From Micromonospora sp. NBC_01813 (lineage in GTDB: Bacteria; Actinomycetota; Actinomycetes; Mycobacteriales; Micromonosporaceae): 64,000 nt of DNA. Position 1 is the first letter of the stretch, and each line of letters opens with the position of its first letter. Both the position numbers and the translations under genes were made by a program. Below, one piece after another: positions 1 to 64,000 of the stretch. The DNA is taken from positions 4,029,001 to 4,093,000 of the forward strand of contig NZ_CP109067.1 in assembly GCF_035917335.1 (NCBI RefSeq), given 5' to 3'. The notes under the pieces were generated by a model, which was given only the letters and a program-made list of their open reading frames with translations, made no database searches and was not told where the DNA came from.

Positions 1-242
1 CGACGGCTGGCGAAGGTCTCCGCCGGGGCGGTGAGAAACCATTCAACGGTACGGCCGAGCAGCTCGGCGATCCGCGCCAGCTCAAGTGCGTCCAGTTGAC
101 GTTGGCCGAGCTCGACGCGGGTCAACGCCGAACGGTGTATGCCCAGTCGTTCGGCCAGCTCACGCTGGCTAAAGCCGGCCAACTCGCGGGCGGCAGCCAC
201 CCGGCCACCCACCTCTGCCCAGCTTCGCAGCCGCGCACGCAT
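1..242 (-). CDS. XRE-family helix-turn-helix regulator, N-terminal part
   Basis: Reading leftward from ATG at 242, the first 80 residues form a classic XRE/Cro DNA-binding domain: a helix with VAAARELAGFSQRELAERLG, then IHRSALTRVELGQRQ as recognition helix and turn, then LDALELARIAELLGRTVEWF. The frame is open to the window edge, so the C-terminus is missing. Proteins starting like this often carry a metallopeptidase (ImmA/IrrE-like) or sensory domain after the HTH, but that part is not visible. It is divergent from the VanZ-like gene, and the 124-bp gap between them holds two 10-bp direct repeats (CTCAGGGTAG and CTCAGGATGG, about 285-304) that could be its operator. That link is inference. 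Confidence 0.85.
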   Translation of the reverse strand, partial: MRARLRSWAEVGGRVAAARELAGFSQRELAERLGIHRSALTRVELGQRQLDALELARIAELLGRTVEWFLTAPAETFASR

Positions 243-366
243 CACAGCCCCACTCTCGCCTCGCCGGTGCGAAAATCACACTATCTCAGGGTAGCTCAGG
301 ATGGCATCGGTGCATCGGCCTGACCCGGGACGATAGGTTCCGCATTCGAACGCAAGCGGAGGCGGC

Positions 367-945
367 ATGGTCGAGGGGTGGCACGGCTGGGTCGGCACGA
401 TCACCGGCGTAGTGCTCTGCACGGTGGTCGTACTGCCGGTGGCCGCACTGGCAGTCTGGGCGCTGGCGCGCCGCCGGACCGCCGCTGGCTGCACCTCCGC
501 GCGGGCCTGGCGGTTGTCGGTGGCCGAGGTCGGCATCGGGTACGGGACGGTGCCCTGGGTCTGGATGATCCTGTTGCCGGGCGACCAGGCCGGCACCGTC
601 CCCGGCAGGGTGAGCCTGATGCCACTGCGGGATCTACTCACGGTCGTCGCCAGCGATCCGACGACCGTGACCGTCCAGATCATCGGCAACCTGCTGGTCT
701 TCGCCGCGCTGGGCTTCTTCGCCCCGCTGCGGTTCGCGGCGCTCGCGTCGGTGCCGCGGATCCTGGCCCTCGCGGCCGGCTGCTCGGTCCTGGTCGAGAC
801 CGCGCAGTACGTCCTGCGGCTGGACCGGGTGTCCTCCGTCGACGACGTACTGCTCAACACGGCAGGTGCCGGGCTGGCCGCGCTGGCCTCCCGCCGCTGG
901 TGGTGTGGTCGGGGCGGCCCCTCGGCAACTGGCTCGACGCTCTGA
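367..945 (+). CDS. VanZ-like integral membrane protein
   Basis: A 192-residue protein with four to five hydrophobic segments. The pattern matches the VanZ family: an early helix, IGYGTVPWVWMILLPG, then NLLVFAALGFFAPL, a further helix, and the signature VETAQYVLRLDRVSSVDDVLLNTAGAGLAAL near the C-terminus. The family is named after the teicoplanin-resistance accessory protein, but most actinobacterial members have no proven role. The ATG start is supported by GGAGG five bases upstream. The next gene starts about 130 bp downstream on the same strand and shows no clear functional link. Assignment to the fold is good; resistance should not be inferred. Confidence 0.8.
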   Translation: MVEGWHGWVGTITGVVLCTVVVLPVAALAVWALARRRTAAGCTSARAWRLSVAEVGIGYGTVPWVWMILLPGDQAGTVPGRVSLMPLRDLLTVVASDPTTVTVQIIGNLLVFAALGFFAPLRFAALASVPRILALAAGCSVLVETAQYVLRLDRVSSVDDVLLNTAGAGLAALASRRWWCGRGGPSATGSTL

Positions 946-1073
946 CGGTCCGGCACCCCACCACGACCCTCCTCGGTGGACTCAGCCAGCTGGCCGAAGT
1001 CTGGCGAGTTTCCTGTACTGGTCGTCGGCTTATCGGTGGTTGGAAAGGTGCCAATGGATCAACCATTTGGTTC

Positions 1074-2312
1074 ATGGCAACATATGACAAAGGAAAGCGA
1101 GCCCTGATCGTCGGGCTCGGGATCAGCGGCATCTCCACCGCCGTCCGGCTGCGCTCGATCGGCTGGGAACCGGTGATCGTGGAACGGGCGCCAGCCCGCC
1201 GTGGGGGCGGCTACTTCCTCGGCGTCTTCGGCGCAGGTCAGGACGCTGCGCGCAGGCTGGGCATCCTGGACGCCATTCCAGACCGGGTGCCGACGGACAC
1301 CACCACGTTCGTCGTGAATCGCACCGGCGGGAAGCGGCGCGGGATGGGGTTCACCGACTTCCCCGGCCGGCTCCGGTGCATGCTGCGGGGTGACGTGGAG
1401 CGGGGCGCGTTCTCGGCGTTGCCCGACGATGTCGAGATCCGGTACTCGACGTCGCCGACCCGGATCGAACAGGACGACGACGGTGTCGACGTGACGCTGG
1501 AGCGCAACGGCGCTGCCGGCACCGAACGCTTCGATCTCGTGGTGGGTGCCGACGGTGTCCGATCCACTGTGCGCCGGCTGGCGTTCGGCCCGCATTCGCA
1601 GTTCCTGCACCCGCTCGGTTACCTGATCGGCGCGTGTCTGCTGCCGCACCCGATCGCCGGCATGGGGCCCAACGAGGGCGCCATCCTGCTCGAACCGGGC
1701 CGTTCGCTATGGGTTTTCCCGATAAAGGATCATCCACCGACGGCTTTCTTCTCCTACCGTACCGATGATATTGATCGCGAATTTCTCGGCCGCCCCATTG
1801 ACCGGCTCCGGGCCGCTTTCGGGCCTCAGGAGTACGGTCGTCTGCTCGGCGAGGCCCTCGACGTGTACGAGGCCGCGGACCAGCCGCTGTTCGACACAGC
1901 CGAACAGGTGCGGATGCGCAAGTGGTCGACGGGCCGGGTGGTGCTCATTGGGGACGCCGCGTGGTGCCTGACCGTCTTCTCGGGCATGGGAGTGTCGTCG
2001 GCCATGGCCGGAGCCGACGTGCTGGGCACGATGCTGCAGCGCCACGGTGACCGCGTGGTCCCGGCCCTGCAAGCGTGGGAGGGTCACCTGCGGCGGCCCA
2101 TCGAGTCGTACCAGCGCGCCGGGATCGACATGATCCCGTTGTTCACGCCGCAGACCCGGCGTCAGATCACGGTTCGGACCGCCTTCGAGGTGGGCGAACG
2201 GCTGCCGCTGATCGGCCGGGCGCTGCGCTGGATCTCTAGCGGCGAACACGCCGAGAAAGACCAGGACATCGCCCTCGTGAGAGACGACGACCTCGCCCTC
2301 GTCGGCGGGTAG
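1074..2312 (+). CDS. FAD-dependent monooxygenase/oxidoreductase
   Basis: 412 residues with the layout of class A flavoprotein monooxygenases (UbiH/PHBH type). An N-terminal Rossmann motif VGLGISGISTAVRL (GxGxxG) is followed by an acidic/basic end of strand 2 (VIVERA). The DG motif is DLVVGADGVRSTVRRLAFG and the GD motif is GRVVLIGDAAWCLTVFSGMG. Such enzymes use NAD(P)H and oxygen to hydroxylate small aromatic or polyketide substrates; the substrate here cannot be told. The ATG at 1074 was chosen because it directly precedes the FAD motif with the usual short leader. The gene is convergent with the AraC regulator (11-bp gap). Confidence 0.88.
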   Translation: MATYDKGKRALIVGLGISGISTAVRLRSIGWEPVIVERAPARRGGGYFLGVFGAGQDAARRLGILDAIPDRVPTDTTTFVVNRTGGKRRGMGFTDFPGRLRCMLRGDVERGAFSALPDDVEIRYSTSPTRIEQDDDGVDVTLERNGAAGTERFDLVVGADGVRSTVRRLAFGPHSQFLHPLGYLIGACLLPHPIAGMGPNEGAILLEPGRSLWVFPIKDHPPTAFFSYRTDDIDREFLGRPIDRLRAAFGPQEYGRLLGEALDVYEAADQPLFDTAEQVRMRKWSTGRVVLIGDAAWCLTVFSGMGVSSAMAGADVLGTMLQRHGDRVVPALQAWEGHLRRPIESYQRAGIDMIPLFTPQTRRQITVRTAFEVGERLPLIGRALRWISSGEHAEKDQDIALVRDDDLALVGG

Positions 2313-2322
2313 CACCCGGCGG

Positions 2323-3105
2323 TCAGGGCTGGGACCGCAGATCGGCCTGGTACCGGCCCGGTGTCTGACCGACCACCTCGGCGAACGCGTCGATGAAGCT
2401 GGACGGGTTGGACCAGCCGCACCTTGTCGCGGTCTCGGTGACGGACCGGCCGTCGGTGAGATGCATGAGCGCGTGATGAATGCGCAGCATGGTCCGCCAG
2501 CGGTGGAAGCTCATGCCGAGTTCGGCGTTGAACAGCCGGCTGAGCGTCCGCTCGCTCGCACCGACGGCCCGGCCGAGCACGGCGAGCGTGGTGTTCTGAC
2601 CGGGGTCGGCGTGCAGCCGGTCGGTCACCGCGCGCAGCCGGTCGTCGGTCGGCTCCGGCAGGTGCAGGGACGGTTCGGAGGTTTCGGCGAACTCGTCGAG
2701 CAGGACCGCGCGGATCCGCTCGTAGGCACCGGGCCGTGTCTCCGGGCGGTCGGTCAATGCCAGGAACGTCTCGCGCAGCAGTGGGTTGACCGGGCACACG
2801 CTGGGATGCGCTGGCAGGTCGCCGCAGAGTTCGCGCGGGACCACGACGAGCCGCACGTCGGTGTGGCCGACCGAGCGATGGGCGTGCTCGAAGCCGGGCG
2901 GGGTCCAGGTGACCCGGTTGGCCGGGGCCACCCACGTGCCGCGTTCGGTGGTGGTGGCCAGGGCGCCGGTCGCCGCCCACAGCAGCAGACCGTCCGGGTG
3001 CTGATGGCGGTCGAGGAGGAAGCCGTGCGGGAGCCGCCCCCAGCCGGCAGGGGTCGCCAGCCGGAACGAGCCACGAAGTGGCAAATCTTGGCGGGTTTCA
3101 GGCAT
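2323..3105 (-). CDS. AraC-family transcriptional regulator
   Basis: 260 residues. The N-terminal half looks like an AraC-type cupin sensor (FLLDRHQHPDGLLLWAATGA, then WTPPGFEHAHRS). The C-terminal part holds two HTH motifs: TTLAVLGRAVGASERTLSRLF and SVTETATRCGWSNPSSFIDAF, ending in the usual QTPGRYQ. It is divergent from the siderophore-interacting protein gene, with 53 bp between the starts, and convergent with the FAD monooxygenase. It probably controls one of these neighbours, most simply the divergent one. The ligand is unknown. Confidence 0.9.
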   Translation of the reverse strand: MPETRQDLPLRGSFRLATPAGWGRLPHGFLLDRHQHPDGLLLWAATGALATTTERGTWVAPANRVTWTPPGFEHAHRSVGHTDVRLVVVPRELCGDLPAHPSVCPVNPLLRETFLALTDRPETRPGAYERIRAVLLDEFAETSEPSLHLPEPTDDRLRAVTDRLHADPGQNTTLAVLGRAVGASERTLSRLFNAELGMSFHRWRTMLRIHHALMHLTDGRSVTETATRCGWSNPSSFIDAFAEVVGQTPGRYQADLRSQP

Positions 3106-3158
3106 CAGCTGTCAGTTTACCGGTGGTCGGCATTCTCCAGCCAGCCCAGGATTGCCGC

Positions 3159-3992
3159 ATGAGTGGTGTATCACTGGCGATGATCGGCAAATATCGACGC
3201 CCCGCGCAACGGCGGATGCTGGCGCTGACCGTGCTGGCGCAGGAACGGATCAGTCCGCACTTCGTTTCCGTCACGCTCGGCGGGGGCGACTTCGCGCACC
3301 TCGATCAATCCGGGTACGACCAGTTCGGCCGCCTGTTCTTCGGTCCGCCGGGCCAGGCCGAGACGACCCTGCCGACCAGCGACAAGTGGATGCGTCAGTA
3401 CGCGCTCCTGCCGGCCCGGCGCCGCCCGCGGACCCGGATGTACTCGATCCGGCGTTTCCGGCCGGAGATCTCCGCCTTCGACATCGAGGTGGCCGTGCAC
3501 GAGGAAACCGGTCACGGGCCGCTCGCACCCGGAACCGCCTGGGCGCTGTCGGCCAAACCCGGCGATCGGGTCGCCTTCCTCGACGAGGGCTACTGCTACC
3601 TGCCAACCCCCGCCGCCACCTGGCAGCTGCTGGTCGGCGACGAGAGCGCGCTGCCGGCCATCCTCGCGATTCTGGACAGCGCCGGACCGACCCTGCCCAC
3701 CGAGGTCTTCGTCGAGGTGCCCACCAGCGAGGACATCCGGCACGAGGTGACCGTGCCCGCCGGCACGACGATGCACTGGCTGCCCCGCAACGACCTCGAC
3801 CGCAAGCCGGGCACGCTGGCACTACAGGCCGTACGGGACGCCACGCTCCCCCCGGGCCCCTTCTACACCTGGACGGCCGGGGAGTCGGCGCTGCCCACTG
3901 GCCTTCGCCGGCATCTCATCACCGAACGTGGCGTGCCGAAGTCTGACATCGCGTTCGTCGGGTACTGGAAGCACGGCCACGCCAGCCTCTGA
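3159..3992 (+). CDS. siderophore-interacting protein (ferric-siderophore reductase type)
   Basis: 277 residues with the two-domain SIP architecture: an FAD-binding ferredoxin-reductase-like barrel containing RTRMYSIRRF, where the RxYS motif contacts flavin, and a C-terminal NAD(P)H-binding SIP domain with VGDESALPAILAIL and the terminal FVGYWKHG motif. The family (ViuB, YqjH) reduces ferric iron bound to imported siderophores in the cytoplasm. The ATG at 3159 has AGGA about 11 bases upstream; ATG 3180 is a possible alternative start. No iron-box (IdeR type) palindrome was seen in the short divergent region, so regulation by the neighbouring AraC protein is the better guess. Confidence 0.9.
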   Translation: MSGVSLAMIGKYRRPAQRRMLALTVLAQERISPHFVSVTLGGGDFAHLDQSGYDQFGRLFFGPPGQAETTLPTSDKWMRQYALLPARRRPRTRMYSIRRFRPEISAFDIEVAVHEETGHGPLAPGTAWALSAKPGDRVAFLDEGYCYLPTPAATWQLLVGDESALPAILAILDSAGPTLPTEVFVEVPTSEDIRHEVTVPAGTTMHWLPRNDLDRKPGTLALQAVRDATLPPGPFYTWTAGESALPTGLRRHLITERGVPKSDIAFVGYWKHGHASL

Positions 3993-4245
3993 TCGTGTTT
4001 CTCGTCGCGGGTCGGCGTCGCGCCGTTGCTGGTCGGCTATCGTGGCGGGATGGGTTGCTTCGCCTGCATGCAGATCCGCCGCACCGCCTGACGGCGGTAT
4101 CGCGGTTGCCGTAACCGTGGCCTCATTTGCCTGCCCCGCTCTGGGTCAGTGCCAGGCCTACCGCCGGATCGGTGTCCCGCCGGCAGCCCGCTCATGTGTC
4201 TCGCTGAGCTGCCGGACCATCCTGCGTGATCCGGGGAGCAAGTCT
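3993..4245. other. intergenic stretch, no gene recognised
   Basis: Between the siderophore-interacting protein and the ATP-binding protein I see no convincing coding sequence, RNA gene or strong hairpin. The end of the region carries the GGGGAG ribosome-binding site for the next gene. Confidence 0.4.
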
Positions 4246-4857
4246 GTGTCGCAGCGATTCCATTCCGTACACCAAGATCTTTTCAACCAGCCCTACGAGG
4301 CATTGCCGATTGCCACGCTTCTCCTGATGGTCGGGCTACCCGGCGCTGGAAAGACCACCCGGGCCAAGGAGCTCGCTGCGGTGCACCACGCGCTGCGGCT
4401 GACCCCGGACGAGTGGATGATCCCCCTGTTCGACGGGTCGCAGCCCGAAGGCAAGCGCGACCTGCTGGAAGGGCGGCTCATCGCGCTGGCCCTGCAGGCG
4501 CTGCGACTGGGCACCAATGTCGTGCTCGACTTCGGGCTGTGGAGCCGAGACGAACGGTCGGCGCTGCGCTGGCTGGCGACATCGGCCAGGGCGTCCTGCG
4601 AAGTGGTCTACCTGCCCATCGACCGGGACCGCCAGCGCGCCAGGATCGCGCACCGGCAGACGACCGCACCGCACACGACGTTCCCGATGACCGACGCCGA
4701 CCTCGAGAACTGGCGAAAAGAGTTCCAGGCTCCCGACGCCGACGAGCTACGCGGCGACCGAACGATCCCAGACCCGCCACCAGGTTGGCCCAACTGGGCG
4801 GATTGGGCAACCGACCGCTGGCCCTCGCTCGACCTGATGCGACCAGCTACGTCGTAG
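4246..4857 (+). CDS. P-loop ATP-binding protein / small-molecule kinase-like (AAA_33 type)
   Basis: 203 residues, dominated by a P-loop kinase fold. Walker A is LMVGLPGAGKTTRAKELA about 25 residues in. The LTPDEWM segment after strand 2 and the NVVLDFGLWSRDERSALRWLA segment are typical of the zeta-toxin/AAA_33/polynucleotide-kinase-like group. A basic lid (DRDRQRARIAHRQ) follows. The substrate is unknown; relatives phosphorylate small molecules or RNA ends. The start is GTG 4246, preceded by GGGGAG at good spacing. There is no clear operon partner. Confidence 0.8.
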   Translation: MSQRFHSVHQDLFNQPYEALPIATLLLMVGLPGAGKTTRAKELAAVHHALRLTPDEWMIPLFDGSQPEGKRDLLEGRLIALALQALRLGTNVVLDFGLWSRDERSALRWLATSARASCEVVYLPIDRDRQRARIAHRQTTAPHTTFPMTDADLENWRKEFQAPDADELRGDRTIPDPPPGWPNWADWATDRWPSLDLMRPATS

Positions 4858-4955
4858 GCGCGTAGACCCCGTGCCAGCACTCTCGCCCGTCCCGCTCGCC
4901 TCGACGGGGGCGTGGTGCCGCCGTTGAAGCTGGCGGGGGTTGGTTGGATGGTGGG

Positions 4956-5342
4956 ATGGACTACCGGAAGCTCTTCGCGGACGTGCACCGGCGACCCGGC
5001 ATGTTCGGGCTGGACGGCTCGTTTCACGACTTCACCGTCTTCATCCGGGGCTGCGAGGCCGGCAACGACTGGCAGCTGCTTGCCGGCTTCAGGGAGTGGC
5101 TGGTGGCCCGTTGCGGGCGCGGAGACAACCTGGTCTGGGAGGCACTGGTGCTGCACCAGGCGTTCCCGGATCGGCCGCCGCAACGTGAGCAGCTTGAAGC
5201 GGAGGCTGAGCTCAACCGGGTGGCTGTCGAAGCGCTATTTCGGCTGCTCGACGAATATTTGCAGCGACGAACAGAGCATGGCGGTCTGGCTAAGATCTTC
5301 GATGAGTACGTAACCTGGCGAAAGACACAGAGCTGGTCGTGA
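4956..5342 (+). CDS. hypothetical protein
   Basis: 128 residues, mainly alpha-helical and acidic, beginning MDYRKLFADVHRRPGMFG. A WEALVLHQAFPDRPP segment is followed by a charged helical C-terminus (REQLEAEAELNRVAVEALF). I do not recognise the family. RRPGMFGLDGSFHDFTVFIRG recalls small actinobacterial proteins of unknown function that often stand near toxin or defence genes, but this is only a resemblance. ATG 4956 follows a G-rich stretch; an in-frame TTG at 4944 is a less likely start. Confidence 0.55.
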   Translation: MDYRKLFADVHRRPGMFGLDGSFHDFTVFIRGCEAGNDWQLLAGFREWLVARCGRGDNLVWEALVLHQAFPDRPPQREQLEAEAELNRVAVEALFRLLDEYLQRRTEHGGLAKIFDEYVTWRKTQSWS

Positions 5343-5397
5343 TTCATGCGGCGGCGGTGTCTTGCCGCGCCCCGAATGCCTTGACAGGGTCGGATCG

Positions 5398-5550
5398 CTA
5401 GCCGGTCGCCAGGCAGTGATGCAGGCAGCCGAGGAGCCGGTTGGAAAGGTTGCGCAACGCGGCTGGGTGCCGGTCGCGGTGGTCGCGTCGGCGGTGGTAG
5501 TCAGGTCCGCCTCGCCACTCAGGACGGTATGGGCCAGCGAACCAAGAGGA
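5398..5550 (-). pseudogene. transposase C-terminal fragment (IS110-like)
   Basis: On the minus strand a short frame ends at TAG 5398-5400 and encodes RRRDHRDRHPAALRNLSNRL followed by a GCLHHCL segment. This looks like the extreme C-terminus of IS110-type transposases, which usually end in ALRxLxNRLxGxLHxCL. The frame is closed by a stop about 50 codons upstream, with no catalytic part present, so this is a remnant. The rest of the 5343-5780 gap holds no other gene I can support. Confidence 0.5.
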
Positions 5551-5780
5551 TCATCCGGTGCAGATCCGTGGGAGGTGCTGCTTCTCTCCCGTCAGCAAGC
5601 GGGAATCGATCCGTCGGGCGCTGCCGCTGAACCGGCCCCCGTCATGCGGGGTATCTTCGGCTGACCTACTGCGGAAGCATCATCGGATGTCCAGCAAACC
5701 TGGGGCACACCCGCGCCTATCCCCCTTCCCCTGATGAATGTCCGGCCAGATTCACTTCCGGCCACTTTGGAGGTAAGAAG

Positions 5781-7532
5781 ATGGCCGGCGGGCTCTACCG
5801 CAGCGCCAACGTGCACGACGGCGGACAGTTTGCGGACGACGGGGCCACCTTCATCTCGGTCAGGCCGCTGAACCAGCCGGCCGTCGAGGCCACCGCACCG
5901 CCGCCGGAGATGGCTGCGCAGACCAGCGCCGCAGCGAACAGCGCGGTGATGGCGATCGGCAGCCTGGTCAGCCGGGGTACGGGCTTCGTCCGCAACCTGA
6001 TGGTCGGCGCGGCGCTGGGCAACCTGGTCGGCAACGCCTTCACCACCGCGCAGTTCCTGCCGAACCAGGTCTACGAGTTCCTACTCGGCGGCGTGCTCAC
6101 CAGCGTGCTGATTCCGGTGCTGGTCCGGCGGCGCAAGACCGATCCGGACCGGGGTGAGGCGTACGCCCAGCGGCTGTTGACCTTGGCGGTGATCGCCCTG
6201 GCCGCCGCCGTGCTGATCGCGATGGCCTCGGCACAGGTGCTTACCGCGCTCTACGCCAGTGGCAAGGACGAGGACTACACCGAGCTGGTCACCAAGCTGT
6301 CGTACCTGATGCTGCCGATGTTGTTCTTCACCGGCCTGAGCGCGCTGATCGCCGCCGTGCTGAACACGCGGGGCCACTTCGCCGCTCCGATGTGGGCGCC
6401 GATTCTCAACAACCTGGTGGTCATCGGCACGTTCGGCCTCTACATCCTGATCTACGGGGCTCAGGCGCTGCAGCCGGGCCAGATGGACACGGGTCGGATC
6501 CTGCTGGTCGGCGGCGGCACCCTGCTCGGCGTAGCGGTGCAGGCAGCCGGCCTGCTGCCGGCGCTACGCAAGGTCGGTTTCCGGTGGAAGCTGCGCTTCG
6601 ACTTCCGTGAGCTGGGTCTGCGCGAGCTGGCCCAGCTCGGTGCGTGGATGTTCTGCTACGTCGCGGTCAACCAGCTCGGCCTCTTCGTGGTGGTCAACCT
6701 GCTCACCCGGGCGGCGGGCGAGGACAGCGCCGGCCTGCTGATCTACAACAACGTGTTCCTGCTGCTGATGATGGCGCACGGCATCATCGCCGTCTCGATC
6801 ATCACCGCGCTGATGCCGCGGATCAGCGCGGCGGCCGCCGACGGCCGGTTCCGGGACGTCACCGCCGACCTTTCCCGGGGCACCCGGATGGTCGCCGCAG
6901 TCCTCGCCCCGGTCGCGGTCTGCTACGCCGTGCTGGCCGGGCCGATCTCGGTCGTGGTCTTCCGGTACGGCGCGTTCACCGGTGACAACGCGGTGGCCAC
7001 CTCGACCGTGCTGCTGGTGGCGGCGGTCGGCCTGGTGCCGTTCGCGATCAGCCAGCTCTTCACCTTCGCCTTCTACGCGCTGCCGGATGCCCGCACCCCG
7101 GCTCTGATCAACATTCCGGTGGTGATCCTGCGGGTGCTCGTCCAGGTCGGGCTCTACCTGGCCTTCTCGGCCACCTTCGCGGCAGCCGGCATGATGCTCG
7201 GCAACGCGATCTCCTATCTGGCGGCGGCAGTGGTCTCGGCAATCCTGCTGCGCCCGCGGATAGGCCCGCTCGGGCTGGGCGTGATCATGCGCACCCTGGG
7301 CCGGGTGGCGGTCGCCGCGATCGGCGCGGCCCTGGTCGGGCTGCTGGTAGTCAAGCTGCTGCCCGGCGACCCGGCGCAGCTGAGCTGGCCGGCCGCTGCA
7401 CTCCAGCTGGTGATCGGTGGCGCGGTGATCGGCGCGTCGTACCTCGGGCTGGCCATGCTGCTGAAGATCGCTGAGATCACCGAGCTGGTCGGGATGGTGC
7501 GCCGGCGGTTCGCCCGTACAAAACAAGCGTGA
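5781..7532 (+). CDS. murJ: lipid II flippase MurJ (MviN family)
   Basis: 583 residues with about 14 hydrophobic helices. After a soluble N-terminal leader of roughly 50 residues comes the MVIN signature: NSAVMAIGSLVSRGTGFVRN, then AFTTAQFLPNQVYEFLLGG and TSVLIPVLVRRRK. MurJ moves lipid II across the membrane for peptidoglycan synthesis. Many actinobacterial MurJ proteins are longer and carry a kinase-like C-terminal domain; this one stops after the membrane domain and may be a second paralogue. GGAGGTAAGAAG directly precedes the ATG, a strong ribosome-binding site. Confidence 0.9.
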   Translation: MAGGLYRSANVHDGGQFADDGATFISVRPLNQPAVEATAPPPEMAAQTSAAANSAVMAIGSLVSRGTGFVRNLMVGAALGNLVGNAFTTAQFLPNQVYEFLLGGVLTSVLIPVLVRRRKTDPDRGEAYAQRLLTLAVIALAAAVLIAMASAQVLTALYASGKDEDYTELVTKLSYLMLPMLFFTGLSALIAAVLNTRGHFAAPMWAPILNNLVVIGTFGLYILIYGAQALQPGQMDTGRILLVGGGTLLGVAVQAAGLLPALRKVGFRWKLRFDFRELGLRELAQLGAWMFCYVAVNQLGLFVVVNLLTRAAGEDSAGLLIYNNVFLLLMMAHGIIAVSIITALMPRISAAAADGRFRDVTADLSRGTRMVAAVLAPVAVCYAVLAGPISVVVFRYGAFTGDNAVATSTVLLVAAVGLVPFAISQLFTFAFYALPDARTPALINIPVVILRVLVQVGLYLAFSATFAAAGMMLGNAISYLAAAVVSAILLRPRIGPLGLGVIMRTLGRVAVAAIGAALVGLLVVKLLPGDPAQLSWPAAALQLVIGGAVIGASYLGLAMLLKIAEITELVGMVRRRFARTKQA

Positions 7533-7592
7533 GCCCGGGGTCGGAGCACCTTCGCAAGGAGCCCAGTTGCTGACGGTGGCGACACTCGAACC

Positions 7593-8780
7593 ATGGACGC
7601 GGTGGGCGTACGGCCGGGTGGCAGCCTGGTGGGGACTCTGGCCAGCGCCTACCGGCGGACGGTGCGCGACGGGCAGTTGGTGGTGAGCTCAGCCGAGGTG
7701 CTGCGCCGGGGCGTGATTCGAGTTCCTGAGCTGCGCCACTTCCCGCCGCCGTGGTCACGGGACTGGCGACAGGGGCCGGAGCCGGTCGACGATGAGCCGC
7801 CGCCGCATCGGTCGCGTCTGTTCCCCGAGTTCGATCAGCAGGTGGAGCTGTTCACCGAGGGTGCGCTGCGGGAAGCGACCCACGACGGCGGTCCCGGCGA
7901 GGCCGTGTTCTCCGGGCTGGTCCGGCACGCCGTCTATGAAGCTGTTCACGAGGCGAGCCGCCTCCACGGGGTGCCCGCCGGAGTCCGCCACCTGCTGGCG
8001 GCGGTGTACGCCGTGCCGGGTAATGCTGCCGCCCGGCTCGCCGAGCAGATGTGGGTGCCCGGCCACGGTGATGATCGTCTGTTGAGCCGGCAGCTACCTC
8101 GGTACCGCGCTGGCGACCCTCTGCCGAACTGGGCTCCGGAGATGCTCAAGGCTATGAGCGTCCTCCCGACGACGATTCCTGTCGTGCCGCGGACCCTCTG
8201 GAAGGCCATCGTGACTACCGGCGGATACTTCCTGCTGCGTCGCCCGTTCCATCGGCGCGGCACCCGTTACGGACATGTCATTCCGATAATCGTGGAGCGG
8301 GATGCCGCCCTACAGGCGATCCGGCTCGGCCGCACGCGCACGGGCACCGTCGAGGTGTTACTGAGCATTCTGGACCTACACGAGCAGCTACACGCTGCCG
8401 GCGTGGACCTGCCGGAGCCGGTCGCCCAGCACAACACCGCCGGTCAGATCCTGCGTACACAGGGGGTCACCTTGCTCGCCGCGACCGTCGCCGCTGCTCG
8501 CTCGCCGGACACGCCGCAGGTCGTTGCCGAGCCGGCTGCGGCGCGGTCGCCGTCACGACTCAGGGCCAGTCGACCCGCACCGCCGCTGGACCCCGATGCC
8601 GAATCCGCACTCCGTGCGGCGAGCATGGCCGCGAGGGAATCCGGTCACCCGTTCGCCGGCACGACACACCTGCTGGCGAGCATCCTGCGGGACCGCGACG
8701 GCCCAGCCGCTCGACTACTGCGCAGACTCGATGCCGACCCCGAGGCCATCCTCGAACAGACATCCGTACGGCCAGACTGA
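7593..8780 (+). CDS. Clp N-terminal repeat domain protein
   Basis: 395 residues without the AAA+ modules of ClpA/ClpB/ClpC. Two or more Clp-N-like helical repeats can be seen: FSGLVRHAVYEAVHEASRLHGVPAGVRHLLAAVY (about residues 110-143) and SALRAASMAARESGHPFAGTTHLLASILRDRDGPAARLL near the C-terminus, with a further degenerate copy around VERDAALQAIRLGRTRTG. Stand-alone Clp-N proteins of actinomycetes may act as adaptors or substrate receptors, but this has not been shown for this gene. The start is ATG 7593, 60 bp after murJ. Confidence 0.75.
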   Translation: MDAVGVRPGGSLVGTLASAYRRTVRDGQLVVSSAEVLRRGVIRVPELRHFPPPWSRDWRQGPEPVDDEPPPHRSRLFPEFDQQVELFTEGALREATHDGGPGEAVFSGLVRHAVYEAVHEASRLHGVPAGVRHLLAAVYAVPGNAAARLAEQMWVPGHGDDRLLSRQLPRYRAGDPLPNWAPEMLKAMSVLPTTIPVVPRTLWKAIVTTGGYFLLRRPFHRRGTRYGHVIPIIVERDAALQAIRLGRTRTGTVEVLLSILDLHEQLHAAGVDLPEPVAQHNTAGQILRTQGVTLLAATVAAARSPDTPQVVAEPAAARSPSRLRASRPAPPLDPDAESALRAASMAARESGHPFAGTTHLLASILRDRDGPAARLLRRLDADPEAILEQTSVRPD

Positions 8781-8876
8781 CGAACCGCGCAGCGCACCGC
8801 TCCCGTGGCGGATGCGCGGGCTACCCGCTCTCCTGGCAGAGCTGGAGACAGGAACGGGTTTCGGAGACAGCCAGGG

Positions 8877-9209
8877 TCACAGAAGCCTGATGCCGGCTCT
8901 CGTGATGTGGGCCGCGAGCACCCTGTGACCTCCGTCGTCACGCCATACTTCGGCGCGCCCACTCTCTCGCAGTAGTTCGTCGCCTACCACGAGGGTGCCG
9001 TCATCCCATTCGGCTGGCCAGCCGTCGAATCTGCGCACCTCGACGAGGCCTCGGGCCACCAACGAGATCAAGCCCGGCCCGAGGAGTTCAGCCAACCAGC
9101 TCGCTGATTCAGCCTCGTCCCAGCCGAGCTCCCACAGGGGAAGCGGCGAATCCTCCAGGGGGCCAAGGACCAGCTCTTCTGCGTGGTCCAGACCTTCGTC
9201 ACCGTCCAT
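8877..9209 (-). CDS. hypothetical protein
   Basis: 110 residues, acidic, starting MDGDEGLDHAEELVLGPLED, with LWELGWDEAESASWLAELLG and GLVEVRRFDGWPAEWDDGTL. The alternation of helix and strand suggests a small winged-helix or immunity-like protein, but no family was recognised. The ATG has AGGAGG seven bases upstream, so translation is likely. It lies just downstream of a frameshifted gene on the same strand (9301-9751). Confidence 0.6.
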   Translation of the reverse strand: MDGDEGLDHAEELVLGPLEDSPLPLWELGWDEAESASWLAELLGPGLISLVARGLVEVRRFDGWPAEWDDGTLVVGDELLRESGRAEVWRDDGGHRVLAAHITRAGIRLL

Positions 9210-9300
9210 CGAGTCCCTCCTCGTCTAGGTCCGGTGCTCCGCGCGCCTGAGCTGATTCAACCGCGACCCGCTCAGATCGGCGGGCGGATCCGCCACCGGG

Positions 9301-16776: not shown

Positions 16777-17706
16777 GTGGCCACCGTACGTCAGTGGTCC
16801 GGCAAGGAGGTCCGGGCACTACGCGAAGCGCGCCGGATGAGCGTTCGTGACTTCGCCGAGCACCTAGGCGTGTCAGACCGCATGGTGTCCAAATGGGAAG
16901 CTGGTGGTCGGTCGATCAAGCCACGCCCGATGAACCAGGCTGCGCTCGACACCTCACTGGAGCGTGCCGGCGCTGATGCGCAGGCACGCTTCGCGCTGCA
17001 GATCGACGCGTCAGCCATCGCATCGATACCCGAGCAGGCTCCGCCGCCTGAGACGGCTCATGCGCGTCATCCGGCGGACGGCAAGCCGATGGCGCTGGTT
17101 GACGCAGGTGTGTACCTCAGCGGCGCGAACAACGAACCAGTCTGGCTTCCCGCCTTCTACATCGACGTCCATCCCACGACGAACGCGGACTATTCGCGGT
17201 TCATCGACGCGACCGGCTACAAGCCTCCCGGCCACTGGCCGGGAGGCATCTGCCCCACGGAACTGGCCGACCACCCAGTGGTCTTCGTGACCTGGAACGA
17301 CGCGAGCGCCTATGCACGCTGGGCGGACAAGAGCCTGCCGAGCTCGCAGCAGTGGGAGAAGGCGGCGCGAGGCCCCGCCGGCAGCGTCTACCCGTGGGGC
17401 AACCAGCCAACCCCCGCCAAGTGCAACGTCCGCGAAGGCGGCATCAGGGACACCACACCCGTCGGCCGCTACCAGAGCGGAACGAGCATCTACGGGGTCT
17501 TCGACCTGTGTGGCAACGTCTGGGAGTGGTGTCGGACCGAGACCACACCGGGCCGCTTCGAACTCAAGGGAAGCGCCTTCACCAGCGGCTTTGAACGAGC
17601 CACGCCCTCGAACTTCAACGACGCCGACGCCTCGATGCTCGACGACGACACCGGATTCCGCTGCGTCGTGGTGGCCGACGCCATGCAGGCACTACTGGCT
17701 GCCTGA
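16777..17706 (+). CDS. XRE HTH fused to SUMF1/EgtB-type domain
   Basis: 309 residues. Residues 8-50 form an XRE HTH (VRALREARRMSVRDFAEHLG, then VSDRMVSKWEAGG). After a linker of about 50 residues comes a formylglycine-generating-enzyme-like domain: MALVDAGVYLSGANNEPVWL, HPTTNADYSRFIDATGY, HPVVFVTWNDASAYARWADK, LPSSQQWEKAARG, YGVFDLCGNVWEWC and the terminal DTGFRCV. The Cys pair and RGGSW motif of active FGE are not seen, so it may be a ligand-binding or non-heme-iron version. GAGAGGAG precedes the GTG. It follows the aminotransferase and may sense its product. Confidence 0.85.
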   Translation: MATVRQWSGKEVRALREARRMSVRDFAEHLGVSDRMVSKWEAGGRSIKPRPMNQAALDTSLERAGADAQARFALQIDASAIASIPEQAPPPETAHARHPADGKPMALVDAGVYLSGANNEPVWLPAFYIDVHPTTNADYSRFIDATGYKPPGHWPGGICPTELADHPVVFVTWNDASAYARWADKSLPSSQQWEKAARGPAGSVYPWGNQPTPAKCNVREGGIRDTTPVGRYQSGTSIYGVFDLCGNVWEWCRTETTPGRFELKGSAFTSGFERATPSNFNDADASMLDDDTGFRCVVVADAMQALLAA

Positions 17707-17784
17707 TGCATGGCTCGCCCCCAGGACTCCCGGTCGCAGGGGTGATCAGGTGGGCGCTGTCCCTCCGGCGGCACGGCTCACCGT

Positions 17785-17850
17785 TCACCGACGACGGTGG
17801 GACGCGCCGTCGAAGCGGTGGCGGGCGATGGTGAACGGTTCGCCGGCTTG
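17785..17850 (-). pseudogene. remnant of a second GPP34 gene (C-terminus)
   Basis: The minus strand encodes AGEPFTIARHRFDGASHRRR followed by a stop, closely matching the end of the GPP34 protein at 13771 (SELFTIARHRLDGAAHRRR). Homology fades within about 70 bp. This marks the left edge of the lower-GC island and suggests deletion or replacement of a GPP34 paralogue. Confidence 0.6.
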
Positions 17851-17945
17851 GCCAGCACCGGGGTTTCCTCCAGCATACGGCAGCAACCGTGCCCCTCATT
17901 CTGGCCGGAATACGATACAACTCACCACAGCAGCAACTGCTTATC

Positions 17946-19145
17946 CTAGGACAAAGGTACGCTCTGTAGAGATACGACAAGCTCTTTCATCGCCCGATCG
18001 CGCTCTATCTGCATAGCGGACTCCCGATACTTCATGCCAACATCAATTGCCTTCGTGACACCAGCAGATGCGAGGGCGGCCACTAGGCTACCGCCAGCCA
18101 TGTAGCCAGCAGCCGCCGAAACCACCGAAACACCAAAACCTGTCACGCCAGTCTTAAGGGCCGCGAGTGCCGGCGACCTATTGGCCACCTTCTGCAGTTG
18201 CTCCATATCCGGAGCGAGTTCCGCACTGATCACACGTCGAGCTTCTACCATTTCGTGTGGTTCCGAAGCCTCACTCAGAGAAATGCACCGAAGAGCCTTA
18301 GCCAAGTTGTGCCGGAAATCCCCGAAGGCACCTTCCTGTTGCCGCACTGCGACCAGCGCATTGATGTCCGGCGAGAAACTTGGCACATAGAGATTCGCTA
18401 GCTGAAAAAGGACCGCATGCCTTCGATCGACTCCAGGATGAACTCCTTCGATAACCTTTTGCAACAACAGTCGCTCCGCCTCACTTCGCAACATCCGGTG
18501 GACTTGATTCTGCCAAAGTCGAGCGAAGAATGAAAAACTGTAAATATCTTCAAGAAATCCTATAGTTGCAGACCGCAAAACCCTTCCCCGCTCGGGACCA
18601 GGAAGTTCTCTAATGTACGGCCAGCTACCCAATTGCTTAAAGTACTCTAAATTTCCGGCAATAGCAGCACTCTCGAGAATCGGCGAGAAGTCGCGCACCA
18701 CCCCGGCCGACGGATGGACACTCGCCGACGTAACAGGCTTGAAGTGCAGCGCACCCTCAGCGAAAAGTGGCCTAACGGATACTAGCCACTGCCCAACCGA
18801 CTCCCGCGTCTCCCGATCGCCGATTGCTAGATACAGCCCAGGATCATCCATGATGACCTCGTGAGCATAAAGAAGTGCCACCGTAGCGTAGCGAGTGAGA
18901 CTAACGATGGGATCGAATGGACCGAACACATCGATGGGGTTTGTGCGGATTATCGGCCTTAAGTTTCCAGATGGAAGCGTCGGCATTCGACTTAGATCTG
19001 AACCAAGGTAGTAGAATTTACGAAACTCATCCAAGTGATCCCTCGGGGCCTCGACAATCCTTTCTAATAGTCCTCGATCGAGCTCGTCGCCCCAAAATTC
19101 CGAGATAATCCTATACGGGTCAGTACGTTCAATATCTGAAGCCAT
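17946..19145 (-). CDS. unrecognised 399-residue protein in the island
   Basis: Starts at ATG 19145 with GGAGG about 14 bases upstream. It has a mainly helical body (DPYRIISEFWGDELDRGLLE, SLTRYATVALLYAHEVI) and a C-terminal hydrophobic, Gly/Ala-rich segment (about 333-370, GFGVSVVSAAAGYMAGGSLV) that may enter a membrane, followed by a short charged helix. No known domain was recognised. Its base composition is clearly lower in GC than the housekeeping genes, and it stands next to an IS630 element and near a Qat cassette. A defence or toxin role is possible but only by location. Confidence 0.65.
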   Translation of the reverse strand: MASDIERTDPYRIISEFWGDELDRGLLERIVEAPRDHLDEFRKFYYLGSDLSRMPTLPSGNLRPIIRTNPIDVFGPFDPIVSLTRYATVALLYAHEVIMDDPGLYLAIGDRETRESVGQWLVSVRPLFAEGALHFKPVTSASVHPSAGVVRDFSPILESAAIAGNLEYFKQLGSWPYIRELPGPERGRVLRSATIGFLEDIYSFSFFARLWQNQVHRMLRSEAERLLLQKVIEGVHPGVDRRHAVLFQLANLYVPSFSPDINALVAVRQQEGAFGDFRHNLAKALRCISLSEASEPHEMVEARRVISAELAPDMEQLQKVANRSPALAALKTGVTGFGVSVVSAAAGYMAGGSLVAALASAGVTKAIDVGMKYRESAMQIERDRAMKELVVSLQSVPLS

Positions 19146-19331
19146 ACCACCGGACCTCGCCTCCGTCTCGGCGCGAATGCGTCGCCGTCCCAACGGTAAC
19201 AACCTGGAGCAACATCGGTTCTCGCTCGCTTCGCCCAATCCTTCCGCCCGTACGCGAATACTCGGCGGTCGAGGTTGCAATTTGCCGGCGCAGGCGCCTT
19301 CGTTTGTCACAATCCGGGTGCAATCAGCCAC

Positions 19332-20425
19332 CTAGTGTCCCGTGTCTGAAGTCTTTTCGCGGTTTGCTTTGGTGAGGATCTGGTCGGCGGTTTTGGTCCA
19401 GGCGAAGGGTTTGCATCGCTGGTTGTAGCCGTCGATGAACGCACGGATCGCGGCGGTCAGGTCGGGCACGGAGGTGAAGGTGCCGCGGCGGATGGCCTGG
19501 CGGGTGATGATCCCGAAGAAGATCTCCACCATGTTCAGCCAGGAACAGCTGGTGGGGGTGAAGTGCATGGTGATGCGGGGGTGGCGGGCCAGCCAGGCTT
19601 TGACGTTCGGGTGGTTGTGGGTGGCGTAGTTGTCGACCACGACGTGCAGTTGCACTCGGGGGTGGGCCTTGGCGACCTGCTTGAGGAAGGCCAGGAACTC
19701 CACGTTGGAGTGCCGGTCGAAGCAGGCGTCGGCGCTGACGCGTCCGGTGGCCACCTCCAGGGCGGCGAACAGGGTGGTGGTGCCGTTGCGGACGTAGTCG
19801 TGGGTCCGGCGCTCCGCCAGTCCGGGGCGGAGCGGCAGGATCGGCGCGGTCCGGTCGAGCGCCTGGACCTGGGACTTCTCGTCGACCGAGACCACCACCG
19901 CGCCGGCCGGCGGGTTCAGGTACAGGCCGACCACGTCCCGGATCCTGGCTTCCAGTTGAGGATCGGTGGAGAACTTGAACGTCTCCGACCGGTGCGGCTG
20001 CAGGCCCCATTTGCGCCAGACACGTGAAACGGTGGCGAAGCTGACCGGGGTTCCTCCCGGCGCATCTGGTCGGCCAGCAGCCGCGCCGACCAGTGCGTCA
20101 CTCCGAGGTCCGCTGGCGGCCGCCCGTCGTCGGAGACGGTACGCACCACGATGGCGACTTCGTCGACCACCGACGGTCGGCCCGAGCGCCCCAGGTCGGC
20201 CAACGCGTCGATGCCGCCGGCGTCGTAGCGGTTACGCCACGCCAGGACCGTCGGGGTCGACACCCCGACCTGACGGCCGATCGCCGCGTTCGGCATACCT
20301 TCAGCGGCCAGTAGAACAATCCTCGCCCGCTGCGCCAGACCCGCCGCTGCCTGTGATGACCGGGTCAGTGCGCGTAGACGAGACCCATCTCCCGGGCGAA
20401 GCGCCAAAGGCGCGGCAACAGACAT
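19332..20425 (-). pseudogene. IS630 transposase, frameshifted
   Basis: The first frame (20425 leftward) has the HTH part: LAQRARIVLLAAEGMPNAAI and VSTPTVLAWRNRYDAGGIDA. After QMRREE near 20050 the sense moves to another frame, VSFATVSRVWRKWGLQPHRS, and continues into VVSVDEKSQVQALDRTAP, VVDNYATHNHPNVKAWLA and HFTPTSCSWLNMVEIFF, the DDE catalytic core. The final stop TAG (19332-19334) uses the TA target duplication. A single frameshift may be a mutation; programmed frameshifting is known in some IS630 members but no clear slippery site was identified. Confidence 0.8.
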
Positions 20426-20477
20426 GCCTCATTGTCCCGCACCTAAACCACAAAACCACTTACGACACGCGACACTA
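19333..20477. mobile_element. IS630-family insertion sequence
   Basis: About 1.14 kb with imperfect terminal inverted repeats: GTGTCCCGTGTCTGAAGT (from 19335) and the complement of ACTTACGACACGCGACAC (to 20475), which agree at most positions. Both ends are flanked by TA (19333-19334 and 20476-20477), the target duplication typical of IS630/Tc1 elements. It carries one frameshifted transposase on the minus strand. Confidence 0.8.
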
Positions 20478-20480
20478 GCG

Positions 20481-20778
20481 AGTGCCGGAGCAGCAGCTTC
20501 CGGTGGGGCCACCAGGCCGGTCAAGCGGATCGGAGCGCCCGACGGGCCAACGCCAACACCGACCCGAACAGCGACTCCCGCAGATAGACCAGGGCGTCGT
20601 CATCGGCGCACACCCAACGAAGGCCACCATGCCGCAGCTCCGGCACCTCCCGACGCAACGCTACCAACGCCCGGTACACCCCGAACGTCGCACCGTCCCA
20701 CGAGCCCGGCCGATCCCACGGCATCGGCGTACGCGACGACCCTCGCGGTGTCGCCCCGCAACCCAACTCATCCCTGGC
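20481..20778 (-). pseudogene. internal fragment of a GH13 amylase gene
   Basis: About 300 bp closely matching 27764-28068 inside the intact GH13 gene, in the same orientation. It encodes SSRTPMPWDRPGSWDGATFG and RREVPELRHGGLRWVCADDD. A 7-bp deletion relative to the intact gene (around 20535) breaks the frame, and both gene ends are missing. It starts three bases after the IS630 element and stops where the lower-GC DNA begins. Confidence 0.8.
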
Positions 20779-20982
20779 AAGAGGGCGCGCGTCCACTGCA
20801 CAGAACTGTTCTACCGAGTAGAGTGCGTCTAAACACCTGTCCGTACATGCAGATGATCGTTGCCTTGTTCCTATATAAAGGAATTCCTTTCTCTCGCGGA
20901 GGTCTCCAAGTGCAACGCATCGAAATTTTGCCTCACCTTTCGCATCTTGACAAACATCAACGAACACCACAATGAAATCCTA
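20779..20982. other. spacer downstream of the qat operon
   Basis: About 200 bp of lower-GC DNA between the amylase fragment and the qatD stop. No gene or clear terminator was seen. Confidence 0.4.
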
Positions 20983-21729
20983 TTAGTTATCCGCCCATTC
21001 TTCATCGACGAGCAATAACCTCTCGTTATTACGGATGACGCGCTCAGCCTCGGCGCGATCTGTGGTCCAGACATCCGAGAGTGATTGACACGCCAACCCG
21101 ATATCCCAGGGATGCAAGGCGGTTCGTCTAAGCTGCGCAAATGGTCCATCGGTTTCGAGAAGCACTCGGTCGCGGGGCATTGCGGCTACGAGCGCTTTTC
21201 CCTTAGCGCCGCCGAGCATCGCAGGCCCCACACTGAACCAGCAGCCGCGTTCGACCGCTCGCTGAAGCTCGGAGTGGGTGCCGGAGAACCAATGTAGGAC
21301 AGGAAAGCGGACACTATCGAACTTGTCGAGCAAGTCGAGGACTGGTGTTGCTGCCCGTCGGCTATGTATCGATATAACCTTGTTTCCCGCCTCACTGCAA
21401 GCGTGAAGTATGTGCTCGAAAACCTTTTTCTGCTGCGCCCAGGTCGATCTGAGTACGGGAGAACCGTCGAGACCAACTTCTCCAACGAAGCGAGTCTCAC
21501 CAAGATGCAGTTCAAATTTCTTAAGCTCATTTTTGCGTTCCTCCGCCAACTGCGGGTGCAGACCGAGGGCCGTCCTGATAACCGAACGCCCGCGCGCCAG
21601 TCGCAACGTTCCCACCCACGCCGAAGGCGTGGTTGTTACGGACAGCACGCCGATCCCCATGCGTTGAGCTTGGTCAATTATTTCAGCTGGCCGAGGATAT
21701 AGGTCGAGATGACAGTGAAAATCGATCAT
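20983..21729 (-). CDS. qatD: QatD, TatD-like metallohydrolase of the Qat defence system
   Basis: 248 residues of the TatD nuclease fold: MIDFHCHLDL (metal histidines H5 and H7), FVGEVGLDGSP (metal glutamate), IHSRRA, LHWFSGTHSEL and LLETDGPFAQL. It is more divergent than the housekeeping TatD at 57036. In the QatABCD anti-phage system the fourth gene encodes a TatD-like DNase; here it is the last gene of an operon, its ATG overlapping the qatC stop by ATGA. It probably cuts nucleic acid during phage attack, but mechanism is not settled. Confidence 0.88.
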   Translation of the reverse strand: MIDFHCHLDLYPRPAEIIDQAQRMGIGVLSVTTTPSAWVGTLRLARGRSVIRTALGLHPQLAEERKNELKKFELHLGETRFVGEVGLDGSPVLRSTWAQQKKVFEHILHACSEAGNKVISIHSRRAATPVLDLLDKFDSVRFPVLHWFSGTHSELQRAVERGCWFSVGPAMLGGAKGKALVAAMPRDRVLLETDGPFAQLRRTALHPWDIGLACQSLSDVWTTDRAEAERVIRNNERLLLVDEEWADN

Positions 21730-23003
21730 GCTAGGCCGTACTTCGCGTGCAGCCGGCCAAGTTCGTCAACGCCTCGTTGAAGCATCGCGCGTAGCGCTGC
21801 CTTGTTCGTGATTCGCGGGGAGCCTAGTGTCGGCCCGAGCCACCTATCTAGCCCATCTTCGGCTACCACTAACCGAGCCATGGCCACAGAACGCACATCG
21901 TCGAAAGCAGCGTGGTCCTCATCCGACCGACCGAGGTCTGTGTATACATATTTCGTGAGATCCTCTCGACCCCAAGCCACGAAGGCGGCGCGGCGAATCT
22001 GGCACGGAAGGCACCGTCCGCAATGCGTATAGTTGAATCGCTGGAAGCGCCCGCAACTGGTCGAGACTGCGGCTTCGGCGCCCAGAAGGGTTTGGTCCAG
22101 ACACGCACGAAGCATATCGCCCTTAGTCTTCTCAGCGTATGGATTGGTGATCATGACACGAAGTCCAACTCCGTCAAGGATGTCCTGCATGCGCGCAAGG
22201 AACTCCGGATGGGCGGTGCGCGTACTGAGACTTCCGATCCGCGCATAGGTGAGCGGGGGATTGATCGCGATAAACCCGTTCTCACAGACATATAGCGGAA
22301 TAGTGTCACCGTCGTGGTAGCGCTCTGTTGCTGTAGCGGCCAACACGGCGAATGCCAAGAAAATAAGCGAACGTGAACGTTGAGATGTTTCCTTAAGGCC
22401 GCGTCGAGTGCTTGCGTTGTGGTTGACCGATATATATTCAAGGCCGCCACCGATGATCCCCGCGAACCTGCGTTGCTTGTCGGCGTCTCCGCGCACCGTC
22501 TGGCTGACAGCGAAGAGGCGTCGCCCTTCGGCGCTAAGGTCAATGGCGCCGATCAGGGAGTCAAGTCCTCCTGACAGCAGCACAATCGCATCAGTGTCTG
22601 GACGGCGCGGCTTCTTCGGGGCATCCGGCAGAACACCGCCGTCACGAAAGGCAACCTGCCATCGGTCAGTAGTCAGGAATGCAAGCGCCGAAGACAAGGA
22701 GTCTGCGAAGAGATCCCAGCGTTTCGAATCGTGCAGGGCCACGTCGAGTCGAATCTCACGAGTCCATCCATCCGGACTCTTGGCTCGCTTCGTCGCTCCG
22801 TCGGCGACGACAACAGAGAGCGCGATTGCCAGCAAATCCCACGCGGCCGGGTCTGGGAGCAAAGCTCGCCGCCGTATCGTCGCAGCGGCTGACGCGCCAG
22901 CACTTGCCACATCGCGTGAAGCGGCACGTCCGAATAGGACGATTGGTGTCGACATCTCATCGGCGACCGGGAGAGCAGCCCTGGGGCCGCTTACGAATCT
23001 CAT
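21726..23003 (-). CDS. qatC: QatC, QueC-like protein of the Qat defence system
   Basis: 425 residues. A PP-loop SGGLDSLIGAIDL (about 144-156) and a C-terminal zinc cluster CGRFQRFNYTHCGRCLPC (C317, C328, C331, C334) are those of QueC 7-cyano-7-deazaguanine synthases. A long N-terminal extension of about 135 residues is not found in QueC. QatC is the QueC-like member of QatABCD; no other queuosine genes are nearby, which supports a defence rather than tRNA role. It overlaps qatB and qatD by four bases on each side. Confidence 0.9.
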   Translation of the reverse strand: MRFVSGPRAALPVADEMSTPIVLFGRAASRDVASAGASAAATIRRRALLPDPAAWDLLAIALSVVVADGATKRAKSPDGWTREIRLDVALHDSKRWDLFADSLSSALAFLTTDRWQVAFRDGGVLPDAPKKPRRPDTDAIVLLSGGLDSLIGAIDLSAEGRRLFAVSQTVRGDADKQRRFAGIIGGGLEYISVNHNASTRRGLKETSQRSRSLIFLAFAVLAATATERYHDGDTIPLYVCENGFIAINPPLTYARIGSLSTRTAHPEFLARMQDILDGVGLRVMITNPYAEKTKGDMLRACLDQTLLGAEAAVSTSCGRFQRFNYTHCGRCLPCQIRRAAFVAWGREDLTKYVYTDLGRSDEDHAAFDDVRSVAMARLVVAEDGLDRWLGPTLGSPRITNKAALRAMLQRGVDELGRLHAKYGLA

Positions 23004-23812
23004 TTCATGTACTCCTCGAACACGTTGAGTGTTTCGCGGAGTGCTACTGCGGTGAGACGTGCAACGTTCGCCGTAGTAGCAGGTCCGCCTCGTTCGCGGA
23101 TAGATCTGAATGCGGCCGAGACTTCCTGGCTAATAAACTCTCGGACCTGCCGCAGGCGTTGTAGACCTGTTGCCGGATCGGGTGCCTTGCCCAGAATCGT
23201 CTTCTGCACGTCGAGACAAAAGCGACCGTAGACATCGAGTGCTGCGTATCGCTCGATAACGAACTCTCGTTGTACGTCAGTGAGTGCGAGCAGGTCGGCA
23301 TCCGGGTAACGAACAAGAAGGTCAGTGAGAGCATCACGAACCGCACGGCGCGAGGATTCTCCGTCCTGCGTCCCGTTTAGAGGACTCGCAGCGTCAACGA
23401 TGGCATCCAACACGACGTTGACGTCGCTACCGCTTGCGAGCGCTACGTCCCTGAGTGACTGTCCGTCTGGTGTGCTTCCTGACTGGAGTACCCCGTTCAG
23501 CCGGCCCGCCGTTGCTGCCGTGCTACCGAGACGGCGGCTCATCGTATTGCTGCCGCCGTAGCCAGTTCTCACGTAGTGGCCAAGCGCTCGTCGCAGGTCG
23601 CGACTGTCACCTGAACGTACGAACCCGCCGAGTCCACGGCGCGCATCACGGAAACGACCACGAGGGGCCAGCGGTACTGGCTCCTTCTCTTCGTCAAGAT
23701 CTTCTGGTGGTGGATCTTCGTCTGGCGGTACCGGCGGGTCTATCTCGTCGGCCCATGGTGGCACCAAGGGAACGCCCGGGCCAGGACCGTTGCTACTCTG
23801 CGAGGTTCCCAC
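23000..23812 (-). CDS. qatB: QatB of the Qat defence system
   Basis: 270 residues. A Pro/Asp/Glu-rich disordered N-terminus (PPVPPDEDPPPEDLDEEKEP) is followed by an Arg/Gly-rich stretch (RDARRGLGGFVRSGDSRDLR, GGSNTMSRRLG) and a helical C-terminus. There is no enzyme motif. By operon position between the KAP ATPase and the QueC-like gene it corresponds to QatB, the partner of unknown chemistry. The GTG start lies inside the last 20 bases of qatA, which indicates tight coupling. Confidence 0.82.
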   Translation of the reverse strand: MGTSQSSNGPGPGVPLVPPWADEIDPPVPPDEDPPPEDLDEEKEPVPLAPRGRFRDARRGLGGFVRSGDSRDLRRALGHYVRTGYGGSNTMSRRLGSTAATAGRLNGVLQSGSTPDGQSLRDVALASGSDVNVVLDAIVDAASPLNGTQDGESSRRAVRDALTDLLVRYPDADLLALTDVQREFVIERYAALDVYGRFCLDVQKTILGKAPDPATGLQRLRQVREFISQEVSAAFRSIRERGGPATTANVARLTAVALRETLNVFEEYMK

Positions 23813-25664
23813 TCTGCGCCCGATTCTCGATGACCTTCTTCACTGGACCTCCAACATCTGGCGAATTCTTCCAGCGGGAGAGCACATCAGCCGCCCACGG
23901 AAGAGACGCGATCCTAGGTACAATACTTGGCTCGATCTGCTTGCCTGGACGTTCAATGAGAAAGCCCGCGACCGCAGCGCCCTGCGTCGGATCAGCATTT
24001 GCAACCGCGATGCATGCCTGAAGGATTGGCGGAACACCCCACGCCTGTTCTTGGCGGGCGCGAGCGAGTAAGCGTTCCATGATGATCGCGACCTCTGGGC
24101 GCTGGAGAGCCTGCAGATCGCTTTCCAGCGCCTCCGCTTCTTGAGGGTGCTCCAACAACGCCGTAAGCAATGCTGCGGCTTCTGAGGAAAGCCGGTCGGC
24201 CGACGTGATCAGCGGAGCTTGCTCACGCCCGACGTATAGAGCGCCTCGAAGATCGTCGTCCGCGAAGGCCGGCGGCAGAGCAAGCCACTCGCGAATAAAC
24301 ACGTCATCCCACACGCCTACGGGTTCGTATCCTTGGCCGGCCGCTGCGGCCTCTTCCCACTCGGCAAGGATCCTCGGTTTGCCATCAGGATCGGCGTTGA
24401 CCGCCGACGTCAGTGCCACGTAGGCGGCCTTCGGCGCGAGCCGCTCGAATAGGAGCAGCTTTGCTAGGACCGCCTCGTCCACCCCGACACCTTGGGCAGC
24501 CGAGATCGCCATGCGGATCGACAGTGCGTTGAGGAACCGCTTGATAAGCCGAGGGTTTCCTGCAATGCGGTCAGAGGTCGTCATGAGAGGTGCAAGACGC
24601 TCGGCAGTATCGAGTCGCGCCGTTAGGGCAGCAGGCAGAGACACGCCGCAGTTCGCGATGTAGTTCTTGTCGACACGCTTTCCCTTCCAGGATTCTCGGA
24701 GTTGTGATGCAATTGCGATTCGCAACGCATCCTTTTCCTCGCTGCCGAGTTCACTGTTTTCAATGAACAGCATCATCATATATGCGCGCACCTCTTGGGT
24801 GCCGAGCGCCGGGACACGAATGGGTATCTGGACGAGTTTATCGAAATAGTTTGTGACTAGCGTTTCGTCATCAAGTCCGCGAAAGTGCTTTTTAACAGCG
24901 TGCTTAATCATTCCGTCGTCGGCGGCAATGACAAAAGCGGTGTTCTTAAGGAACAAGAATAGACGGATTGCTTCGAGCGTTGAGATTGTCGTATCCGGAA
25001 GGCAACGATCGAGGTCATCGATGAGCACCACCAAGGTGACATCGATATGCGCCAGCGCATCCTCGAACGAGTCACGAAGAGCTTGTATCTCCTTAGGGGG
25101 CGAGAACTCCTGCTTGGGATCGAGGAGGGCACGCCCCGTGGCCGCGACTGTGGATGCGAACGAGCCGGCGTTCTTCAGGTCATCCTCGGTAATATCGCCG
25201 TCCGTCACATCTCTGACAACTCCAGCTATCTCGCCAGGTAGGCCAATGGGAGGAAGGCCGAGGGCGACCGACGCCGCTGGCAGTGCGAGCAATTTGGTGA
25301 GGCGAAACCACTTGACGCGGCGCAGAAATTCGCCAGCTTTCTCTATTCCCTTTTTTCTCTTGGTGGCCTCATCGTTCAGTTTGCTCGCAATAACGTCCAG
25401 AAGTGCAGCGCGCGCATCGTCGTATCCTTGATAGAGCCAGGCGTTGAACTCTACGAAGAGATACTTCTCGGGCGCATTCTGCGGTTGACGCTTGTTCAGC
25501 GAGGCTCTCGTAAGCTGAATCATCGACGACTTGCCGGCACCCCAGTCGCCTGACACGCCGATTGACACGGGCCTGTCGTTCGCTCGGACGACCAGCTCCG
25601 CGATCGTGTCGGCCACGCCCTCGAAGTTGAGGAAGTCCCTGTCTGTCTCGTTGTCGGGCCACAT
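23793..25664 (-). CDS. qatA: QatA, KAP-family P-loop ATPase of the Qat defence system
   Basis: 623 residues. KAP NTPase features: GVSGDWGAGKSSM Walker A (37-48), hydrophobic LTKLLALPAASVALGLPPIG (possible membrane contact, about 122-142), LVVLIDDLDRC Walker B (211-221) and AFVIAADDGMIKHAVKKHF sensor region. QatA is the ATPase of QatABCD. ATG 25664 was chosen, with GAAGG about 11 bases upstream; a GTG at 25721 would extend it. First gene of the operon. Its GC is lower than in the flanking housekeeping genes. Confidence 0.9.
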   Translation of the reverse strand: MWPDNETDRDFLNFEGVADTIAELVVRANDRPVSIGVSGDWGAGKSSMIQLTRASLNKRQPQNAPEKYLFVEFNAWLYQGYDDARAALLDVIASKLNDEATKRKKGIEKAGEFLRRVKWFRLTKLLALPAASVALGLPPIGLPGEIAGVVRDVTDGDITEDDLKNAGSFASTVAATGRALLDPKQEFSPPKEIQALRDSFEDALAHIDVTLVVLIDDLDRCLPDTTISTLEAIRLFLFLKNTAFVIAADDGMIKHAVKKHFRGLDDETLVTNYFDKLVQIPIRVPALGTQEVRAYMMMLFIENSELGSEEKDALRIAIASQLRESWKGKRVDKNYIANCGVSLPAALTARLDTAERLAPLMTTSDRIAGNPRLIKRFLNALSIRMAISAAQGVGVDEAVLAKLLLFERLAPKAAYVALTSAVNADPDGKPRILAEWEEAAAAGQGYEPVGVWDDVFIREWLALPPAFADDDLRGALYVGREQAPLITSADRLSSEAAALLTALLEHPQEAEALESDLQALQRPEVAIIMERLLARARQEQAWGVPPILQACIAVANADPTQGAAVAGFLIERPGKQIEPSIVPRIASLPWAADVLSRWKNSPDVGGPVKKVIENRAQSGNLAE

Positions 25665-25681
25665 AACGTACTCGCCTTCTT

Positions 25682-26034
25682 TCAAAAGTGCGGGGCTTCC
25701 TCCCAGAGCACGGGTCGACACTGCGGCAGTCGCTCGGACGTGTGCGCCTCAACCCAGTCGGAGAAAAGAACTGTGATGGGGATGCACTGGCCTGCGGCAT
25801 CCCGATCTCCGCCATCGCAAGTCCGGTCCCTTCCGTGCGGATCTGCACGTCGCTCGCATCGATCCGCGACGTCAGCGCTCGGCCGATGCGGGCATCCGTA
25901 CCCCTTGGCAGCCACAACGAGTCAGTGTTGCAACCCGGCGGCAGGCCTTCAAGAGTCAACTGGCCAGCACGCCTCGCCCTTCGGGTGCCAAGTCCGTGAT
26001 AGTCGGCCATCCGCTTCACCCATGGACCAAGCAT
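25682..26034 (-). pseudogene. frameshifted gene remnant upstream of qatA
   Basis: From 26034 the minus strand reads MLGPWVKRMADYHGLGTRRA through IRTEGTGLAMAEIGMPQ; after about 25795 the sensible frame shifts to QCIPITVLFSDWVEAHTSER and ends WEEAPHF with stop at 25682-25684, 17 bp before qatA. The family is not recognised. It may be a broken gene that once headed the cassette, or chance coding-like sequence. Confidence 0.35.
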
Positions 26035-26142
26035 TACGGTGAGTGATGAGAACGCCGCAGTGTGTGGTCATGTCAACGTCAGGACGTTCGCTCGGCGATT
26101 TCGTGGTGTGATGGCAGGTCAGCACCATGAGGAGCATCGTCA

Positions 26143-26376
26143 GTGTCCGACTATCCGGTTCTCATGCACACCGCCCTGGACGCCACCGGCGCCCGGGCCC
26201 TCGCTGAGTTCTACCGCGAGTTCCTCGAACTGCAATGCCTCCCTGGTGACGAACTTCCGGCTGACGGAACGACCGATGACAAAGACTGGCTCGTCCTGGT
26301 CGACGGGAACGGCAACCGCAAGCTTGCCTTTCAACAGGTGCCTACATTTCGACGCGGCCTTCGATGCTCCAGTTGA
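26143..26376 (+). pseudogene. truncated VOC (glyoxalase-like) protein
   Basis: From GTG 26143 the frame reads SDYPVLMHTALDATGARALA, EFYREFLELQCLPG and DKDWLVLVDGNGNRKLAFQQ, the first two-thirds of a VOC-family metalloprotein repeat. After about 26340 the similarity ends and the frame closes after another dozen residues. The second half is absent, so it is a fragment, probably cut when the adjacent DNA was acquired. Confidence 0.65.
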
Positions 26377-26471
26377 CATAGTCTGCTAACGTCTCTAGGC
26401 GCGACCATCGATCACTCGCAGGGCGCCAGCCATGCGCGAGCGTTGGTTCGCCCATCCTTCGGAGGTCATCG

Positions 26472-27329
26472 GTGTTCTTTCATAACTTTGCATCATGGTC
26501 ACCCACGAGCCTGCTGACATTGGCGGGGATGGCACAGCCAGATGAGTGGGAATATCGACACACGGCCAGCGAACGACCCCTACCGATTCTTCGTAACTAT
26601 ATTGTCTATACTTTCCGGCAGGCCTACCTCCAAGGGCGCGTTCTCGAAGTTGCCGATGTTGACAATAAGAGGTATGCCGCCTTCAATACAGGGCTACTAA
26701 CCCCACATTATGAGCGCATTTTTGGCTTCTTTATTCAACAAACCCGGCAAGAACTCCCTCAGCCATGGTTCCTTCAAGACTTCGTTCGGGAAAGCGATTA
26801 CCGCCTGATGCGGTTTCAAAAATTGCCCGAAAAGGCGACGTACTTTGACGACCCGTCTGATCTGCTCTACGATCCACGGCTGGACCTTAGGGTCCAGTAC
26901 GAGCACATCGTTAACGACCGACTAGAACGGTTTCCGAAGGATCTACAGACGGACGAGCGTCGTCGAACTGAGGCCTTGCGCCAAGCAGTGGCGCATGCGG
27001 TCTTCCGAGTGGAGCAAAATTACAAGACTGCTATCCCGCAATTTCACTGGAATTTGCGGGATGAGAAGGAACCTGGCAAGCTTCAGTTGTTGCTTCCGCT
27101 GTGCCTTGAGGACGTAGGCCGGGCCGATCTAGCCCTCAGCATCGACAAGATGAATGGGGTATATCGTGCAGCCACGGTGCTGACACTGGATATGGCATAC
27201 AACAACGCGCGGCTGATTGCTCGGCCGGACAAAGAGTGGCTGGAGCCACTGCCGGGGGCTAGACGTGATGACTCTGACGAGGCAGAGCCTCAAGAGGCCA
27301 ACCGCGGCTCAACAACGGCCGAATCCTAA
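26472..27329 (+). CDS. DUF3825 domain protein
   Basis: 285 residues from GTG 26472 with GGAGG six bases upstream. The DUF3825 pattern covers most of the length: PLPILRNYIVYTFRQAYLQG, AAFNTGLLTPHYERIFGFF, LPEKATYFDDPSDLLYDPRL, QNYKTAIPQFHW, LQLLLPLCLEDVGRADLALS and AATVLTLDMAYNNARLIARP. DUF3825 proteins are found with RNA-binding and conflict-system domains, but their activity is unknown. It lies beside the Qat cassette on the other strand, in DNA of lower GC; a defence role is possible. Confidence 0.82.
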   Translation: MFFHNFASWSPTSLLTLAGMAQPDEWEYRHTASERPLPILRNYIVYTFRQAYLQGRVLEVADVDNKRYAAFNTGLLTPHYERIFGFFIQQTRQELPQPWFLQDFVRESDYRLMRFQKLPEKATYFDDPSDLLYDPRLDLRVQYEHIVNDRLERFPKDLQTDERRRTEALRQAVAHAVFRVEQNYKTAIPQFHWNLRDEKEPGKLQLLLPLCLEDVGRADLALSIDKMNGVYRAATVLTLDMAYNNARLIARPDKEWLEPLPGARRDDSDEAEPQEANRGSTTAES

Positions 27330-27660
27330 CTGCGAGTTCCGCCTGAGGAACAGTCGAAATTTCCGGGTACTGCTGTCCTCGCCTACGACAAGAGGAAGAG
27401 CCGTCAACGACGAGAACGAGCTGCCGAATTACAGGGGTTGAATATCCACTCCAGGCTACACGCGAATATGCTTCTCACATGCCGCGATTTGCATACTTAG
27501 CCCATCCGATTGCCTGCAAGGGCTGCCTTGCAAGAGTCGCCGCATGACGACAGTCAGCCGCTGCCATACGTCGGTGCCGAGCTGGACGCCAGCCACATCG
27601 ACAGGCGACTTCGATGTGGCTGGCGTCCAGCTTGTGGTCCCCCCGGGGTATGACTTGCTG
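27330..27660. other. 331-bp gap at the right side of the island
   Basis: No gene was recognised. It contains a very stable perfect hairpin at 27580-27632 and appears to mark the return to high-GC backbone DNA. Confidence 0.5.
27580..27632. terminator. perfect 22-bp stem-loop
   Basis: Two 22-base arms (27580-27601 and 27611-27632, inner part GGACGCCAGCCACATCGA) are exact inverse complements around a nine-base loop. It lies between two convergent genes, so it most likely terminates both; a mobile-element end is the alternative. Confidence 0.65.
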
Positions 27661-29544
27661 TCAGGGGAGGCGCCAGAGTTGGAAGGTGGGGCCGTCGGCG
27701 GGCAGGGTCAGGGTGCCGTCAGCCTGCGGGCGCAGCGGGGGTGCGCCGCCGTACAGGTTGACCAGTGCCGGAGCAGCAGCGTCCGGCGGGGCCACCAGAC
27801 CGGTCAACCGCACCGGAGCACCCGACGACCGCCGGGCCAACGCCAACACCGACCCGGACGGCGACTCCCGCAGATAGACCAGAGCGTCGTCATCGGCGTA
27901 CACCCACCGAAGGCCGCCGTGCCGCAGCTCCGGAACCTCCCGACGCAACGCCACCAACGCCCGATACACCCCGAACGTCGCACCGTCCCACGAGTCTGGC
28001 CGATCCCACGGCATCGGCGTCCGCGAACCCTCCCCGTTCTCCCCCCGCAACCCCAACTCGTCCCCGGCGAACACCATCGGCGTCCCCGGCAACGTGAACT
28101 GCAACCCGGCCGCCACCTCCTGCCGACCCGCGTCCCCCACCACCGTCCGAATCCGGGCCGAATCATGCGACCCGAGCAGCTGCCACGAATGCACCAACGA
28201 CCGCCACGACACCAACGCCCCGAAGGCGCGCATCGTCGCCAACGCCGCCGACCCGGACCGGGCCGGCACCCCACCCGGTACGCCGAGGAAGTCCGGCAAC
28301 TCCAACGTCGGTGACCGCAGCCAGCTCCACACCGGCCGGGTGAACCCGGCGTAGTTCATCGTGCCGTGCCAACCATCAGCGTCCAGGTCACGGGTGAAGT
28401 CGTGCCCGTGCTCGGCGACGATCAGCCCATCCGGCCGAGTGTCGGCGACCGCCCGGCGCAGCAAGGCGGCCACCTCCAGGGTGAGCGCGTCGGCACCGCG
28501 CCGGCCAGTCATGTTGGCGACGTCGATCCGCCAACCGTCCAGCCCGTACGGCGGCAGCAGCCACCGCCGCGCCACCGAGGCTGGCCCATCGACGAAGCGT
28601 CGCCGCAGCTCAGCGCTGCCCCAGTTGAGTTTCGGCAGCGACTTCACGCCCAGCCACGATTCATAATCGCCGTCGTCGCCGAAGTAGTACAGCTCCCGCT
28701 CCGCCGACGACACGTCCGACACGGCGGCGGTGAACCACGGGTGGGCGTCGCCGGTGTGGTTGCTGGTGATGTCGCCGAGCAGCCGCCACCCGCGAGCGTG
28801 CACGGCCGCCGACAGCCGCGCCAGGGCCTCGTCCCCGCCGAGCAGCGGGTCGACGTGGTCGAACGCGGCGGCGTCGTACCGGTGATTGGACCGGGCCGGG
28901 AAGATCGGCGTCAGGTAGACGGTGTTGACGCCGAGCCGCTCCAGGTGGTCGAGCCGCTCCCGGATGCCGTCCAGGTCACCGCCGTAGAACTGGGCCGGCG
29001 TCTCCGGCCCGCGCCCGACGACCGGGGTGTCCCAGTCGCACCGGATCGCCCACTCCGGCAGCTCGCGCCCGTCAGCGGCAGCCGACCGGGCGAACCGGTC
29101 CGGGAAGATCTGGTAGATCACCGCGTCGGCGGCCCAGGCCGGCGGCGCATCGTGGGTGACGAGCCGGAAGTCGGTGGCGTCCGGCACGTCGTGGTCGACC
29201 TCGCCGACCCCGGTCAACCAGCGCCGCCCGCCGCCGCCACCAGCAAAGCCGCCGGCAGCAGACCCGCCGCCGGCCAGCAGGAAACGGTACGGCGTGACCG
29301 GGTTACCGGCCTCCACCTCGCCCCGCCACCACACGTCCCCGTTCGGATCCTGCCGGTCGACCACCGCCTCCGTGAAGCGCGGCTCACCGTCGGCTGTGGA
29401 GCGTACCCACAGCTTGTCGACCGGCCGCGCACCCGCCGGCACCCGGACGAAGACCGACACCCGATCACCCAGGTGTACCCCGGCGGCGGCACCCGGCGCA
29501 TACAACGCTGACCCGTCATGGTGTGCCTCGAACAGCTGGCCCAC
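27661..29544 (-). CDS. GH13 alpha-glycosidase, neopullulanase/maltodextrin-hydrolase-like
   Basis: 627 residues. An N-terminal beta domain (to about 125) precedes the GH13 barrel: DAVIYQIFPDRF, GVNTVYLTPIFPARSNHRYD, DITSNHTGD (region I), GWRIDVANMTG (nucleophile Asp), GLIVAEHGHDF (acid Glu) and LLGSHDSARIRT (third Asp). It probably cleaves imported maltodextrins in the cytoplasm. It starts with GTG three bases after the malG stop and so belongs to the malEFG operon. A 300-bp stretch of it is repeated at 20481-20778. Confidence 0.88.
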   Translation of the reverse strand: MGQLFEAHHDGSALYAPGAAAGVHLGDRVSVFVRVPAGARPVDKLWVRSTADGEPRFTEAVVDRQDPNGDVWWRGEVEAGNPVTPYRFLLAGGGSAAGGFAGGGGGRRWLTGVGEVDHDVPDATDFRLVTHDAPPAWAADAVIYQIFPDRFARSAAADGRELPEWAIRCDWDTPVVGRGPETPAQFYGGDLDGIRERLDHLERLGVNTVYLTPIFPARSNHRYDAAAFDHVDPLLGGDEALARLSAAVHARGWRLLGDITSNHTGDAHPWFTAAVSDVSSAERELYYFGDDGDYESWLGVKSLPKLNWGSAELRRRFVDGPASVARRWLLPPYGLDGWRIDVANMTGRRGADALTLEVAALLRRAVADTRPDGLIVAEHGHDFTRDLDADGWHGTMNYAGFTRPVWSWLRSPTLELPDFLGVPGGVPARSGSAALATMRAFGALVSWRSLVHSWQLLGSHDSARIRTVVGDAGRQEVAAGLQFTLPGTPMVFAGDELGLRGENGEGSRTPMPWDRPDSWDGATFGVYRALVALRREVPELRHGGLRWVYADDDALVYLRESPSGSVLALARRSSGAPVRLTGLVAPPDAAAPALVNLYGGAPPLRPQADGTLTLPADGPTFQLWRLP

Positions 29545-29547
29545 AAG

Positions 29548-30408
29548 CTAACCCTTCACAGACCCGGAGGTGAGACCGGAAACGATGTAGCGGCTGAGCA
29601 GCTGAAACACCAGCACCGTCGGGATCGCCGTCAGCAGCGTGCCGGCGGCGAAGATCCCGAAGTTGTTGTTCCGCTCCCCCGCCACCAGTCCGTACATGCC
29701 GACCGCCAGGGTCTTCGCCTCCGGGTTGGTGAGGAAGACGTTGGCGATCAGGAACTCGTTGATGGTGTTGATGAACGCCAGCAGCCCGGTGACCGCCAGG
29801 ATCGGCGCCACCAGCGGCAGCATGATCCGGAAGAACACCTGGGCGTGCGACGCCCCGTCCATCGTGGCCGACTCGTCCAACTCCCTCGGCAGGGTGTCGA
29901 AGAAGCCTTTCATCAGCCAGGTGTTCACCCCGAGCGCCCCACCGAGGTAGAGCAGCATCAGCCCCCACGGGGTGTTGAACCCGATCGTCGGCCACAGGTC
30001 GGTGATCGTCGAGAAGATCAGGAAGATCGCGACGATCGCCAGGAACTGCGGGAACATCTGGATCAGCAGCAGCGACAGCAGCCCGACCCGGCGGCCGCGG
30101 AACCGCATCCGGGAGAAGGCGTACGCCGCCAGCGACGACAGGAACACCGACGCGAACGACGCCAGCCCGGCGATCAGCAGCGAGTTGCCGAACCAGCGGC
30201 CGAACGCCGTGTCGGCGAACAGCCGGCGGAAGTTGTTGCCCGACGCCCCGGTCGGGAACAGGTCGGTCGACGACAGGGTGCCCAGCGGGTTCACCGCCGC
30301 CGACAGCACGAACACGATCGGAAACAGCGAGAACGCGACGGCCAGCAGCGCCACCAGGTGCCGCCAGCCGACCCGACCCAGCCAACGGGTGAACGTGCGC
30401 TGGTTCAT
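29548..30408 (-). CDS. malG: maltose/maltodextrin ABC transporter permease MalG
   Basis: 286 residues with six membrane helices and the EAA loop ELDESATMDGASHAQVFFRI, where the permease docks on the ATPase. FINTINEFLIANVFL and the C-terminal SRYIVSGLTSGSVKG are MalG hallmarks. Its ATG overlaps the malF stop by four bases. No ATPase gene is present in the cluster, so a shared MsiK-type ATPase encoded elsewhere is expected, as in streptomycetes. Confidence 0.92.
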   Translation of the reverse strand: MNQRTFTRWLGRVGWRHLVALLAVAFSLFPIVFVLSAAVNPLGTLSSTDLFPTGASGNNFRRLFADTAFGRWFGNSLLIAGLASFASVFLSSLAAYAFSRMRFRGRRVGLLSLLLIQMFPQFLAIVAIFLIFSTITDLWPTIGFNTPWGLMLLYLGGALGVNTWLMKGFFDTLPRELDESATMDGASHAQVFFRIMLPLVAPILAVTGLLAFINTINEFLIANVFLTNPEAKTLAVGMYGLVAGERNNNFGIFAAGTLLTAIPTVLVFQLLSRYIVSGLTSGSVKG

Positions 30409-31946
30409 CCGTACACCTCTTCCTGTTGCCGGGTGCGCCGGAAGCTGACCGCGGAGATCACCGCGACGAGCGTGAAAATGAAGATCGAGACGGCGGCGGC
30501 GAAGCCGTACTGCGCGCCGGCCGCGCCGAACGCCAACCGGTACGTGTAGGTGATCAGCAGGTCCGTCGCGCCGACGCTCGGGTTGTCCGCCGGGAACGGC
30601 CCACCCTCGGTCGTCAGATAGATCGCGTTGAAGTTGTTGAAGTTGAACGCGAACGAGGCGATCAGCAGCGGCGTCAACGCCACCAGCAGCAGCGGCAACG
30701 TCACCCGGCGGAACGCCTGCCACGGATTCGCGCCGTCGATCGAGCTGGCCTCGGTCAGCTCCTTCGGGATCGCCTGCAACGCGCCGGTGGCGACCAGGAA
30801 CATGTACGGGTACCCGAGCCACAGCTGTACGCCGATCACCGCCAGCCGGGCCGACCAGTCCTGCCCGAACCAGTCCACAGTCAACCCGAAGAACTGGTTG
30901 ATCAGCCCGAAGTCGGTGTTGAACATGTCCCGCCAGACCAGCAGCATCGCGAACGACGGCATCGCGTACGGCAGGATCAGCAGCACCCGGTAGAGGTTGC
31001 GCCCCCGCACCCGGTCGGAGTGCAGCGCCAGGGCGCAGAGCAGCCCGAGGACGAAGGTGCCGCCGGTGGAGCCGATCGCGAAGGCGAAGTTCCAGACCAG
31101 GGTGCCGAGGAACGGCCCGGAGATGCTGCGGTCGGTGAGCACGCGGGTGAAGTTGTCCAGGCCGACGCCGACCCGCCAGCCCTGCAGCAGCCGGTCGCCG
31201 TCGGCGGAGACGAACGAGCCGGCGTCGTCGTCGGCCGTCCACACCGTGCCCGTCACGGTGTCGGTGACACAGTCACAATCTTCGTCGTACGCCCGGACAG
31301 CGACCCCTTCGTACGCCCTCGACAGCCCGATGGAGCGGATCGCCCCGTCGTCGGTCGGCACCGCCAGGTCGGTGATCTCCTGGCTGCGGGCGCTGGCCTG
31401 GCCGGCGTTGAGCAGCGTGTAGCCGTCGGCCGCGGTGACTTTGCCGGCGTCGGTGACAGTGACGTCGCCGGCCGGCAGCTCGGTCAACCCGTCGGCGTCA
31501 CCGGCGTAGACGACCCCGTCGGCCGGGTCGACGACCAGCAGCACCAGGTCACCGGTGGCAGCATCGCCGGTGATGGCGACCGTCATCGCGTACTCGATGG
31601 ATCCTGGGACCTGGACCACCGACGAGGCCTGTATGGAGGCGACCGCCTCGGCTTTGCTGCCCCGGTGTCCGTCGCCGAAGTTGGTGAACGCGGTGGAGGC
31701 GGTGTAGAGCACCGGGAAGATCTGGAAGGCGATCAGGAACAGGGTGCCGGGGATCAGGTATTTCGCCGGCACGTGTCGCCGACCCAGGTAGAGGTAGCCG
31801 ATGCCGGCGGTCGTGGCGACCAGGATGCCGAGCCCGACCCACGCCTCGGCGGCGATCAGCGGGAACGCCGCCCAGATCGCGATCGCCGCGACCAGGCCGA
31901 GCAGCAGCGCCTTGGCCAGCAGACCGCCGGCTCCGGTGTCGCGCAT
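30405..31946 (-). CDS. malF: maltose/maltodextrin ABC transporter permease MalF
   Basis: 513 residues. Three N-terminal helices are followed by a large extracytoplasmic insertion of about 180 residues (Asp/Ala-rich, from FTNFGDGHRGSKAEA to DRLLQGWRVG) as in MalF P2, then the transport helices with EAA loop ELTEASSIDGANPWQAFRRV. NFNNFNAIYLTTEGGPF is typical of MalF. Its start ATG shares one base with the malE stop (TAATG), so the two are translationally coupled. Confidence 0.92.
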   Translation of the reverse strand: MRDTGAGGLLAKALLLGLVAAIAIWAAFPLIAAEAWVGLGILVATTAGIGYLYLGRRHVPAKYLIPGTLFLIAFQIFPVLYTASTAFTNFGDGHRGSKAEAVASIQASSVVQVPGSIEYAMTVAITGDAATGDLVLLVVDPADGVVYAGDADGLTELPAGDVTVTDAGKVTAADGYTLLNAGQASARSQEITDLAVPTDDGAIRSIGLSRAYEGVAVRAYDEDCDCVTDTVTGTVWTADDDAGSFVSADGDRLLQGWRVGVGLDNFTRVLTDRSISGPFLGTLVWNFAFAIGSTGGTFVLGLLCALALHSDRVRGRNLYRVLLILPYAMPSFAMLLVWRDMFNTDFGLINQFFGLTVDWFGQDWSARLAVIGVQLWLGYPYMFLVATGALQAIPKELTEASSIDGANPWQAFRRVTLPLLLVALTPLLIASFAFNFNNFNAIYLTTEGGPFPADNPSVGATDLLITYTYRLAFGAAGAQYGFAAAVSIFIFTLVAVISAVSFRRTRQQEEVYG

Positions 31947-33202
31947 TACTTGATCTGCTCGGCGATCGTCTGACCGGCGGCGGTCATCGTGCTCGCCACG
32001 TCGGCACCGCCGACGATCGCGGCCTCGGCCTTGCCGAACGGGTCCCAGATGGCGGCCATCTCGGGGATCGCCGGCAGTACCGCACCGCCCTGCCCGGCCT
32101 GCTGGAACTTGGCCAGGTCCGGGTCGGCCCCGGCGACCTGCTCCAGGGCGGCGGTCAGCGCCGGCGGGCGCGGCTCGGCCTCATACAGGGCGACGGCCAG
32201 CTCGGTCCCGGTGGTGTAGTTGGCGACGAACTCCTGCGCCAGGGCCTTGTTCTTGCCCTTGGCGGCGACATAGAACGTCTGCACGCCGACGAACGGCTGC
32301 GCCTCGGCCCCACCGGCGAAGCCGGGGACCGGGCTGATGTCGTACGCGATGTCGGCGCCCTTGGCGTCGGTGATCGCCCACGGCCCGGAGACCAGGAAGG
32401 CGCACTTGCCGCTGGTGAAGGTGGCGATCGAGTTCTCCGGGGTGATGGAGCGCTTCAACGCACCGGATCCCTTCTCGCCCAGCGTGGCGATCTTCTCGAA
32501 CGCGGCGATCGACTCCGGGGTGCCGACGCCGAGCTGCGCCGGGTCGTAGTCGCCGTCGGGGGTGGTGCCGAAGAGGCTGCCGCCGGCCGAGGTGTAGAGC
32601 GGGTACAGGTGGTAGGCGTCGCCGTTCTGCCCGACCTGCAGGCAGAGGATCTCCGACACCTTGCCGTCGGCCTTGAGCTGCTGGCCGGTGGCGACGAGGT
32701 CTTCGATAGTGGCCGGGGCGTCGGGGGCGAGCGCGGTGTTGCGGATCAGCGCCAGGTTTTCCATGGCGTACGGGACGCCGTAGAGCTGCCCGCTGAAGGT
32801 GACGGCTTGGATGGCGACGTCGGCGAAGCCGGCGGTCTGCTCGGCGGTGAGCTGGACCGGTTCGATGGCGCCGTTCTGCACCAGGTTGCCGATCCAGTCG
32901 TGCGCGCCGACCATCACGTCCGGGCCGCTGCCCTGCTGCGATGCGGTGACGAAGGTGGTCTGCTGGTCCTTGGAGATCGCCTGGACTTCGACGGTGACGC
33001 CGTTGTCTTCGCCGAACTGTTCGGCGAACGGGGCGAGGGCGGCGCTGCGCTTGTCGTCGGCCCAGATGACCAGGGTGCCGCCGTCGGCGGTGTCGGGGCT
33101 GCCGGTGCTGGTGGGCTCGCCGTCGCTGCTGCCGCAGCCGGTGGCGGCGAGCGCGAGGGTCAGGGCCAGCCCGGCGGCCACCGACGTTCTACGGATGCGC
33201 AT
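31946..33202 (-). CDS. malE: maltose/maltodextrin-binding lipoprotein MalE
   Basis: 418 residues. A lipoprotein signal peptide with lipobox LAATGC near residue 23 is followed by a Ser/Thr linker and a type-1 solute-binding fold (GTLVIWADDKRSAALAPFAE, VPYAMENLALIRN, YHLYPLYTSAGGSLFG). It captures malto-oligosaccharides at the cell surface and hands them to MalFG. AGGAG precedes the ATG. The upstream region shared with the LacI gene contains several TTGC/GCAA half-sites. Confidence 0.92.
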   Translation of the reverse strand: MRIRRTSVAAGLALTLALAATGCGSSDGEPTSTGSPDTADGGTLVIWADDKRSAALAPFAEQFGEDNGVTVEVQAISKDQQTTFVTASQQGSGPDVMVGAHDWIGNLVQNGAIEPVQLTAEQTAGFADVAIQAVTFSGQLYGVPYAMENLALIRNTALAPDAPATIEDLVATGQQLKADGKVSEILCLQVGQNGDAYHLYPLYTSAGGSLFGTTPDGDYDPAQLGVGTPESIAAFEKIATLGEKGSGALKRSITPENSIATFTSGKCAFLVSGPWAITDAKGADIAYDISPVPGFAGGAEAQPFVGVQTFYVAAKGKNKALAQEFVANYTTGTELAVALYEAEPRPPALTAALEQVAGADPDLAKFQQAGQGGAVLPAIPEMAAIWDPFGKAEAAIVGGADVASTMTAAGQTIAEQIK

Positions 33203-33282
33203 CGGGACTCCTGTTCTGGAAAATATTGCAGTACGGTGCCGTGATCCAGCACCTCTGTCAGTCTGTGTTGCCGGGACGTTAG

Positions 33283-33334
33283 CAAGCTGTTGCAAGGAAT
33301 GGAAGGGCTTGCAGAAGCAGCCGCAAGAACTTGC
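33283..33334. promoter_or_regulatory. LacI-type operator half-sites in the malE-lacI region
   Basis: The 153-bp divergent region has AGCAAGCTGTTGCAAGG (about 33282-33298), GCTTGCAG (33307-33314) and the palindrome GCAAGAACTTGC (33323-33334). Such TTGC/GCAA elements are those bound by MalR-type LacI proteins in actinomycetes. A related palindrome precedes the alpha-glucosidase gene. Confidence 0.6.
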
Positions 33335-33355
33335 CGGTGCGCTACCGTGAGCGCC

Positions 33356-34396
33356 ATGCGCGCACGACTGTCCGACATCGCCCGCCAGGCCGAGGTGAGC
33401 GAAGCCACCGTCTCGCGGGTGCTCAACGACCGCCCCGGGGTGGCCACCGAGACCCGCCAGGCGGTGCTGACCGCCCTCGACGTCCTCGGCTACGAGCGCC
33501 CAGCCCGGCTGCGCAAACGCAGCGCCGGACTGGTCGGCCTGGTGGTGCCGGAGCTGGACAACCCGATCTTCCCGGCGTTCGCGCAGACCATCGAGTCCGC
33601 GCTCGCCCAGTCCGGCTACACCCCGGTGCTCTGCACCCAGACCCCTGGCGGCGTCACCGAGGACGAGTACGTGGAGATGCTGCTGGACCGTCAGGTCGCC
33701 GGCATCGTCTTCGTCTCCGGCCTGCACGCCGACACCACCGCCGACCACGACCGCTACCGCAAGCTGATCGTCCGGCCGCTGCCGATCGTGCTGATCAACG
33801 GGTACGCCGACGGCATCGAAGCGCCCTTCGTCTCCTGCGACGACCGGGAGGCCGGCGAGCTGGCGGTGGCGCATCTCGTCTCCCTCGGCCACCGGCGGAT
33901 CGGGCTGATCACCGGGCCGGACCGGTTCCTGCCGGTGCAGCGCAAACTGGCCGGGTTCCGCGCGGCGATGCACCGGCTGGTCGGTGCCAGCGACGCCGAG
34001 ATCGACGAGCTGATCTCACTCTCACTGTTCGGTGTGGAGGGTGGGAAGGCAGCCGCTAACCGGCTGCTGGACAAGGGCGTCACCGGGATCACCTGCGGAT
34101 CCGACCTGATGGCGCTCGGCGCGATCCGGGCCGCCCGCCAGCGTGGCCTGTCGGTGCCGGGCGACGTGTCGGTGGTCGGCTACGACGACTCGCCGCTGAT
34201 GGCGTTCACCGATCCACCGCTGACCACGCTGCGCCAGCCGGTGATCGCGATGGCGGTGGCGGCGGTCCGCGCCCTGGTCGACGAGATCAACGGGCACGCC
34301 GCCCCCAACTCGGAGTACGTGTTCCGCCCCGAACTCGTCTCCCGTGGCTCCACCGGCACCACCGGCACCACCGGCACCACCGGCACCACCCCATAA
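33356..34396 (+). CDS. LacI-family regulator of maltodextrin genes (MalR-like)
   Basis: 346 residues. N-terminal HTH LSDIARQAEVSEATVSRVLN and hinge (RLRKRSAGLVGLVVPELDNP) lead into a periplasmic-binding-like sensor domain (AGELAVAHLVSLGHRRIGLI, GDVSVVGYDDSPLMAFTDPP, TTLRQPV). It stands between malEFG and an alpha-glucosidase gene and most likely represses both until maltodextrin or maltose is present. The C-terminus ends in an unusual Gly-Thr-Thr repeat from a tandem DNA repeat. Confidence 0.88.
   Translation: MRARLSDIARQAEVSEATVSRVLNDRPGVATETRQAVLTALDVLGYERPARLRKRSAGLVGLVVPELDNPIFPAFAQTIESALAQSGYTPVLCTQTPGGVTEDEYVEMLLDRQVAGIVFVSGLHADTTADHDRYRKLIVRPLPIVLINGYADGIEAPFVSCDDREAGELAVAHLVSLGHRRIGLITGPDRFLPVQRKLAGFRAAMHRLVGASDAEIDELISLSLFGVEGGKAAANRLLDKGVTGITCGSDLMALGAIRAARQRGLSVPGDVSVVGYDDSPLMAFTDPPLTTLRQPVIAMAVAAVRALVDEINGHAAPNSEYVFRPELVSRGSTGTTGTTGTTGTTP
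34353..34390 (+). repeat. nine-base tandem repeat at the lacI 3' end
   Basis: A nine-base unit ACCGGCACC is repeated about four times and encodes GTTGTTGTTGTT at the very end of the LacI protein, where copy number may vary without harm to the fold. Confidence 0.7.
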
Positions 34397-34400
34397 TCCC

Positions 34401-34464
34401 CGACGATCTTGCAGTTATCGACAGGATATGTCCAACTTGTCCATCGATAAGTGCAAGATCGTCG
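34401..34464. terminator. long inverted repeat between lacI and the alpha-glucosidase gene
   Basis: Arms 34401-34421 and 34444-34464 (CGACGATCTTGCAGTTATCG on the left) match at 20 of 21 positions across a 22-base loop. It follows the lacI stop by five bases and is probably its terminator; the arms also contain CTTGCA elements that could serve as operators. Confidence 0.55.
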
Positions 34465-34485
34465 CGATCTTGGAGTGACGAGGCT

Positions 34486-34499
34486 TCCTTGCGCAAGGA
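34486..34499. promoter_or_regulatory. LacI-type operator before the alpha-glucosidase gene
   Basis: TCCTTGCGCAAGGA is a perfect 14-bp palindrome, followed by GCTTGACTCTTGCAGG, about 80 bp upstream of the GTG start. It shares the TTGC/GCAA core with the malE-lacI region and is a likely MalR site. Confidence 0.6.
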
Positions 34500-34576
34500 T
34501 TGCTTGACTCTTGCAGGAGCGGGCAGGCATCCTCGACAGCGAGCCACCGCACCGCACTTCACAGGACGGGGAACCC

Positions 34577-36262
34577 GTGACGATCGATCCTGCCCAGGCC
34601 AACCCCCGCACCGCCCGGGACGACTGGTGGCGCACCGCCGCCGTCTACCAGGTGTACGTGCGCAGCTTCGCCGACTCCGACGGCGACGGCATCGGTGACC
34701 TGCAGGGCATCCGCAGCCGCCTGCCGTACCTGCGGGACCTCGGCGTCGACGCGCTCTGGCTGACGCCGTTCTACCGCTCCCCGATGGTCGACGGCGGCTA
34801 CGACGTCGCCGACTACCGCGAGGTCGACCCGATGTTCGGCGACCTCACCGACTTCGACGAGATGATCACCGACGCGCACGCGCTCGGCCTGCGGATCATC
34901 GTCGACATCGTGCCGAACCACACGTCCGACGTACACCCGTGGTTTGTCGCGGCGCTCGCCGCCGCGCCTGGGTCGGCGGAGCGCGACCGGTACATGTTCC
35001 GCGACGGCCGGGGTGCCGACGGCGCGGAGCCACCGAACGACTGGGAGTCGATCTTCGGCGGGCCGGCCTGGACCCGGCTGCCCGACGGCCAGTGGTACCT
35101 GCACCTGTTCGACCCGGCGCAACCCGACCTCAACTGGCGGCACCCCGAGGTCCGGGCCGAGTTCGAGCAGGTGCTGCGCTTCTGGCTCGATCGCGGCGTC
35201 GACGGGTTCCGGATCGACGTCGCCCACGGGATGATCAAAGCCGACGGGCTGCCGGACATCGGCTGGACCTCGGCCAGCGGCCGCCGCCAGATCGAACTGC
35301 TCGGCAAGGGCCGGCTGCCGTACTTCGACCAGGACGAAGTACACGATATCTACCGCGCCTGGCGGCCGATCCTGGACAGCTACCCAGGCGGGCGGATGGC
35401 GGTCGCCGAAGCGTGGGCGGAAACCCCGCAGCGGCTGGCCCGCTACATCGGCCCCGACGAGCTGCACCAGGCGTTCAACTTCGACTTTCTCGACGCCACC
35501 TGGTCGGCCGACTCGTTCCACAAGGTGATCGACAGCGCGCTCGCCGAAGCGACGATCGTCGGCGCGCCGACCACCTGGGTGCTGTCCAACCACGACAAAC
35601 AACGGCACGTCACCCGGTACGGCGACGGCGAAATCGGGCTGCGCCGGGCCCGCGCCGCCGCGCTGCTGATGTTCGCCCTGCCCGGCAGCACCTACCTCTA
35701 CCAAGGTGAGGAACTGGGCCTGCCCGAGGTGCTCGACCTGCCCGACCACTTGCGGCAGGACCCGGCGTTCAGCCGCACCGGGCGCAGCCGCGACGGCTGC
35801 CGGGTGCCGCTGCCGTGGAGCGGCGACGCCCCGCCGTACGGCTTCGGCCCAGCCGGCTCGGTCGAATCCTGGCTGCCGGCCCCGCTCGGCTGGGCGCCGC
35901 TTACCGCGCAGGCCCAGGCCGGCGACCCGGACTCGACGCTGGAGCTGTACCGGCGGGCCCTGGCGATCCGGGCCGAGCATCCGGCGCTGCGCGACGCCCC
36001 AGCCGGCGACGGCACCGGGCTGACCTGGTTGGAGACCGAGCCGGGCGTGCTGGCGTTCCAACGCGGTGCCGACACCGGATCCGCCGACACCGGATCCGGC
36101 GCTGACGCGGCCGGGCTGGTCTGTGTGGTCAACCTCAGCGGCGCGCCGGTCACCATCCCCGGGTACGGCGCCGTACTGATCGCCAGCGCTCCGGTGCCGA
36201 CCGGGCCGGACGGGGCAGCCGTTCTGCCAGTCGACGCCGCCGCCTGGTTCGCGTTGCGCTGA
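34577..36262 (+). CDS. alpha-glucosidase (GH13, oligo-1,6/maltase type)
   Basis: 561 residues. GH13 motifs: [34 protein letters not shown] (region I), [15 protein letters not shown] (nucleophile Asp), [11 protein letters not shown] (acid Glu) and [11 protein letters not shown] (third Asp). The [12 protein letters not shown] loop is common to oligo-1,6-glucosidases and alpha-glucosidases. It releases glucose from imported malto-oligosaccharides. GTG 34577 was chosen, with GGGGA upstream. It follows the LacI gene on the same strand with its own operator-like palindrome. Confidence 0.92.
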
Positions 36263-36386
36263 TCGGGGTTTGCCTCGCCCCGGACTGGGGTAGACAGCCA
36301 GCAGAACCTGGTCGTCCGTCGAGCTGGTATCGCCGCCGGGCGGTTAGGCAGGTAGACCCCTTGTGGTGGGGGGCGAAGGTGGTGAC

Positions 36387-36420
36387 GGTGCCCCGGGACC
36401 AGAAATGGTCCCGGGGCACC
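36387..36420 (+). terminator. perfect 14-bp terminator hairpin
   Basis: GGTGCCCCGGGACC and GGTCCCGGGGCACC pair perfectly around the six-base loop AGAAAT, between the convergent alpha-glucosidase gene and the gene at 36465. It can act in both directions. Confidence 0.8.
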
Positions 36421-36464
36421 ACCGCGTCTGCGCTGACCTTCGGTCACGAGTGACGGCTGTGGGC

Positions 36465-36899
36465 TCAGCTCTGGGTCGTCAGCATGCTGGCGATGCGGGC
36501 CATGCCGGCGCGGACCTCGTCGGGCGACGGCGGCGGTGAAGGCTCGACGTGCCGCTCCTCCGGTTCGTCGTCGGCGCCGCCGCCGACCAGGTCGTCCAGG
36601 TCCCCGTAGTCGCCGGGGTCCTCGTCCCCGGCGGCCTGGGTGGCGGCCAGCTCGGCCCGGATCTCCTCGACGGTGACCAGGGTGAGCAGCGGTTCCACCA
36701 CGGCCATCAGTTCCTCGTCGGCGACGACCGTTTCGGCCAACGCGAGGGCGTGCGCCCGCTCGTACGGCCCGCACACCACCGGTTCCCAGTCCCCGTCCTG
36801 CTCGCCGAGCGGCCCGAAGGTGATGATCCACGGCATCGTGTGCGCCGGAGAGTCGTCCGGCAGCTCAAGCGTGACTAGTGCCCCCACGCGACCGATCAT
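36465..36899 (-). CDS. hypothetical acidic protein
   Basis: 144 residues: a compact N-terminal part (TMPWIITFGPLGEQDGDWEP, VVCGPYERAHALALAETVVA) and an acidic, disordered C-terminal half (DDLVGGGADDEPEERHVEPS). The style is common in Micromonosporaceae but no function is known to me. It overlaps the 3' end of the BrkB-like gene by about 35 bases; a GTG at 36887 is an alternative start. Confidence 0.65.
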   Translation of the reverse strand: MIGRVGALVTLELPDDSPAHTMPWIITFGPLGEQDGDWEPVVCGPYERAHALALAETVVADEELMAVVEPLLTLVTVEEIRAELAATQAAGDEDPGDYGDLDDLVGGGADDEPEERHVEPSPPPSPDEVRAGMARIASMLTTQS

Positions 36900-37881
36900 C
36901 GCGGCCCGACCCGGCCGGCTCGGTGCCTTTTGCGTTATTTACTCCTTCTGGCGCTGACCCGGGATCCTCGGCCGGCTGGACCGGCCCGACCGGCGGGGCG
37001 GACGCGACGCTGGGCCGTCGGCGCTTCATGATGTCGACGACCCGGCCGTGCCGGCTGGTCGCGGCCAGCGCCGCGCCGAACAGCAGCAACTGGTTGAGCA
37101 GGTACAGGTAGATCAGCAGACCGACCGCGCCGGCCACGACGGTGTACGCCGGATTGCGCTCGAACCGGCCGACGTAGAAGCGCCCAGCCGAGTTGAGCAC
37201 GGTGATCCCCAGCGCCACCACGATGATCGGGGTGACCAGCCGGCGGGCCGGCATGTGCAGCCGGGGCACCGCGACCAGCAACGCCGCCGCCAGCACCATG
37301 TTGATCACGATGCCGAGCAGCACGCTGGCGACGGCGGCGGCGACCGATTGCTCGCCGAGCACCCAACGCAGCAGCGACCGCAGCGCGTCCACCGCGCCGA
37401 CCGAGATGCCGAGCAGCAGAAACACCCCGACCAGTACGCCGAGGTCGACGGCCTGCCGGACACCGAAGTAGCCGGGTTGCTGGTTGAGCCGGTGGATGAG
37501 CCGCTGCGACGAGCGGATCGCCTCCACCCAGCCGATGCCGGTCAACGCGAGCAGCACCAGACCGGCCACCCCGACCCGGCCGCTGTTCTCCTGGATCTGG
37601 GTCAGGTCGAGAAACGGCAGGTTCTGCTGCAGGAAGTCGGCGACCGCCTCGCTGATCTCCTCGTTGCCTTCGATGATCGCGCCGAAGACCCAGTAGGCGA
37701 CCAGGCCGAGGGCGAAGACGGCGAAGAACCCGTAGTACGCGATCGCTGCGGCGAGCCGCCCACCGAACACCTCGTTGTACCGTTCGCCGGCCCGCCACAG
37801 GTGGTCGAAGCGCGCGGACCGTCGCCGGGCCCGGTCCAGCCCGCCGGTGACACCGGCGACGAGCCGGCCGAGAAGGTTCAC
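36865..37881 (-). CDS. YihY/BrkB-family inner membrane protein
   Basis: 338 residues with six membrane helices in the YihY pattern: FGGRLAAAIAYYGFFAVFAL at the start, GVAGLVLLALTGIGWVEAIR in the middle and NPAYTVVAGAVGLLIYLYLL near the end. A Pro/Gly-rich cytoplasmic tail follows. The family was once called ribonuclease BN by mistake and its function is unclear. It starts with GTG seven bases after the RNA-ligase-like gene, so the two share a transcript with trpS. Confidence 0.88.
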   Translation of the reverse strand: MNLLGRLVAGVTGGLDRARRRSARFDHLWRAGERYNEVFGGRLAAAIAYYGFFAVFALGLVAYWVFGAIIEGNEEISEAVADFLQQNLPFLDLTQIQENSGRVGVAGLVLLALTGIGWVEAIRSSQRLIHRLNQQPGYFGVRQAVDLGVLVGVFLLLGISVGAVDALRSLLRWVLGEQSVAAAVASVLLGIVINMVLAAALLVAVPRLHMPARRLVTPIIVVALGITVLNSAGRFYVGRFERNPAYTVVAGAVGLLIYLYLLNQLLLFGAALAATSRHGRVVDIMKRRRPSVASAPPVGPVQPAEDPGSAPEGVNNAKGTEPAGSGRDDRSRGGTSHA

Positions 37882-37888
37882 GCTGCCG

Positions 37889-38437
37889 TCAGCCGCCGAG
37901 CGGGAAGTCCCGGTAGGGACGCCAGCGCCCTTCGCCGTTGTGCGAGAAGAGGGTGAACGAGTCGACGTCGAACGCCGCCTCGAACCCGGCGAGGTCGTCG
38001 TAGACCTTGTCCAGCGCCTCGGTCGGTACGTCGTGGGCCACGGTGACGTGCGGGTGGTACGCGAACCGGCTCTCGCGTACCAACTGGTCGGCCTCGCCGA
38101 TCGCGGTGGCGAGCGACTCGCATTCGCTGATCCCGGCGGCCACCGCGACGAAGACCACGTCGGTGATCGGCCGGAACGTGCCGGTGCCGCGCAGGTGCAG
38201 CGGGTACGGCGGGTGGGCGGCGGCCACGGCGGCCAGGTGCGCCTCGACCAGCGGCAGGTGGGTCTCGGCGATGTTGGTCGGGCTGAGCAGGGTGATGTGC
38301 GCCGGCACGAACTCCGCCGCCGGGTCGCCGGCTTCGGCTCGGCGGCGGGTCAACTCCTCGCCCCACGGCTGCGGAACGTCGATGGCGACCCCGATCCGCA
38401 GCTGCCCCGGCTCCGGCGGCACACCGATGAGCGCCAC
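37889..38437 (-). CDS. 2H phosphoesterase / 2'-5' RNA ligase-like protein
   Basis: 182 residues with two HxT/S-type motifs of the 2H fold: PAHITLLSP near residue 45 and YHPHVTVAHD near 128. The family hydrolyses cyclic nucleotides or joins RNA ends in vitro; biological role here is unknown. It begins with GTG two bases after the trpS stop. Confidence 0.85.
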   Translation of the reverse strand: MALIGVPPEPGQLRIGVAIDVPQPWGEELTRRRAEAGDPAAEFVPAHITLLSPTNIAETHLPLVEAHLAAVAAAHPPYPLHLRGTGTFRPITDVVFVAVAAGISECESLATAIGEADQLVRESRFAYHPHVTVAHDVPTEALDKVYDDLAGFEAAFDVDSFTLFSHNGEGRWRPYRDFPLGG

Positions 38438-38439
38438 GG

Positions 38440-40602
<2,163 letters not shown>

Positions 40603-40606
<4 letters not shown>

Positions 40607-41796
40607 CCGGGGCCACCAACGGCGGGCCGGTCGGCCAGGTCGTCCGCCGCGCCGGTGACGGCTTCGAGCAGCGGTACGGCGGCCCGCCGGCCGGGGTCTG
40701 GGCCGCCCCCGGCCGGGTGAACCTGATCGGCGAACACACCGACTACAACGACGGCTTCGTGCTGCCGTTCGCCCTGCCACACCGCACCGTCGTCGCGGCC
40801 AGCACAGCCGCAGATGACAGCTGGACCGTCTGGTCGGAGCAGTCCGGCGAGCAGATCGTGATCAGTGCCGCCGACGTGGCCCGACCCGGGGCCGTCGACG
40901 GCTGGGGCGGCTACGTCGCCGGGGTGATCTGGGCGCTACGGGAAGCCGGCTTCGCCGTACCCGCCGCCCGGCTGGCGATCGCCTCCGACGTACCACTCGG
41001 GGCCGGTCTGTCGTCGTCGGCGGCGCTGGAGGCGGCGGTGCTGACCGCCCTGGTCGACCTCGGCGGCATCGGTACGGACCGGCTGCCGGTCGACCAGCGG
41101 CCGGTGCTCGCCCAGCGGGCCGAGAACGGCTACGTCGGCGTGCCGTCCGGGATCATGGACCAGTCGGCGTCGATCCGCTGCCGCGCCGGACACGCGCTGT
41201 TCCTGGACTGCCGCTCCCTGCAGGTGGAGCAGATCCCGTTCGACCTGGCCACCGCCGGGTTGGCGATCCTGGTCGTCGACAGCCAGGCCCCGCACCGGCA
41301 CGTCTCCGGCGAGTACGCCGCCCGCCGGGCCACCTGCGAGCAGGCGGCGGCGGTGCTCGGCGTGCCGGCGCTGCGCGACGTGCCGGTCGACGCGCTGCCG
41401 GCCGCGCTCAACCGGCTGCCCGACGACACGATGCGCCGCCGGGTCCGGCACATCGTCACCGAGAACCAGCGGGTGCTCGACACCGTCGCGCTGCTGCACA
41501 CCGGTCGGGTACGCGAGATCGGGCCGCTGCTGACCGCGTCGCACGCGTCGATGCGCGACGACTTCGAGATCACCGTGCCGGAGGTGGACGTCGCGGTCGG
41601 CGCGGCGCTCGGCGCCGGAGCGTACGGTGCCCGGATGACCGGCGGCGGCTTCGGTGGCTGCGTGTTGGCGCTGGTCGACGCGGATGCCGCCGGGCAGGTG
41701 GCGGCCGCGGTCGACAAGGCGTACGCCGACAATGGATTCACCGCGCCGGTGTGCTTCACCGCCCTGCCCTGTGCTGGAGCCGAGCGGATCCACTAA
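40603..41796 (+). CDS. galK: galactokinase
   Basis: 397 residues of the GHMP kinase family. The galactokinase signature is GRVNLIGEHTDYNDGFVLPF, the ATP-binding loop PLGAGLSSSAALEAAVL and the C-terminal motif GARMTGGGFGGCVLALVD. It phosphorylates galactose at C1. ATG 40603 overlaps the galE stop. No galT is visible next to it. Confidence 0.95.
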
Positions 41797-41838
41797 CCTC
41801 GCCGGGACACAATAGACCCGTGGTGGTGGAGGATGCCC

Positions 41839-42390
41839 GTGACACAGGCGATGACCGACCGGCCGCCGGAGATCATTCCGTACCTGGTCCGGGTCGAGGG
41901 ACGCAGATTCCTGGCCGTTGCCGGCGGGGTGGCGGCCGCCGGCTGGTTACTGACCGGCGGGCTACTCGCCGAGGTCGGCTACCTGGTCGCCCAGGAACTC
42001 GACGCTAGTCGATTGCTGACGCTGACGCTGGTCGGCCTGCCGGCGCTGGTCCTCGGTGGGCTGCTCACGGCCGTGGTCGCCCTGTGGCACGGCCGGTTCA
42101 TCGGTCGCGGCCCGGTGCTGGCCGCCGACCGGACCGGGGTCTGGGTGGCCAACGGCAGCTTCCGGGCCAACCCGGTCTGGCTGCCCTGGGAGGCGGTCTC
42201 CGGGGTGCTGGTCCGCCGCAGCTGGCTGGAGGACCTGATCTTCATCGACGCGCAGACGCCGCATCCGGCGGTGCCGCCCGGTGCCCGGCTGATGGTGCCG
42301 ACGATGCTGCTGGACCGCCGCAGCGGCGAGATCGTCACCGCGCTGAGCGCGCTGGCCGCCGGCCGCGCACCCGTCTACGGACGCTGGTGA
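41839..42390 (+). CDS. hypothetical membrane protein
   Basis: 183 residues with two membrane helices (FLAVAGGVAAAGWLLTGGLL and LLTLTLVGLPALVLGGLLTA), followed by a PH-like soluble part (RTGVWVANGSFRANPVWLPW, EAVSGVLVRRSWLEDLIFID). GTG 41839 was preferred because GGAGG sits six bases upstream; ATG 41833 directly abuts it. Function unknown. Confidence 0.7.
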   Translation: MTQAMTDRPPEIIPYLVRVEGRRFLAVAGGVAAAGWLLTGGLLAEVGYLVAQELDASRLLTLTLVGLPALVLGGLLTAVVALWHGRFIGRGPVLAADRTGVWVANGSFRANPVWLPWEAVSGVLVRRSWLEDLIFIDAQTPHPAVPPGARLMVPTMLLDRRSGEIVTALSALAAGRAPVYGRW

Positions 42391-42415
42391 GGCGGCTCGG
42401 GACGCCGGTGACAGT

Positions 42416-42449
42416 GTGCCGGGCCCGCCGATTCGGCCGGGCCCGGCAC
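42416..42449. terminator. GC-rich bidirectional terminator
   Basis: GTGCCGGGCCCG (42416-42427) pairs with CGGGCCCGGCAC (42438-42449); the loop can form a further CCG/CGG stem. It lies between convergent genes. Confidence 0.75.
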
Positions 42450-42468
42450 CCGATCAGTCGAGAACTGG

Positions 42469-43767
42469 TCAGCCGGCTTCGATGATCATGCCGGCGGCGG
42501 CCGTCCGGTTGGTCGACTCGTCGACCAGGATGAATCCGCCGGTGGTGCGGTTACGCCGGTACTCGTCGGTCAGCAACGGCACCGTGGTCCGGAACTTCAC
42601 CCGGCCGATGTCGTTGAGGCCGAGCTGGCCGGCCGACTCGTCACGGTGCAGGGTGTTGACGTCCAGCAGGTACTGCACGCTGCGGACCACCGCCCGGGCG
42701 GTACGGGTGGTGTGCTTGATCGAGTACTTGGCACCGACCTGCAGCGGCCGTGTCTCGTCCATCCAGCAGATCATCGCCTCGATGTCCTGGGCCGGGGTGG
42801 GCGCGTTGTGCGGCCGGCAGATCAGGTCGCCACGGGAGATGTCCAGCTCGTCGGTGAGCCGGACCGTCACCGACATCGGCGGGAACGCCTCGGCGACCGG
42901 CCCGTCGGCGGTCTCGATGCTGGCGATCGTGCTGGTCAGCCCGGACGGCAACACCATGATCTCGTCGCCGGGCTTGAGCACGCCGGAGGCGACCTGCCCG
43001 GCGTAGCCGCGGTAGTCGGTGACCACGGTCGACTGCGGGCGGATCACGTACTGCACCGGGAACCGCACGTCGACCAGGTTGCGGTCGGAGGCGATGTGTA
43101 CGTGCTCCAGGTGGTGCAGCAGCGACGGGCCTTCGTACCACGGGGTCTTCTCCGACCGGGTGGCGATGTTGTCGCCGTTGAGCGCGGAGATCGGGATCAC
43201 CGACAGGTCGGGCGCCTCCAGCTTGGCGGCGAACGTGGTGAACTCGTCGGCGATCGACTCGAACACCGACTGGTCCCAGTCGACCAGGTCCATCTTGTTG
43301 ACGCAGAGCACCAGGTGCGGCACCCGCAGCAGCGAGCAGAGAAACGCGTGCCGGCGGGACTGCTCGACCAGACCCTTGCGGGCGTCGACCAGGATCAGCG
43401 CCAGATCCGCCGTGGAGGCCCCGGTGACCATGTTGCGGGTGTACTGGATGTGCCCGGGGGTGTCGGCGATGATGAACTTGCGCCGGGGGGTGGCGAAGTA
43501 GCGGTACGCCACGTCGATGGTGATGCCCTGCTCCCGCTCGGCCCGCAGTCCGTCGGTGAGCAGCGCCAGGTTGGTGTACTCGTCACCCCGGGCCGCGCTG
43601 ACCGCCTCGACCGCTTCCAGCTGGTCGGTGAAGAGCGACTTGGTGTCGTAGAGCAGCCGGCCGATCAGGGTCGACTTGCCGTCGTCGACACTGCCGGCGG
43701 TGGCGAACCGCAGCAGGTCCATAGCCCGGGCAGCAGGGGCGTCAGTGGTCTCAGCCGTCACCGTCAT
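42469..43767 (-). CDS. cysN: sulfate adenylyltransferase subunit 1 (GTPase)
   Basis: 432 residues. EF-Tu-like GTPase motifs: GSVDDGKSTLIGRLLYDTKS (P-loop), ADTPGHIQYTRNMVTGASTA (switch II) and CVNKMDLVDW (NKxD). There is no C-terminal APS kinase (CysC) domain. CysN drives the reaction of CysD that makes adenosine phosphosulfate from sulfate and ATP. Its ATG shares a base with the cysD stop. Confidence 0.95.
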   Translation of the reverse strand: MTVTAETTDAPAARAMDLLRFATAGSVDDGKSTLIGRLLYDTKSLFTDQLEAVEAVSAARGDEYTNLALLTDGLRAEREQGITIDVAYRYFATPRRKFIIADTPGHIQYTRNMVTGASTADLALILVDARKGLVEQSRRHAFLCSLLRVPHLVLCVNKMDLVDWDQSVFESIADEFTTFAAKLEAPDLSVIPISALNGDNIATRSEKTPWYEGPSLLHHLEHVHIASDRNLVDVRFPVQYVIRPQSTVVTDYRGYAGQVASGVLKPGDEIMVLPSGLTSTIASIETADGPVAEAFPPMSVTVRLTDELDISRGDLICRPHNAPTPAQDIEAMICWMDETRPLQVGAKYSIKHTTRTARAVVRSVQYLLDVNTLHRDESAGQLGLNDIGRVKFRTTVPLLTDEYRRNRTTGGFILVDESTNRTAAAGMIIEAG

Positions 43768-44678
43768 CAGAAGTAGCCCTCCCGCTTGCGGTCCTCCATG
43801 GCGGCCTCGCTGACCCGGTCGTCGCCGCGGGTCGCCCCGCGCTCGGTGATCCGGGTGGCGGCGACCTCGTCGATCACCTTGTCGACGGTGTCAGCCGGGG
43901 AGCTGACCGCCGCCGTGCAGGAGGCGTCCCCGACGGTGCGGTAACGCACCTGGGCGATGAACGGTGTCTCGCCGGAGCGGGGGGTGATGAACTCGTTCAC
44001 GGCGTACAGCATGCCGTCGCGTTCGATCACCTCGCGCTCGTGGGCGAAGTAGATCGACGGCAGCGCGATCTGCTCGCGGGCGATGTAGTGCCAGACGTCC
44101 AGCTCGGTCCAGTTGGACAGCGGGAAGATCCGGATCGATTCGCCCGGGTGGTGCCGGCCGTTGTACAGCGACCACAGCTCCGGCCGCTGGTTCTTCGGAT
44201 CCCACTGGCCGAACTCGTCGCGGAACGAGAAGACCCGCTCCTTGGCCCGGGCCTTCTCCTCGTCCCGGCGGGCACCGCCGAACAGGGCGTCGAACCGGTA
44301 CTTCTCGACCGCGGCCAACAGCACCGGAGTCTGGATCCGGTTACGCATGCCGTCGGGCGACTCGTGCACCGTGCCCGACTCGATTGCCTCCTGCACGCTG
44401 GCGACGACCAACTGCAGGCCGAGCTCGTCGACCCGGCGGTCGCGGTAGTCGAGCACCTCGGGGAAGTTGTGCCCGGTGTCGACGTGCATCACCGGGAACG
44501 GGATCCGGGCCGGAGCGAACGCCTTCTGCGCCAGGCGCAGCATCACGATCGAGTCCTTGCCGCCGGAGAAGAGCAGCACCGGGCGCTCCAGCTCGGCGAC
44601 GACCTCGCGCATGACGAAGATGCTCTCCGACTCCAGCGCGTCGAGATGGGAGACGCGGTAGGCGGTGGTGGCACTCAT
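43767..44678 (-). CDS. cysD: sulfate adenylyltransferase subunit 2
   Basis: 303 residues. PP-loop-type PVLLFSGGKDSIVMLRLAQK, HVDTGHNFPEVLDYRD, FGGARRDEEKARAKERVFSF and WTELDVWHYIAREQI are CysD signatures; the C-terminus ends DRKREGYF as usual. It forms adenosine phosphosulfate together with CysN. First gene of the cysDN operon; cysQ lies 87 bp upstream on the same strand. Confidence 0.95.
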   Translation of the reverse strand: MSATTAYRVSHLDALESESIFVMREVVAELERPVLLFSGGKDSIVMLRLAQKAFAPARIPFPVMHVDTGHNFPEVLDYRDRRVDELGLQLVVASVQEAIESGTVHESPDGMRNRIQTPVLLAAVEKYRFDALFGGARRDEEKARAKERVFSFRDEFGQWDPKNQRPELWSLYNGRHHPGESIRIFPLSNWTELDVWHYIAREQIALPSIYFAHEREVIERDGMLYAVNEFITPRSGETPFIAQVRYRTVGDASCTAAVSSPADTVDKVIDEVAATRITERGATRGDDRVSEAAMEDRKREGYF

Positions 44679-44765
44679 CGCGCCCACCTCCGGTCGTGGT
44701 GGGCGGTCCAAGGCTTGGTCATCCGAATACCAGACCTTTCCGGTTGGCAAGCTGGAGATCAGAGG

Positions 44766-45605
44766 TCAGGATACCTGCAGATGCCGCCGCAACGCTGCGA
44801 GCAGTTTGCTGGCAAGATCCCGTCGACATACCACCAGATCTGGCAGCCGCGGGTTGGCCTCGTTGTATTGCAGCGCGGATCCGTCGATCCGGGAAGCGTG
44901 CAGCCCGGTGGCGGTCGCCACGGCCACCGGTGCGGCCGAGTCCCACTCGTACTGGCCGCCGGCGTGCACGTAGGCGTCGGCGTCCCCGGCGATCACCGCG
45001 GCGATCTTGGCGCCGGCCGAGCCCATCGGCACCAGCTCGGCGCCGATCTCTTCGGCCAACGCGGTGACGAACGCCGGGGGGCGGCTGCGGCTGGCGGCCA
45101 GCCGGATGGCACCGCCGCTGGTCCCGGGGGTCGGCATCGGCGGGTACGGCGGCGGATACTCGGTGCTGATCGTGCGGTGCTGGGCGGGCAGCCCGACCGC
45201 GCCGGCGACGAGGCGGTGCGGGGTGGAGCCCTGCCGGGACCAGAGCGCCACGTGCACGGCCCAGTCGGAGCGGCCCTCCTCGGAGAACTCCCGGGTGCCG
45301 TCGAGCGGGTCGATGATCCACACCCGGTCGGCGGTGAGCCGCGACGGTCCCGCGGTCGCGGCGGCATTGTCCGGGTCGGGCAGCGCCTGGCGGGAGCCGT
45401 CGTCCTCCTCGGAGAGCACCGCGTCCGCCGGGCGCCAGCGGGCCAACTCGGTACGGAGCAGATCGTGGGCGACCTTGTCACCGGCTGTCTTCAGTGCGGT
45501 CGGGTCGGCGTACCCCAGCTCCTCGCGGACCTGGAGCAACGACTCGCCGGCACGGCCGGCGAGCCATCGGGCGAATGCGGCGTCGGTTACCGGCGGCGTG
45601 CTCAT
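44766..45605 (-). CDS. cysQ: 3'(2'),5'-bisphosphate nucleotidase CysQ-like
   Basis: 279 residues of the inositol-monophosphatase fold. The metal site motif is VWIIDPLDGTREFSEEGRSD, and the second signature is AYVHAGGQYEWDSAAPVAVA. CysQ removes the PAP by-product of sulfate activation, which fits the cysDN genes just downstream. The ATG has AGAGGAG seven bases upstream. Confidence 0.9.
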   Translation of the reverse strand: MSTPPVTDAAFARWLAGRAGESLLQVREELGYADPTALKTAGDKVAHDLLRTELARWRPADAVLSEEDDGSRQALPDPDNAAATAGPSRLTADRVWIIDPLDGTREFSEEGRSDWAVHVALWSRQGSTPHRLVAGAVGLPAQHRTISTEYPPPYPPMPTPGTSGGAIRLAASRSRPPAFVTALAEEIGAELVPMGSAGAKIAAVIAGDADAYVHAGGQYEWDSAAPVAVATATGLHASRIDGSALQYNEANPRLPDLVVCRRDLASKLLAALRRHLQVS

Positions 45606-45716
45606 CTGGCTCCTCTTCTGCCTGCCCGGCGACGCCGGGCTCTCCCCCGAAGTCCACGGACAGGGTCCTGCCCGGTTCACGATCCAGCTGTCCCAGTTGT
45701 AACGACACAGCCGAGT

Positions 45717-46304
45717 TCAGGTGCTGTGGTATTGGTTCTGGGTCCACTCGAGCCCTCGAACGACCAGCGCTTCCACGAGGTCAGCGGCTTGATCGACGAG
45801 AAACTCGAGTTCCTTACGTTCAGTTGTCGAGAAATCTGACAAAACGTAGTCGGCCGGATCCTGTCGTCCGGGCGGTCGCCCGATGCCGAACCTGACCCGC
45901 AGGTAGTCCTTGCCGCCCAGTGACCTCGACATGGACCGCAGACCGTTGTGGCCACCTTCGCCGCCGCCCTGCTTCACCCGCAGCCGACCGTAGTCGATAT
46001 CGAGCTCGTCGTGAACCGCGACGATCCGCTCGATCGGAATCTTGTAGAACTGCGCCAGCGAGGCCACCGGGCCGCCGGACAGGTTCATGAAGGTCAGCGG
46101 TTTGGCGAGCACCAGTTTCGGCCCCCCCGGGCCGAGGTGCCCCTCGGCGGTTTCCGCCGCCGCCCGCCGATGCCGACTCAGCCGGGCACCCACCCGACCG
46201 GCGAGCAGCTCCGCGACCATGAAGCCGACGTTGTGCCGGTTCCGGGCGTACTCCTTGCCGGGGTTACCGAGCCCGACCACCAGCCACGGTGTCGTTTCCA
46301 CCAC
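45717..46304 (-). CDS. pth: peptidyl-tRNA hydrolase
   Basis: 195 residues. [20 protein letters not shown] contains the catalytic His and the N-terminal signature; [13 protein letters not shown] and [13 protein letters not shown] follow as in bacterial Pth. It recycles peptidyl-tRNA. Start is GTG 46304, close behind AGGAGG. It lies downstream of rplY, with a hairpin between. Confidence 0.95.
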
Positions 46305-46369
46305 ACCTCCTGGAACGGATCAAGGCGTCACCGCGCTGGCAGGGCCAGGTGCGGGACGCCCGGATCGCC

Positions 46370-46399
46370 AGGGCCGGTGGCGTGCATGGCACCGGCCCT
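46370..46399 (-). terminator. hairpin between rplY and pth
   Basis: AGGGCCGGTG (46370-46379) and CACCGGCCCT (46390-46399) form a perfect 10-bp stem with a ten-base loop, just after the rplY stop. It may partly terminate or process the transcript. Confidence 0.6.
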
Positions 46400-46412
46400 T
46401 GGACGCGGCAGG

Positions 46413-47054
46413 TCAGGCCTGAGCCGCCTCGACCGGCTGCTCGACGGTGCCTTCCTCGCCCGCCGGCTCCTCGGTCTCCACGCCGGCCTCGGCGTCGAGC
46501 TGCTCGGCGGTCGGCGCCCCGGAGATGACGACGAGCACCGTCGTCGGGTCGACGATCAGCTCGACGCCCTCCGGCAGCTTCACGTCGCCGGCGGTGATGT
46601 GCGCGCCCGCCTCCAGGCCCTCGATCGAGACCTCCAGCGACTCCGGCAGCCGGGTCGCGTCGGCACTCACCGACAGGGTGTCGTTCTCGTGCATGACCAG
46701 GGTGTTGCGGGCTGCCTCACCGACCAGCTGCACCGGCACGTCCACGGTGACCTTCTCGCCGCGACGGACCAGCAGCAGGTCGACGTGCTCGAAGGTGTCC
46801 TTGATCGGGTCCCGCTGGATCGCCTTGGTCAGCGCGAGCGCCTGGGTGCCGTCGGTGATGTCGATGGTGAACAGTTGGTTGGCGCCACCGTGGCGAATCG
46901 CGGCGGCGAACTCACGCGCGGGCAACGCGATGTGCTTGGGCTTCTCGCCGTGGCCGTACAGCACGGCGGGCACCTTGCCGGCCCGACGGGTACGACGGGC
47001 ACCGCCCTTGCCGAACTCGGTGCGGGGCTCGGCGCTGATTTTTACCTCGGACAC
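46413..47054 (-). CDS. rplY: 50S ribosomal protein L25/general stress protein Ctc
   Basis: 213 residues from GTG 47054. The L25 domain is EVKISAEPRTEFGKGGARRT, GKVPAVLYGHGEKPKHIALP; the longer CTC-type C-terminal beta domain and an acidic Glu/Ala tail follow. It binds 5S rRNA. AGGAG precedes the start. It lies between prs and pth as in many actinomycetes. Confidence 0.93.
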   Translation of the reverse strand: MSEVKISAEPRTEFGKGGARRTRRAGKVPAVLYGHGEKPKHIALPAREFAAAIRHGGANQLFTIDITDGTQALALTKAIQRDPIKDTFEHVDLLLVRRGEKVTVDVPVQLVGEAARNTLVMHENDTLSVSADATRLPESLEVSIEGLEAGAHITAGDVKLPEGVELIVDPTTVLVVISGAPTAEQLDAEAGVETEEPAGEEGTVEQPVEAAQA

Positions 47055-47313
47055 GGGAGTACTCCTGGAAGTTTGGCAGTGCGTGCGGGGGAACCTGATC
47101 CGGCTCCGGAGAGTCGGACGCGATGTCAGCGGTGCCGGGCGAAGGGGCACGCGGGGCGCTCGTCCAATGGGCAGTGCCCGGAGCACCGCGTCGATCACGG
47201 TGCTTCCGTGCGGCAGCGCTTGGTCAGCAGCGGCCCGCAGGGCACCCTCGCCGTGGCAACCGCACTAGTCTACCCGAGGCAGATGATCACGTTCAGGCAG
47301 TCCCCGGCTCAGC

Positions 47314-48294
47314 TCAGCTGAGCCCGCCGAACAGTGTGGTCACCGAACCGTCGTCGAACACCTCGCGGATCGCCCGCGCCAGCAGCGGCGCGATCGACAG
47401 CACGGTCAGCTTGTCCAGCTGCTTCTCCGCCGGCAACGGCAACGTGTTGGTCACCACCACCTCGCTGATCCGACTGTTCTTCAGCCGCTCGGTGGCCGGG
47501 TCCGACAACAGCGCGTGGGTGGCCGCCACCGCGATGTCGGAGGCGCCCGCCTCGTAGAGGATCTCCGCCGCCTTGATGATCGTCCCGCCGGTGTCGATCA
47601 TGTCGTCGACGATCAGGCAGACCCGGCCCTCGACGTCGCCGACCACCCGGTTCGCCACCACCTGGTTGGGCTTGAGCGGGTCCCGCGTCTTGTGGATGAA
47701 GGCGAGCGGGCAGCCGCCGAGCCGGTCGGTCCACCGCTCGGCGACCCGTACCCGGCCGGAATCGGGCGCGACCACGGTCATCGGCCGGCCGGCGAAGCGC
47801 TCCTCCACGTAGCTGGCCAGGATGCCCATCGCGAACAGGTGGTCGACCGGCCCGTCGAAGAATCCCTGGATCTGCGCGGTGTGCAGGTCGACGGTGAGGA
47901 TCCGGTCGGCGCCCGCGGTCCGCAGCAGGTCGGCGATCAGCCGGGCCGAGATCGGCTCCCGGCCGCGGTGCTTCTTGTCCTGGCGGGCGTACGGGTAGAA
48001 CGGCAGCACCACGGTGATCCGCTTGGCCGAGCCCCGCTTGAGCGCGTCGACCATGATCAGTGTTTCCATCACCCACCGGTTGACCCCGTGGGTGATCGAC
48101 TGGACGACGAAGGCGTCCGAGCCGCGTACCGACTCCTTGAACCGGACGAAGATCTCACCGTTGGCGAACTCGTACGAGTCGGTCGGGGTGGGCGCGACGC
48201 CGAGCACCTCGCCGATCTCCTGGGCCAGCTCGGGAGATCCCCGGCCGGAGAAAAGCATGAGGCTCTTGCGGTTCTCGGCGACGATGCTGCCCAT
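47314..48294 (-). CDS. prs: ribose-phosphate pyrophosphokinase
   Basis: 326 residues. LMLFSGRGSPELAQEIGEVL, FANGEIFVRFKESVRGSDAF, VVLPFYPYARQDKKHRGREP (ATP/ribose-5-phosphate flexible loop) and VCLIVDDMIDTGGTIIKAAE (PRPP binding) are full Prs signatures. It makes PRPP for nucleotides, His and Trp. It is 62 bp after glmU on the same strand. Confidence 0.96.
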   Translation of the reverse strand: MGSIVAENRKSLMLFSGRGSPELAQEIGEVLGVAPTPTDSYEFANGEIFVRFKESVRGSDAFVVQSITHGVNRWVMETLIMVDALKRGSAKRITVVLPFYPYARQDKKHRGREPISARLIADLLRTAGADRILTVDLHTAQIQGFFDGPVDHLFAMGILASYVEERFAGRPMTVVAPDSGRVRVAERWTDRLGGCPLAFIHKTRDPLKPNQVVANRVVGDVEGRVCLIVDDMIDTGGTIIKAAEILYEAGASDIAVAATHALLSDPATERLKNSRISEVVVTNTLPLPAEKQLDKLTVLSIAPLLARAIREVFDDGSVTTLFGGLS

Positions 48295-48356
48295 CGAGAC
48301 GTCTGCTCCCGTCAGGGTGATGCGGTCGCCGACCTGGTGGGTCGCACGCCGCTGGA

Positions 48357-49886
48357 CTAGTCAGTCGCAGTATCTCCCGGAACGGTGCCGCCAGCATCGT
48401 GATGGTGGGCTGCCTCACCACCAGCGGTCGCACTGGCCGCGGCCTCGACTGCCCTGGCAGCGGCGTCGGCGGCCCTGGCTGCGGCCTCGGCCGACGGGGT
48501 GCCGGGTCGGCGCGACCGCACCCAGCCGTCGACGTTCCGTTGGGCGGCCCGGGTGACGGCGAGGGCACCGGGCGGTACGTCGTTGGTGACCACGCTGCCC
48601 GCCCCGACGTACGCCCCCGCGCCGATCTCCACCGGGGCGACCAGAATGCTGTCGCAGCCCACGAAGGCGGCTTCACCGACCGTGGTCCGGCTCTTGCGGA
48701 CCCCGTCGTAGTTGACGACGATCGTCGCCGCGCCGATGTTCGCCCGGGCCCCGATCGTGGCGTCCCCGACGTAGCTCAGGTGCGGCACCTTGGCGCCGGG
48801 TCCGATCTGTGACTTCTTCACCTCGACGAAGGTGCCGACCTTGGCCCGCTCGGCGAGGTCGGCGTCCGGGCGCAGGTACGCGTACGGCCCGACGCTCGCC
48901 CCCGCGCCCACCCGAGCCTGTACGGCGTGCGAGCGCAGCACGGTGGCGCCCGCGCCGACGGTCGTGTCGACGAGGGTGACATCCGGCCCGACGGCCGCCC
49001 CGGCACCGACGGTGGTGCTGCCGCGCAGTTGGGTGTTCTGGTCGATCACCGCGTCGCGGTCGACGGTGACGGTCACGTCGATCCAGGTCGTCGCCGGGTC
49101 GAGGATGCTCACCCCGGCGCGCATCCAGCCCTCGTTGATCCGGTCGGCGAGCAGCCGACGCAGTCGGGACAGCTCCACCCGGTCGTTGCAGCCCAGCGTC
49201 TCGGTGACGTCGACGGCGACGTGTACGCCGACCGGGGCACCGGCGGCGGCGAGCAGACCGACGGCGTCGGTCAGGTACTCCTCGCCCTGGTCGTTGTCGG
49301 TGGAGAGCTTGCCGAGCGCGTCGCGCAGCCCGGCCGCGTCGAAGGCGTAGATGCCGGCGTTGATCTGGCGGATCCGGCGCTGTTCGGCGGTGGCGTCGCG
49401 CTCCTCGACGATGCGCTCCAGGCCGCCGGTCGAGTCCCGGATGATCCGGCCGAGACCGGTCGGGTCGGCGACCTCGGCGGTCAGCACGGTCGCCGCCGCA
49501 CCGGCCGACTCGTGCGCGTCGATCAGGCTCGCCACCGTCTCCGGGCGCAGCAGCGGCACGTCGCCGTTGAGCACGACCACCGTGCCGCTGGCTTCGGGGG
49601 CGGCCGCCATCGCCAGGCGTACGGCGTGCCCGGTGCCGTGCTGCTCGGCCTGCAGGACCGGCACCGCCGCCGGGGCGATCTCCGACAGATGGGCGGTGAC
49701 CTGCTCGGCCCGGTGCCCGACGACGACCAGGGTGCGGTCGGCGGCGGCGGCGGACGCGGCGGTGAGCACGTGCCCGACCAGGGTCCGGCCGAGCAGCGGG
49801 TGCAACACCTTGGGAAGATCGGACTTCATCCGCTTGCCTTCGCCAGCGGCGAGGACGACCACGGTACGGGACCGGGGCTGGATCAC
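48357..49886 (-). CDS. glmU: bifunctional GlmU (N-acetyltransferase / uridyltransferase)
   Basis: 509 residues. N-terminal pyrophosphorylase: VVVLAAGEGKRMKSDLPKVL and NGDVPLLRP. C-terminal left-handed beta helix of hexapeptide repeats (VGAGAAVGPDVTLVDTTVGA) with VEVKKSQIGPGAKVPHLSYV and NYDGVRKSRTTVGEAAFVGC. It makes UDP-GlcNAc for cell wall. An Ala-rich tail of about 50 residues with HHHD extends beyond the usual end. Start is GTG 49886 after GGGAG. Confidence 0.95.
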   Translation of the reverse strand: MIQPRSRTVVVLAAGEGKRMKSDLPKVLHPLLGRTLVGHVLTAASAAAADRTLVVVGHRAEQVTAHLSEIAPAAVPVLQAEQHGTGHAVRLAMAAAPEASGTVVVLNGDVPLLRPETVASLIDAHESAGAAATVLTAEVADPTGLGRIIRDSTGGLERIVEERDATAEQRRIRQINAGIYAFDAAGLRDALGKLSTDNDQGEEYLTDAVGLLAAAGAPVGVHVAVDVTETLGCNDRVELSRLRRLLADRINEGWMRAGVSILDPATTWIDVTVTVDRDAVIDQNTQLRGSTTVGAGAAVGPDVTLVDTTVGAGATVLRSHAVQARVGAGASVGPYAYLRPDADLAERAKVGTFVEVKKSQIGPGAKVPHLSYVGDATIGARANIGAATIVVNYDGVRKSRTTVGEAAFVGCDSILVAPVEIGAGAYVGAGSVVTNDVPPGALAVTRAAQRNVDGWVRSRRPGTPSAEAAARAADAAARAVEAAASATAGGEAAHHHDAGGTVPGDTATD

Positions 49887-49976
49887 GAGAAATGCTCCCG
49901 TCAGGGCGGCGGCGCTTCGGCTTGACCGGACGAGACACTCAACGTCGCGACAGCGAGGCTGAACGTCACGGGAAGC

Positions 49977-50047
49977 TCGGCCGCTAGGACTCGAACCTAG
50001 AATATCGGGACCAAAACCCGAGGTGTTGCCAATTACACCACGGCCGA
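49977..50047 (-). tRNA. tRNA-Gln (anticodon TTG)
   Basis: On the minus strand the 71-base cloverleaf has a 7-bp acceptor TCGGCCG/CGGCCGA, a D arm around GTGTAATTGGCAACAC, an anticodon stem TCGGG/CCCGA with loop TTTTGGT (anticodon TTG, codon CAA) and a T arm CTAGGTTCGAGTCCTAG. CCA is not encoded. It lies upstream of glmU. Confidence 0.93.
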
Positions 50048-50118
50048 TCGGGCAACCCGCACAGCTTATCGTGCCGCAGCCGATCTCAGCGCACCGCCGT
50101 CGCCCGGACCGTAGAAAA

Positions 50119-50157
50119 CTACGCCTCCGTAGGTTACGGTGACGTAGGCGTAAGTTT
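50119..50157. promoter_or_regulatory. inverted repeat upstream of the desaturase gene
   Basis: TACGCCT (50120-50126) and AGGCGTA (50146-50152) are exact inverse complements, flanked by similar AAAACTACGCC and GGCGTAAGTTT, with CGTAGG twice inside. It is about 80 bp before the desaturase start and may be the operator for the TetR protein encoded downstream. Confidence 0.5.
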
Positions 50158-50233
50158 CCGATCTTCACCGCTAGCGCAACGGCTCTGAACGCCCCCGGCG
50201 CACGCGGTCGAACCGTCACCGCTGTGAGGTGCC

Positions 50234-51205
50234 ATGTCCACCGCTCTGCTCGAACCGCCACAGGCCACCCCCGGACCCGCCCCCAAGCCACTGACCGTCG
50301 GCAAGCAGTCGCCCGGCATCCTGATCGCGCTCGGGGCATTCGTGATCATCCCCTTCCTCGCGGTCATCGCCGCCGTTCCGGTCGCCTGGGGCGGCTGGCT
50401 GGGCTGGTCGGATGTGATCATCGGGCTGGTCTTCTACGTGGTCGCCGGGCTGGGCATCACCGTCGGGTTCCACCGCTACTTCACCCACAACTCGTTCAAG
50501 GCGAAGCGCTGGCTGCGGATCACCCTGGCGGTCGCCGGCTCGCTGGCCATCGAAGGCAACGTGATCCAGTGGGTCGCCGACCACCGGCGGCACCACGCCT
50601 TCTCCGACGTCGAGGGCGACCCGCACTCGCCGTGGCGGTTCGGCCCGAGCGTCTGGGGCCTCACCAAGGGCCTGTTCTACGCCCACATGGGCTGGCTGTT
50701 CCACCGCGACCTCACCAACCAGGAGCGCTTCACCCCCGACCTGCTCGCCGACAAGGACATGCGGCGCCTCGACAAGCTCTTCCCGGTGCTCGTCGTGGTC
50801 ACCATGGTCTCCCCGGCACTGATCGGCGGCCTGGTCACCTGGTCCTGGCAGGGCGCGTTGACCGCGTTCTTCTGGGCCGGTCTGGTCCGGGTGGCGCTGC
50901 TGCACCACATCACCTGGTCGATCAACTCGGTCTGCCACGTCTACGGTGAGCGCCCCTTCGAGGTCCGCCAGGGCGACAAGGCGTCCAACTTCTGGCCGCT
51001 GGCGATCCTCTCCTTCGGGGAGAGCTGGCACAACCTGCACCACGCCGACCCGACCTGCGCCCGGCACGGGGTGCTGCGCGGACAGATCGACATCTCGGCA
51101 CGGGTGATCTGGCTGCTGGAGAAGACCGGCGCCGCCTCGAACGTGCGCTGGCCGAAGCCGGAACGAATCGCCGCCAAGCGCGTCAAGGCGGTCACCGAAG
51201 CCTGA
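50234..51205 (+). CDS. acyl-CoA/fatty acid desaturase
   Basis: 323 residues. Three histidine boxes bind the di-iron centre: GFHRYFTHNSF, DHRRHHAFSD and SWHNLHHADP. Four membrane helices lie between them. It is a delta-9 type stearoyl-CoA desaturase relative that introduces a double bond and so raises membrane fluidity. The ATG at 50234 follows GTGAGGTG. It is followed 53 bp downstream by a TetR gene that likely regulates it. Confidence 0.92.
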   Translation: MSTALLEPPQATPGPAPKPLTVGKQSPGILIALGAFVIIPFLAVIAAVPVAWGGWLGWSDVIIGLVFYVVAGLGITVGFHRYFTHNSFKAKRWLRITLAVAGSLAIEGNVIQWVADHRRHHAFSDVEGDPHSPWRFGPSVWGLTKGLFYAHMGWLFHRDLTNQERFTPDLLADKDMRRLDKLFPVLVVVTMVSPALIGGLVTWSWQGALTAFFWAGLVRVALLHHITWSINSVCHVYGERPFEVRQGDKASNFWPLAILSFGESWHNLHHADPTCARHGVLRGQIDISARVIWLLEKTGAASNVRWPKPERIAAKRVKAVTEA

Positions 51206-51258
51206 TCCGGACGGTGCCGGGCAACTGTCCGGTAGCCCGGCACTGGCAGGATGGCCAA

Positions 51259-51984
51259 GTGACTGACAATCCGATCACCAACGGTGACGCCGCGCGGGGT
51301 CCGACAGCCGCGCCGACACCGACGCCGGCGCCGCCACCACGACCGGCGGCGCCGGCCAAACCCAGTTCGCGGGTACGCATGTCAGCCGCGCAACGGCGCG
51401 AGCAGCTGATCACCATCGGCCGGCAACTCTTCGCCGAACGCGGATTCGACGCCACCTCGATCGAGGAGGTCGCCTCCCGGGCGAAGGTCTCCAAGCCCGT
51501 CATCTACGAACACTTCGGCGGCAAGGAAGGGCTGTACGCGGTCGTCGTCGACCGCGAGGTCCGCGCCCTGCTCGACCGGATCACCAATGCGCTCACCGCC
51601 GGACACCCGCGTGAGCTGCTGGAACAGGCCGCGCTGGCGCTGCTGGACTACATCGAGACGGAGACGGCCGGCTTCCGGGTGCTGGTCCGGGAGTCACCGG
51701 TGCTCTCCGCCGCCGGCAACTTCTCCAGCGTGATGAACGACGTGGCACACCAGGTGGAACACATCCTCGGCGCCGAGTTCAAGAGCCGCGGCTACGATCC
51801 CAAACTCGCCGAGCTCTACTCGCAGGCGTTGGTCGGCATGGTCGCGCTGACCGGGCGCTGGTGGCTCGAGGTACGCAAGCCACGCAAGGAGACCGTCGCC
51901 GCCCACCTGGTCAATCTCTCCTGGAACGGCCTGTCCCACCTGGAGGCCAAGCCCACCCTGCTGACCCGGCAGCGCGAACGCTGA
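51259..51984 (+). CDS. TetR-family transcriptional regulator
   Basis: 241 residues. A disordered Pro/Thr/Ala-rich leader of about 40 residues precedes the TetR HTH: RREQLITIGRQLFAERGFDA, TSIEEVASRAKVSKPVIYEH, FGGKEGLYAVVVDREV. The helical ligand domain follows. By position it probably controls the upstream desaturase gene, perhaps sensing acyl-CoA; this is inference. Confidence 0.9.
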   Translation: MTDNPITNGDAARGPTAAPTPTPAPPPRPAAPAKPSSRVRMSAAQRREQLITIGRQLFAERGFDATSIEEVASRAKVSKPVIYEHFGGKEGLYAVVVDREVRALLDRITNALTAGHPRELLEQAALALLDYIETETAGFRVLVRESPVLSAAGNFSSVMNDVAHQVEHILGAEFKSRGYDPKLAELYSQALVGMVALTGRWWLEVRKPRKETVAAHLVNLSWNGLSHLEAKPTLLTRQRER

Positions 51985-52009
51985 CCCGGTTGGCCCGCCG
52001 GGCCGCCGG

Positions 52010-52495
52010 TCATCGGTGGGCCTGTTGTCGCGCCGGCTGCTCGACCCCCCGGCGGTAGCGTTTGCCCGTATCGGCCTCGTCGACCGGCCCCACCTTGTCG
52101 TACAGACCGGTGGCCAGGAAGATCAGGCCGAACAGCAGCGACACGACCACCGTCGACATCGAGAAGTTCAAGAAGTTGGCGTCCGTACGCAGCAGGGCCA
52201 TCATCAACAGTCCGGTCACCATGAAGACCACCGAAATGGTGAGATTGGCGAAATGCCCGGCCTGGCCGCCGATGATGGCGCCGATCAGGATCAGCCCGCC
52301 GTAGCCGATCGAGGCGATCGAGAACGCCAGGTTGGTGCGCAGCCCGAGCACCCAGACGTCGTCGCGGGCGAAGAGCGGCTCACCCCAGGTGGCGAGCGTT
52401 CCGGCGATGCCGAAGACCAGGACGTACAGGCCGGTCAGCCCGGCGATGGTGCGGTAGAGCGGTCGCAGCGGATGGTTGACCGGAATGTGCACCAT
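52010..52495 (-). CDS. DUF4383 membrane protein
   Basis: 161 residues with four membrane helices: AGLTGLYVLVFGIAGTLATW, ASIGYGGLILIGAIIGGQAG, LTISVVFMVTGLLMMALLRT and VVVSLLFGLIFLATGLYDKV. NHPLRPLYR at the start and RTDANFLNFSMST are DUF4383 hallmarks. Function unknown. A paralogue lies 144 bp upstream on the same strand. Confidence 0.85.
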   Translation of the reverse strand: MVHIPVNHPLRPLYRTIAGLTGLYVLVFGIAGTLATWGEPLFARDDVWVLGLRTNLAFSIASIGYGGLILIGAIIGGQAGHFANLTISVVFMVTGLLMMALLRTDANFLNFSMSTVVVSLLFGLIFLATGLYDKVGPVDEADTGKRYRRGVEQPARQQAHR

Positions 52496-52639
52496 GGCGG
52501 CTGCTCCTGTCGCGGACCCTGGCCCGCGACAGGTACGCGGGCACCCATCTGCGGATTCTCACCCGGGGAGCGGACCGGGCGCAGCAGAACCGGCAGTTGG
52601 GCGGCCGTGCGGCGGAGCCAGCAGTCGTGGGGAGCCCGG

Positions 52640-53095
52640 TCAGAGCACCAGCCGGCCGTCCCGCCAGGCCTTGGCCTCTTCCTCGCTGCCCATCTTGCCG
52701 TACATGCCGGCCATCAGCAGGACCAGACCGATGGTCATGACGACCACGCAGGTGCTGACCGTGAAGTTGAGGAAGTTGGCGTCGGTCCGCAGCACGGCCA
52801 GCTCGGCCAGGCTCAACGCCATCAATGCCCAGGCCAGGGCCTTGTTGATCGCCGTGTCGATGTTGCGGCCGAGCCCGACCCCGGCCAGCACGATCACCCC
52901 CAGCAGCAGGCACAACGCCGAGAAGCCGAGGTTGGCACCCTGACCGAGCACCCGCGTGTCGTCCTGCGCGAACGGCGCGTCGCCGAGGGTGGTGGCGACC
53001 CCGAGCACTCCGAAGATGGCCAGGTAGAGGCCGGTCAACGCGGCGATCGCCCGGTAGATCGGCCGGGCCGGGTGGTTCACGGGGGTGTGCGACAT
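52640..53095 (-). CDS. DUF4383 membrane protein (paralogue)
   Basis: 151 residues, clearly related to the neighbour at 52010: SHTPVNHPARPIYRAIAALT, helices LYLAIFGVLGVATTLGDAPF and LGFSALCLLLGVIVLAGVGL, and RTDANFLNFTVSTCVVVMTI. Start is ATG 53095. The pair probably arose by tandem duplication. Function unknown. Confidence 0.85.
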   Translation of the reverse strand: MSHTPVNHPARPIYRAIAALTGLYLAIFGVLGVATTLGDAPFAQDDTRVLGQGANLGFSALCLLLGVIVLAGVGLGRNIDTAINKALAWALMALSLAELAVLRTDANFLNFTVSTCVVVMTIGLVLLMAGMYGKMGSEEEAKAWRDGRLVL

Positions 53096-53207
53096 GGGGT
53101 CTGTCTCCAACGCCGGACGGGAGGTGGTCGCCGACGATTGTCGCTCATCGGTCCCGGCCAGCGGCGGGTGGCCCTGCCTCGGCGAGGCCTGGCTCACCAG
53201 CCCGGGA

Positions 53208-55070
53208 TCAGTCCACCTGCTCGGCTAGCGCCAGCCACTCCTCCTCGACGCGGCCACGCTGCGCCTGCACCTCGCGCAGCCGCGCGTCCAGCTCGGCGAG
53301 CCGGCTGAAGTCGGTGGCGTGCCGGGCAAGTTCCTCGTGCAGCGCGGACTCCTGCTGGTCCAGTTTGCCGACCTGGCGTTCCAGCCGGGCCAGCTCCTTG
53401 CGGGCCGCCCGCACATCGCCGGCGGACAATCCGCCACCGGCCTCCCCTGTCGCGCCGCCAGCGGCCGAGCCAGCTGCGCCGGCCGCCGAACCAACTGCGC
53501 CCGCCGCCGAACCGGCACGGCCGGCGGCCGGAGCCGAGGCCGCCGCCGGGTCGGCCGCCGCTGCCCGCGACAGGTACTCGTCCACCCCGCCGACCAGGTG
53601 CACCAGCCGGCCGTCGCCGAACATGCCGTACACCTCGTCGGTCACCCGCTCGATCAGGTAGCGGTCGTGGCTGGCCACCACCAGGGTGCCCGGCCAGGAG
53701 TCGAGCAGGTCCTCCAACGCGGCCAGGGTGTCGGTGTCCAGGTCGTTGGTGGGCTCGTCGAACAGCAACACGTTCGGCTCGGCGGCGAGCAGCCGCAGCA
53801 GCTGCAGTCGGCGGCGTTCACCGCCGGACAGGTCACCCACCGGCGTCCAGAGCCGGCGGTCGGTGAAGCCGAACATCTCGGCGAACTGGGTGGCGGACAG
53901 CTCGCGGTCGCCGAAGATCACCCGGCGGGCGACCTCCTCGACCGCCTCCAGGACCCGCAGCTGGCCGGGCAGCTCGGCCAGCTCCTGGGACAGGAACGCC
54001 GCGCGGACCGTCGAACCGGTGAGCACCCGGCCCTGCTGCGGGGTCCGTGCCCCGGCCAGCAGCCGCAGCAGGGTCGTCTTACCGGCACCGTTGGCCCCGA
54101 CCACCGCGATCCGGTCACCCGGACCGATCCGCCAGGTCAACTCGTCGAGGATCAACTTCTCCCCGGCGTACGCGGTGACCTCCTCGAGTTCGTACACCTG
54201 CTTGCCGAGGCGGGTGGTGGCCAGCCGGTGCAGCGACACCGTGTCCCGGGGCGGCGGGACATCAGCGATCAACGCGTTCGCGGCGTCGATGCGGAACCGG
54301 GGCTTCGACGTACGCGCCGGCGGGCCGCGCCGCAGCCAGGCGATCTCCTTGCGGAGCAGGTTCTGCCGGCGGGCCTCGGTGGCCGCCGCCACCCGGTCCC
54401 GTTCGGCGCGGGCCAACGTCCAGGCGGCGAACCCGCCCTCGTACGCGCGGACCGTCTGGTCCACGACTTCCCAGGTGTCGGTGCAGACCTCGTCGAGGAA
54501 CCACCGGTCGTGGGTGACGACCACCAGCGCGCCACGTCGACGCTGCACCAGATGCTCGGCCAGCCAGGCGACGCCGGCCACGTCCAGGTGGTTCGTCGGC
54601 TCGTCGAGGATCAGCAGCTCGGCCGGGCGGATCAGCAGCGCGGCCAGGGCGATCCGCCGGCGTTCGCCACCGGACATCGGCCCGACCGGCTGGTCCAGCC
54701 CGAGGTACGGCATGCCGAGCCCGTCGAGCACCGACCGTACTCCGGCGTCGCCGGCCCATTCGTGCTCGGCGCCGAAGCCCTCGGCGAGCCAGGCGGTGCC
54801 GAGCACCACGTCGCGTACGGTGGCCTCACCGGCCAGGTTCAGCGACTGCGGCAACGCGGCGACCCGCAGGTCGCGGCGGTGGGTGACCCGCCCGGAGTCC
54901 GGCTCCTCGGCCTTGGTGAGCAGCCGCAGCAGCGTCGACTTGCCGGCTCCGTTGAGGCCGACGACGCCGATCCGGTCGCTGTCGTCCAGTCCCAGGGACA
55001 CCTCGGTGAGCAACTGACCTGCGGCACCGTAGCCCTTGGAGACCCGGTCCAGATTGACGATATTCACCAT
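53208..55070 (-). CDS. ABC-F family ATPase (Uup-like)
   Basis: 620 residues with two ABC domains and no membrane part. Walker A motifs: GVVGLNGAGKSTLLRLLTKA and AVVGANGAGKTTLLRLLAGA; signatures PMSGGERRRIALAALLI and LSGGERRRLQLLRLLA; Walker B LLILDEPTNHLD and VLLFDEPTNDLD. A low-complexity Ala/Gly linker (SAAGAVGSAAGAAGSAAGG) leads to a C-terminal coiled coil, as in Uup. Such proteins act on ribosomes. ATG 55070 or GTG 55067 may be used. Confidence 0.92.
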   Translation of the reverse strand: MVNIVNLDRVSKGYGAAGQLLTEVSLGLDDSDRIGVVGLNGAGKSTLLRLLTKAEEPDSGRVTHRRDLRVAALPQSLNLAGEATVRDVVLGTAWLAEGFGAEHEWAGDAGVRSVLDGLGMPYLGLDQPVGPMSGGERRRIALAALLIRPAELLILDEPTNHLDVAGVAWLAEHLVQRRRGALVVVTHDRWFLDEVCTDTWEVVDQTVRAYEGGFAAWTLARAERDRVAAATEARRQNLLRKEIAWLRRGPPARTSKPRFRIDAANALIADVPPPRDTVSLHRLATTRLGKQVYELEEVTAYAGEKLILDELTWRIGPGDRIAVVGANGAGKTTLLRLLAGARTPQQGRVLTGSTVRAAFLSQELAELPGQLRVLEAVEEVARRVIFGDRELSATQFAEMFGFTDRRLWTPVGDLSGGERRRLQLLRLLAAEPNVLLFDEPTNDLDTDTLAALEDLLDSWPGTLVVASHDRYLIERVTDEVYGMFGDGRLVHLVGGVDEYLSRAAAADPAAASAPAAGRAGSAAGAVGSAAGAAGSAAGGATGEAGGGLSAGDVRAARKELARLERQVGKLDQQESALHEELARHATDFSRLAELDARLREVQAQRGRVEEEWLALAEQVD

Positions 55071-55126
55071 GCTCCGAGGTTTGTTCACCGTGTGCTGAGG
55101 TCCAGGCCGACCGGTGGTCGACTCGA

Positions 55127-56083
55127 TCAGGTTAGCCGGGCACCGGCCACGGCCCCGTTCGCGAGGTGCACGGCCCGGCAGACGTCGGCGGCGTCGAGGG
55201 CCTGCGCCACGGTCTGCGCGGTGCCCGCGTCCGGGGCGAGGAACACGCAGGTGGGGCCGGATCCGGAAACGAGTCCGGCCAACGCTCCAGCGGCCACTCC
55301 GGCGTCGAGGACCTTGGTGAGTGCCGGACGCAGCGACAGCGCCGCCGGCTGCAGGTCGTTGCCGAGCGCGCCGGCCAGCACCTGCGGATCCCGCTGGCGT
55401 AGCGCGGTGAGCAGTTCGTCGGCCGGGCCGACCGGTGGCGGTGCCGCGCCGACGGCCCGCAGCCGGTCCAGCTCCGCGTAGACCTGCGGGGTGGACAGGC
55501 CGCCGTCGGCGACCGCCACCACCCAGTGCCAGGTGGTGGGTCGGGCCAGCACCGGGCTGACCGATTCACCCCGCCCGGTGCCGACCGCGGTGCCGCCGTG
55601 CAGCAGGAACGGCACGTCCGAGCCGAGGCCGGCGGCGAGCACGGCCAGCTCGTCGCGGGACAGCCCGATCCCCCACAGTTCGTCGCAGGCGACCAGCGCG
55701 GCGGCGGCGTCGGCGCTGCCGCCGGCCAACCCGCCGGCCAGCGGGATCGTCTTGCGCAGGTGCAGCCGGGCGTGGGCCGGCACCCGGGCGTGGGTGGCCA
55801 ACGCGCGGGCCGCGCGCAGCACCAGGTTGGAGTCGTCCAACGCCAGCTCGCCGGTGCCTTCGCCGTCCATGGTCAGGGTCAGGGTGTCGGCGCGTCGGGC
55901 GGTCAGCTCGTCGTAGAGCCCGATCGCGTGGTAGACGGTGCTGATCTCGTGGTAGCCGTCGGGACGCAGCGGGCCGACCGCCAACCGAAGGTTGATCTTG
56001 GCGGGCACCCGTACCTTGACCGATCCGCGGGCACCGCGGCGGGAACGCTCGTCATCGTCGCCCGGCCGCCATGCCTCGGTCAC
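55127..56083 (-). CDS. ispE: 4-diphosphocytidyl-2-C-methyl-D-erythritol kinase
   Basis: 318 residues of the GHMP family: VRVPAKINLRLAVGPLRPDG, the ATP loop PLAGGLAGGSADAAAALVAC, GLGSDVPFLLHGGTAVGTGR and VSGSGPTCVFLAPD. It phosphorylates CDP-methylerythritol in the MEP isoprenoid pathway. The rsmA-ispE-ABC-F order is typical of actinobacteria. GTG 56083 was used; a shorter start at SVKVRV is possible. Confidence 0.93.
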   Translation of the reverse strand: MTEAWRPGDDDERSRRGARGSVKVRVPAKINLRLAVGPLRPDGYHEISTVYHAIGLYDELTARRADTLTLTMDGEGTGELALDDSNLVLRAARALATHARVPAHARLHLRKTIPLAGGLAGGSADAAAALVACDELWGIGLSRDELAVLAAGLGSDVPFLLHGGTAVGTGRGESVSPVLARPTTWHWVVAVADGGLSTPQVYAELDRLRAVGAAPPPVGPADELLTALRQRDPQVLAGALGNDLQPAALSLRPALTKVLDAGVAAGALAGLVSGSGPTCVFLAPDAGTAQTVAQALDAADVCRAVHLANGAVAGARLT

Positions 56084-56146
56084 CGGGGAAAGCCCCAGCT
56101 GGCACGGGCCACACGAACACCACTCGTCACGATCACGGCCGCCAGC

Positions 56147-57031
56147 CTACTCGGCCGGCGGAGCGGCCAACGGCGCTGCCGCGGCGATCGACGCGAACTG
56201 CGCCACGGTCAGCGCCTCGCCACGAGCGGTGAAATCCACCCCGGCCGCCGCAAGGATCGCGGCCGCCTTGTCGGCACCGCCCGCCCAGCCGGCGAGCGCC
56301 GCCCGCAGGGTCTTGCGCCGCTGCGCGAAAGCCGCGTCGACGACGGCGAAGACCCGGCGGCGGAACCGATCGGCCGGCTCCCCCGGCGGGATCGCCGGCG
56401 GCTCCCGCCGCACGAACGCCACCAGACCGGAGTCGACGTTGGGCACCGGCCAGAACACACTCGGCGGGACCTTGCCGGCGTTGCGGGCCGTGGCATACCA
56501 GGCCAGCTTCACCGACGGAATTCCGTACGTACGGGAACCCGGGCCGGCGACCAACCGATCGGCGACCTCCTTCTGCACCATCACCAGTCCACTGCGCAGA
56601 CTCGGCAGCTCGGCCAACAGCTGCAGCACCACCGGCACCGCCACGTTGTACGGCAGGTTCGCCACCAGCGCGGTCGGCGCGGGCTCACCGAGATCGGCGG
56701 CGGTGATCCGCAACGCGTCGGCGGTGTGCACGGACAGCCGACCGAGGTCCCCGCCATGCTCGACGACGGTCTGCGGCAACGCGCCGGCCAGCACCGGGTC
56801 GATCTCCACCGCGTGCAGGTGGCGTACCTGGTCGAGCAGGCCCAGGGTCAGCGAGCCGAGACCCGGGCCGACCTCCAGCACCACCGACCCCGCCGGCAGC
56901 TCGGCGGCGGCCACGATCCGCCGTACGGTGTTCGGGTCGTGCACGAAGTTCTGCCCGAGTCGCTTGGTGGGCGCCACCGCGAGGCTGGTCGCGAGCTCCC
57001 GCAGCCGCGCCGGGCCGAGCAGCTCGGTCAC
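56147..57031 (-). CDS. rsmA: 16S rRNA (adenine1518/1519-N6)-dimethyltransferase
   Basis: 294 residues from GTG 57031. [20 protein letters not shown], the SAM motif [37 protein letters not shown] (NxPY motif) and [12 protein letters not shown] are RsmA/KsgA signatures. It methylates two adenines of helix 45 during ribosome assembly; loss gives kasugamycin resistance. It starts four bases after the tatD stop. Confidence 0.95.
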
Positions 57032-57035
57032 CGGA

Positions 57036-57923
57036 TCACCACGGCCCGAAGACGCGCTCGCCGGTCGCCGAGATCGCCGCGCAGAGCTCGTCGAGGTCGG
57101 CACCGGTGGTCTCGGCCAACGACCGGACGGTGTGCGGGATCAGGTAGGAGGCGTTCGGCTGGCCCCGGTGCGGCATCGGCGTCAGGTAGGGCGCGTCGGT
57201 CTCGACCAGCAGCTGGTCCAGTGGGGTCACCTGAGCCGCCGCCCGCAGCGCCGCCGCGTTGCCGAACGTCACCGTGCCGGCGAAGCTGAGCACGAAGCCA
57301 CGGCGGACACACTCGGCGGCGAAGTCGGCGTCACCGGAGAAGCAGTGCATCACCACGGTGGCCGGTGCGCCTTCGTCGTCGAGCACCCGCAGCACGTCGG
57401 CGTGGGCGTCCCGGTCGTGGATCACCAACGGTTTGCCGTACCGCTTGGCGATCGCGATGTGCGCCCGGAAGCTGGCCTCCTGCGCCGCCAGCCCGTCCGG
57501 TCCGGTCCGGAAGTGGTCCAGCCCGGTCTCCCCGACGCCGCGTACCCGGTCGGCGGCAGCCAGCGCCTCGATGCCACGCAGCGCCTCGTCCAGGTCGGCC
57601 AACCGGGGCGCCTCGTTGGGGTGCAGCGCCACCGTGGCGACCACCGCCGGCACCCGCGCCGCCAGGTCGGCGCCCCAGCGCGACGAGTCCAGGTCGACGC
57701 CGACCTGGACCAGCCGGTCGACCCCGACCGCAGCGGCCCCGGCGACCAGCGTGGCGACCGGGTCGGCGCCGGCGTCCCGGCCGGGTGCCGCCGGTTCGGC
57801 GACGGTCAGGTCGAGGTGGGTGTGACTGTCGATCACCGGTACCGGCAGCGGCGCGGGCGGCGGCGGGAATTCCCCGGTCCGCCGGGCCGCCCGTTGCCGA
57901 CGGGTTTCAGCTGGCTGAGTCAT
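57036..57923 (-). CDS. tatD: TatD-family deoxyribonuclease
   Basis: 295 residues. [10 protein letters not shown] (metal histidines), [20 protein letters not shown] (metal Glu), [24 protein letters not shown] and [20 protein letters not shown] are full TatD motifs. It is the housekeeping copy, next to metG and rsmA as in many bacteria, and differs from the island copy qatD. Confidence 0.93.
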
Positions 57924-58048
57924 CGTTGGACAGCATCACACGCCCGGATTCGGGCGGTTCACCGACCCGCCCCCGGCGATGGACATCCGGCGGTAACCGA
58001 CTGTTCACCCGAGAGGGTGACCCGGCCACTACCTTCGGCGAGGTGACC

Positions 58049-59155
58049 GTGAGCTCTCCACGTGACGGCGTCACGGACGTCCTGGCCGGTTCCGCCCCGG
58101 TCACCGGCCAGGAGCCGGCCCACGTCATCGTCGACTCCCCGTTGATGGTGCCGTTGACCAGGTCCGTCAGTTGGGCGGACGCCCACCGGCTCAGTCAGAC
58201 GCCGGTCCGCCACGACGACAGCGACAGCGACGGCGACCATCACCGGATCGCGGTCATCCGGAGCACCGCGACCATCCGGCGGGGCACCCGGATGATGAAG
58301 GTACTCTCCGGTCGGCAGGCCGCCGGCTACCTGCGCGGCTGGTCACCGGTGGGCTTCTGCCACCGCGAGTACGACATCGCCCACCTGCGCACCCCGGCCG
58401 ACCTGGCGTTGCTGCGTACCGACGGCGAGGTCGGCCGGGACGGCACCGACCTGGTGTACGCGCTGCGCTGGCGAGCCATCGACGCCTGCGACTACGACAC
58501 GCCGGTCGGTGCCGCGTACCAGGGGTTGGTGGCCATGCCGCCACGCGACCGGATCGGCCCGCCGGTGCTGGGCACCGGCTTCACCCCGAGCGAGCACCAT
58601 CTGATCCCGGAGTTCGTCACCACCGGCTGCACCGACGTGCCGCTGTCGGCCAACGCCGCGCTGCTGGCGTACACCCCGGACGGTGCCGAGGTGGTGCTCT
58701 ACACGTACCAGCCGGAACAGCGCGGCTGGATCCGGATGGCCGGGCCGCAGTGGCGGCACCTGCTCGACGGCATCCCGGACGTCTCGTCCGACCAGGAGTA
58801 CCTGCGCACCGGTGACCAGCCACAGTCGACCCAGCTGGTCGGCACCTATCAGGGCCGGCACTACGAGGCGGTCGCCGACCCGCCGCACGAGTTCCGCATC
58901 CTGGCGATGACCCGGGCCGCCCGCTACCCGGTCGAGTCGCTGGCCCGCCGGTTGCGGCTGAGTACCTGGCGGGGCGCCACCTGTCAGGTGCTGCGGCAGG
59001 AGTCCGGCTGGAGCCGGCTGCGGCTGTGCCACCCGACGCCGGAGACGGTCGCGACGCTCGGCGCGCAGTGCTACGAACGCGGGATCTACGAGGTGTGGGC
59101 ACCGACGGTGGAGATCACCGACAACGGGCCGACGGACCTGCCGTACGAGCTGTGA
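58049..59155 (+). CDS. hypothetical protein
   Basis: 368 residues. An Asp/His-rich linker (SQTPVRHDDSDSDGDHHRIA) is followed by an alpha/beta body: GTRMMKVLSGRQAAGYLRGW, YDIAHLRTPADLALLRTDG, SEHHLIPEFVTTGCTDVPLS, VVLYTYQPEQRGWIRMAGPQ. It has no recognised domain; the style is known from Micromonosporaceae. GTG 58049 is preferred, with GTG 58043 in frame. It is divergent from tatD and converges with the lysE remnant. Confidence 0.6.
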   Translation: MSSPRDGVTDVLAGSAPVTGQEPAHVIVDSPLMVPLTRSVSWADAHRLSQTPVRHDDSDSDGDHHRIAVIRSTATIRRGTRMMKVLSGRQAAGYLRGWSPVGFCHREYDIAHLRTPADLALLRTDGEVGRDGTDLVYALRWRAIDACDYDTPVGAAYQGLVAMPPRDRIGPPVLGTGFTPSEHHLIPEFVTTGCTDVPLSANAALLAYTPDGAEVVLYTYQPEQRGWIRMAGPQWRHLLDGIPDVSSDQEYLRTGDQPQSTQLVGTYQGRHYEAVADPPHEFRILAMTRAARYPVESLARRLRLSTWRGATCQVLRQESGWSRLRLCHPTPETVATLGAQCYERGIYEVWAPTVEITDNGPTDLPYEL

Positions 59156-59174
59156 AACCGTACGGCCAGCGCCG

Positions 59175-59646
59175 TCACCCGGTGACCAGGTGCACCAACT
59201 CGACGACGAAGTAGCCGGCGAAGCCCAGCATGATCGCGCCGGACAGCCGGTCGAACCAGGCGATCGCCCGGGGCGTCAGGTGGCGGCGGGCCTGGGCGGC
59301 GCCGACCGCCAGGATCAGGAACCAGACCCAGGACGCCGTCCGGCGCGCCGACGGTGAGCTGACCACCGGCGGTACGGATGGACCGCACGCCGAGGTAGCT
59401 GAGGAAGACGGCACCGAAGACGAGCAGTGCCGGCCGTACCCCCGGCACGGTGGCGATCAGGCCGGACACCCCGGCGACCCCGGCGACGATCAGCAGCGTG
59501 TCGCAGCAGCCGGCGGCCAGCACCGCCCACAGCGCCCGGGGCAGGCCGACCGCCAGCCCCTGGTTGACGACGAAGACGTTCTGCGGGCCGATCGGCATGA
59601 TCAGGCCGAGGCCGAGCAGCAGCCCGCCCAGGTAGACAGTGACCAC
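59175..59646 (-). pseudogene. lysE/argO-family exporter with internal deletion
   Basis: From GTG 59646: YLGGLLLGLGLIMPIGPQNV, FVVNQGLAVGLPRALWAVLA and FGAVFLSYLGVRSIRTAGGQ are a normal LysE start. Near 59340 the frame breaks and the sense resumes in another frame with SWVWFLILAVGAAQARRHLT and FDRLSGAIMLGFAGYFVVEL. The conserved middle part (NPHAxLD region) is missing, so about 130 bp were deleted. The exporter is inactive. Confidence 0.7.
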
Positions 59647-59653
59647 GGTCGGA

Positions 59654-61456
59654 TCAGGGGTCGAGTCGGGACAGCTCCTCGTCGACGATCGACTCGTCGA
59701 GCTTGCGGAATACCGGTTTCGGTGCGGCCAGCGGCCGGCCGGCCTCGATCGGCGCGGACTCCCAGCGGGCGCCCACCTGGTAGTCGCCGGTCAGGATCGG
59801 GTACGCCGGACCGCCGTCGAGGTCGTCCACCTCGACGATCCTCGGCATCGGCGCGTGTACGCCGGTGCCGCCGAGCAGCTCGTGGATCTGCTGGGCGGAG
59901 TGCGGCAGGAACGGGGTGAGCAGCGTGTTCGCGTCGGCGACCACCTGCAGGGCGACGTGCAGGATGGTGCCCATCCGGGGCTTGTCCGCCTCGGCCTTGA
60001 GCTTCCAGGGTGCCTGCTCGGAGAGGTAGCGGTTGGCCTCGGCGACCACCCGCATCGCCTCGCCGATGGCCTGCTTCTGCCGGTGCCGTTCGATCAGCGC
60101 CCCCACCGTGGCGAACCCGGCCCGGCCGGTCGCCAGCAGCGCCTCGTCGGCCTCGGTCAGCCCGGCCGGGTCGATCGGTGGGATGGCGCCGAAGTTCTTG
60201 GCGGCCATCGAGATCGACCGGTTGACCAGGTTGCCCCAGCCGGCGACGAGTTCGTCGTTGTTGCGGCGGCGGAACTCGGCCCAGGTGAAGTCGGTGTCCT
60301 GGCTTTCCGGCCCGGCGACGGCGATGAAGTAGCGCAACGCGTCGGCGTCGTAGCGGGCCAGGAAGTCGCGGACGTAGATGACCACCTGGCGCGAGGAGGA
60401 GAACTTGCGTCCCTCCATGGTGAGGAACTCGCTGGAGACCACCTCGGTGGGCAGGTTGAGTCGGCCGAGGCCGCCGGGCTCGCCGCCACGGTCGCCCTCG
60501 CCGGAGTAGCCGAGCAGCAGCGACGGCCAGATCACCGAGTGGAAGACGATGTTGTCCTTGCCCATGAAGTAGTAGGCGCGGGCGTCCTTGCCTTCGTCGT
60601 CCGTGCTCCACCAGCGCCGCCAGGCGTCCGGGTCACCGGATCGGCGGGCCCATTCGATCGAGGCGGACAGGTAGCCGATGACCGCGTCGAACCAGACGTA
60701 GATCCGCTTGTCGCCGCGCTCGCGCCAGCCCTCCAGCGGGATCGGCACGCCCCACTCCAGGTCCCGGGTGATCGCCCGGGGCTGCAGGTCGTCGAGCAGG
60801 TTGCGGGAGAACCGCAGCACGTTCGGCCGCCAGCCGTCGCGCGAGTCGAGCCACTGCCCGAGCGCCTCGGCGAACGCCGGCAGGTCCAGGAAGAAGTGCT
60901 CGGTCTCGACGAAGTTCGGCGTCTCCCCGTTGATCTTCGAGCGGGGGTTGATCAGCTGGATCGGGTCGAGCTGGTTGCCGCAGTTGTCGCACTGGTCGCC
61001 CCGGGCGGCGTCATAGCCACAGATCGGACAGGTGCCCTCGATGTAGCGGTCGGGCAGGGTCCGCCCGGTCGACGGGGAGATCGCCCCGAGGGTGGTCTTC
61101 GCCACGATGTAGCCGTTGCGGTGCAGGGCCTCGAACAGCTCCTGGACCACCTGGTAGTGGTTGCCGGTGGTGGTCCGGGTGAACAGGTCGTACGAGAGCC
61201 CGAGTCCGTGCAGGTCCTCGACGATCACCCGGTTGTACCGGTCGGCCAACTCCCGGGGCTTGAGCCCTTCGCGGTCGGCCTGCACCTGGATCGGCGTGCC
61301 GTGCTCGTCGGTGCCGGAAACCATGAGCACGTCGTGGCCGGCCATCCGCATGTACCGGCTGAACACGTCGGACGGGACGCCGAAGCCGGAAACGTGGCCG
61401 ATGTGGCGGGGCCCGTTGGCATAGGGCCAGGCGACCGCCGCGAGAACGTGACTCAT
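59654..61456 (-). CDS. metG: methionyl-tRNA synthetase
   Basis: 600 residues. HIGH region [29 protein letters not shown], a zinc knuckle [18 protein letters not shown] and the KMSKS-equivalent [18 protein letters not shown], where the loop reads KFSSS as in many actinobacterial enzymes. It charges initiator and elongator tRNA-Met. It is followed by the lysE remnant and is divergent from the gene at 61535. Confidence 0.96.
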
Positions 61457-61534
61457 GGTGCCAGCCTAATGATTGTCACCGCCCGTACGCGAACGGGTTG
61501 ACCAGCGGCACTCACTCGCGGCGGCAGGTCGCCA

Positions 61535-62539
61535 ATGTGCGACACGCCCGAGGGCTTCGCCCTGGCATCGCCGTCCGGGGTGTCAAATGACGAGGTGACC
61601 GGGGAACCAGCCGTACCGGAGTCTGGCGGAGATCGGGAGGCGGCGACGCCCACGCGGGAAGCGGCTGCCGAGCAGCCGCGGGTGCCGCAGCGCCGCACAC
61701 CACAGCGGCGAAAGGTGCTCAGCCCCTGGGCGGCGCCCGGTCCGGAGGGCAGTTGGTGGCACGGCGGCACCACCAGCCCGGCGCTCGGCTCGGCGCCGCA
61801 CGTCGCGCCCGTCTCGCTGCGCAAGGCCGCACCGCAACCTGAGGCCGCACCGCTACCTGAGGCCGCACCGGAGCCCGAGGCCGACATGCCGCCGGCCCCG
61901 GCACCCGCCCGGTCACCAGCACCGGCGTCGAAACGGGCGTCGACACCGGCCTCGCCCCCGCCACCGGCGCCGGCGCGCGTCGCACCGGGTGGCCGTACTC
62001 CGCCCCGGCAGGTGCGGACGCGACGACGACGCCCGGCCCGGCGACCGGCGACCGGGTTGAGCTGGATTCTGGTCGTCTGCGCGGCGGCGGCGTTTCTCGG
62101 CTGGGTCAGCGCCGAGCCGCTGTGGCTGGCCGTCGGCCGGGGTACGGCCGGCACCGCCACGGTGACCGGCTGCACCGGGGAGGGGCTGCGGCAACGGTGC
62201 CTCGGCGTGTTCGTCTCGCACACCGGCCTGACGGTCGACCCGGTCCGGTTGCTCGGCGTACCGCCGGCCGACGGGGCGGCGGCCGAGGCGGCGGACGAGC
62301 GGTTCCCGGCGCGGATGCTGCACCACGAACGGGACACCGCGTACGTCGACCCGGACCAGGTCGTCCTGCACCTGCGCTGGGTCGTCGGATGGACGCTGAT
62401 CCTGCTGTTGGGGGTGCTGCTGGTCTGGGGCAGCGGCGCGCGGCGCCTGGCCACCGCACCCGCCCGCCGGGGTGCGACGCTGGTGGCGTTGGCGGCGCCG
62501 ACACTGCTGGGCGCGGGATTCCTGATCACCAGTTGGTGA
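61535..62539 (+). CDS. hypothetical Pro-rich membrane protein
   Basis: 334 residues. A disordered Pro/Ala/Arg-rich first half (about 1-170, APAPARSPAPASKRASTPAS, RTRRRRPARRPATG) is followed by two or three membrane helices: LSWILVVCAAAAFLGWVSAE, LRWVVGWTLILLLGVLLVWG and LVALAAPTLLGAGFLITSW. Between them is an extracytoplasmic part with C-x-C spacing (VTGCTGEGLRQRCLG). Function unknown. An internal GTG at 61583 (VSNDEV) could also start it. Confidence 0.65.
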   Translation: MCDTPEGFALASPSGVSNDEVTGEPAVPESGGDREAATPTREAAAEQPRVPQRRTPQRRKVLSPWAAPGPEGSWWHGGTTSPALGSAPHVAPVSLRKAAPQPEAAPLPEAAPEPEADMPPAPAPARSPAPASKRASTPASPPPPAPARVAPGGRTPPRQVRTRRRRPARRPATGLSWILVVCAAAAFLGWVSAEPLWLAVGRGTAGTATVTGCTGEGLRQRCLGVFVSHTGLTVDPVRLLGVPPADGAAAEAADERFPARMLHHERDTAYVDPDQVVLHLRWVVGWTLILLLGVLLVWGSGARRLATAPARRGATLVALAAPTLLGAGFLITSW

Positions 62540-62615
62540 GAGATATCGACGACTCGTGATGTCAAGTGGTGCCCGACGGTCCCCGGATCGGGGGTCGGCA
62601 GCCTACGATCACTGG

Positions 62616-64000
62616 GTGATCTCGGCGGCAGCTTCGGAAGCGACCAGCGGTGAGCCAGCGGTGGCGGGCGTGACGACTCGGCCGGCGAGCCCGCCGGACA
62701 CCGACCCGACGGAAACCGACCCGACGGGCCGCAGCCGGTCCGGCGGTGCCGCGGAGACCGGCGGTGCCGCCGGGCACTCTGCCGGCGAGGGTGTCCTGCC
62801 GGCGGTGTTACGGCGCCGACTGGCACCGCTGGACAGTTGGCTGGAGCCGTGGTCGTGGCTGGCCACCGTCGTGGTCGTGGTGATCGCCGGGGTGCTGCGG
62901 CTGCTCAATCTGAGCCACCCGCCGGGCCTGATCTTCGACGAGGTCTACTACGCCAACGAAGGCAACGAACTGCTGGCGTACGGCTTCGAGTGGGACGAGA
63001 CCAACAACACCCCCGCGTACGTGGTGCACCCGCCCCTGGGTAAGTGGCTCATCGCGCTCGGCATCAGGGTGTTTCAGTTCAACGAGTTCGGCTGGCGGAT
63101 CGCCTCGGCGGTGGCCGGCATCCTGATGGTCCTGATCATCACCAGGACGGCCCGGCGGCTGTTCCGCTCCACCGCCCTCGGCTGTGCCGCAGGGTTGCTG
63201 CTCGCCCTCGACGGATTCCATCTGGTGCTGTCCCGCACCGCGCTGCTCGACATCTTCCTGGCCTTCTTCGTGCTCGCCGGGTTCGCCGCGCTGGTGGTCG
63301 ACCGCGACTGGACCCGCCGCCGTTGGCTGCGGGCCATCGACAACGGGCTCGACCCGAGCCAGCCGGGCCGGGCGGGTCGTCCGCCGCTGGCCGTGCCGTG
63401 GTGGCGGCTGCTCGCGGCGGTCCTGCTCGGCTGTGGGCTGGCGGTCAAGTGGAGCGCACTGTGGTTCATTCCGGTCTTCGGCCTGCTGGTGCTGTTCTGG
63501 GAGGTCGGTGCCCGCCGGTCGGCCGGGGTCCGTCGCCCGTGGCGCGACACGGTCGTCGACGAAGCCGGCTGGTTCGTGCTCTGCGCGGGGCTGATCCTCG
63601 GCACGTACATCGCCAGTTGGTCCGGCTGGCTGGGGACCGACGGCGGCTACCTGCGGCACTACCGGGCGGACAACGGCATGTCGGAGCCGCCGTTCCTCGG
63701 CGCGCTGCAGAACCTGTGGCACTACCACACCCAGGCGTACGGCTTCCACAGCACGTTGGAGACCGAACACCGCTACCAGTCGTGGCCGTGGCAATGGCTG
63801 CTGTTGGGCCGGCCGGTCGCCTTCCACTGGACCGACCAGGCCGCCTGCGGAGCGCCCAGTTGCGCCGAGGAGGTGCTGTTGCTGGGTACGCCGCTGCTGT
63901 GGTGGTCGTTCCTGCCCGCGCTGGCGGCGCTGCTCTGGCTGGGTGTCGCGCGGCGCGACTGGCGGGCCGGGGCGATCCTGGCCGGGGCCGGGGCCGGTCT
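62616..64000 (+). CDS. protein O-mannosyltransferase (GT39, PMT family), partial
   Basis: At least 461 residues; it runs off the window. After a Ser/Thr/Gly-rich cytoplasmic leader comes LATVVVVVIAGVLRLLNLSH and the PMT hallmark PPGLIFDEVYYANEGNELLA, whose DE pair is catalytic, then YVVHPPLGKWLIALGIRVFQ. Several membrane helices follow. Actinobacterial PMT transfers mannose from polyprenyl phosphate to exported proteins. GTG 62616 was chosen as the start. Confidence 0.92.
   Translation, partial: MISAAASEATSGEPAVAGVTTRPASPPDTDPTETDPTGRSRSGGAAETGGAAGHSAGEGVLPAVLRRRLAPLDSWLEPWSWLATVVVVVIAGVLRLLNLSHPPGLIFDEVYYANEGNELLAYGFEWDETNNTPAYVVHPPLGKWLIALGIRVFQFNEFGWRIASAVAGILMVLIITRTARRLFRSTALGCAAGLLLALDGFHLVLSRTALLDIFLAFFVLAGFAALVVDRDWTRRRWLRAIDNGLDPSQPGRAGRPPLAVPWWRLLAAVLLGCGLAVKWSALWFIPVFGLLVLFWEVGARRSAGVRRPWRDTVVDEAGWFVLCAGLILGTYIASWSGWLGTDGGYLRHYRADNGMSEPPFLGALQNLWHYHTQAYGFHSTLETEHRYQSWPWQWLLLGRPVAFHWTDQAACGAPSCAEEVLLLGTPLLWWSFLPALAALLWLGVARRDWRAGAILAGAGAG

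What the first reader, a model, noticed from the sequence alone, without database searches (positions are those of the whole stretch)
20983..25664. Complete QatABCD anti-phage cassette with overlapping genes
Four minus-strand genes in order: KAP ATPase, QatB-like protein, QueC-like PP-loop protein and TatD-like nuclease. They overlap by 20, 4 and 4 bases. This is the arrangement known as the QatABCD defence system. QatC lacks any queuosine neighbours and has a long N-terminal extension, and a second, housekeeping TatD is present at 57036.
Basis: partly seen in the sequence, partly recalled or inferred. Interest (0 to 1): 0.75.

Follow-up and report, generated by a model that had tools for sequence, protein, structure and literature searches.

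The report
QatABCD anti-phage cassette, correctly identified
This is an ordinary, complete copy of a known bacterial virus-defence system called Qat, in a stretch where related bacteria keep other defence-like genes; a survey of its relatives suggests that its key enzyme does not need the unusual nucleobase that it has been proposed to attach to its partner protein.

Summary
Four minus-strand genes (20983-25664) encode QatA-QatB-QatC-QatD, overlapping by 20, 4 and 4 bases. All four match PADLOC Qat models; QatB, QatC and QatD pass NCBIfam cut-offs (QatA does not: 438 of 600 bits). Residues reported essential in 2026 are present: QatB's MGTS start; QatC's SGGxDS, Thr/Thr pair and zinc cysteines. 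This is a new member of a known kind.

Added interest: what does QatC attach to QatB? By my reading of the hits, of 60 genomes with a QatC match 23 lack QueE and QueC; 15 of these also lack QueD; 8 of those also lack TGT. All 15 carry qatABCD with intact QatB/QatC motifs. In the class sample QueE occurs in 1 of 11 Qat genomes and 22 of 383 others. This argues against 7-carboxy-7-deazaguanine (CDG) as obligate QatC substrate; import is not excluded. The window's host itself probably makes CDG (two folE-queD-queE clusters, scores below equivalog cut-offs) but has no TGT.

The cassette lies in a variable region beside an amylase-like gene; five of six same-genus genomes hold other defence-like genes there. 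Anti-phage activity was not tested.

The parts
23793..25664 (-). qatA: KAP-family P-loop NTPase, 623 aa
   Evidence: PADLOC QatA 2e-142; Pfam KAP_NTPase 4.5e-64; NCBIfam QatA 438 bits, below its cut-off of 600; start supported by relatives
23000..23812 (-). qatB: 270 aa, begins MGTSQSSNGPGPGVPLVPPW (GTG start); putative protein substrate of QatC
   Evidence: PADLOC QatB 1.4e-31; NCBIfam QatB 128.8 bits over cut-off 100; PDB 9vll_A 4e-15; (M/V)GT(S/C) start upstream of qatC in 89 of 92 loci, the window's own locus included
21726..23003 (-). qatC: QueC-like PP-loop protein, 425 aa; SGGLDS 144-149, STRTAHP 260-266, cysteines 317, 328, 331, 334
   Evidence: PADLOC QatC 1.1e-90; NCBIfam QatC 298.8 bits over 280; PDB QatC 9zee_B 4e-49; alignment
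20983..21729 (-). qatD: TatD-family nuclease, 248 aa
   Evidence: PADLOC QatD 2e-90; NCBIfam QatD 324.1 bits over 230; PDB 3gg7 6e-82
20481..20778 (-). truncated copy of the 3' part of the amylase-like gene, at the far side of the insert (setting, not part of Qat)
   Evidence: 88% identical to 27764-28068; the repeat finder D1 and D2; no hit in 20 shuffles of the island
27661..29544 (-). full amylase-like (maltodextrin glucosidase-like) gene that borders the variable region (setting)
   Evidence: NCBIfam maltodextrin glucosidase 394.7 bits, below cut-off 568; 94-96% identical in six same-genus genomes
26472..27329 (+). DUF3825 gene in the same insert; apparently unrelated cargo
   Evidence: Pfam DUF3825 1e-74; no relative in 91 other qatC loci

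Best explanation
A complete, apparently intact QatABCD anti-phage cassette, acquired horizontally into a variable, defence-rich region beside an amylase-like gene. Most likely mechanism: the disordered N-terminal tail of QatB, with Gly2 exposed after removal of the start residue, enters the QatC active site; QatC uses ATP to modify that glycine; the modified or QatC-bound QatB restricts phage, while QatA (KAP NTPase) and QatD (TatD nuclease) widen the range of phages. Published for the P. aeruginosa system (PMC13279940): QatBC complex, sufficiency of QatBC against lambda-vir, need for QatB Gly2, the QatC ATP site and the Thr/Thr pair. Shown here: the corresponding residues are present. Inferred, there and here: that a modification occurs. 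My further inference: the attached group is not CDG but something that most bacteria have.
For: Family models and gene order; PDB relatives; corresponding residues S144, D148, S149, R211, F215, T261, T263 and four cysteines of QatC, and MGTS of QatB. Horizontal origin: Qat genes 56-60% GC against 68% for the window and nearest relatives in other genera and phyla. Non-CDG inference: 23 of 60 genomes with a QatC match lack QueE and QueC, 15 of these also QueD, 8 of those also TGT, with qatA, qatC, qatD relatives and a QatB start in all 15; no association of Qat with QueE or QueC in the class sample.
Against: No activity was tested. QatA is below the NCBIfam cut-off. No modification of QatB has been demonstrated in the text I read. 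The window's own host probably can make CDG, so its own case does not exclude CDG. Imported CDG, or cassettes idle in some hosts, are not excluded; some of the genomes are MAGs.
Confidence: 0.75

Rival explanations
1. QatC attaches CDG to QatB Gly2, as Cap9 does to its CD-NTase in type IV CBASS; hosts without CDG synthesis import it or carry an idle cassette.
For: QueC fold, N-terminal glycine motif and analogy with Cap9; this model is proposed in PMC13329287 (passages) and considered in PMC13279940. The window's host has folE-queD-queE clusters, and so do many hosts (QueE in 35 of 60 by my reading).
Against: 15 of 60 genomes lack QueD, QueE and QueC, 8 of them TGT too, with intact qatB/qatC motifs; QatC and QatB are under purifying selection between two such hosts (dN/dS 0.055 and 0.081); no association with QueE in the class sample; the CDG-binding Tyr/Asp are Thr/Thr, and CDG was absent from the crystal.
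Confidence: 0.2
2. QatC transfers no small molecule: ATP binding or hydrolysis drives an adenylated intermediate or a conformational change of QatB, and Gly2 is needed only to fit the active site.
For: Essential ATP site but no reaction reconstituted in vitro; no CDG-dependence visible in the survey.
Against: Strong conservation of an N-terminal Gly-Thr-Ser/Cys start (89 of 92 loci), which resembles an acceptor site as in type IV CBASS.
Confidence: 0.25
3. The cassette is a non-functional passenger.
For: It sits near a split IS630 transposase and a truncated gene copy, and QatA is below its NCBIfam cut-off.
Against: All four frames are open, overlaps are kept, and the catalytic motifs sought in QatC and QatB are intact.
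Confidence: 0.06
4. QatC is a canonical QueC working in queuosine or preQ0 synthesis.
For: Partial match to Pfam QueC, 35 bits over residues 265-344.
Against: TIGR00364 20.3 bits against a cut-off of 150.3; no TGT match in the genome; two canonical QueC elsewhere in it.
Confidence: 0.01

Closest known systems
QatABCD with solved QatBC complexes (PDB 9zee/9zef and 9vlk/9vll; P. aeruginosa and, by inference from the paper's text, E. coli)
   Same: Gene order, QatB MGTS start, QatC SGGxDS, Thr/Thr pair, R/F of the ATP pocket, four zinc cysteines, N-terminal extension
   Different: QatC matches at 171 and 161 bits, QatB at 49-59 bits. In the window ten residues separate the first two zinc cysteines (317, 328), against the C(x)19CGxCxxRR pattern given for the QatC cluster in PMC13329287. 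The window QatB has two extra residues before the conserved Pro/Trp (P18/W20 against P16/W18).
Cap9 of type IV CBASS
   Same: QueC-like enzyme acting on a protein partner with an N-terminal glycine motif
   Different: Cap9 keeps the CDG-binding Tyr/Asp, lacks the extensions and modifies a CD-NTase; QatC has Thr/Thr and QatB
[quoted passage not shown]
   Same: PP-loop fold and zinc site
   Different: QatC scores 20.3 bits on TIGR00364, cut-off 150.3; the host has two true QueC elsewhere

Membership tests
QatABCD defence system | Four adjacent genes qatA-qatB-qatC-qatD in this order | tested here: met
   same order in related loci
QatABCD defence system | QatA family model | tested here: inconclusive
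   PADLOC 2e-142, but NCBIfam 438.4 bits against a cut-off of 600
QatABCD defence system | QatB with N-terminal glycine motif (MGTS) | tested here: met
   NCBIfam 128.8 bits, cut-off 100; MGTS start
QatABCD defence system | QatC with SGGxDS, Thr/Thr pair, zinc cysteines, N-terminal extension | tested here: met
QatABCD defence system | QatD, TatD-family nuclease | tested here: met
   324.1 bits, cut-off 230
QatABCD defence system | Protects against phage | not testable with these tools
   needs plaque assays
Canonical QueC | Score over the QueC equivalog cut-off (TIGR00364) | tested here: not met
   20.3 bits, cut-off 150.3
CDG-dependent protein deazaguanylation (Cap9-like) | CDG-binding Tyr/Asp pair in the active site | tested here: not met
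   T261/T263 at the positions of P. aeruginosa T278/T280
CDG-dependent protein deazaguanylation (Cap9-like) | Host can make CDG (QueD and QueE) | tested here: inconclusive
   The window's host probably can, but 15 of 60 hosts show no QueD, QueE or QueC
Type IV CBASS | CD-NTase and Cap10 beside the QueC-like gene | not tested
   no dedicated search was made; the six ORFs scanned with PADLOC gave no CBASS protein except a weak QueC hit of QatC (1.2e-5)

The most novel reading that the evidence does not exclude
Probability: 0.5. Interest if true: 0.7.

Novelty: new member of a known kind. Interest (0 to 1): 0.45.

Why it matters
The cassette itself is one more copy of a described system. What matters is that the distribution of its family speaks to a question that the 2026 structure paper leaves open: which reaction QatC catalyses. 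If Qat is kept intact in genomes without any 7-deazaguanine enzyme that was sought, work on its chemistry should look beyond CDG, and the question can be settled with single-gene deletions in laboratory E. coli. The region beside the amylase-like gene is also a place to look for defence systems in this genus.

Tried and rejected
Considered and rejected: QatC as a true QueC. DUF3825 (26472) and the 461-aa ORF (17946) as extra Qat parts: tblastn at E up to 1e-3 finds neither in 91 other qatC loci (flanks up to 6 kb, shorter in many), and neither matched PADLOC. G314 as a QatC genome: 23 bits over 41 positions, dropped. G355 (L023): a divergent QatC-like protein without the Thr/Thr motif and without a detected MGTS-type QatB; it stays in the 60-genome tables but is not among the 11 Qat genomes of the class sample.

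Limits of the CDG survey. Of 387 relatives the scan kept 80 loci. I sent 50 of the 80, favouring isolates and actinobacteria (all of these except the MAG locus L092) plus some MAGs of other phyla; 2 of the 50 (L038, L071) were not held and 30 were never sent. With 11 genomes of the class sample and the window's own that makes 60. 'QueE present' is my reading, not its tally (39 of 60 at E up to 0.001): a match starting near the profile start with E about 1e-8 or better counts (the weakest is G439, 1.2e-8 over 44 positions, beside its QueD); hits above 1e-6 were read as other radical-SAM proteins. This gives 35 of 60. Detection control: of 35 genomes with canonical QueC, QueE was missed in 2 (G404, G440) and the QueD family in 4 (G403, G410, G418, G440), both in 1. 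PF01242 also hits PTPS proteins that are not QueD, so QueD presence is generous. Completeness is 95-100% for the seven class-sample genomes among the 15 and not told for the eight others, of which G398 and G433 are MAGs. Uptake of CDG cannot be excluded. The CDG-minus label is clustered on the QatC tree, which was built by the quick method with long branches flagged. dN/dS with dS above 1 is unreliable; I rely on L027/L028. One locus in the set, L091, has a broken qatB frame and a stop in qatC.

No co-occurrence test of Qat with CDG synthesis was seen in paper searches; the paper of Oh and Bae cited there (PMC13376578) is not held and may contain a queD or queE deletion test. AlphaFold was not run. 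Type IV CBASS genomes were not surveyed as a positive control.
Full report
Observation. The qatA start at 25664 is supported by L025, which aligns over residues 1-623 at 82%.

Identity. PADLOC gives QatA 2e-142, QatB 1.4e-31, QatC 1.1e-90 and QatD 2e-90. NCBIfam equivalog cut-offs are passed by QatB, QatC and QatD; QatA reaches 438 of 600 bits. Pfam gives KAP NTPase, the C-terminal part of QueC, and TatD, and nothing for QatB. Among PDB sequences QatC matches 9zee_B and 9vlk_A, QatB matches 9vll_A and 9zee_A, QatD matches 3gg7 and 9xsn, and QatA has no match at E up to 0.001.

Mechanistic signatures. The Nat Commun 2026 paper (PMC13279940; parts 1, 2, 3 and 5 of 6 read) reports for the P. aeruginosa system that QatB and QatC form a 1:1 complex which alone suffices against lambda-vir, that QatB Gly2, QatC S156/S161 and T278/T280 are needed, that T278/T280 stand where other QueC proteins bind CDG with Tyr/Asp, and that the reaction is unresolved. 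Read through the alignment, the window residues are S144, D148, S149, R211, F215, T261, T263 and cysteines 317, 328, 331, 334; QatB begins MGTSQSSNGPGPGVPLVPPW. Ten residues separate the first two zinc cysteines, against C(x)19C in the Biochem J 2026 paper (PMC13329287; passages only).

Relatives. In a class-wide sample QatC matched in 13 of 394 genomes; leaving out G314 (spurious) and G355 (divergent) there are 11, the window's host included. A scan of genome contigs found 387 relatives and kept 80, the nearest in an uncultured Serinicoccus (79%), Mycolicibacterium (73%), Agrococcus (69%) and Leucobacter (68%). In 91 loci (these 80 and 11 of the class sample) tblastn with the window proteins found QatA in 84, QatB in 80, QatC in 91 and QatD in 78. 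Eight loci (seven Pseudomonas, one Vreelandella) have qatABC but no recognised qatD, and L112-L114 have qatC and an MGTS-type qatB start without recognised qatA or qatD; this fits the published view of QatBC as the core. A (M/V)GT(S/C) start lies upstream of qatC in 89 of 92 loci, the window's own included; the misses are L023, L084 and L103.

The CDG question. Cap9 of type IV CBASS joins CDG to an N-terminal glycine, and CDG is made from GTP by FolE, QueD and QueE. If QatC did the same, hosts should be able to make CDG. The window's host probably can: it has folE-queC-queD-queE at L008:4548-7110, folE-queD-queE at L009:6625-8390 and a second queC at L007:8505-9206. The two QueC pass the equivalog cut-off; the two QueD (87.2 and 80.5 of 89.25 bits) and the two QueE (best 65 and 109 bits, cut-offs 206-240) do not, so the assignment rests partly on gene order. 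The genome shows no TGT, so these clusters do not serve tRNA queuosine in the known way.

The survey. Across 60 genomes with a QatC match, the QueD family was found in 40 of 59 and in the window's host; canonical QueC over its cut-off in 35 of 60; QueE, by my reading, in 35 of 60. Twenty-three lack QueE and QueC; 15 of these also lack the QueD family; 8 of those also lack TGT: G117, G129, G331, G360, G379, G396 (Agrococcus baldri), G398 (a Nocardioidaceae MAG) and G400 (Cellulosimicrobium marinum). A second QueE model gave no match in 24 of the 25 QueE-negative genomes and one partial hit (3.5e-5, G432) in the other.

Controls. All 15 carry relatives of QatA, QatC and QatD and a QatB start, and the QatC motifs SGGxDS, ST-x-(T/S)-x-HP, TKG and the four cysteines are present in each. 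Among 35 genomes with canonical QueC the QueE search failed in 2 and the QueD search in 4, both in only 1, so a pathway missed by all three searches in 15 genomes is unlikely. On the QatC tree the CDG-minus label (no QueE and no QueC) needs at least 10 changes, 5 of them forced by starred branches; it is also clustered, with 0 of 500 shuffles as low. Between Agrococcus (L027) and Leucobacter (L028), both without QueD, QueE and QueC, dN/dS is 0.055 for QatC and 0.081 for QatB. In the class sample QueE at E up to 1e-8 occurs in 23 of 394 genomes and canonical QueC over its cut-off in 12 of 394; of the 11 Qat genomes only the window's host has either (Fisher p 0.49 and 0.29; with 11 genomes the test has little power). 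So no association of Qat with CDG synthesis is seen, and Qat is kept where none was found. This agrees with the authors' hint that Thr/Thr may mean another substrate, and speaks against obligate deazaguanylation of QatB with CDG. It does not identify the substrate.

Setting. GC is 56-60% for the Qat genes and 54% for the DUF3825 gene, against 68% for the window. The insert lies between the full amylase-like gene (27661-29544) and a truncated copy of its 3' part (20481-20778, matching 27764-28068 at 88%). In six same-genus genomes that gene is 94-96% identical, while the DNA beyond its stop codon differs; five of the six hold extra partial copies nearby (G442, G444, G445, G446, G447; only short pieces in G445), and two fragments in G444 end at gene positions 28069 and 28070, like the window's at 28068. 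The left flank (window 14000-15654) is seen in two of the six stretches (L129, L133). Of 20 cargo ORFs sent to PADLOC, chosen from the longer list, hits include GajA/GajB and PDC-M30 (G446), LmuB with weaker LmuA and LmuC (G443), PDC-S39 (G444), IetA (G445) and an OLD-like ATPase (G442); in G447 the one ORF sent had no hit. This looks like a defence hotspot; how the cargo enters is not established.

Verdict. The finding is right and the system is known. The interest lies in the CDG survey, which narrows an open biochemical question and points to a simple decisive experiment.

Noticed in passing
window 15655-27660; L128-L133 (same-genus genomes): Variable region next to the amylase-like gene, with truncated 3' copies of that gene in the window and in five of six same-genus genomes, and different defence-like cargo (Gabija, Lamassu-like, PDC-S39, IetA, OLD-like) in five of six; three fragments in two genomes end at nearly the same gene position (28068-28070). 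A possible defence hotspot with an unexplained recombination footprint.
   Followed up: partly
L008:4548-7110, L009:6625-8390, L007:8505-9206 (window's own genome): Two folE-queD-queE clusters and two queC in a genome without TGT; L009 lacks queC beside it and continues with two ORFs (8380-9294, 9294-10370) that match no Pfam or NCBIfam model. Their product is unknown.
   Followed up: partly
L055, L057, L058, L060, L062, L064, L065, L067: Seven Pseudomonas and one Vreelandella locus with qatABC but no recognised qatD.
   Followed up: partly
L112, L113, L114: QatC with an MGTS-type QatB start but no recognised qatA or qatD nearby: possible minimal QatBC loci, in genomes without QueE and QueC.
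   Followed up: partly
L023 / L115 (G355): Divergent QatC-like protein in which the Thr/Thr motif is replaced (AAKAVHP), no MGTS-type QatB found upstream, in a genome with QueD and QueE but no QueC.
   Followed up: no
window 19332-20425: IS630-family transposase split over two overlapping frames (19332-19934 and 19916-20425) next to the truncated amylase copy.
   Followed up: no
window 17946-19331: ORF of 461 aa, 54.5% GC, no Pfam, NCBIfam or PADLOC match, in the same variable region.
   Followed up: no
L091 (Xanthomonas sp. LMG 31884): qatB frame ends early and qatC holds a stop near its end, followed by a transposase-like ORF: a degraded cassette.
   Followed up: no

What the first reader, a model, noticed from the sequence alone, without database searches (positions are those of the whole stretch)
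20983..25664. Complete QatABCD anti-phage cassette with overlapping genes
Four minus-strand genes in order: KAP ATPase, QatB-like protein, QueC-like PP-loop protein and TatD-like nuclease. They overlap by 20, 4 and 4 bases. This is the arrangement known as the QatABCD defence system. QatC lacks any queuosine neighbours and has a long N-terminal extension, and a second, housekeeping TatD is present at 57036.
Basis: partly seen in the sequence, partly recalled or inferred. Interest (0 to 1): 0.75.

Follow-up and report, generated by a model that had tools for sequence, protein, structure and literature searches.

The report
QatABCD phage-defence cassette in variable slot
This is a complete copy of a known bacterial anti-phage system, QatABCD, in a chromosome slot that carries different genes in related bacteria; intact relatives occur in genomes with no recognisable way to make the molecule proposed as the substrate of its key enzyme.

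Summary
Observation confirmed. Window 20983-25664 (-) holds QatA, QatB, QatC and QatD, overlapping by 20, 4 and 4 bases. All four best match Qat models in PADLOC and NCBIfam; QatB, QatC and QatD pass NCBIfam's cut-offs, QatA does not (439 of 600 bits). Residues shown by others to be essential are present. It is a new member of a known kind.

Two things go further. (1) What QatC attaches to QatB is unknown; 7-carboxy-7-deazaguanine (CDG) has been proposed. Of 48 QatC-bearing genomes searched, 18 have neither canonical QueC nor the CDG synthase QueE, and 9 of these lack QueD too, though their Qat genes are intact. In a sample of 393 related genomes, QueC tracks QueE (p 5e-13) and QatC does not (p 0.6). 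So QatC probably does not depend on host-made CDG. Salvage or unknown enzymes are not excluded. (2) The cassette lies in a 10-12 kb slot whose content differs in all six same-genus genomes examined; sampled cargo matched defence models in four of them. Duplicated 3' ends of the adjacent amylase gene mark the slot.

The parts
23793..25664 (-). qatA: KAP-family P-loop NTPase (ATG 25664 preferred; GTG 25721 possible)
   Evidence: PADLOC QatA 2.2e-142; PF07693 4.9e-64; NF041923 438.9 bits, below its cut-off of 600; start context
23000..23812 (-). qatB: begins M-G-T-S (GTG start), disordered-looking tail with LVPPW, partner and probable substrate of QatC
   Evidence: PADLOC QatB 1.4e-31; NF041924 128.8 bits, cut-off 100; aligns from residue 1 with solved QatB chains 9vll_A and 9zee_A
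23801..23812 (-). codons for the MGTS start of QatB (acceptor glycine at position 2)
   Evidence: conserved as M/V-GTS in 76 of 80 related loci
21726..23003 (-). qatC: QueC-like PP-loop protein with N- and C-terminal extensions
   Evidence: PADLOC QatC 1.1e-90; NF041925 298.8 bits, cut-off 280; solved QatC chains 9zee_B 4e-49, 9vlk_A 7e-46
22557..22574 (-). SGGLDS pyrophosphate-binding motif of QatC (residues 144-149)
22215..22226 (-). STRT of QatC (residues 260-263), the Thr-Thr that replaces QueC's CDG-binding Tyr/Asp
   Evidence: aligned to 9zee_B; 80 of 80 related loci
20983..21729 (-). qatD: TatD-family nuclease
   Evidence: PADLOC QatD 2e-90; PF01026 2.4e-49; NF041926 324.1 bits, cut-off 230
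26472..27329 (+). DUF3825 gene, divergent from the Qat operon inside the same slot; role unknown
   Evidence: PF12873 1e-74; no PADLOC match
20481..20778 (-). diverged copy of the 3' part of the amylase gene, downstream edge of the Qat segment
   Evidence: 88% identical to 27764-28068
27661..29544 (-). alpha-amylase family gene, conserved edge of the variable slot
   Evidence: PF00128 2.5e-44; syntenic in six same-genus genomes
15655..27660 (.). variable slot between the conserved block 13781-15654 and the amylase gene (in G445 conservation runs on to 17739)

Best explanation
A genuine, apparently intact QatABCD anti-phage operon acquired into a variable chromosomal slot. Working model: QatB and QatC form the core complex; [quoted passage not shown] the modified QatB then acts against the phage; QatA (DNA-binding KAP NTPase) and QatD (TatD nuclease) set or widen the phage range. 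The molecule joined is probably not CDG made by the host. Shown here: identity, order, intact motifs, slot context, and that intact Qat genes occur in genomes without recognisable CDG synthesis. Shown by others in relatives: the QatBC complex, need for QatB Gly2, for the QatC PP-loop and Thr-Thr, and defence by QatBC alone. Inferred: that this copy works, and all of the chemistry.
For: Family scans; motif alignments to solved QatC and QatB; SGGxDS and STRT in 80 of 80 related loci. CDG point: 18 of 48 QatC genomes lack QueC and QueE, 9 of them QueD too, all 18 with QatA-D and motifs intact; QueE was found in 28 of 30 QueC-positive but 0 of 18 QueC-negative genomes; class sample QueC-QueE p 5e-13, QatC-QueE p 0.6. 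A third QueE model found none in the 20 QueE-negative named genomes. Slot. Function in relatives: PMC13279940.
Against: QatA is under NCBIfam's cut-off. The window's own host has queD and queE, so CDG is available here. The 48 genomes are not a random set and come without completeness figures. Five of the seven QatA-B-C-D loci in the class sample are divergent: QatC under the NCBIfam cut-off, and no PADLOC QatB match for the four partners tested. PTPS is missed in some genomes that have QueC and QueE, so absence by HMM is not proof. 9 of the 18 QueC/QueE-less genomes do have a PTPS protein.
Confidence: 0.75

Rival explanations
1. Authentic QatABCD in which QatC does join CDG to QatB Gly2, as Cap9 does to its CD-NTase. 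Hosts without QueD/QueE get CDG by salvage, from the phage or by an unknown enzyme, or carry copies that do not work.
For: Proposed in PMC13329287 (passages); QatB has the N-terminal glycine tail of a Cap9 substrate (PMC13279940); the window's host has the CDG genes.
Against: 18 of 48 QatC genomes lack QueC and QueE with Qat intact; QatC does not track QueE in the class sample; QueC's CDG-binding Tyr/Asp is replaced, and CDG was not seen in the QatBC crystal soaked with it.
Confidence: 0.2
2. A Qat operon that no longer works, left in an old insertion.
For: The flanking amylase fragment is 12% diverged from the intact copy and the neighbouring transposase lies in two frames.
Against: All four frames are full length with tight overlaps and conserved motifs.
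Confidence: 0.04
3. A metabolic cluster around a true queuosine-type QueC.
For: QatC passes Pfam's QueC cut-off (35.3 bits, cut-off 22).
Against: TIGR00364 20.3 of 150.3 bits while NF041925 QatC 298.8 of 280; Qat partners on both sides; real queC genes lie elsewhere.
Confidence: 0.01

Closest known systems
QatABCD systems of P. aeruginosa and E. coli (QatBC structures, PDB 9zee/9zef and 9vlk/9vll)
   Same: Gene content and order; QatB MGTS start and PxW tail; QatC SGGxDS, STRT, zinc cysteines and extensions
   Different: Distant in sequence (QatC E 4e-49 and 7e-46, QatB 6e-12 and 4e-15); fewer residues between the first and second zinc cysteine; untested host and phages
Actinomycete QatABCD loci, e.g. 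an uncultured Serinicoccus (L006) and Mycolicibacterium sp. P9-22 (L007)
   Same: All four genes and motifs; QatC 79% and 73% identical
   Different: Other genomic sites; neither genome showed QueC or QueE
Type IV CBASS Cap9
   Same: A QueC-family enzyme with a partner that has an N-terminal glycine; Cap9 joins CDG to that glycine (as told in PMC13279940)
   Different: No CD-NTase among the six ORFs scanned; QueC's Tyr/Asp replaced by Thr-Thr in QatC
Canonical QueC
   Same: PP-loop motif and zinc site (PF06508)
   Different: Fails TIGR00364; E. coli QatC does not replace QueC (PMC13329287 passages)

Membership tests
QatABCD | Four genes in order: KAP ATPase, QatB, QueC-like, TatD-like | tested here: met
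QatABCD | Each protein over the curated NCBIfam cut-off for its Qat family | tested here: inconclusive
   QatB 129/100, QatC 299/280, QatD 324/230 pass; QatA 439/600 does not
QatABCD | QatB starts with MGTS after a conserved start, with Pro/Trp in the tail | tested here: met
QatABCD | QatC with SGGxDS, two threonines in place of Tyr/Asp, zinc cysteines and extensions | tested here: met
QatABCD | Protects against phage | not testable with these tools
   Needs plating experiments
Canonical QueC (preQ0 synthase) | Over the TIGR00364 cut-off | tested here: not met
   20.3 bits, cut-off 150.3
Type IV CBASS (Cap9) | CD-NTase beside the QueC-like gene | tested here: not met
   No CBASS model matched the six ORFs scanned other than PADLOC's QueC at 1.2e-5 for QatC; ORFs further off were not all scanned

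The most novel reading that the evidence does not exclude
Probability: 0.5. Interest if true: 0.75.

Novelty: new member of a known kind. Interest (0 to 1): 0.42.

Why it matters
As a Qat locus it is ordinary. Its value is as a pointer. The structure paper I read calls the QatC reaction unresolved (PMC13279940), and a later paper proposes CDG as the group joined (PMC13329287, passages). The survey finds intact QatABCD in genomes without recognisable QueC, QueD and QueE. That predicts Qat should work in E. coli lacking queD or queE, a simple and decisive test, and points mass spectrometry of QatB towards other groups. The slot beside the amylase gene is a place to look for more defence genes in this genus; I searched its literature only lightly.

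Tried and rejected
Viral contigs: QatC residues 27-425 matched 13 stretches by pattern, none a relative; no phage-borne Qat seen. P0011 (643 aa, QatB-like plus QatC-like; one contig of 3.4 kb) looks like a frameshift artefact and was not used.

An integrase att site for the slot was considered. The own fragment and two in G443 share a break at window 28068-28070, but others break at 28183 (G445), 28240 (G441) and 28614 (G446), and no integrase model matched the island ORFs scanned (a sample). Recombination at duplicated gene ends is my guess; unproven.

PTPS absence alone was rejected as a marker: it is missing in G007, G008, G015 and G025, which have canonical QueC (three of them QueE too), and in the control Bacteroides ihuae, which rings for QueC and QueE. 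I rely on QueC and QueE together. At QueC E 1e-15 the same nine control genomes ring for QueC and QueE; at E 1e-3 three more ring for QueC but not QueE: Thermus, Thermotoga, Corynebacterium.

A Cap9 control was considered and not run; canonical QueC served instead. No structure was predicted. That showed five of seven class-sample loci to be divergent, and I lowered the novel case from 0.55 to 0.5 for it.

Full report
Observation. Four minus-strand frames at 20983-25664 overlap by 20, 4 and 4 bases. PADLOC names them QatD, QatC, QatB and QatA at 2e-90, 1.1e-90, 1.4e-31 and 2.2e-142. NCBIfam puts QatD, QatC and QatB over their curated cut-offs and QatA under its own, 439 of 600 bits. ATG 25664 has the better start context for QatA. 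G+C of the cassette is 0.59, of the window 0.68.

Motifs. Aligned to the solved QatC chain 9zee_B, the window's QatC keeps SGGLDS, STRT (by my count T278 and T280 of that chain, as in the paper) and the zinc cysteines. QatB aligns from residue 1 with two solved QatB chains. The public genome scan kept the best 80 of 549 relatives. In these 80 loci SGGxDS, STRT and the zinc pattern are in 80 of 80 QatC; an M/V-G-T/S-S stretch is in 76 of 80 QatB frames; QatA was found in 75 and QatD in 74. Some misses are at contig ends. The six without QatD are five Pseudomonas and one Rhodobacteraceae MAG.

What is known. Gao, Wassarman and Kranzusch (PMC13279940; parts 1-3 of 6 read, passages) show that QatBC suffices against some phages, that QatB Gly2 and the QatC PP-loop and Thr-Thr are essential, and that the reaction is unresolved. 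The terms queD and queE do not occur in its main text. Libby et al. (PMC13329287; passages only) propose carboxydeazaguanylation and show that E. coli QatC does not replace QueC. Searches for QatABCD/QatC (30 of 44 papers listed), deazaguanylation, QatB with anti-phage, and qatABCD with 7-carboxy-7-deazaguanine showed by title no other paper on QatC chemistry apart from the CBASS preprint. Two further QatBC structure papers cited by Gao et al. were not read; one was tried and is not held.

Does Qat need CDG? Named genomes. I gave 50 of the 80 loci to genome searches; 48 genomes were held. PTPS (QueD) is in 35 of 48. Canonical full-length QueC is in 30 of 48. QueE is in 28 of 48 by TIGR03365 at E 1e-6; TIGR04508 adds none. 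Eighteen lack both QueC and QueE; nine of these also lack PTPS and nine have it. QueE was found in 28 of 30 QueC-positive genomes (not in G007 and G009) and 0 of 18 QueC-negative ones (p 3e-11), so the assay sees a real dependency. A third QueE model found nothing in the 20 QueE-negative genomes. All 18 loci have QatA-D, an M/VGTS QatB and STRT. They include isolates such as Agrococcus baldri, Cellulosimicrobium marinum, Mycolicibacterium sp. P9-22 and Rhizobium sp. RU20A. The set is not random: it favours relatives of this QatC and isolates, and carries no completeness figures.

Class sample. Of 393 genomes of the window's class, QatC (E 1e-20) is in 12 with the window's own, QueE in 32 and canonical QueC (E 1e-15) in 15. 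Ten QueE matches are weak (E above 1e-12); four of those lie beside or near a canonical QueC, the rest may be other radical-SAM proteins. Without the own genome, QueE is in 12 of 14 QueC genomes (p 5e-13; one of the 12, G419, is a weak match far from QueC) but in 1 of 11 QatC genomes, against 30 of 381 others (p 0.6). No QueC at E 1e-15 was listed for any of the 11.

Of those 11, seven have QatA, a partner starting MGTS (six) or MGTC (one, G241), QatC and QatD. None of the seven has QueE or PTPS. Limits: G208 and G277 carry QatC of identical sequence, so they are one case; the other five are divergent, with QatC under NCBIfam's cut-off, ST[RKH][TS] in place of strict STRT, and no PADLOC QatB match for the four partners tested. 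G178 and G399, single-contig and rated 100% complete, are of this divergent kind. The remaining four of the 11 (G064, G261, G278, G423) show no QatA or QatD with the window's proteins as queries; three have an MGTS/VGTS partner. All four have PTPS and G423 has QueE.

Of the 16 genomes with QatA-D but no QueC, QueD or QueE (nine named, seven class), 10 also lack TGT, the enzyme that puts deazaguanines into tRNA.

Reading. A genome can keep intact Qat genes without a recognisable supply of CDG. This fits the replacement of QueC's CDG-binding residues and argues that QatC joins something else to QatB. It is an argument from gene content. Salvage, supply by the phage or an unknown enzyme are not excluded, and a single genuine QueE can score low: the window's own is 42 bits by TIGR03365. 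The window's host can probably make CDG: folE-queC-queD-queE and a second queD-queE pair; it has no TGT match.

Setting. The cassette and a DUF3825 gene lie between two copies of the 3' part of an alpha-amylase gene (20481-20778 and 27764-28068, 88%). In six same-genus genomes (G441-G446) the amylase gene and the block 13781-15654 are present on either side (the block is interrupted in G442 and G444, and conservation runs to 17739 in G445), and the DNA between differs; no blastn match to window 20818-27473 was found in any of them. Further amylase 3' copies lie downstream in G443 (two), G446 and G445, and as a tandem in G441. Of 15 slot ORFs scanned with PADLOC, seven matched at E 1e-5: PDC-S39 (G443); PDC-M30A, GajA-like, GajB-like and a generic TPR model (G445); IetA-like (G444); OLD-like (G441). 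Eight did not, among them all four from G446. G442 was not scanned. The slot looks like a hotspot for defence genes; how genes enter it is not established.

Verdict. The added interest lies in the CDG test and, less so, in the slot.

Noticed in passing
window 15655-27660; loci L121-L132: Variable slot beside the amylase gene with repeated amylase 3' ends and different cargo in each of six same-genus genomes; defence-model matches in four.
   Followed up: partly
L099, L102, L104 (G064, G261, G278): QatC-like genes with an MGTS/VGTS partner and no QatA or QatD found nearby with the window's proteins as queries: possible natural QatBC-only systems.
   Followed up: partly
L098, L100, L105, L106, L108 (G241, G178, G296, G399, G428): Divergent QatA-B-C-D loci whose QatC falls under NCBIfam's cut-off; four of the five QatB partners were tested and none matches PADLOC's QatB; partners start MGTS or MGTC.
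   Followed up: partly
L042, L044, L048, L051, L053: Pseudomonas qatABC loci in which no QatD was found.
   Followed up: no
window 13781-15654; loci L130, L131, L132: The conserved block with a GPP34-domain gene is partly duplicated or interrupted in G441, G442 and G444, like the amylase ends; DNA before 13781 also varies.
   Followed up: no
window 19332-20425: DDE_3 and helix-turn-helix pieces of an IS630-like transposase in two overlapping frames just beyond the amylase fragment.
   Followed up: no
G000:C1:4659311-4660383 and 4874534-4875163: A second queD-queE pair and a second queC in a host with no TGT match: the host may use deazaguanines for something other than tRNA.
   Followed up: no
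window 17946-19331 (-): 461-aa protein with no match in Pfam, NCBIfam or PADLOC inside the slot.
   Followed up: partly
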